28,602 nucleotides of DNA. It comes from a virus. This document shows positions 1 to 28,602 of the stretch, one piece after another. Every line of letters starts with the position of its first letter. The stretch's first letter is position 1. A program made the translations under genes and the position numbers. The notes under the pieces were generated by a model. The model was not told the origin of the DNA and searched no databases. It was given only the letters and a program-made list of their open reading frames with translations. The DNA lies in the IMG/VR virus record IMGVR_UViG_3300017719_000132, positions 1 through 28,602 of that record; one strand, given 5' to 3'.

Positions 1-306
1 AATTTGCTCTTGGTCGTTCTCCATTGCAGCATTACCAATATTAATAGTATTGTCTTTATCACTCCGACCAAGGGTGATAGTGCCTGTTTGTTCAGTTGCG
101 CCAAGAGTAATAGTGTCTGCTGCAGTTCCAGGATTTACGGTGAAGGATTCGGTGATGTTTGCACCAATCTGAAATATCGTATTTCCGCCACGAGAGTATA
201 AAATTTTGTCTGCGGTATTGAGGGCTAGTTCGCCTTCTATGATATTGTTGGTGTCGGGAGCATTACCAGACTGGTTGCTCCGCTTGAGTTTAATAACGGT
301 TGACAT
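1..306 (-). CDS. Tail-fibre-like virion protein, N-terminal part (runs off left edge)
   Basis: An open frame of 102 codons reads from an ATG at 306 to the left edge without a stop, so the gene is cut by the window. The start MSTVIKLKRSNQSGNAP is followed by EGELALNTADKILYSRG and then a beta-type stretch with GTAADTITLGATEQTGTITLG. This opening resembles the start of many T4-like marine phage fibre genes and is related to the start of the 591-aa fibre just upstream (MATVIKIK...), so the two probably share an attachment module. A GAGG ribosome site lies 8 bases before the ATG, and a late-promoter-like CATAAATA lies about 80 bases upstream with a hairpin between. The role, a host-contacting or fibre-proximal component, is inferred from neighbours and the N-terminal module. 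The distal, receptor-specific part lies outside the window. Confidence 0.75.
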   Translation of the reverse strand, partial: MSTVIKLKRSNQSGNAPDTNNIIEGELALNTADKILYSRGGNTIFQIGANITESFTVNPGTAADTITLGATEQTGTITLGRSDKDNTINIGNAAMENDQEQI

Positions 307-319
307 ATATATGTCCTCG

Positions 320-348
320 AATTTTAATGGCTATATAGCCGTGAAATT
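320..348. other. Inverted repeat (hairpin) in the leader of the last fibre gene
   Basis: A perfect 12-base palindrome GGCTATATAGCC (329-340) is flanked by a second complementary pair, AATTT at 320-324 and AAATT at 344-348, with a small internal loop between. It lies in the 81-base gap between two fibre genes, downstream of a late-promoter-like motif and upstream of the ribosome site. It has no following T tract on the coding strand, so it looks more like a leader stem-loop than an intrinsic terminator. Confidence 0.45.
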
Positions 349-384
349 TTTAAAGTGAGCAGTATATACTACCCACTGTATCTA

Positions 385-392
385 TATTTATG
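385..392 (-). promoter_or_regulatory. Candidate T4-type late promoter (CATAAATA)
   Basis: The coding strand reads CATAAATA, seven of eight bases of the T4 late -10 box TATAAATA. It overlaps the stop codon of the 591-aa fibre gene. The predicted start of transcription near 379 would give a leader of about 73 bases for the gene beginning at 306. The motif is inferred from similarity; the sequence is AT-rich, so chance matches occur. Confidence 0.5.
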
Positions 393-2163
393 CGTCGAAA
401 GAACCACCATCAATGACGTTACTAAATGCTGGTGCAGCACCGTTACCTGCTTGTAAAATGGATCCATCAGCTGTTGAAGCTGCTGTTACTGCTAGAGCAC
501 TAGTACCATTACCAAGTACAACACCGTTGGAAGTAACTGTAGCTAGACCAGTACCACCATATTGAACCCCAACAGTTGTACCGTTCCAAGTGCCTGTTGT
601 AATAGTACCAAGAGTTGTGATCGAGGACTGACCAACATAGGTTGATGCAATATCAATAGCATCTGCAGCTACCGAAATTTTGTCTGCTGTACCTACAGCA
701 TTAATTGTATTACCAGATTTAGTTAAACCGTCGCCAGCATCAATTTGACCAGCACCAGAGAACTGAGCAAAAGCGATATCTGTAGTGCCTAGAGTAATAG
801 TACCATCGGTTGTAACAACATAACCATTATCAGCATTAATAGTACCCTCTTCCACGAATACAAACATTCCTGGAGTAACTTCACCAGTAATACCAGCATC
901 GGGGGATCTAGCAGGAGTTTCGCCTGCAATATAAATGCCATTTTCAGATGCATCAGTTTGATCCTTTAGAAGAACTCTATCGCCATCTGCTAGAGTGACG
1001 CCATCGATACTATCGCCAACGTTTAGATCATCTGCAATAGTAATATTCTCTGTACTTGCTGCTCTAACTGAATCTTTAATATCAAGAGCTTGTTTTACAG
1101 CATCTACATATCCTTTATTTACAGCATCATTAGTCCCAGTAGGAGTTGCTACATTTGTAATTCTCTTACTTGCAACATCTACTGTACCTGTTCCTGTAGG
1201 CACTAGGTTCACAGAATTGTCCCCAGCTGCTGCAGTTATGCTAGAGCCGTCAATCGTTAGATCATCAATAACTACTTCTGTAAGTCCCGCAAGAGAAGTA
1301 GAGGAACCGCCAATAGTGATCGCTGTATTACCAACAGTAATCGAATCACTAGTAAGTGCAACCGTACCAGTCGAATCTGGGAATGTGATTGTTCTATCAG
1401 CAGTTGGGTCTGTAACAGTCAGTGTAGTTTCAAAATCGTCAGCAGTGGCACCTTCAAAAACTATAGAAGAATCTGAAAGCGTAAGACCTGAAACAGAAGG
1501 ACTTGTTATAGTTTTATTTGTAAAAGTTTGCGTGCCTGTTAACGTAGCAACTGTAGAATCAATTGCGATAGATATTTGATTATCAGAAACTGTAGTATCA
1601 ATACCAGTACCGCCAGCAAATTCTAATGTGTCTGTACCAACAGTAACGACATCATCAGTACCACTATCAGCACCAACCGTAAGGCTGGTAGAGAAAGAAC
1701 TTATTTCAGTATCAACATACCCTTTAGTTGCTGCATCTGTATTAGCTGTTGGAGTTCCTACACTAGTAATTTTTTTACTACTAACATCAATAGATCCAGA
1801 ACCTTTGGCGTTGAGGGTTAAACTAACATCAGTACCCGACCCATCAGCTGTAATAGTAGCGTTAGCAAAGTCTAAATGCGTACCAGCACTACCAATACTG
1901 AGTAAATTGATACGATCGTCGCCATCAACAATAAGGGCAGAACCACCAGTTGTAGTACCAGCAGCATGATCCAACATATCGGTAAAGTGCTGACCTCCAA
2001 TTACAATTGGATTAACTTGGGTCCCACCTGAACCGTCGGATTCAGTTTTACCAATAAAGAGTTTATTTGATTGGTATGAATATGCTTGTTCCGCTTGTGC
2101 TAGTACATCAGCTGCTGGTTCATTAGCGTTACTAGCACTTTTAATTTTAATTACTGTTGCCAT
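388..2163 (-). CDS. Tail fibre / fibre-like virion structural protein, 591 aa
   Basis: A modular beta-rich fibre protein. Residues 1-65 form an N-terminal module (MATVIKIK... to IGGQHFTDML) typical of marine T4-like fibres and shared with the next gene. Two copies of an anchor motif, DVxSKxIT followed by a TKGYVD or NKGYVD signature, lie at about 120-152 and 323-355. Between them is a TQTFTNKTI segment and a TFPDSTGTVAL segment common in phage fibres. Residues 356-470 hold the widespread module with ALDIKDSVRAA, GDRVLLKDQT and NGIYIAG. A YGGTG segment lies near 535, and the protein ends in DGGSFDA. Composition is rich in Thr, Ser, Gly and Asp with almost no Cys, as in trimeric fibres. The ATG abuts the previous stop (TAGATG), and a GGAGG site at 2174-2178 is encoded by the last codons of that gene. 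The family type is clear; the receptor and exact place on the virion are unknown. Confidence 0.8.
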   Translation of the reverse strand: MATVIKIKSASNANEPAADVLAQAEQAYSYQSNKLFIGKTESDGSGGTQVNPIVIGGQHFTDMLDHAAGTTTGGSALIVDGDDRINLLSIGSAGTHLDFANATITADGSGTDVSLTLNAKGSGSIDVSSKKITSVGTPTANTDAATKGYVDTEISSFSTSLTVGADSGTDDVVTVGTDTLEFAGGTGIDTTVSDNQISIAIDSTVATLTGTQTFTNKTITSPSVSGLTLSDSSIVFEGATADDFETTLTVTDPTADRTITFPDSTGTVALTSDSITVGNTAITIGGSSTSLAGLTEVVIDDLTIDGSSITAAAGDNSVNLVPTGTGTVDVASKRITNVATPTGTNDAVNKGYVDAVKQALDIKDSVRAASTENITIADDLNVGDSIDGVTLADGDRVLLKDQTDASENGIYIAGETPARSPDAGITGEVTPGMFVFVEEGTINADNGYVVTTDGTITLGTTDIAFAQFSGAGQIDAGDGLTKSGNTINAVGTADKISVAADAIDIASTYVGQSSITTLGTITTGTWNGTTVGVQYGGTGLATVTSNGVVLGNGTSALAVTAASTADGSILQAGNGAAPAFSNVIDGGSFDA

Positions 2164-2424
2164 CTAGAAAGACCCTCCGGAGATGCGCAAATTTTCATTT
2201 TCTACTTCTGATTTTGTTTCAAACTTTTCTGTTGCTGCATTATAGATCAATACAGATCCATCAGCTAGTGCAGCTGTATCTACGTCGGTGAGCTCAGTTA
2301 GAGCAAGTACTGGAGTTCCAGCACCACCTGCTACAGCAACAGACCTAGCTTGTATAGTATTTGACCTGCCTATAGAAGCACTTAGATTATTAGTTTGCTG
2401 ACCTATTTTACCAACCAATGACAT
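2164..2424 (-). CDS. Small virion protein, 86 aa, fibre-associated
   Basis: A short protein with a polar N-terminal half and the segment LTELTDVDTAALADGSVLIY, ending in NENLRISGGSF. I recall similar 'LTDLSDVD...ADGAILIY...' small proteins next to fibre genes in cyanophages; this is memory, not a search. The ATG at 2424 overlaps the preceding stop by one base (TAATG), so it is probably translated by coupling to the 114-aa gene. Its last codons, for Gly-Gly-Ser-Phe-stop, contain the GGAGG ribosome site for the downstream 591-aa fibre. A likely role is a small structural or adaptor piece made with the fibres. It has no membrane segment, signal peptide or catalytic motif. Confidence 0.7.
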   Translation of the reverse strand: MSLVGKIGQQTNNLSASIGRSNTIQARSVAVAGGAGTPVLALTELTDVDTAALADGSVLIYNAATEKFETKSEVENENLRISGGSF

Positions 2425-2768
2425 TAGGTGTAATCCCTTGTAACCGAAGGAGTTATTTCTAGTTGCCCCTCAAGAACTCTCGTAGGGACATTACCGCCCG
2501 ACATAACAATAACGTCATAAACATATCTTCCAGGTTTCATACCCTGAGAAGTGTTTCCGTCTAATCTCATAGTAACCTCTCCAGCTGGACCATTTCCGAT
2601 GGAAACCTGATCAAACGCTGTTGCAGTTACCGATCTATAAGTTTTACGGATAGATGCATATGCAGTGAATCCCGATAAGTCTTGAACGTTACCGTCAGCG
2701 TCTTCGACAGTCAAGGCAGTAGTAAATGTACTACCTTGATCGATAACTAGATTAGCATATGCAGCCAT
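2424..2768 (-). CDS. Small beta-sandwich-like virion protein, 114 aa
   Basis: The protein opens MAAYANLVIDQGSTFTTAL and contains DLSGFTAYASIRKTY, a 'GEVTMRLDGNTSQGMKPGRYVYDV' type central part and LEGQLEITPSVTR. The pattern of alternating strands, with 'LSG..aya.iRk' and 'l.pGrYvYDv.....g...rlleG...i.P', is that of a conserved small structural protein common in marine myoviruses and similar in style to baseplate upper-protein N-terminal domains. It follows a perfect TATAAATA late-promoter motif at 2798-2805 and an AAGGA ribosome site about 8 bases before the ATG. It overlaps the next gene by one base. It may serve as a fibre-attachment or tail accessory protein; the function is inferred only from context. 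Confidence 0.7.
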   Translation of the reverse strand: MAAYANLVIDQGSTFTTALTVEDADGNVQDLSGFTAYASIRKTYRSVTATAFDQVSIGNGPAGEVTMRLDGNTSQGMKPGRYVYDVIVMSGGNVPTRVLEGQLEITPSVTRDYT

Positions 2769-2792
2769 TACTATCCTTTTTGTTTAACTCTT

Positions 2793-5483
2793 TTACTTAT
2801 TTATACTTTTAATTGATTGTAATTCTTCTTTTAGCGAATCAATTTGACCTTGCTGTTCTTTAATAGCTTCGATTAATAGACCAACCATGTTACCATAAGC
2901 GACAGTATGTAAGCCGTCTTTTTCGCCAACAGCTTCGGGTAATACTTTAAGAACTTCTTGTGCGATAACACCAGTTTGTCTTGAAGTCTCAACGTCAGTA
3001 CGATCAAAAGTGTAACCATTAAGTTGCTGTACTTTATCTACTGCATCTTCGATTACTTCAACGTTTTCTTTAATACTCTCATCAGAGAATGCGGTAACGT
3101 CACCAGTTGCTGTTATGTCACCAACTACGTTTGTATCGCCATCTATTTCAATAGATTGACCTTTTATTCTTATGGTTCTTCCGTCTACGACAAAACCTGC
3201 TAAGAAAACTGCGTGCTGAGATTGTAAGCCATATTGACCGAGAGAAATCGTTTCACCACCAGTTCTTTCTAACGCTGTAGTAGAACCATCATTGCGTGTT
3301 AATACATGATCGTAATCTTCAGTAGAACCAGCAAAAATATTTAAACTTGGTGCGATTCTTTCATATACTCCATCGTATCCATTACTATACGCTGCATCAT
3401 CCATAGTATCAGAATTAAAATCAAGATATTTAGATGTAGCAATGCATGATCTTAAGTATTGCTTCCCGTTAATTAAACCAGTACCTTTGAAAACTGCCTC
3501 TTGCCAATATTCTTTCATTGATGTTGTTATTGAATCAAGACCCACGATGCCTGAAGAGTAGAATGGATTATCATAACTATGCGCCAGAGTGTTTAAACTA
3601 GCTGGTTCTCTTAAAATACCTATAGAGTTATTACAAAAAAGCATGTTAGTGCGATGATATTGATCTTCTACATTCCCTACACTACCAGCTGTAGCACTGA
3701 CCGAAGGTGTTACCCCAAGCCGAGTACCTATACTACCATCATCGTCCACTTCAGCGTCATACCCTACAAGATAGCTCGACTTTCCAGATTCAATGCGATA
3801 TTTATAAGCCAAAGGGTTCCAATCAATTTTCCAAGGGGTGTCATTGGTGTTAAGAATTGGTAGATCTGAAGAAGTTGTGGAAGAATTTGGTGGTCCTAAT
3901 AATTTTACCGTTAGAGTTCCAGGTTCTCCTGTGCCAGTAGGTGTACCCAGATTGATTAGAATATCATTACCGTCCCTATCATTCTTGGTTTTAATGTAGT
4001 TAACACCAGCATTCAGAATCATTCGCGATGCATTAGTAGTTCCAAGTTGCCCTTCAAGTTCTATGCTAGGCGCACCAACCTTACTAAAACCTTGACTATG
4101 TAGATTATCAATATCAGTGCTGATTCCCGAGAGAAGATTTGCTGGGTCCGAATCCAAAAGATACCCACCGCTTAATCTTAAATCCCCCGCATTAGGTTTA
4201 TTGCCAACAACAGAAGTGTCGACTACAACATTTCCTCCATGGACAGTTACATTACCGCCATCGGTATCTTCTGTTATACCATCAGCAGCAATTATTTTTC
4301 TAAATACCTCATACTCTCCACCATTGCTTAGACCACCAATTAGATCCTCATACTCACCCGCAAAAAATGGAGTAATTGTAAAATCCTTTCGTGTTCTCAA
4401 ACCGCCAACTAATAAATCGTCATAATCTGCATATCTAAGCGAAATGTCCGATTTGTCCATTAGATCTGCATGCCTATTTACGGCTAATACTCTAGCAACT
4501 TTATCTTCTATCGGACCGTGAGAACCAGTCAAAGGTGGTACTAAAGGTGCACGAGGAGCATAAATACCCATAGATGGAGATGGAGGACTGCCACCTACCT
4601 GTGAGGGTTTAAGTATGAAATCTATTCTACCGCAATAGGTGGTACTGGAAGCGTTCATATTAACGCCTCTATCTATAACGGTGAAAGTAATTATAGCATA
4701 CTCAGGAACATCAGGGGTGTAACCACTGCCATAATTCTCAAATGTCACGCCAGTTATAGTTCCACTAACTCGATAATCTGTAGAATCTGTATCCTCAGCC
4801 TTCGACAAAGAATACAAAACTATTTCTGATCCGTGTATATTAGAGTCTAGAGAAGCTATAGCACTCATGAACTCACGAATAGATGAGTAATTAGCATTTA
4901 TACCAGCTTTGACTGCGCCTCCACTACCATTCTTTAAAAACCCGAGATTTATTTTCACTGTAGTGGATGTATTATGTACAACTTCGTTAGCATTTCTCCA
5001 ATGCGTCAGGTGATCGCCTTGATCAATTGCGTCTTCTTTGTAAAAGGACAATGTATACTCATCGCCATCTAAATAATTACCATTACCTAATCGATCATTA
5101 TCGGTATTAAATGCTGGGCTATTTATCAAGAAACTTTTCGGATGGTCGATATGAAGTTTTTCTAACGGAGAAACCCAACCATCGGATGAAGTATAAATTT
5201 GGACTTGATCGATGCCATTATTATAATCTTTGATGATATTCATCTGAGAAAGATCAGAGTCTGATGCTCTCTTGGTATATTTTGCGTCTAGATCTATAGT
5301 TACTACAGGGTATGTCACTGCGTCTGTTGCACTACCAACAGGAGTAAAGGTAACAACCCCTGTAGAATCGTTCCAATTCACGTCTATTAATTCATTATTG
5401 ATATTCGTAAAGTTGCCATCGACCTGAGCAAAAGTCAGAGTAGTCCCTGTTGCCAAATCTCCTCTTAAATTAATTGTCGCCAT
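2793..5483 (-). CDS. Tail fibre/spike with C-terminal S74 intramolecular chaperone, 896 aa
   Basis: The N-terminus (MATINLRGDLATGTTLTFAQ, then VDGNFTNINNEL) is a common fibre opening. The middle, about residues 40-770, is a long beta-rich region without a domain I can name and probably holds the receptor-binding part. Before residue 800 comes a short strand series (IRIKGQSIEIDG, TNVVGDITATGDVTAF). Residues 800-896 are a peptidase S74 intramolecular chaperone: Ser800 in FSDESIKENV, with Lys805 five residues on, matches the Ser-Lys dyad of the endosialidase family. LNGYTFDR, TGVIAQEV, LPEAV and VAYGNMVGLLIEAIKEQQ follow, and the end is a coiled coil. In this family the chaperone trimerises the fibre and is then cut off just before the Ser. 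The start lies 4 bases after the stop of the coiled-coil mini-gene. Confidence 0.9.
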   Translation of the reverse strand: MATINLRGDLATGTTLTFAQVDGNFTNINNELIDVNWNDSTGVVTFTPVGSATDAVTYPVVTIDLDAKYTKRASDSDLSQMNIIKDYNNGIDQVQIYTSSDGWVSPLEKLHIDHPKSFLINSPAFNTDNDRLGNGNYLDGDEYTLSFYKEDAIDQGDHLTHWRNANEVVHNTSTTVKINLGFLKNGSGGAVKAGINANYSSIREFMSAIASLDSNIHGSEIVLYSLSKAEDTDSTDYRVSGTITGVTFENYGSGYTPDVPEYAIITFTVIDRGVNMNASSTTYCGRIDFILKPSQVGGSPPSPSMGIYAPRAPLVPPLTGSHGPIEDKVARVLAVNRHADLMDKSDISLRYADYDDLLVGGLRTRKDFTITPFFAGEYEDLIGGLSNGGEYEVFRKIIAADGITEDTDGGNVTVHGGNVVVDTSVVGNKPNAGDLRLSGGYLLDSDPANLLSGISTDIDNLHSQGFSKVGAPSIELEGQLGTTNASRMILNAGVNYIKTKNDRDGNDILINLGTPTGTGEPGTLTVKLLGPPNSSTTSSDLPILNTNDTPWKIDWNPLAYKYRIESGKSSYLVGYDAEVDDDGSIGTRLGVTPSVSATAGSVGNVEDQYHRTNMLFCNNSIGILREPASLNTLAHSYDNPFYSSGIVGLDSITTSMKEYWQEAVFKGTGLINGKQYLRSCIATSKYLDFNSDTMDDAAYSNGYDGVYERIAPSLNIFAGSTEDYDHVLTRNDGSTTALERTGGETISLGQYGLQSQHAVFLAGFVVDGRTIRIKGQSIEIDGDTNVVGDITATGDVTAFSDESIKENVEVIEDAVDKVQQLNGYTFDRTDVETSRQTGVIAQEVLKVLPEAVGEKDGLHTVAYGNMVGLLIEAIKEQQGQIDSLKEELQSIKSINK
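2798..2805 (-). promoter_or_regulatory. T4-type late promoter motif (perfect TATAAATA)
   Basis: The coding strand reads AGTATAAATAAG inside the last codons of the 896-aa fibre gene (Ser-Ile-Asn-Lys-stop). Transcription would start near 2792, giving a leader of about 24 bases with an AAGGA ribosome site before the ATG at 2768. The spacing is as expected for a T4 late promoter driving the 114-aa, 86-aa and 591-aa genes. Confidence 0.7.
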
Positions 5484-5487
5484 TCAG

Positions 5488-5724
5488 TTATACCCTTGTT
5501 AGTAATTCTTGCAATAGTCCTTTGATATCGGACATTTCCTGTTTAAGATTATTTATATCTTCTTCCGCATCCTCTAATTTCTTATTCTTAGCTTTTGCGA
5601 TTTTGGCTGCTGCTACTGCTTGGTTATATGCTGATTGATTCGTATTAACTATAGCATGAGAATACGGATCCCTGACGAGATCCGCATTATCCTCAACCTT
5701 TTTTGCATTATCTAAATCTATCAC
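5488..5724 (-). CDS. Small coiled-coil virion protein, 78 aa (GTG start)
   Basis: The protein opens (M)IDLDNAKKVEDNADLVRDP and contains IVNTNQSAYNQAVAAAKIAK. The C-terminal half, about residues 43-76, is a heptad coiled coil (KKLEDAEEDINNLKQEMSDI and GLLQELL). The start is a GTG one base after the upstream stop (TAAAGTG), with no ATG nearby and no good ribosome site, so reinitiation after the 2507-aa gene is likely. It resembles short, unnamed proteins with 'vEg..dLvrD..s.AivN.d..aY' that sit before fibre genes in T4-like marine phages (from memory). A trimeric connector or assembly helper is possible; no function can be shown. Confidence 0.75.
   Translation of the reverse strand: MIDLDNAKKVEDNADLVRDPYSHAIVNTNQSAYNQAVAAAKIAKAKNKKLEDAEEDINNLKQEMSDIKGLLQELLTRV
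5550..5557 (-). promoter_or_regulatory. Candidate T4-type late promoter (TATAAATA) inside the coiled-coil gene
   Basis: A perfect TATAAATA is encoded within Asp-Ile-Asn-Asn codons of the 78-aa gene. A start near 5544 would give a leader of about 60 bases for the S74 fibre gene at 5483. It could be chance in an AT-rich sequence, but the position before a fibre gene and the same codon phase as two other sites support it. Confidence 0.5.
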
Positions 5725-5725
5725 T

Positions 5726-8700
5726 TTATATCGCCAATGCTATCGCCCTTAGATTCTTAATCAAAGGTGGTTCTGATGAGTTAGTACCAAGCATCTTAAT
5801 CTTAATAGCAAAGGCTGTAAACTCTGAAATATCATCTTCAGTATACTCATGTTCTTTGAACGTAACTCTATCATCTGAAGGAGATACTGGAGAATCAGTA
5901 TCACCAGTGGTATTGAAGTAAGACCAGTCAAGATCATTAAAGTCCCTAGATTCATCAGTACTCAAAACCTTATACATCACTTGAACGTCTGACTGATTAC
6001 CTTTAACTATATCCAATAAAACTTTCAAGGATGTCGCTGGGTTCTTCAAAGAAGCAACTTTAGTCATATAAATGGCTTCTGAAGCATCCCCTTGAGCTGT
6101 AGTAGCTGGTTTGAATACCTCTCCTTCTAGGGTAGTTAAATCTGTATCACTTTGAGTAAACGGATAAGAAGAAGAACTTCTATAGTTATCTAATCTGTTA
6201 GCATATGCTGTAATAGATTTACGCTCCAAGTCAACCACTGGTGTCAAGTTTTCGTTCGTAGAAGATAACTGCAATTGAACAGTTAAAGATTTTCCACCAA
6301 TAAAATTAGTATATTCTCTTTCATTAACGTCAGAAGCGATTATTTTAGGAGACCTATACTCTACACGTTCAGTAACAGGAGTTTTCCTATAAGTGTCTAT
6401 AGTGAAAGGTATTTGGTTGCCTGAAACTGAAGCACCGCTAGTCGTTTTAACACGAGTATCTATGTTTGTATCTGGATAGGATATCGTTGGAACCATAATT
6501 TGATAAGCGTCTACCAAAGCATTTTCACTAGCATATACTTTATTACCACCAAAACCGCCACTATTAGTAGCAGTTGTTCTTTCTGGGTTAGAAACCGCAT
6601 TTTCATCTATATCAATAATATAATGATCTAACCCGAAAGACTTAACTTCGTGGGTTCTATTTAGATCAAGCAAACAAATACCGTTTAGCTCATATAAACT
6701 TACTTTTGCCGAAGGGAATCTATATTCTGGATCTAAACCATCTTCTGAAGCAGAAGGATTTACCCCATAGTGGTAAGTTATCGGCGAACCGCCCTCTCCT
6801 CTACGCACTATTTCTATAGTGTATTCGTCTCCATTAATTGCGGTTACTTCGCCAAAGAGAATCTCTGGGTCAGCCTCTGGATCCTCATCACCCCATTGAG
6901 CCTCTAATTTAAACCAAGACCTTTCATTTAGTGCTGGCATAGAACCGCCAACAACATCTATAATCTTAAAGGTTGCACCAGCAGTTTCTGTCGGGAAAAT
7001 AGACTCATCTAAGTAACCGTAAACTGGAGACTCAACACCGCTAATCTCAACCATATTTTCTCTACCAGCAGTGATAGAATACATATGATGATCAGTATGG
7101 CTAACTTTTATCAAAGAAGAGCCACCAGTAGAAGTAAGAGGATCTGTATCTAAGTGTTTAAATGGAATTTGTATATTGTTTAGCTCAACCTCAGCAACTT
7201 TTGAAGTATCAAACTTAGCACGATATAACTTGAATTTTAGATCTTCGTAATCATAGGCAGTCCAAGTCGAGTTATTCTGAGACTTAAATAGTACACCAAG
7301 GTATGGCTGTTCATCAATAGTTACATTTCCTGGACTACTGACGTCTACTTGCCCTAATTGAGATATCCAAACAGTATAGCTAATTGAATCTGTCTGTAAT
7401 ACAAGACAACATTCTTGATTTTCTTTCAGATATACTGGTGATGGGAACTCAAAGGTAGTTGCCGCAGTTCCATTTTGAGAAGTAGTCACCTGAGAAGGAT
7501 CTAATGTTACAGAAGCAAAGGGGAGTACCTTTCTTGTAGGTAATCCATTTACCATTTCCCTAATCTGTAAGGTTACAGGTATAGATTCATCTTTACTAGC
7601 AAAGAAAACGTCTACTTTAGTAAAGAATTCACCACCTGGAACAGAAGGCATAATAGATTGAGCTACAGGGTCATACCAACCAACTATAACCTCGCCTAAA
7701 TCTCTTTGTCTTGTTACTTCAACATTTTCTTGAACCGCCCTAGTCTCAATACGACCATTACGAGTAGCAATAAATTCTTCTTGTACAGTATTCAAGATAC
7801 CAGAAGCGGTATAGTTCTCTTGAGCAAAGGTATCTACTCCAGACTCCGAATTAGTTGGGCTTGATGTTAACCGTAGCAACCTAGTACCTGTCGCAAATGC
7901 AGGATTACCTTTAATGTTAGGGTCTGGAATAGTGAATATACCAGAAACGAACCCAGAAGCATCTGTCATCAAAGTCTCATCAGCATCATCAGATCTAATA
8001 AACCGTTCTACATTATTCTCGTTGTTTATGGTTCTAGTACCGCCACGGATTCTAATAGTTGCACTACAGTCATAGTGGTTTCTTGGATGCGCTTTAGCTT
8101 CAGAATAACCACTATGGTCTGATCTATAGTTAATGCCATCTACAATAAACTGACCACCTACAAGTTGACCACCATTAATCATAGCTTCTGGGCGTCTGAA
8201 GTCGTCATAATTCATAATCTCAGCATAATCGACATTAGGAATTAAGCTATTGTATAGGTTCCAATCATCAGCACTTATGTATTCGCCTCCTGGTCTAGGA
8301 CTGACCGCATTTTCCCAATCAGGGTCAGGGTCGTAATTCTCGTTAAAGAATTGGATCTCAGAAATCTGTAACCCCCCAATTCTACCTTTATTTTCTCTAG
8401 TGATAAAGAAGTTTAAGAATATTTCTCCAAAATCATTTGGGGTTGGCGCAGCAGCGTCGTTAAACAAAAATTCAACTACGTCACGATCTTTTGTATTCCT
8501 AGCTGATGTTTTTATTGTTGCGATTTCATCGTAAGTTCCATTCAACTTCAGATTTTGAGAAAGTTTTATAATTTCTCTAACCCTAGAGTTCTTATCAAAG
8601 TGAATCTTTATTGCTTTGATCTTGTTCCAAACTGGACTTGAAACCTGAGTAACCGTAGTAGTTGCCCCTGCTTTAGGAGCAATCGCTCCAGAAGTTCTAA

Positions 8701-11700
8701 CACAATAATCAGAAACATCAACGTTATCGAAGAAAGGGAATACTCTTGTGTGAGGTCTCATACCTCTTGCGGTAAACACAATTTCTTTTTGGCGCATAAA
8801 TGGTATTATGGCAGAACTAATCAACTGGTCGCCATTAGAAGTAATATCAATTTGTTCCACGAGGTTAGTTTCAACACCGTTTCTGGATGCTACACCGACC
8901 TCAGTACCAACCTGCATCTGCAAAATTCGTCGCATACCACGACCGCCCCAAACATTAGGTCTCGGGGACTTGCCGATATCTTCTTCAAACCAACCTTTTT
9001 CTTTCCGTTCGCTTCCTGTGATTTTGATGTCTTCAATCACGCCAGTCCAATTAGTTACTGGGGCATCCCACACAGTTCCTAGCTGGTTTCCAACTTGAGA
9101 TTCTAACGTAGAGAAGTTACCTTCAACATTAGTAGTAATACTTGGCAGTCGATTAATTTCAAACCATTCATCAGAAGATGGCTCTAGGGTCATAACCCCA
9201 GTCCAGCCAAAGTTGAGTACAGGGTTTAGGTTTTCGATAGTAGAACAGTAAGTTTGTTCAATAGAAACCACGTGTTCGTAAGGAAGCATGGCAACATTTC
9301 CTGGAGTAACAACATATCCTTTACCTGACCTTTCGGTGTCAGATGAAGCAGTTTCTTCCAAAGCAATATTCTTCATTATGTACTTTGGTCGTAAGACTCT
9401 CCTTTGCATGTCGATAGCACAACGGTAGTCTGGGTGACGCACATCTCCAGTTTTATGACCACCAAAATTATCGACTAAGAAACCAGACTTAAATCTATCG
9501 AGTCCATTTTCATCTTTAATTTGAAGGTTATCAGCTGACGCCTCTAATAAACTTAAAGAAGTGTAGTATTCTATATTGTTTATTCTTTGCTCTAAGCGAC
9601 TAATATCTTTCATCGTAAAGCGTTTATTGCTATAGCTTGTAACCTCAACATCTTTAACGTTAGATACATATGGAGGCATAACAATGTCAGCCAAACGCAT
9701 TGCGTTATCTATTTTTGGAGGGAATTTAGGATCTTCAGAATCTACGCCCTCAGCGTGTACAAATTCGCCCTGTGTTGTTAAGTAAATAGAATCTTGTCTG
9801 GGTAGATAGTACTCGTAATCAAAATTGAATGTAGTATCATCCCTAACAACATCTACTTTAGAAGCAGTGCTACCAGTAAAAGATCTTTCAGTATAAGAGA
9901 ATGAGCCTGCAGATAATGTCCTAGAACCGTCAGACTCAGTTGTATATGCGACATCTGCTACTCTAGGTCTAAAGTCTATAGATGAACGTAAATCAAACGA
10001 ACCACCATTTTGACCTGTAATACCTCTTAAAGAGTTGAACGATCCAATTTTGGAATACGATATATCTGTATATGAATCTACTGTGAAGAAATCTCCAGGA
10101 CCATGAGTAAAGTAATCCATTACAATAAGTAGATCGCCAGTTGGCTTTGGTTGATTAGCAGCAAGAGTCAGTTTACCTATATCATAAAAGTTATCACGCT
10201 GACCATTATCGTAATAGTATCTTTCTCCGATAAGCGTGCTACCTGCTACCACAGTATTAATTGTAGATGAAGCACCTGATAAATTACCTGTAAGAGGGTC
10301 GTTAACTGCAAAGTCTACATTATTAACAGATACATATTTTACAGTAACTGTAGATGAACCTGATACCGAAACAACGACGCCACTAGCGCCAGAATCTGCG
10401 CCCCTAATAATCTCACCCACTTGATATGTGGAAGATCCAGAATCCATAGATGCTGTGAAGGATGGCAATACAGCATCAGTTCCAGGCGTGCCAGAATCGT
10501 AAACCGCTAGAACCCTATAAACATCAGCAACACCCAAAGAAATATCGTCATGGTGAGAAGAAGTCCCGTAATCAACACCAGAAGTAAACGGTGCTGAACC
10601 ACCGTATTGTATCGGGCTTCCTTGAATAGCTGCAGCAGACTTATTACCAACTCTTAACATAACTGACTTTTGAAGAGTTTTTGTTTTTTCTGTTTGTTCA
10701 ACCTTACCTATAACAGTATTAACTCTAAGTGTAGTGGTCGACCCAATACCACCCCCACCAGTTATAGTTACTGATGAAGAATCCGCAGCTATACTGAAAG
10801 TTAGATCTTCTACATCGATATTATCTCCGTTTGATAATGTTCCGGAGTTACCAGCAGAAATAACAGAAACCTGATAATTGGCATTAGATTTACCTTTAAA
10901 CGATTCTCCAGCGCCACTCAAAGTAATAGCCTGATTTAATGTCACGCCTTCAAACTGTTTTGACACTGTAACATCATTTTTGGGTTGGAAATTTTCTTCA
11001 GCAGTTTTAAGAGTTTTGACGTGAGTTTGTTCTATCTCTCTAAGTAGAATGTTATTCTGCGGTTCAATAACAGAAGCTCGCAATATATTATAACCACCTT
11101 GAACAACAGAAATACTATTATCTTCATCAGATGCACTCCACCCGCCATCATCGGCAACATGCCATAATTTTAAAGTTGTTGCGTTGAGTTGTTCTTTAAC
11201 GTAACGAGTTTGAATAACACCGTCAGTTCCTGTGGGTAGTAGTAAAGCATCCCCTTCATGAAGTTCTTTGGTGAATCTTGTATTAAACCCTGTTACAGTA
11301 TCAAAATATTGATTCCTACAAAGGTGCTCATTTCCAGCAGAAACTGCAGAATCGTTAGGGTCAAGTAATTGACCATCACCCAAAGCAACCAAAACTGTAC
11401 CCGAAGCATTGATAATAGATTCTAAAATTACATCAGCTGTGAAAGATGCACCTGACCCACCGAATAATGAGGAGTATTTGGCCATAGACTTAACACGATC
11501 AAAATCGTATTGTTTAATAGAACCAATAGTGAGGAAGTTTGTACCATCATCAACATCTTGAATCTTATTGGCACTGTTAGCAACAATGTCTAGACCTTCA
11601 CCAGCATCGCTATCACTAGTTGCAATATTAGAACTTGACAGTTCTTCACCAACAATAAAAGACCCAGAAACGGAGACAAGACTGATAACTGTAGCCCCAC

Positions 11701-13249
11701 CCTCTTCATAAGTTCTAGCGATATAACCCTTTGCCCGACTAGTTACACCTGTAATTAAGGCTCCGTCATCTACTTGGGCTGGTGCTGGTGTATCATTTGT
11801 AGATAACGTCAGTTCGGTAAACATCTGGATATCGAACAAGTAAGAATTGAAGATAGATGCTTCATCTAGCTCGCTATTGTTCCCGATATCTAAAGGACTA
11901 ACTGAAGTAAAGTCCCTTACACGTGCAAGACCAATAGTTTCTTGAGCGTGATCAAAGTCGGTTACATATCTTTGTAATTCAACTGTGTCGTAATCCCCAT
12001 TCCCTTGACCAGTCTTCGGCATACCTGTAACATTATTAACTTTGATGTAGTTTCCGAGCTCAACTAGAGTTGATGACGTATTTACTGTTTCAAAGGTTCT
12101 TGGTTTCCGTATATCAAGGAAGGATGGTGCTGTCGTTTCTAATTCGTAACCCCTTACATAAGACTTACCAGAGGAAATTTGTAGGGTCATTGTATCATCA
12201 GAAGCAACTTCACCTGAATTGGTAATTGTTCCTGGATTATAAACACCCTGATTAACCCCATCATTAAGGGTTTCTTTCATTTGTAATTCGTAAGGTTTGA
12301 TTGTATAGTCGCCAGACTCGTCATGCGTACGTCTAGCTAGAGTTTCACCAAGAACATCATAATCCGAAGTCTTAGCTTTTGCTTGTTGTAAACCACCTAC
12401 AATTCTTTGTAATTCGACAAAGTTCTCAGAGGTAGTATCTGTTATATCTTTAAATGATAGTTTAAGGTCAATGGCGTAACGGTCTGCACCACGTGCTGAA
12501 TAGTTAGGCGCATTGAGAGCAGTATCTAACAAAGACTGATCTTCATCCGCAGATACTGTTGATTCTGTAACTTCTAAACCTATTCTCACGCTTGGGTTTG
12601 AAGTATATTTTGATATGATAACTCTTTGCTTTGGTATATGAACGAAATTACCTTTAACGAAAATTATTCCACTTTCAATAGAAGCAGAAGTTCCGTCCAC
12701 TGTGGCATTTTCTGATATAGTAGAAGCAACGGCTTGATTACTTGAGGCTCCCCCTATTGTTGTTATGTTATTTTCTATATCATCTTCAGACCTTTGCCAA
12801 AGTAAAGATTCGCTATCTTTAAATGATGGAGTAGATCCGTCAATACCGCTACCAACATAGTTTACATAAAGAGTTATAGGGTCTGCAGAAGTTGCTTGTT
12901 CTACATGAATTATTCTTCCTTCTACACCGCTATCAGCACCTTTAATTATAATATCTTCTAGTTGATCTAGGTAACTAGAAACTTGTTGATTGCCGTTTGT
13001 AGGATTTATCTTAACAGCGTGAAACTTATTAGTAAACCCAAACTCAGCACCTGTGACTGAAGCACCCTCTTTAAATACATGTTCACCATGTCTCGCAATT
13101 TGGTTCTGAAGGATTGACTGTAGTTGAGTCAACTCACGTGCCTGAACTGAGACTCCTGGTCGAAAAAGAATTCTTTGGTAATTCTTATTCGATTCTGGGT
13201 CAAAGTCGTCGTAATACGGCTCCGTGTTATAATTGTTGGTGATTGACAT
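5726..13249 (-). CDS. Giant virion structural protein, DUF4815 type, 2507 aa
   Basis: The N-terminus (YYDDFDPESNKNYQRILFRP, then VQARELTQLQSILQNQI) is the signature of the DUF4815 family of large virion proteins seen in T4-like marine phages. The protein is mosaic. A recurring 'GE.I.G..SGA.G.V' module occurs near residues 93-150, 490-540 and 940-998. A conserved block at about 1856-2000 runs VGWYDPVAQSIMPS, FFTKVDVFFASKDESIPVTL, IREMVNGLPTRKVLPF, then PVYLKENQECCLVL and YTVWISQLGQ. The C-terminus has LTVQLQLSSTNENLTPVVDL and a terminal strand block ending PPLIKNLRAIALAI. No signal, membrane segment or enzyme motif is visible. It occupies the place where T4 has gp9-gp12, so a peripheral baseplate, tail-pin or adhesin role is inferred. 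A GGAGA ribosome site precedes the ATG, and a GATAAATA promoter candidate lies 39 bases upstream. Confidence 0.85.
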   Translation of the reverse strand: MSITNNYNTEPYYDDFDPESNKNYQRILFRPGVSVQARELTQLQSILQNQIARHGEHVFKEGASVTGAEFGFTNKFHAVKINPTNGNQQVSSYLDQLEDIIIKGADSGVEGRIIHVEQATSADPITLYVNYVGSGIDGSTPSFKDSESLLWQRSEDDIENNITTIGGASSNQAVASTISENATVDGTSASIESGIIFVKGNFVHIPKQRVIISKYTSNPSVRIGLEVTESTVSADEDQSLLDTALNAPNYSARGADRYAIDLKLSFKDITDTTSENFVELQRIVGGLQQAKAKTSDYDVLGETLARRTHDESGDYTIKPYELQMKETLNDGVNQGVYNPGTITNSGEVASDDTMTLQISSGKSYVRGYELETTAPSFLDIRKPRTFETVNTSSTLVELGNYIKVNNVTGMPKTGQGNGDYDTVELQRYVTDFDHAQETIGLARVRDFTSVSPLDIGNNSELDEASIFNSYLFDIQMFTELTLSTNDTPAPAQVDDGALITGVTSRAKGYIARTYEEGGATVISLVSVSGSFIVGEELSSSNIATSDSDAGEGLDIVANSANKIQDVDDGTNFLTIGSIKQYDFDRVKSMAKYSSLFGGSGASFTADVILESIINASGTVLVALGDGQLLDPNDSAVSAGNEHLCRNQYFDTVTGFNTRFTKELHEGDALLLPTGTDGVIQTRYVKEQLNATTLKLWHVADDGGWSASDEDNSISVVQGGYNILRASVIEPQNNILLREIEQTHVKTLKTAEENFQPKNDVTVSKQFEGVTLNQAITLSGAGESFKGKSNANYQVSVISAGNSGTLSNGDNIDVEDLTFSIAADSSSVTITGGGGIGSTTTLRVNTVIGKVEQTEKTKTLQKSVMLRVGNKSAAAIQGSPIQYGGSAPFTSGVDYGTSSHHDDISLGVADVYRVLAVYDSGTPGTDAVLPSFTASMDSGSSTYQVGEIIRGADSGASGVVVSVSGSSTVTVKYVSVNNVDFAVNDPLTGNLSGASSTINTVVAGSTLIGERYYYDNGQRDNFYDIGKLTLAANQPKPTGDLLIVMDYFTHGPGDFFTVDSYTDISYSKIGSFNSLRGITGQNGGSFDLRSSIDFRPRVADVAYTTESDGSRTLSAGSFSYTERSFTGSTASKVDVVRDDTTFNFDYEYYLPRQDSIYLTTQGEFVHAEGVDSEDPKFPPKIDNAMRLADIVMPPYVSNVKDVEVTSYSNKRFTMKDISRLEQRINNIEYYTSLSLLEASADNLQIKDENGLDRFKSGFLVDNFGGHKTGDVRHPDYRCAIDMQRRVLRPKYIMKNIALEETASSDTERSGKGYVVTPGNVAMLPYEHVVSIEQTYCSTIENLNPVLNFGWTGVMTLEPSSDEWFEINRLPSITTNVEGNFSTLESQVGNQLGTVWDAPVTNWTGVIEDIKITGSERKEKGWFEEDIGKSPRPNVWGGRGMRRILQMQVGTEVGVASRNGVETNLVEQIDITSNGDQLISSAIIPFMRQKEIVFTARGMRPHTRVFPFFDNVDVSDYCVRTSGAIAPKAGATTTVTQVSSPVWNKIKAIKIHFDKNSRVREIIKLSQNLKLNGTYDEIATIKTSARNTKDRDVVEFLFNDAAAPTPNDFGEIFLNFFITRENKGRIGGLQISEIQFFNENYDPDPDWENAVSPRPGGEYISADDWNLYNSLIPNVDYAEIMNYDDFRRPEAMINGGQLVGGQFIVDGINYRSDHSGYSEAKAHPRNHYDCSATIRIRGGTRTINNENNVERFIRSDDADETLMTDASGFVSGIFTIPDPNIKGNPAFATGTRLLRLTSSPTNSESGVDTFAQENYTASGILNTVQEEFIATRNGRIETRAVQENVEVTRQRDLGEVIVGWYDPVAQSIMPSVPGGEFFTKVDVFFASKDESIPVTLQIREMVNGLPTRKVLPFASVTLDPSQVTTSQNGTAATTFEFPSPVYLKENQECCLVLQTDSISYTVWISQLGQVDVSSPGNVTIDEQPYLGVLFKSQNNSTWTAYDYEDLKFKLYRAKFDTSKVAEVELNNIQIPFKHLDTDPLTSTGGSSLIKVSHTDHHMYSITAGRENMVEISGVESPVYGYLDESIFPTETAGATFKIIDVVGGSMPALNERSWFKLEAQWGDEDPEADPEILFGEVTAINGDEYTIEIVRRGEGGSPITYHYGVNPSASEDGLDPEYRFPSAKVSLYELNGICLLDLNRTHEVKSFGLDHYIIDIDENAVSNPERTTATNSGGFGGNKVYASENALVDAYQIMVPTISYPDTNIDTRVKTTSGASVSGNQIPFTIDTYRKTPVTERVEYRSPKIIASDVNEREYTNFIGGKSLTVQLQLSSTNENLTPVVDLERKSITAYANRLDNYRSSSSYPFTQSDTDLTTLEGEVFKPATTAQGDASEAIYMTKVASLKNPATSLKVLLDIVKGNQSDVQVMYKVLSTDESRDFNDLDWSYFNTTGDTDSPVSPSDDRVTFKEHEYTEDDISEFTAFAIKIKMLGTNSSEPPLIKNLRAIALAI

Positions 13250-13287
13250 TTAACGTTTCTCCGGATTTGGATTTATATTTCTAATAC

Positions 13288-13295
13288 TATTTATC
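13288..13295 (-). promoter_or_regulatory. Candidate T4-type late promoter (GATAAATA)
   Basis: Seven of eight bases match TATAAATA, in the 59-base gap after the gp8 stop. A start near 13282 would leave about a 33-base leader with a GGAGA ribosome site before the giant DUF4815 gene. It is one of the few real gaps in the window, which supports a promoter. Confidence 0.5.
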
Positions 13296-13308
13296 GTACT
13301 TCTAATCA

Positions 13309-14985
13309 TTAGAATTCAATGAAAGTACGGATATTAACAATTTGTTCGACACTTTTTCTAAATGGTGTCCTATTGCTAATAAATGCCATAGAACCTGATC
13401 GGCTATCAACTTCTGGGTTTGTTATAACACTGTTGGCTGAAATATCAAACAATATTTCATTACTAACAGTTTGATACGTGTCCCCAACTTCGGGCACAGC
13501 ACCTTCAGAGGGCAACAGTAGTAACGAAAACCCTTGAACCGTTTCTCCGTCCATCCAATTTTTCTTAGCGATTACCGTAAGGTATCTGCCAGTAGTTTGG
13601 TTATATATCTTTTGGTCTAATGAAAAATCATCAAGCGTAGTACTGTAACTGCTGGAGTCGCTATTGGCAATATCTACCCTAAAGCAGGTTGACCCATAAC
13701 TGTTGAAATACTTACTAGGTTGAGTAACCCCAGTAGTATATTCGTCTGGGTTAAAAATCAGCCCAGATTGTCTGTAATCGTTTTCTAATAAGAATGATTG
13801 GTTTATATCATCAGTGGTTGTGACCTGAAAGCCCAATATATTAGCAAAGGATTCCCTCACTAAATCTTTACCATGACCTTCGTTGGGCGAAAGTATTACA
13901 TCAGCTTGCGCTCCAGTACCACCGCCACTATCAGTTATCTGTACAGTTGCGTTAGTGTAATTCTCGCCACGATCATTTAACGTGATACCTACAATTTCTC
14001 CACCCACAATAACGGCAGTTGCAGTAGCTTGAGAAGTGCCATCACCGCTAATTTGAACCTGTGTATTTTCACTATAACCAGAACCAGAATCAATAACATA
14101 AAGAAAACTCAATTCTCCGTCTACAGCTGCAGCAGAAACATCGCTTGCTTCACTGACTATACTACCATCAGTAACAACAGCAGTAAAAACTGCGCCAGTA
14201 CCTTGTTGTTGACCTTCTTGTTGATTCTGTATAGTAATATCAGCAGAAGTATAACCCTCTCCTGGATCTACGATCACAAGTGTTTGAATCGATCCATCAG
14301 GATCAACAATTGCGTCTATCTGAGCCTGTCTTGTTGGTACTTGAGGACCAGTAACAGCAACGCCAACATTTTCTTGAACATAACCACTACCACCATTAAT
14401 CTTATTGAACCCAGTAACACCTGATTCATAGATAACTGTTGCGGTATTATCAATTGGTAGGTAATCTGGAGTTAAGAACTTGGCTCTAGCAACCTGACTC
14501 ACTGTTCCCATGTATTTCCATATATATCCATCAGCTAATGCTCCGATATAACCTGTTGCTGGAGTACCAGTAGGTTTAACCGTTGATGGGCTATTATAAT
14601 TATTTGATATGCATTTATAGATATTGAATTCATCTGTTAATACAAACATCTGAGCATCTGCAATATCCTGCGCCCCAGAGGGCGCAGGGTATAGAGAGGA
14701 GTATCTATCATCATACATATCATAAACTGTACCCGAAGACCAGTCGACACGATCAATAGCAAAAGATACGTCAGAAATAGAAACGTATTTCATACCAATA
14801 ATATCAGAACGAGTTTTCGCCTCATATTTCCTTGAGGAATCAGGTGCTTCTGGAGTAGAATCACCTGTATCCCATTGATCAGTCTTACCCAAAAAGAAAT
14901 ATGCTCTGGTAGTTCTAGAAAGAATACCAGTATAAACAATCTGGGCTATGTTATTATGAACATCGTTCTTAAGTACAGTTGACAT
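13309..14985 (-). CDS. 8: Baseplate wedge subunit gp8, enlarged (558 aa)
   Basis: The N-terminal 190 residues follow T4 gp8: YTGILSRTTRAYFFLGKTDQ, then SDIIGMKYVSISDVSFAIDR and DW, VYDMYDDRYSS, IYKCISNNYNSPS and ADGYIWKYMGTVS. The end, GSMAFISNRTPFRKSVEQIV then NIRTFIEF, aligns in style with the T4 gp8 end (GEMIYMENRPPI... INILFTF). T4 gp8 is about 334 residues; this one carries an insert at about 195-365 with at least three GGSGY/GEGYT/GSGYS repeats and GTGA loops. GHGKDLV at 371-377 returns to the core. gp8 is a dimeric wedge part binding gp10/gp7 in T4. The gene lies 12 bases after the 187-aa gene. A strong GC-rich hairpin sits within it. Confidence 0.85.
   Translation of the reverse strand: MSTVLKNDVHNNIAQIVYTGILSRTTRAYFFLGKTDQWDTGDSTPEAPDSSRKYEAKTRSDIIGMKYVSISDVSFAIDRVDWSSGTVYDMYDDRYSSLYPAPSGAQDIADAQMFVLTDEFNIYKCISNNYNSPSTVKPTGTPATGYIGALADGYIWKYMGTVSQVARAKFLTPDYLPIDNTATVIYESGVTGFNKINGGSGYVQENVGVAVTGPQVPTRQAQIDAIVDPDGSIQTLVIVDPGEGYTSADITIQNQQEGQQQGTGAVFTAVVTDGSIVSEASDVSAAAVDGELSFLYVIDSGSGYSENTQVQISGDGTSQATATAVIVGGEIVGITLNDRGENYTNATVQITDSGGGTGAQADVILSPNEGHGKDLVRESFANILGFQVTTTDDINQSFLLENDYRQSGLIFNPDEYTTGVTQPSKYFNSYGSTCFRVDIANSDSSSYSTTLDDFSLDQKIYNQTTGRYLTVIAKKNWMDGETVQGFSLLLLPSEGAVPEVGDTYQTVSNEILFDISANSVITNPEVDSRSGSMAFISNRTPFRKSVEQIVNIRTFIEF
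14667..14688. other. Strong GC-rich hairpin inside gp8
   Basis: The arms CCTGCGCCC (14667-14675) and GGGCGCAGG (14680-14688) are perfectly complementary with a 4-base loop; past one mismatch a further 3 A-T pairs extend the stem. It lies within the codons for Pro-Ala-Pro-Ser-Gly-Ala-Gln, near residue 102 of gp8, in an otherwise AT-rich gene. There is no T tract after it, so it is not a standard terminator. Confidence 0.6.
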
Positions 14986-14997
14986 TATTACAGCCTA

Positions 14998-15561
14998 TTA
15001 GCTAATTGTTACTGTCCAAGTAATAGTAATTGTATCACCAAGTTCTTTGTTCACTGGTAGGAATACAGTACGGCAAAGCATAGTACCAACATCACCTTGA
15101 CCAGCTTCAACTTCTGTAGCACCAGCATTAAAGATACCAGCTTCTACTAGCGGACCACCACCTACAGTTTGTTGACCCGAAGGAAGATTAGGGTTGTAAT
15201 AACCAGTTGAATCACCTGGACCAAAAGTTGCTACATAGGTAATTCTGTTATTTGGACCACCCGCACCATCGTTACTGATAACTGGGTATGAATCGAATGC
15301 CTGTCGGTCATCGTTTTGCGCACCTAAACCAGTATCTCCAGGTACTGCAGCACCTGAATCACTACCTACGCCCATATGGCTCATATCTGTTGGTAGGGTA
15401 TGACCAGTACCAGTGTCTAACATTCTTTGACAAATATATGCCAAACCAGTATTTACAACCAAGTTAGGAACTTCAAATTCCTGCGTTGTAACGCCTTCTG
15501 CGTTTGTTTTTACTACTTTCAGCTGTCCAGTAACAGCTTTAGTTTTATCGTTTGTGTTCAT
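14998..15561 (-). CDS. Conserved virion structural protein, 187 aa
   Basis: The pattern NLVVNTGLAYICQRM, SHMGVGSDSG, ITYVATFGPGDSTG, LVEAGIFNAG, GTMLCRTVF, PVNKELGDTITITWTVTIS is that of a widespread small phage structural protein ('NLVvN.GL..ic.Rm ... YvATF..G..TG...EAGIFn ... GtmLcRTvF..v.K...Dt..ItW.vtis'). It is found next to baseplate and fibre genes in many tailed phages. No molecular role is established to my knowledge; a baseplate or fibre-attachment component is likely from position, between gp7 and gp8. It is predicted all-beta with two conserved Cys. The GGAGAG ribosome site lies 9 bases before the ATG. The upstream gene is the giant gp7-like protein, whose 3' end carries a late-promoter motif. 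Confidence 0.8.
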   Translation of the reverse strand: MNTNDKTKAVTGQLKVVKTNAEGVTTQEFEVPNLVVNTGLAYICQRMLDTGTGHTLPTDMSHMGVGSDSGAAVPGDTGLGAQNDDRQAFDSYPVISNDGAGGPNNRITYVATFGPGDSTGYYNPNLPSGQQTVGGGPLVEAGIFNAGATEVEAGQGDVGTMLCRTVFLPVNKELGDTITITWTVTIS

Positions 15562-15586
15562 TTTTAGATACTCTCCAAATTAAAAT

Positions 15587-18500
15587 TTAAAACGTTTCTT
15601 CTAATGTCTCAGAAGAATACTCGTAATCGAGAGCATTTGATGTAAAATATCCTAATTCTACATATGATCTCGTTCTTATCACAGACCCATTATCTGCAGA
15701 TCCTGCAGGCAATGTATCCTGGATACCTTTATTTATACTATAAATATCACTGTCTATCAAAGTTGTTGCATCACTTACTGATGCAGAATCAGATAATACT
15801 TTAGTAAACGATAAACTTTCACTATCAGACGTATTATCTATAATATCTTGTAATACTTTATTCGTCAATCTATCAACTACTTCTTCGTCTGGTGAGGTCA
15901 AAAGAACTACACGAATCCAAGTAGCATCATGGTTACCAGTGGTACCACTCTGAGATGTCCCACCACCCATAATATAATAATCTCCTGCTGCAGATGCAGA
16001 AGTATCCCATGTTAAAACCCCACTCGTTGTTGCGTTAATATTAGAGTTATAATTATTCACCATCCCTTGGTTAGTCACTCCAGTAGTGACGAGATCTGTA
16101 GTTGTGTCTGCAGTTTTAGATGTCTTAAGCCAATATCCGCTTCTGGAGGTTGCTTTTGGTAAACCACTCGAATAGTGGTAATTGAATGTTATTGTATCTC
16201 CTACATAGGCAATTATGACAGCACCTGGAACCTCAGAGACACCAACGCTAGAATTGCCCGATGTAGTTTCACCAGTACTATCGCGACCTCTGAAATATCC
16301 TGGCACATAGCCTGCGGCAGTAGTTACATGGGAACTTGGTCTGAAAGCAGAAACTCGATGGTCTGCTGACCTATCCCTATCGTTATCGGTTAATTCAGCA
16401 TTGGAATCTAAAACTCTATCAGAATCACGATTAGTTTCTGGGTTCTCTCTTATCACGAAAGAAGCTTCACTATTCACTGAGGGATCTCTACCCCTAACAC
16501 CAAAATGCACGTCAATAGTCATCGTTGGTGTAAAAAGCTCCAATACATCAGTTAAGGGTTTACCTATATTAGAAACCTCATCGTCAAGAACCTGTGCAGG
16601 TTCTTGAATAGCTTTACCTAATGAAATTGTAGAGTTACCCTCGACATCATCTGTCGAAATCAACAGGATATCGGTAAATAATTTCCCAGTAAGATCTATA
16701 GTAAAAAATTCATCCTCTGGGTCAATAGAAGTGCTATCTGATTGAGGAAACACACGAGAAAGCACGAATAGACTATCATTAGGTTCTGTAACTTGATCTT
16801 GAAATGCGCCTAAAGAAACAGCCTTACCTAAAGGATCTTGAACTCCAGTAACTAGAGTTTCACTCAAACCCTTAGTGAAAAGTTTATCCTCGATATCTGC
16901 TTCAACAAGACGTTCTGCACCTGTCAGATTTATTATATCAGATTGATCTTTAATAATCCTATAAATGTCTGGGTCTGCAACAGTAGTGATATCAGAAACA
17001 CCATCAATAAGGCTATCTGCGAAGATCTTAACCAAAGAAATCCCTAGAAGGTCGTCATCTTCTAGATCTACTGTTTCGTTTAATATCTTACCGACATTTA
17101 TAGGGTTGTCATGTAATATGTTTTGAACATTTTCCTGAAAACCTTCTTTAGAAAAATGTTTTTTAGATCCTTCATCTTCAGCATCAGCTGTAGAATCTAT
17201 TAGGTCATCAGGATTTGTTGACGTTAATGGGAATTCTTTAATGAAAGATTTTGGGGTATCCTTATTGGGATCATTCGCAAGATCCGAGAAAACAGCATAA
17301 ACTATTGATTCGTCTAATGTAGATTCATGAGACATATTCTTAGTGAAGTGTCGGGCATCATTATCATCATCTTCTAAATTAACTAAATCTTCTCTATCCT
17401 TAGTGAAGTGCCAATCGTCATTATCGTCACCATCTAGATCAACCTCGTCTAAATTAACTTTAGTGAAGTGCCAATCATCGTTGTCATCATCGTCTAAATT
17501 TACTATGTCTAAATTAACTTTAGTGAAGTGCCAATCATCAAAATCGTTTGAGTCGTCAAGGTTTACAACTTCTCTATATTTTTCCGAATTGCTGAAGTCC
17601 TTGAGAATAACTCTAGTTTCCTGTAGGTGTTCAGCATCAGCTGTAGAATCTAATAAGTCTGAAAATACAGGAAACTCCTTAGTGAATGCGTTTACAGGTA
17701 AATTTTCAGAAAGGAGATTAATCCTAGTTTCTGAATCTTCTGATGCTGCATTCTGAGATGGAAACTCTTTTGCGAATTCATAAGTTTCTTTTATAATCTC
17801 ATCATTAACGTCAGTAAACTGTATGTAGTGAGCACCAGCTGGAGTAGACATATCCTTAAGAATAACTCTAGTCTCTTGTATAATCTCACTGTTAACATCG
17901 GTAAATTGGACATACAGAGAATCATCAGTTGACATGTCTTTAAGAGTAACTCTAGTTTCCTGTAGGTGTTCAGCATCAGCAGTAGAGTCTATTAAGTCAT
18001 CTGGATTTGTAGACGTTAGCGGGAATTCTTTAACAAAAGAATAATCATCGAGGTCACCTACGTCAGTTTTATGCTCGGTTTCAGCATCATTTTCTGCTGG
18101 GAAAATTTTATCAAAATCATAAACGTCAAAGTCATCGTTTCTAGTAGAAGTCCCATCCCCACCAGGAAGTAATTCCCCATTCGACGTGTTGTCAATGAAT
18201 AACTTGTTGTAGTAAAATGCTGAGTTCTCGGTCTGGGAAACGCTTAATTCGAAATTCTCATTTATGCTTTGTTCACCAAATATCTTCATACCAGCTGGGT
18301 GAACCGACTTCTTAATTAGATCCTCGAATAAATCAAAGTCTACGCCAGTTTGAATAACATAAGAGAACTCTTGATACAGGTCGTTATCCTGAATCTTAAT
18401 AATATCAGAAACAAATCCTTTACGGTCAACATATTTCGGAGAGGTTACTCCGACAACCCCCGACCTAAATGTAACTTTAGCGTTTGTACCGCCAGATCCT

Positions 18501-21500
18501 TGTGGGGCAATTATTGATGTAAAAGATTCTGGGTAATCGAATCCAAAACTAGAAAGTTGTACCTGTTCAATTTCGCCATTAGAACCGATCTTAGAAACAC
18601 GTGCATTAGCACCAGTTCCGGGACCATCTATAAGAATTGGATTATTGGCAGTTCCTAGCAGTGGCTCGGCGATTACTTCATCTATCCACTCAACATAATT
18701 TGGAGTCCCTATTACAGCTAATTGAGCATCAGCACGTGTTCCGGATATAGTTACTGTAGGGTTATTATAATTAGTACCTGCAGCGGTTATATTAAATCCA
18801 GTAATCTTACTATCTTGTATAGTTACAGTTGCTGTAGCTGCATCGTTAGCTACAATTATTTCTCCGCTCATGTCACTGTATTGAGAAGATTGATAGTAGT
18901 AAGTCCCAGCACTTGTAGGGGTAAACGAAACTGTTGCTGTGCCACGACCAGCAACAGTTGAATCTGTTATGGCGTCAGTAGTACCTGCAGCTTGCGATGT
19001 TTTAATATAGAATTCATTTTGAAGATCTTCCGAAGTATTCGTCAAGTCAAACGTTACTGTATCCCCCAAAGATATATTAATAGATGGATCGCTGATGTCG
19101 TCGACATCACCACCTCTATCTAAAGACTGATAAAACAGATAGCTGAGGTTGAGACTGTCTTGTATACTTGATTTAAATGTATGCTCTTCGGTGATTGCTA
19201 AGGTTGCCGATTGCCAACCACTAAGAGATGCGATAGGGGTTTCCCCAGTTGCAACAATTTCGGTTATTTCGCCATCTTCATTGATTGTCGCTTCTAGAGC
19301 GGGCTCATATCTTTGGAATGAATTTGCAGTGCTTGTCGCATCCCCATATCCTATCCCTTGAGATACAACGTCAAGATTCGTTATAACCTTATCTTGCACA
19401 ATAGCCTTCATCTTGGGGTATCTTGGGTTGTCGTTGATAGAACCCCGATGAACAGTAACCTTGTTATTAGCTGATGCTGAATAACCAGAACCGCTATTAT
19501 CTATTTGTATCTGGTCTATGACACCGCTGATCGTCTCAAACCCAGAAATGTTTGCACCCTGACCAGAACCACTATCAGACACTGTTATATTATTAAAACC
19601 ACCAGCTATAACATAATCTTCACCGCCATCCAAAATATTGATAGCAGTTATAACCCCACCTACAATTACAGGTTCTAGACTAGCACCTGTTCCGTTGGGG
19701 TTTAAAATTGTAACTGTAGTGGTCGCAGGATCATATCCAGAACCGCCTTCAGTAACTGTGACTTTGTCAATCGCATTATCTTTTACAAATACCGTTCCCC
19801 CGAATCCAGAACCAATGGAAGATGTTAAAGATATAGTCGAAGAGGCTTCACTGTATCCTGTACCCCCACTAACGACTGTTACTGAACTTACTGTACCATC
19901 ACCTGCTATAACAGGGGTAAGTATAGCATTATCATAAACTGCCGAAATTCTCTCAATTGGGTTCTCGGGGAAATTGTACATCAATGAAGGCAGACCAATT
20001 GATTGTATTCTTCCGTTACTAATTGTAAGGTCTACTTCATAATACTTAAAACTTCGAAGCCAAGTAAATGGAGGACTTTCAACAACAGAATTAAAGGGTG
20101 CTTTCACAATAGCTTTTGCTGACCTTATACCCTCACCAGCTGATGTGATTTCAAACCCTGTTATAACACCATCCCTTATTATTGTGTTATATGCAGCTTG
20201 ATTACCGCCACCTGTATTTTCTAAAGTTATCGACCCAGAATCTGGTATGTATCCACCGATGAGCTCGTTTACGTCAATCCTACTGATACCACCTTTAGAT
20301 ACATCATAATAACCAGCTGCACGTTGTAATAAAAGTCTAACGTCGTCGAGGTTTATTCGACCAGTTTGAGTGATGTCCCCACGGACTCTTCCTGTAGCAT
20401 AATCGCCATCAGTTTCTAGTAAGTAGTCGTGTAAAGAATTTCTTTTATTAGATTGATAAAGAGCAGCAAAGGCTGAAACGTACTTATCTAGTTGCTCAGT
20501 TCCTTGAGCGGATATAGCGGGATCGCTATCATCTTGCTGAGTAGCAGATACACCACCAACGTCGATATATGCGGTAATCCAATTTAACTCACCTGCTGTC
20601 AGACTACTTCTTAATGTGGAATTGCTATATTTAATAATTGATATTAGGTCGTCAGTATCGATCTCTCCGTCATTATCGATATCGCCTTTTTCAAATTCTG
20701 TAAGACCAGCAGTTTGTTGAATAAGCGCATATTCAGCACCAACTGCAGCACCTTCAACTCCACCGAGTAATCCGAATGACAACTTGATGACATCTACTGC
20801 AACATCTATCGGAAGCTCAACTGGACTATTTGGGTTTCCAGGATTTACTGGGAAAGTTTGATCTGTGAGACCGCTTGCTAGAGCGTAAGCATTCCACGCT
20901 TCGAATACTTCGGTTATTCTTAAAAATCTATCTGTGTCTGCGCCAGTTACGCTGAAATCAAATACATACTTTAATACCGATAATGCATCATCTGTTGAAA
21001 ATTGACCGTCTTGGTCAAAGTCTATTCTTTGGTATTGATCGCCGACAGAGTTATAGGTCGGATCGCTGATACTAGTGCCAGCATATGTTGATCCAGTTGG
21101 AGTATCTAATAAGTAAGCATAAAGACCTATAGGAGAAACGCCACCTAAACTATCATAGTTATTCAACTCTGTCAAGGCTGAAGAAATCGCATCCCAGTTT
21201 ACAGCTAAATTTGGAGTCGGGATACCATCTAATGTTTCTTTAAATTCTTTGACCTTTCCGTTTTCAAACTCGATACGAGTTATGACAGTTGACCCTCGGA
21301 ATGTTTTGGTCGTTACAGAGCCTTTGCTTTTTATAGTCTGAGTGATAGTACCATCAGACCTTACATCTACATCTACATCTTCGACCTCAAACCTTGATAA
21401 TTCAGATATTATGCTTCTGGCTGGGCTTACTCTAGATAAAGATCTTCTTCTAAACTGAGTCGGCAATCCAGCTAGTTCGTTAAAATTAGTAGATCTTATA

Positions 21501-22216
21501 AAATCTTTTACTTCAAATACTTCACCAACTCGGAAACCAGTACCGCCTTCTTCAATATTAGCAACCTCTGCCATGGTAGGTTTGAGAGTGGCTACCACAT
21601 CCCCATATTTTATTACACTGTCAAAATAGAAGAAACCAGCAAAGTATCTTGAGACATAAACCTCGTATACATTGTTAGATTCTTCCCTTTGCTCTACACG
21701 TTTAACTTCTACGTCAAAAGTTTGTGTGGGGGTGTTAGGGAAAGTAGTTTCGACCTCAACATACTTACCGACTGTAGTGTATATGTCGCCTTCATTTAAC
21801 TCTACAATTACAGAATATTCACTTAGCCAGTTACCAGACGATGCTTTTAGGATTTGTTCTTTGGGTAATTTTATTTCAATCTCTTCGCCAAATAATGCCC
21901 TGAACATAACCTTAATAGATTGTAATGAACCTTTAGCCGAATAGATTTCAGAAAGGTTGTTTATCAGGTTTTCTTGGTTAGATTCTTTATTTAATACAAA
22001 CCCATAACCAAGCTCATTATATAATGAACTGAGGTAGAAGTCAGTAGCATTGCTGAGAGTTCTTTGGGTGAGGGATAAATCTACATTATGAGAGGGATTA
22101 CCCTCTTGACCCATCCACTCATAATACTTTTTAAGGAATGTTACAAATTCAACAGACTCTGCTGCCAAATTGTCTGGTAGTATCTCAGGAACTCTTGTAA
22201 TTTCTTTATTTGACAT
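15587..22216 (-). CDS. 7: Giant gp7-like baseplate wedge protein with fibre-like extension, 2209 aa
   Basis: Residues 1-150 (FVTFLKKYYEWMGQEGNPSH, FYLSSLYNELGYGF, SAKGSLQSIKVMFRALFGEE then IEIKLPKEQIL) match the C-terminal wedge segment of T4 gp7 (FCEAYIQYLSDGYG, YSTKGIEASYKFLFKVLYNE, VEIEI). A second gp7 landmark, SVHPAGMKIFGE (T4 FVHPVGFGF), is at about 1304-1315. Between them lie three dockerin/EF-hand-like loops (399-410, 512-523, 614-625), a GGxGY beta-repeat region (about 690-1000) and a cupredoxin-like domain (1043-1125). After residue 1345 comes an acidic repetitive tract, with a 20-residue tandem repeat at 1547-1626, then a second cupredoxin-like domain (1997-2105). T4 gp7 is 1032 residues. 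In T4, gp7 joins the wedge to neighbouring wedge proteins. The ATG directly follows the gp6 stop (TAAATG). The gp7 assignment rests on two motifs plus its place after gp6. Confidence 0.75.
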   Translation of the reverse strand: MSNKEITRVPEILPDNLAAESVEFVTFLKKYYEWMGQEGNPSHNVDLSLTQRTLSNATDFYLSSLYNELGYGFVLNKESNQENLINNLSEIYSAKGSLQSIKVMFRALFGEEIEIKLPKEQILKASSGNWLSEYSVIVELNEGDIYTTVGKYVEVETTFPNTPTQTFDVEVKRVEQREESNNVYEVYVSRYFAGFFYFDSVIKYGDVVATLKPTMAEVANIEEGGTGFRVGEVFEVKDFIRSTNFNELAGLPTQFRRRSLSRVSPARSIISELSRFEVEDVDVDVRSDGTITQTIKSKGSVTTKTFRGSTVITRIEFENGKVKEFKETLDGIPTPNLAVNWDAISSALTELNNYDSLGGVSPIGLYAYLLDTPTGSTYAGTSISDPTYNSVGDQYQRIDFDQDGQFSTDDALSVLKYVFDFSVTGADTDRFLRITEVFEAWNAYALASGLTDQTFPVNPGNPNSPVELPIDVAVDVIKLSFGLLGGVEGAAVGAEYALIQQTAGLTEFEKGDIDNDGEIDTDDLISIIKYSNSTLRSSLTAGELNWITAYIDVGGVSATQQDDSDPAISAQGTEQLDKYVSAFAALYQSNKRNSLHDYLLETDGDYATGRVRGDITQTGRINLDDVRLLLQRAAGYYDVSKGGISRIDVNELIGGYIPDSGSITLENTGGGNQAAYNTIIRDGVITGFEITSAGEGIRSAKAIVKAPFNSVVESPPFTWLRSFKYYEVDLTISNGRIQSIGLPSLMYNFPENPIERISAVYDNAILTPVIAGDGTVSSVTVVSGGTGYSEASSTISLTSSIGSGFGGTVFVKDNAIDKVTVTEGGSGYDPATTTVTILNPNGTGASLEPVIVGGVITAINILDGGEDYVIAGGFNNITVSDSGSGQGANISGFETISGVIDQIQIDNSGSGYSASANNKVTVHRGSINDNPRYPKMKAIVQDKVITNLDVVSQGIGYGDATSTANSFQRYEPALEATINEDGEITEIVATGETPIASLSGWQSATLAITEEHTFKSSIQDSLNLSYLFYQSLDRGGDVDDISDPSINISLGDTVTFDLTNTSEDLQNEFYIKTSQAAGTTDAITDSTVAGRGTATVSFTPTSAGTYYYQSSQYSDMSGEIIVANDAATATVTIQDSKITGFNITAAGTNYNNPTVTISGTRADAQLAVIGTPNYVEWIDEVIAEPLLGTANNPILIDGPGTGANARVSKIGSNGEIEQVQLSSFGFDYPESFTSIIAPQGSGGTNAKVTFRSGVVGVTSPKYVDRKGFVSDIIKIQDNDLYQEFSYVIQTGVDFDLFEDLIKKSVHPAGMKIFGEQSINENFELSVSQTENSAFYYNKLFIDNTSNGELLPGGDGTSTRNDDFDVYDFDKIFPAENDAETEHKTDVGDLDDYSFVKEFPLTSTNPDDLIDSTADAEHLQETRVTLKDMSTDDSLYVQFTDVNSEIIQETRVILKDMSTPAGAHYIQFTDVNDEIIKETYEFAKEFPSQNAASEDSETRINLLSENLPVNAFTKEFPVFSDLLDSTADAEHLQETRVILKDFSNSEKYREVVNLDDSNDFDDWHFTKVNLDIVNLDDDDNDDWHFTKVNLDEVDLDGDDNDDWHFTKDREDLVNLEDDDNDARHFTKNMSHESTLDESIVYAVFSDLANDPNKDTPKSFIKEFPLTSTNPDDLIDSTADAEDEGSKKHFSKEGFQENVQNILHDNPINVGKILNETVDLEDDDLLGISLVKIFADSLIDGVSDITTVADPDIYRIIKDQSDIINLTGAERLVEADIEDKLFTKGLSETLVTGVQDPLGKAVSLGAFQDQVTEPNDSLFVLSRVFPQSDSTSIDPEDEFFTIDLTGKLFTDILLISTDDVEGNSTISLGKAIQEPAQVLDDEVSNIGKPLTDVLELFTPTMTIDVHFGVRGRDPSVNSEASFVIRENPETNRDSDRVLDSNAELTDNDRDRSADHRVSAFRPSSHVTTAAGYVPGYFRGRDSTGETTSGNSSVGVSEVPGAVIIAYVGDTITFNYHYSSGLPKATSRSGYWLKTSKTADTTTDLVTTGVTNQGMVNNYNSNINATTSGVLTWDTSASAAGDYYIMGGGTSQSGTTGNHDATWIRVVLLTSPDEEVVDRLTNKVLQDIIDNTSDSESLSFTKVLSDSASVSDATTLIDSDIYSINKGIQDTLPAGSADNGSVIRTRSYVELGYFTSNALDYEYSSETLEETF
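15730..15737 (-). promoter_or_regulatory. Candidate late promoter (TATAAATA) in the 3' end of the gp7-like gene
   Basis: The coding strand reads AGTATAAATAAAG, encoding Ser-Ile-Asn-Lys. A start near 15724 would leave about 163 bases of leader before the 187-aa gene. The longer match AGTATAAATAA, shared with the sites at 2798 and 24501, supports function. Confidence 0.5.
16584..16607. other. 24-base perfect hairpin inside the gp7-like gene
   Basis: TCAAGAACCT (16584-16593) and AGGTTCTTGA (16598-16607) are exact complements around a 4-base loop. It lies within the codons for Ile-Gln-Glu-Pro-Ala-Gln-Val-Leu-Asp near residue 1873. No T tract follows on either strand close by. The role is unknown. 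Confidence 0.55.
17177..17239 (-). repeat. Dispersed 63-base direct repeat in gp7-like gene, copy A
   Basis: Encodes KEFPLTSTNPDDLIDSTADA plus Glu. An equal-length copy encoding the same residues lies at 17969-18031. The DNA copies differ at synonymous positions, so selection has held the protein sequence. Confidence 0.75.
17339..17578 (-). repeat. Tandem repeat, 4 x 60 bases, acidic WHFTK repeat
   Basis: Four 60-base units are in perfect register (17339-17398, 17399-17458, 17459-17518, 17519-17578). Each encodes 20 residues of the pattern VNLDxVNLDDDDNDDWHFTK. The first and last translated units are the most diverged (DFDDWHFTK and DDNDARHFTK). The units are in frame, strongly acidic and lie at residues 1547-1626 of the gp7-like protein. 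Confidence 0.9.
17608..17641 (-). repeat. 34-base identical direct repeat, copy 1
   Basis: The 34 bases are identical to 17947-17980, about 340 bases away in the same gene. They encode the end of DSTADAEHLQETRV. They lie inside longer related blocks (DSTADAE...LQETRVxLKD). Confidence 0.8.
17947..17980 (-). repeat. 34-base identical direct repeat, copy 2
   Basis: Identical to 17608-17641. It overlaps the 63-base copy B at 17969-18031. Unequal recombination between copies would remove or add about 113 codons in frame. Confidence 0.8.
17969..18031 (-). repeat. Dispersed 63-base direct repeat in gp7-like gene, copy B
   Basis: Encodes the same 21 residues as copy A at 17177-17239 (KEFPLTSTNPDDLIDSTADA plus Glu), with scattered synonymous changes. 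Confidence 0.75.
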
Positions 22217-24052
22217 TTAGTGTCTCGTAAACGTTTGATAACTTGATAGTCCAGTAGATCCTAGTAGCGATACCGTGTCTAACTCGGATGTTATTTTAAT
22301 TGTTCCAGTCGGTATGGTAAGCAATTGCTTATATTTAGGGCTGATATCGAAGCTGTCTGGTTTAGCATAAATGGTAATAAAGTTAGAAAGGTCGAATTTT
22401 ATATTCTTTAGGTTGACAGTACCCTTTACTGGATCTATAGTGCCGACATTTGCATATTTAGAAATTTTCTCGCTAGTACCATTATTGATAACGAAAATTC
22501 TTCTATCCGTAGAACCGTTTATAGGCTCATCGCTTAACCTACATTCAACACCATCCAACAAGAAAACGCTAGAATTTATTGTCGCCTCATTAGTCGTCGA
22601 GATGTAAAGAGAATTAGGAAAGCTAATCATATAATCTTCAGCTTTCAAAGGGAATGGTCTAAACCTCTTATACATTCTTGTTCTTATAACCGAGTTGATA
22701 ATTCCAGGGTCTGATTCATCAATCAACTTCAGAAGATTAGACATACGGAATACCCCATTAAACGACAAAAGATTATCCTCATTGTATTTATCAACCGTAT
22801 CTGACACCTTGGTTTCTATTTGACCAGCAGTTAGTTTAGACTTGTTGCTATCGTACTTAAAGTCTACTTCTAATTCTATATTAGTGTATTCGGCTTCAAC
22901 TATATCTGGAGTAATAGCACCAACATTTTTGTCTTTTAAGAATAGCCGTACAGAATCGATAAATGTTTCAGTAACCCTTTCTTGATTTTTAAGTGCAAGT
23001 GCAACAAATACCTTACCAAAGATTGGAGGATCATTATCTTCACCGCCCCAAACAGAGATATCTTGGATATCAGTAAATTCACGAACTAGCAAAGCACGAT
23101 AATCGTCAGCAGTCACGGCACGGTCTTGTGTAGCGTAACTTATAGGTGCGTTAAACCTAATTGATTCAAGAGTTTCTTTATCGGAACCGCCAATAGATCT
23201 TTCGCTACCTGTAGCTCTCAATATGCTTATCCCAGATAGATTGTTAATAGAACCAGAAGGAGAAAAGTTAGTAATACCATTAGCTTCTTTACCATCTGTC
23301 ACAAGATATTCAGCTAGAACCTTAGAGCCACTTTCAGGTCGTTTACCTAAGTAATTGTCACCAAAGTATATTTCATATCTACCAAAGTTATTCTCACTAT
23401 AGAAGTAAACTTGAGAGTCTGGTCTTGTTTCGTTAATTTTATTAAAGAAAGTGTATGCAGTACCATTCAGCTGATTTTCAGTTTCGAATACAGATACCGA
23501 TAATGTTTCAGTATCAACGCTTTCAGATGAAATTTCAAACTTCTGGAATGGAGAAAGACCATCAGTACGGAAAGTTTCTGTTTTAAGCGCACCTTGATAC
23601 ACTGGAATATTAGTAAACCTATAGGTGTTGTCGCTCAACTTAACAGCTGTTGCGTCGGACAGAACTACAAAGTAATAGGTCTTGTTATTAATTTTACCGC
23701 TTACTTTATACCCACGCTTCAAGGTAATCCTAGCAGGAGTATCTGCTGCGCCTGTAACTGTAATATCTAAATTTACTGTTGATGCCTTTTTAGATTTAGG
23801 TACATAACCCAAAGACTGGGCACGAGCAACCACGTTAGATCTAACCTGAGCGGTGGCAAGGTCTGACTCGTTAAGAGTCATATGCGCTAGTAATGCGTTG
23901 TAGTGCGTATTGTATGCTAGAACGTCCATCAATACATTCAGACCAGAACCTTCAAAATCATAATCTGTAAATTCGTCTTGGCTCTTTAGGAATTCTTTGA
24001 TAGAATCTTTTATCTGATCAAAGTCTAGTTTTGTTAGGTCTGTTTGCGCCAT
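22217..24052 (-). CDS. 6: Baseplate wedge subunit gp6, 611 aa
   Basis: The N-terminus, LDFDQIKDSIKEFLKSQDEF then DYDFEGSGLNVLMDVLAYNT and HYNALLAHMTLNESDL, is the hallmark of T4-like gp6 and, more distantly, the phage J-type baseplate proteins. GRYEIYFGDNYLGKRP at about 223-238 and SYATQDRAVTADDYRALL at about 304-321 are further conserved blocks. The length is close to T4 gp6 (660). In T4, gp6 dimers form the continuous ring of the inner baseplate and hold wedges together with gp25 and gp53. The ATG overlaps the gp25 stop by one base (TAATG) and an AAGG lies just upstream, so the two are probably made in fixed ratio. The next gene starts immediately after the stop. Confidence 0.92.
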   Translation of the reverse strand: MAQTDLTKLDFDQIKDSIKEFLKSQDEFTDYDFEGSGLNVLMDVLAYNTHYNALLAHMTLNESDLATAQVRSNVVARAQSLGYVPKSKKASTVNLDITVTGAADTPARITLKRGYKVSGKINNKTYYFVVLSDATAVKLSDNTYRFTNIPVYQGALKTETFRTDGLSPFQKFEISSESVDTETLSVSVFETENQLNGTAYTFFNKINETRPDSQVYFYSENNFGRYEIYFGDNYLGKRPESGSKVLAEYLVTDGKEANGITNFSPSGSINNLSGISILRATGSERSIGGSDKETLESIRFNAPISYATQDRAVTADDYRALLVREFTDIQDISVWGGEDNDPPIFGKVFVALALKNQERVTETFIDSVRLFLKDKNVGAITPDIVEAEYTNIELEVDFKYDSNKSKLTAGQIETKVSDTVDKYNEDNLLSFNGVFRMSNLLKLIDESDPGIINSVIRTRMYKRFRPFPLKAEDYMISFPNSLYISTTNEATINSSVFLLDGVECRLSDEPINGSTDRRIFVINNGTSEKISKYANVGTIDPVKGTVNLKNIKFDLSNFITIYAKPDSFDISPKYKQLLTIPTGTIKITSELDTVSLLGSTGLSSYQTFTRH

Positions 24053-24495
24053 TACCTTAATCTCTCTAATAATAGTTGAAGGTCAAATTGTTGTTGCGTG
24101 TTTACAATTACCGTAGATATCGTAATTGCATATGCGTTTTTATCAGGGTAATCTTCAATAGCAACATCAGTTACTTCTACCCTTGGCTCTTGAATGCCAA
24201 TAGAATACATTATCTCTCTACGCATAGATGCTTTTGTGATACCATCAGCTGGTTCAAATAAATAATTTTTTAAACCACACCCAAAGTTTGGATCAAAGGG
24301 TTTCTCTCCACGATTTGTTTTTAAGATATTCCTGATAGAGTTTTTGATTGCCTCTAAGTCTTTAACAGGTGATATATCTCCGTATTCGGGATGCACTCTA
24401 AAACCCAAAGAAAGGTCTCTGTACTGCCTAGTAGTACCAGTGATCTTAGATCTGGTTTCCTGAAGGTTTTTATCTGAAATTAATTCTGTGCTCAT
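24052..24495 (-). CDS. 25: Baseplate wedge subunit gp25, 147 aa
   Basis: The gp25/lysozyme-like wedge family is shown by IKNSIRNILKTNRGEKPFDP then NFGCGLKNYLFEP at about 50-82 and the EPR motif at 103-105 (IQEPRVEVTDV). The family has no lysozyme activity despite old names. In T4, gp25 binds gp6 and gp53 and contacts the first sheath ring, so the EPR motif is central to sheath attachment. The protein has an N-terminal extension of about 15 residues compared with T4 gp25 (132 aa). The ATG at 24495 is the only reasonable start: an in-frame stop lies 7 codons upstream and there is no other ATG until mid-protein. No Shine-Dalgarno is visible; a perfect late-promoter box lies 5 bases before the ATG. 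Confidence 0.92.
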   Translation of the reverse strand: MSTELISDKNLQETRSKITGTTRQYRDLSLGFRVHPEYGDISPVKDLEAIKNSIRNILKTNRGEKPFDPNFGCGLKNYLFEPADGITKASMRREIMYSIGIQEPRVEVTDVAIEDYPDKNAYAITISTVIVNTQQQFDLQLLLERLR

Positions 24496-24500
24496 ACGTT

Positions 24501-24508
24501 TATTTATA
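24501..24508 (-). promoter_or_regulatory. T4-type late promoter motif (perfect TATAAATA) at the gp25 start
   Basis: The coding strand reads AGTATAAATAAACGT and then the gp25 ATG, in the 21-base gap after the PAAR gene. With the usual T4 late spacing (-13 to -6), transcription would begin at or next to the A of the ATG. Confidence 0.6.
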
Positions 24509-24516
24509 CTGGTTTA

Positions 24517-24834
24517 TCAGCCCCCGACAATAACATTCCCAGAACCTGATGTTATTTTAGCACCACAGCCATAAGAATCCCCTTTACGACCAAACCCCTT
24601 TCCATTAACAAAAACACTACCGCTGGCTGAAGATAATCCTGGAGCATGACCGCCACATCCAGGCTGATCGTGAGATTCTACAGCATCGCCCTTTCTCACG
24701 GCACCCACACCATTTACAAATACGTCACCAGAACCTGCTGCTGTCCCTATCGTAAGTGGACTACGACATTCATACCCAGAACCATGCGGGCTTTTTACGC
24801 TATCAGTACCACCCTTTCTTGCTGCTGCTGGCAT
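24517..24834 (-). CDS. PAAR-repeat spike-tip protein, 105 aa
   Basis: Gly/Ser/Val-rich short strands such as GSGDVFVNGVGAVRKGD, GSVFVNGKGFGRKGDSYGC and GSGNVIVGG are the PAAR fold, a cone that caps the spike tip (T4 gp5.4 role). His55, Cys60, His63 and Cys90 are well placed to form the metal site seen at the tip of PAAR proteins; the exact ligand set is inferred. There is no C-terminal extension, so there is no effector domain. It follows the gp5-like spike gene by 10 bases, and its strong ribosome site AAGGAGA overlaps the gp5 stop codon. This order (spike, then tip) fits assembly on the trimeric beta-helix. Confidence 0.92.
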   Translation of the reverse strand: MPAAARKGGTDSVKSPHGSGYECRSPLTIGTAAGSGDVFVNGVGAVRKGDAVESHDQPGCGGHAPGLSSASGSVFVNGKGFGRKGDSYGCGAKITSGSGNVIVGG

Positions 24835-24844
24835 ATTGTTCTCC

Positions 24845-25810
24845 TTAGTTTAGATGAATTTTAGATGCGTCCATATCAATAGAAGTACCACCATTAATAT
24901 CCATAGATGCTGCAGTGGTTTTTTGCTGCCCTGAGATACTAGTAGTTTGCGTGGACTTATAAGTTTCATTGACTGTACCGCCAACTTCTTCGGTAACATT
25001 ACCAGTTACTGTTTCAGTAAAATTACCACCAATAGTTTCGGTTTTGTCACCAGTAACATCAATATTCCAATTACCTAAAATAGTTGTATTACAATCTTGG
25101 TCGATTGTTAAATTACAAACGCCTGTAATGTGGACGTTATCGTTACCTGTAGTAATATGGAAGCGATTACCATTATGCTGTACAACATCACCATTCGGAT
25201 GCATCTCTACAAACGTACCTGAACGATGCCTTACATTAATTCTCTCTGCTCCTGGAGTATCGTCTATCTCGATAATATGCCCAGAAGTCGTTTGTGTTAC
25301 TTTGTTATTAGGATATTCTGCAGCGTAAGCTGTGGCAGGTTCTTCAGTTACGGTATCAAGTTCTCGTATGATGGTGTTCGTGCCACGTGCTAACAAGTTA
25401 GTGTCGTTATAGACTTCTTCTAAATCTGTACCATCGGTATCTTGCTGAAACTTTGGGTAGGTTTCAGAAGCGTCCGAAAAACCTTTATCAGCTGGTGGTT
25501 TCTCTTCAAAAGTAGAAGCAATTGTGCCCATGATAATAGGATCTTGCGCAGCAGCACCGTCACGGAAAAATCCTACGACCCAAGATCCATTTACCAATGC
25601 ATGACTAGTCTTACCAATTCCCGAAGTATGCGCTGAGTCTGTTGGACCCATTACAGTAGCCCATGGAAGATCTTCCGTAGGCAAGTCGGTTTTTACGTCT
25701 GTGTGATATCCATATGCTCGCACCTTAACACGACCAACCATAAGAGGGTCTAGAATATCCTCTACAACCCCAGTAAACCACACAAATTGTTTATTAAACG
25801 CACTCTGCAT
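24845..25810 (-). CDS. 5: gp5-like baseplate spike/hub protein without lysozyme domain, 321 aa
   Basis: Residues 1-105 are the OB-fold of gp5/VgrG-type spikes (FVWFTGVVEDILDPLMVGRV, SWVVGFFRDGAAAQDPIIMG). About 106-170 is a linker. GHIIEIDDTPGAERINVRHR then SGTFVEMHPNGDVV lead into a C-terminal triple-stranded beta-helix with eight-residue repeats (DVTGDKTETIGGNFTETVTG, then NVTEEVGGTVNE). T4 gp5 (575 aa) has a lysozyme domain between OB-fold and helix; here it is absent. I choose the ATG at 25810 (MQSAFNKQFVWF) because it overlaps the upstream stop by one base (TAATG) and has GGTGG at proper spacing. An in-frame ATG at 25822 would add MVVI and overlap the upstream gene. It binds the gp27-like hub and carries the PAAR tip. 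Confidence 0.92.
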   Translation of the reverse strand: MQSAFNKQFVWFTGVVEDILDPLMVGRVKVRAYGYHTDVKTDLPTEDLPWATVMGPTDSAHTSGIGKTSHALVNGSWVVGFFRDGAAAQDPIIMGTIASTFEEKPPADKGFSDASETYPKFQQDTDGTDLEEVYNDTNLLARGTNTIIRELDTVTEEPATAYAAEYPNNKVTQTTSGHIIEIDDTPGAERINVRHRSGTFVEMHPNGDVVQHNGNRFHITTGNDNVHITGVCNLTIDQDCNTTILGNWNIDVTGDKTETIGGNFTETVTGNVTEEVGGTVNETYKSTQTTSISGQQKTTAASMDINGGTSIDMDASKIHLN

Positions 25811-25980
25811 TATAACCACCATCCTAATTTAGCACCATTATGTATTATAATCATAAAGCATGCTATCATATGAGCAATCCACCAAAAAGTTCTAATACCA
25901 GCAACCATGTCCGCCTGTTTGTCGGTTTCGCCGACTTTTTCTCCGAGCGACTTTGCCCAGATTCTCCATAATTTTTTCAT
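25810..25980 (-). CDS. Small single-span membrane-type protein, 56 aa
   Basis: An ATG at 25980 opens 56 codons: MKKLWRIWAKSLGEKVGETD, then KQADMVAGIRTFWWIAHMIA and a hydrophobic CFMIIIHN segment, ending GWWL. The N-terminus is basic and amphipathic with two Trp; about residues 27-46 form one likely membrane span. It starts one base after the hub gene stop and ends in a TAATG overlap with the gp5 gene, so it fills an otherwise unexplained 177-base gap exactly. I recall similar tiny Trp-rich ORFs at this place in T4-like marine phages, but cannot confirm by search. It is not a virion enzyme by sequence. It could act at the host membrane or help fold the hub/spike. Confidence 0.75.
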   Translation of the reverse strand: MKKLWRIWAKSLGEKVGETDKQADMVAGIRTFWWIAHMIACFMIIIHNGAKLGWWL

Positions 25981-25981
25981 T

Positions 25982-27304
25982 CTAGCCATAACCTTTGCTG
26001 CTTCTTAAAGAACTAAACTTAGAACCAGCATCTTTCACGTAATCTTTTCTTAGACCTAATGTTTGATTGTAGTAGCCATCTTTATCAAATGTATGCATAA
26101 CTGTAGCGACTAGGTATATCCCTGAGATATATTCGTCAATAGGAACTGTAACATCTCCTGGATCCATTGCTGGTGGTATTTCTATCTCAATCATCTTACC
26201 AGCTTGTACTCTAGAGTCTCCATGGATCTGAATTGAATGTGTCGCAGCAAACTGAGTTTCCCCAACAAAATTTCTATCAGCTATATAGTTTATAGACTCT
26301 TGGTGTAGGTTAGTTGCACCCTCTTCAAACCCTGTAAAATTTGTCGCAAGAAATATCTGCTTAGAATCTAAAAATTCTGTTGCTGGCTCGTCACCGATAG
26401 TGAAGCCAGAATCAAGGGTAAACCTACCAGCAGAATCCATAGGAGTCGCACTACTACCATCGATATGATAGTCTTGAACAACAAAGGTTTTGTTTGAAAT
26501 ATCTAAGGAATATACTGTGCTGAAAAAAGCACCTCTCTTTATTCCTTCGTAATTAGATACGCCAAGTTTAGAATTAAAACTTTTTATGCGTAGTCTATTT
26601 TTATCAAATTCTTCTTCTCCTGGATCTGTCTCATCTTCGGCTCTCGAAACAAAAGTATCAATTGAAGGTTCTGCCACTAGTTTTTCGTGAGTAGTTAGGT
26701 TGGCATCTCCCCACAATGTATCATAAAGATAAAAAGGACTTCCATTAGCGTTTGCCGCACGGGATAATAACAACCCAAAAGTATCCATATATGTATGATT
26801 TGGATAAACTATTTTCATATTACCCACAGCATCATCACCGACAACTAGGTCAGTCTTAAATGATACCTCATCCCATAGTCTTGAAATCATATCGGTGGGG
26901 GTGTCGCTATCTGACCGAGAGACTCTTTTGATGCTAGTCTTAAACGCAGTATCAGTAATAGCTTTGAACTTATATGCCTGACCTTCATTACTTGGTCGAG
27001 CGTATGCTTCAATTTTAGTAAGTATAAGGTGCTTGGTTATCTGTTCATCAGAGCCATCAGGTGTATCTTTTTTAACTAGGGTGAGTTCTATTTTTTCATT
27101 ACCCGAAACAGTAAACCTTTCGAGCAAATTGACGGCATCTACAATAGTAAATTCGTAAATATTGAACATGCTATTGATCGACTCGAGGACAGTAAAGCTC
27201 GAGATTAGATATGCCATGTCGATAGTTTTACCGCTGAAGTCTGTTAAAATGCACTCCTGCAGCTCGTATCTTCCTGGACGAGAATAATAGTTACCCTTAG
27301 CCAT
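25982..27304 (-). CDS. Baseplate hub protein, gp27-like, 440 aa
   Basis: Four features fit a gpD/gp27-like hub ring protein: YLISSFTVLESINSMFNIYE and FTIVDAVNLLERF near the start, a strand pair around KIELTLVKKD and HLILTKIEAY, a middle GSPFYLYDTLWGD, and a C-terminal barrel with IHGDSRVQAGKMIEIEIPPA then YISGIYLVATVMHTFDKDGY and YNQTLGLRKDYV. Length is close to T4 gp27 (391). In T4 the gp27 trimer joins the tail tube to the gp5 spike; the gp5-like gene is one small gene downstream. It overlaps the gp53 gene by 8 bases. The N-terminal half is diverged from T4; the call rests on fold-type motifs and gene order, so I give no T4 symbol. Confidence 0.78.
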   Translation of the reverse strand: MAKGNYYSRPGRYELQECILTDFSGKTIDMAYLISSFTVLESINSMFNIYEFTIVDAVNLLERFTVSGNEKIELTLVKKDTPDGSDEQITKHLILTKIEAYARPSNEGQAYKFKAITDTAFKTSIKRVSRSDSDTPTDMISRLWDEVSFKTDLVVGDDAVGNMKIVYPNHTYMDTFGLLLSRAANANGSPFYLYDTLWGDANLTTHEKLVAEPSIDTFVSRAEDETDPGEEEFDKNRLRIKSFNSKLGVSNYEGIKRGAFFSTVYSLDISNKTFVVQDYHIDGSSATPMDSAGRFTLDSGFTIGDEPATEFLDSKQIFLATNFTGFEEGATNLHQESINYIADRNFVGETQFAATHSIQIHGDSRVQAGKMIEIEIPPAMDPGDVTVPIDEYISGIYLVATVMHTFDKDGYYNQTLGLRKDYVKDAGSKFSSLRSSKGYG

Positions 27305-28049
27305 TGATCAACTTTCTAAATGATATAGCGAAATCACGGATATATGAATCTCTCAATACCCTTATAAATCTTCTGTTGTCGTTAAGGTCTGTTTCCATTT
27401 CAGTATAAGAAACTGATATGTCAGAACGATTATAGTTATCAGCGTTTGAAACTATCTCAGAATTTGAGTCTTTATAGAATGCAACGGAATCAGCATACGA
27501 ACTAATCACACGATTCGTTTCTATAATCCCAGCACCTACTGTGTCAATTATTTGCTCGTCAGAAGAAAACTTGGCACTAGTAGTATATTTAATCACCAGT
27601 TGGTTTACTTCTGGGTTTCTTTCGAGGATAGTAGCTTCCGCACCAGTATTTAAACCTCGTAAAGTATCTCCAACTCTAAACTTATTATGAATAGAATTAA
27701 AATTGAATGGATCTTCAGCATTGCGGAATAGCGTGATAGTATAATTATCTAAAGGATACTTCGTTTGTATATAATCACGAAGTTCTATATTGGTCATTGG
27801 CCAATCTTTGTGTCCGCCTTTTAGCGTGTCGTTAATAACGAAGAAAACCCAATGGTAGTTAGGGTCGCCATATAACCTATTAGATAGCTGATCTGGTCTT
27901 TCGTCTTGAACCTCATAGAATTGATATGGTGTTGCTGAATCGAATCTTTTATCAACGATTTTTATTTGCCTGAAAATATCAGCAATTTCTACAGCATTAC
28001 CTTCCTTTGAGAAATTGTATTTTGTCGTAGGGAAACTATCAAAAAACAT
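27297..28049 (-). CDS. 53: Baseplate wedge subunit gp53, 250 aa
   Basis: The start MFFDSFPTTKYNF, the LysM-like block FYEVQDERPDQLSNRLYGDP and NYHWVFFVINDTL (about 44-76), and the end RRFIRVLRDSYIRDF are characteristic of gp53. T4 gp53 is 196 residues. This one has an insert at about 122-180 with FRVGDTLRGLNTGAEATILE, LVIKYTTSAKFSSDEQI, then a return to core. The insert resembles modules in the 2507-aa protein. In T4, gp53 clamps adjacent wedges around gp6/gp25. The ATG overlaps the gp48 stop by one base (TAATG), with a GAGG ribosome site 7 bases before the ATG. It overlaps the hub gene by 8 bases. Confidence 0.9.
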   Translation of the reverse strand: MFFDSFPTTKYNFSKEGNAVEIADIFRQIKIVDKRFDSATPYQFYEVQDERPDQLSNRLYGDPNYHWVFFVINDTLKGGHKDWPMTNIELRDYIQTKYPLDNYTITLFRNAEDPFNFNSIHNKFRVGDTLRGLNTGAEATILERNPEVNQLVIKYTTSAKFSSDEQIIDTVGAGIIETNRVISSYADSVAFYKDSNSEIVSNADNYNRSDISVSYTEMETDLNDNRRFIRVLRDSYIRDFAISFRKLING

Positions 28050-28602
28050 TAAGCACCTCGTTTTTCAGCTGGTAATTTTGGCACTAATGCTTCAATATCG
28101 GTTCTGGAAAGTGCCTTAACCTCACGGAAAGCCAACGTCACGTCAACTTCGATAGGAGAACCATCATTGTGTGTTAAACCAGAAGATGTGTTATAGGTCG
28201 CTTGACAACTTTCTAGGAAACACGTATATGGTTCAGGAAGGAATGGGTTTCTATCCCCGCCTATCTTAAGAAATTGTATCTGCCATTTAGCTGGATATTC
28301 TAGCGTGATTCCGTCTTTTACACCGTACATATATTTTCTAAAAGAATTTACTATAGCTCTAATACTCACGGCTTCTTCTGCGCTCTCTGCCACCATCTTA
28401 AATGTAAAGTTATGTTGACGTATCTCTGAATTTGTATATTGTAATACAGTATTTGGGTTAATCGCCTTATTTCTATTTGCTAGAATGAGATCTGATACCC
28501 TATCACCAACACCGCCACCAAGACCAAAATTAGAAAATGCTTTTGCCAAAATTGCAGAACTCATAGCTTGGTCCTTGTTGCCCTCCGCATCAAGCTGGTG
28601 GC
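28049..28602 (-). CDS. 48: Baseplate tail-tube cap gp48-like, C-terminal part (runs off right edge)
   Basis: The frame is open to the right edge: codons before the internal ATG at 28564 read HQLDAEGNKDQA without a stop, so the real start lies outside. FKMVAESAEEAVSIRAIVNS then FRKYMYG, ITLEYPAKWQIQFLKIGGDR, FLPEPYTCFLESCQATYN and IEVDVTLAFREVKALSRTDI fit the C-terminal tube-like domain of gp48 (T4 ends LEITMREIITLNRASLY). gp54 is the other possibility, being a related tube-fold protein, but the end pattern favours gp48. gp48 caps the hub and starts the tail tube with gp54. The stop overlaps the gp53 ATG. Confidence 0.75.
   Translation of the reverse strand, partial: HQLDAEGNKDQAMSSAILAKAFSNFGLGGGVGDRVSDLILANRNKAINPNTVLQYTNSEIRQHNFTFKMVAESAEEAVSIRAIVNSFRKYMYGVKDGITLEYPAKWQIQFLKIGGDRNPFLPEPYTCFLESCQATYNTSSGLTHNDGSPIEVDVTLAFREVKALSRTDIEALVPKLPAEKRGA

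Follow-up and report, generated by a model that had tools for sequence, protein, structure and literature searches.

Dockerins are known mainly as cellulosome plugs, and EF-hand loops usually have Glu at position 12. Dockerins of type I (PF00404; structures 8x39 and 4uyp) are built around a 12-residue Asp-rich loop with Gly at position 6 and Asp at position 12, an exit helix running from position 10 and no helix immediately ahead of the loop; two such loops, about 33 residues apart (2y3n, from the PDB profile alignment), lie in chains of 60–88 residues. In the baseplate of lactococcal phage p2 the receptor-binding heads turn by 200 degrees with calcium; p2 is a siphophage, a different kind of phage, and the excerpted text of that paper mentions no dockerin-type loop (PMC3499812). 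The Gp02 protein of an E. coli siphophage is described, in the excerpt available, as having a dockerin-like carbohydrate-binding structure match together with a tailspike-like domain (PMC5967307). The open-access PMC literature, including the partial texts of PMC5429695, PMC5107563, PMC9377139 and PMC5795418, gave no account of a baseplate wedge protein with loops of the dockerin or EF-hand type.

Here the analysis covered a window of 28,602 nucleotides, the whole stretch of DNA analysed (positions 1–28,602 of virus record IMGVR_UViG_3300017719_000132, an uncultured T4-like bacterial virus), and within it a long wedge protein and its neighbours:

24052–24495, minus strand: gp25 baseplate wedge protein (PF04965)
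22217–24052, minus strand: gp6 baseplate wedge protein, directly upstream of the gp7-like gene (Gp6-like Pfam domains, phrog_219)
15587–22216, minus strand: gp7-like baseplate wedge protein, 2209 aa (Pfam PF23786, PHROG and T4 gp7 matches)
21227–22216, minus strand: N-terminal core of gp7, residues 1–330 (9f4a profile match, T4 gp7 blastp)
20249–21220, minus strand: dockerin-like module, residues 333–656 (conservation in six lineages, Dockerin_1 score of the excised stretch, model of the L104 homologue)
20987–21022, minus strand: loop 1, DFDQDGQFSTDD, residues 399–410 (pattern scan)
20771–20932, minus strand: predicted helical stretch that separates loop 1 from loop 2, residues 429–482 (fold comparison of the L104 homologue)
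20648–20683, minus strand: loop 2, DIDNDGEIDTDD, residues 512–523, the best conserved loop, where the window's Dockerin_1 match falls
20342–20377, minus strand: loop 3, DITQTGRINLDD, residues 614–625, degenerate in the window, with better ligands in relatives
18542–20248, minus strand: glycine-rich repeat arm, residues 657–1225 (from the translation; beta structure assumed)
18197–18541, minus strand: C-terminal core of gp7, residues ~1226–1340 (blastp to the gp7s of pf16, BUCT-ZZ01, L144 and L146)

The 2209-aa protein had been called gp7-like in an initial annotation made from the letters alone, and the family and structure searches agree with that identity. A Pfam scan placed PF23786 (Baseplate_wedge) in it with an E value of 1.9e-9 and 37.9 bits against a cut-off of 27, and PHROG wedge families matched it as well. 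When a profile of the N-terminal core from six lineages was searched against the PDB, the sole chain at E ≤ 10 was a 1032-residue gp7 (9f4a), aligned at residues 652–762 with an E value of 0.01; in blastp, residues 12–151 of the window protein matched residues 652–792 of T4 gp7 (E 4.7e-5). The genes stand in the row gp25, gp6 and gp7-like, with the gp6/gp7 order the same in T4.

The window protein resembles T4 gp7 and the short gp7s in its N-terminal core and in its place beside gp6, and it has a C-terminal core in common with the proteins at the gp7 position of phages pf16 (523 aa) and BUCT-ZZ01 (607 aa). By blastp, both short proteins matched its start, as far as residue 139–145, and the match resumed at residue 1198–1235, in the case of BUCT-ZZ01 also in the C-terminal repeats. 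Since nothing matched in between, the module sits in an insert; in the short gp7s the two core parts are almost adjacent at the place where the window protein has it. Unlike the window protein, T4 gp7 and the short gp7s lack both loops and module, and the same negative result was obtained for the gp7-position proteins of all five named phages compared with T4 (that of S-PM2 cut at 2997 residues). The statement in the initial annotation that T4 gp7 has no such motif therefore held under the strict pattern, the loose pattern and the module profile. In the window protein and its homologues L003, L004, L104 and L105 the order of parts is N-terminal core, module, glycine-rich repeat arm. In L107 the module (residues 948–1224) follows the glycine-rich repeats, just before the C-terminal core, which suggests a rearrangement of segments within the gp7 insert.

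All three loops reported earlier are present at residues 399 (DFDQDGQFSTDD), 512 (DIDNDGEIDTDD) and 614 (the degenerate DITQTGRINLDD), at measured spacings of 113 and 102 residues, in line with the 100–113 or so first given. A strict loop pattern found the first two in the 2209-aa open reading frame and none in the other 15 scanned in the window; a looser pattern added the loop at 614 and gave one unrelated match in a 2507-aa open reading frame. Loops 1 and 2 have the features of the 12-residue dockerin loop (Asp at positions 1 and 12, Gly at 6, an acidic residue or Asn at 3 and 5), loop 2 with Asp at positions 1, 3, 5, 9 and 12, and look from their residues like good calcium sites. Loop 3, with Thr at positions 3 and 5, agrees with the dockerin loop only at 1, 6 and 12 and looks like a weaker site in this protein. 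Shuffling the protein with its own letters (2000 trials) gave at least two strict loops in 0.05% of trials and at least three loose loops in 0.7%, percentages that serve as guides only, the patterns having been composed with the loops already known. Because the patterns postdate the sight of the loops, conservation in relatives is the better evidence.

The complete module was found in scans of viral contigs in 13 contigs besides the window record, which together form six lineages including the window's own (represented below by the window, L003, L004, L104, L105 and L107). In one of the 13 the module is 100% identical to the window's own, a fourteenth contig carries an incomplete module, and a scan with the unit of loop 3 returned the same 13. 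Prokaryote genome contigs yielded no relatives (288 pattern matches, none related). Against annotated phages the window module had no match at E ≤ 10, and modules of the L104 and L107 types gave only matches of E 4 or weaker (references L024 and L025); in PHROGs, nothing fell below 0.0089 for the five modules scanned. Pairwise identity of the module is 28–63% among the five of the six lineages compared.

Against this background of divergence, Asp occupies positions 1 and 12 in all 18 loops (three sites in six lineages), with codons that alternate between GAT and GAC from one relative to another. In loop 2, positions 1, 6 (Gly), 9 (Asp) and 12 are invariant in all six lineages, and Asp is found at 3 and 5 in five of them. 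Loop 3 is likewise invariant at 1, 6 (Gly) and 12 and variable at 3 and 5, with DINQNGRITLDD, DIDQSGLITLDD, DITNDGSITMED, DINNDGKVDLED and DINNDGFIGTDD in the relatives. Gly 6 of loop 1 is kept in five of six lineages, L105 is without ligands at positions 3 and 5, and in L104, L105 and L107 this loop is less conserved than the module. On the loss of Asp ligands in relatives, raised in the initial annotation, the outcome mostly favours the annotation: the pair at positions 1 and 12 is kept at the three sites in every lineage, though some loops lack ligands at 3 and 5, the clearest cases being the window's loop 3 and the first loop of L105. Over seven chosen positions (1, 3, 5, 6, 8, 9 and 12) mean pairwise identity was 0.61, 0.86 and 0.62 for loops 1–3, respectively, versus 0.38 for the module. 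Over all 12 columns, 61, 4 and 36 of 107 stretches of alignment equalled or beat loops 1, 2 and 3, so that only loop 2 stands out.

The affinity to dockerin and EF-hand families suggested at the outset was supported by profile search when the modules were scanned alone. Dockerin_1 scored above the Pfam cut-off of 22.9 bits in five of the six excised modules (window 24.3, L003 34.3, L104 31.1, L105 32.4 and L107 30.8 bits), and EF-hand_1 above its own cut-off in three (L003, L004 and L107); the sixth module, L004, scored 21.3 bits with Dockerin_1, under that family's cut-off. The best Dockerin_1 stretch corresponds to one loop-helix repeat of the Pfam model, not to both. Scanned whole, the window protein reached 13.6 bits, under the cut-off, and the L003 protein passed with 24.7 bits. 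Searched per genome, Dockerin_1 matched 11 of 12 records at E ≤ 10, two of them above the cut-off, and at the loose threshold it also matched 9 of 14 control genomes (two above the cut-off), so that a weak match says little by itself.

Searches of the PDB with a module profile point the same way. With five sequences in the profile, the best 4 of 26 matches at E ≤ 1 were short cellulosomal chains, which we take to be dockerin modules, followed by EF-hand proteins. With six sequences and 177,635 PDB sequences, the best 14 of 35 were of cellulosomal or cellulase type (E 5.7e-5 to 0.027), again ahead of the EF-hand proteins. Among these fourteen are a named dockerin, a carbohydrate-binding protein and a mix of cellulases and cellulosomal enzymes, as well as two chains labelled “serine protease” that carry the title of a cellulosomal double dockerin in the structure comparison. 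Long endoglucanase chains account for two of the fourteen, and their dockerin content is assumed. Lanmodulin (6mi5) was among the weaker matches, with an E value of 0.028 for the five-sequence profile and 0.24 for the six-sequence one; the metal favoured by the Asp-rich loop 2 may be calcium or a different ion.

Modelling the window's own module with three sequences gave a pLDDT of only 38.5, too low to be of use, and structure was read from an AlphaFold2 model of the module of the L104 homologue, built from six sequences (pLDDT 69, pTM 0.67; the five models span 49.6–69, two of them near 50). In that model the loops lie at residues 47–58, 141–152 and 247–258, the exit helices begin at 56, 150 and 256, in each case the tenth residue of the loop, and the preceding helices finish at 35, 129 and 234, 11–12 residues ahead of the loops. 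The modelled loops accordingly have the layout of the F-hand, with a helix from position 10 and none abutting in front. The expectation that the loops lead into helices is therefore borne out at all three sites of the predicted structure, the third at low confidence (block means of 54–57 for loop 3, compared with 78–86 for loops 1 and 2).

Foldseek found no match for the L104 model at E ≤ 0.001, either in the PDB or in a set of viral models. The VIA-align comparison, in which a Z below 8 may mean a common arrangement, was headed by the double dockerin 8x39 (Z 5.3, 61 residues, 3.4 Å) and the ScaB dockerin 4uyp (Z 5.0, 59 of 73 residues, 3.4 Å), both aligned over model residues about 42–113; a third dockerin, 5n5p, came sixth (Z 3.9), and unrelated rows reached 4.1. 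With dockerin Z values of 5.0–5.3, below 8, the fold comparison was taken as supportive only. Calbindin and calmodulin also appeared in the structure comparisons and were not taken as a sign of membership.

In a profile comparison of four units of the module, units 1, 3 and 4, bearing loops 1, 2 and 3, are alike at the loop-helix (P 4e-8, 2e-6 and 4e-9); unit 2, between loops 1 and 2, resembles none of them. A fourth, degenerate loop considered there (PIDVAVDVIKLSFG) was rejected, its profile giving P 0.06 against unit 1 and 0.34 and 0.74 against the others. In the fold comparison of the L104 model, however, this region takes the place of the second half of a dockerin; residues 429–482 of the window protein may accordingly complete a dockerin-like pair, as a half that has no ligands.

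A wider survey took in the best 80 of 376 relatives of the N-terminal core. Among the 20 nearest, 18 have at least one loop (a multi-loop module in 13 and a single loop in 5) and the remaining two are truncated ahead of the loop, L017 showing the start of the module. The five single-loop gp7s have, by eye, a similar “VNWD” helix ahead, followed by a long insert before the loop, and in three of them Asn replaces Gly at loop position 6. They matched the module profile at sequence E values of 2e-6 to 3e-4; with Dockerin_1, L146 fell below the cut-off and L144 had no match. The single dockerin-type loops of these two stand at gp7 residues 607 (L144) and 626 (L146). The single-loop form in more distant gp7s hints at a way in which the module may have grown, through repetition of a single loop-helix unit. 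None of the other 60 (45 complete, 15 truncated) matched the module profile at E ≤ 1. One of these distant gp7s, L153, has a lone loop, DIDNSGTLTSAD, at residue 864 of a 2084-aa protein; Pfam lends this loop no support, and annotated phages gave no match. It was not accepted as a third occurrence and was left as possibly due to chance. The photosystem family PF00124, used as a test for cyanophage hosts, was absent from the five records searched, all of which may be fragments.

The module shares with type I dockerins the 12-residue Asp-rich loop with Gly 6 and Asp 12 and, as modelled, the exit helix from position 10 with no helix abutting in front. It differs in that its loops are 102–113 residues apart and three in number over more than 300 residues, and that it lies inside a virion protein, with no cohesin found in 12 virus records. 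The compact pair of canonical loop-helix repeats that defines dockerins is absent, and the module is therefore not filed as a dockerin. With EF-hand proteins it shares a calcium-type loop followed by a helix; it differs from them in the Asp at loop position 12, with no Glu there in any of the 18 loops, and in a preceding helix that, in the L104 model, ends 11–12 residues early and does not abut the loop. Of the original proposal of dockerin- or EF-hand-type loops in the gp7-like protein, the loops are upheld by Pfam, the PDB profile, the relative's model and conservation; a canonical dockerin is not, the spacing being far too wide. The single loops look like dockerin F-hands.

Taken together, residues 333–656 are probably a dockerin-like, calcium-binding, helical structural module set between the two core parts of gp7. 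It would consist of three units, each closing with a short linker that leads into the Asp-rich loop of 12 residues and then the exit helix, and bound calcium would make it rigid and so set the stance of the repeat arm on the baseplate wedge. In favour of this reading are the conserved loops, the Dockerin_1 and PDB profile scores, the modelled geometry with dockerins as best fold rows, and the insert site between the gp7 cores. Against the calcium-module reading stand the whole-protein Dockerin_1 score of 13.6 bits, the 21.3 bits of the L004 module and the ligand loss in loop 1 of L105, as well as the 12-column conservation in which only loop 2 is distinguished, a model taken from a relative and of low confidence at its third loop, the negative Foldseek result, the low Z values and the loose Dockerin_1 matches in control genomes. 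Alternatively, the module could be a helical spacer with relic loops, of calcium-binding ancestry and no longer in need of metal in this virus. Such a relic would account for the ligands lost from the window's loop 3 and from the first loop of L105, and for a pair partner of loop 1 that has no visible ligands, but it sits poorly with a loop 2 whose ligands are all kept in the window and nearly all in the six lineages, and with a loop 3 that is better in relatives; we regard it as quite unlikely. That the loops are accidental words in an Asp-rich protein is very improbable: the C-terminal repeats are indeed rich in Asp, and a lone loop word without Pfam support does occur in one of 60 distant gp7s (L153), but chance would not be expected to place loops at the same sites in six lineages, with Pfam and PDB profile scores and the modelled geometry to match.

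A different function, calcium-dependent binding of a partner (a fibre, a second baseplate protein or a protein of the host surface) in the manner of dockerin and cohesin, would suit the dockerin-like sequence and layout and the position of the module outside the gp7 cores, in the variable insert that faces outward. The cohesin-like partner that the initial annotation envisaged found no support: the Cohesin family was absent from the 12 virus records searched, which run up to 120 kb and may be fragments, and no Cohesin model was among the Pfam hits (E ≤ 1) of 16 window proteins, including those of 114 and 187 aa. The partner need not be a cohesin, but the compact two-loop dockerin is also absent, and docking appears unlikely as the role of the module. 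The cytosol holds very little free calcium, usually far less than the surroundings of the cell, and folding of the proposed calcium-binding structural module may for this reason be completed on release, the module folding or stiffening fully only once the particle is outside the cell. An improbable extension of this is a true calcium switch, in which the module would be loose in the host cytosol and fold after lysis, setting the wedge arms for infection or using a dockerin-type face to dock a partner from the host or a fibre. With such loops in the baseplate, folding of a portion of the infection apparatus, or its grip on something else, may depend on calcium; a conserved dockerin relative in the wedge would give a T4-type machine a calcium dependence of which the sequence of T4 gp7 gives no sign. 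The module is short and expressible, and the structural reading makes clear predictions for it.

Other features of the same protein lie downstream of the module. Residues 1045–1122 (18848–19072, minus strand) gave weak cupredoxin-like and PPC matches below the cut-off, the cupredoxin match being found also in L004, and residues 1997–2106 (15899–16228, minus strand) appear by eye to be a second copy of this stretch. Between them, at 17339–17566 on the minus strand, lie acidic tandem repeats with a 60-bp unit in ~3.4 copies and “DDWHFTK” words; similar repeats are found in the gp7-position protein of BUCT-ZZ01 (blastp E 2e-5).
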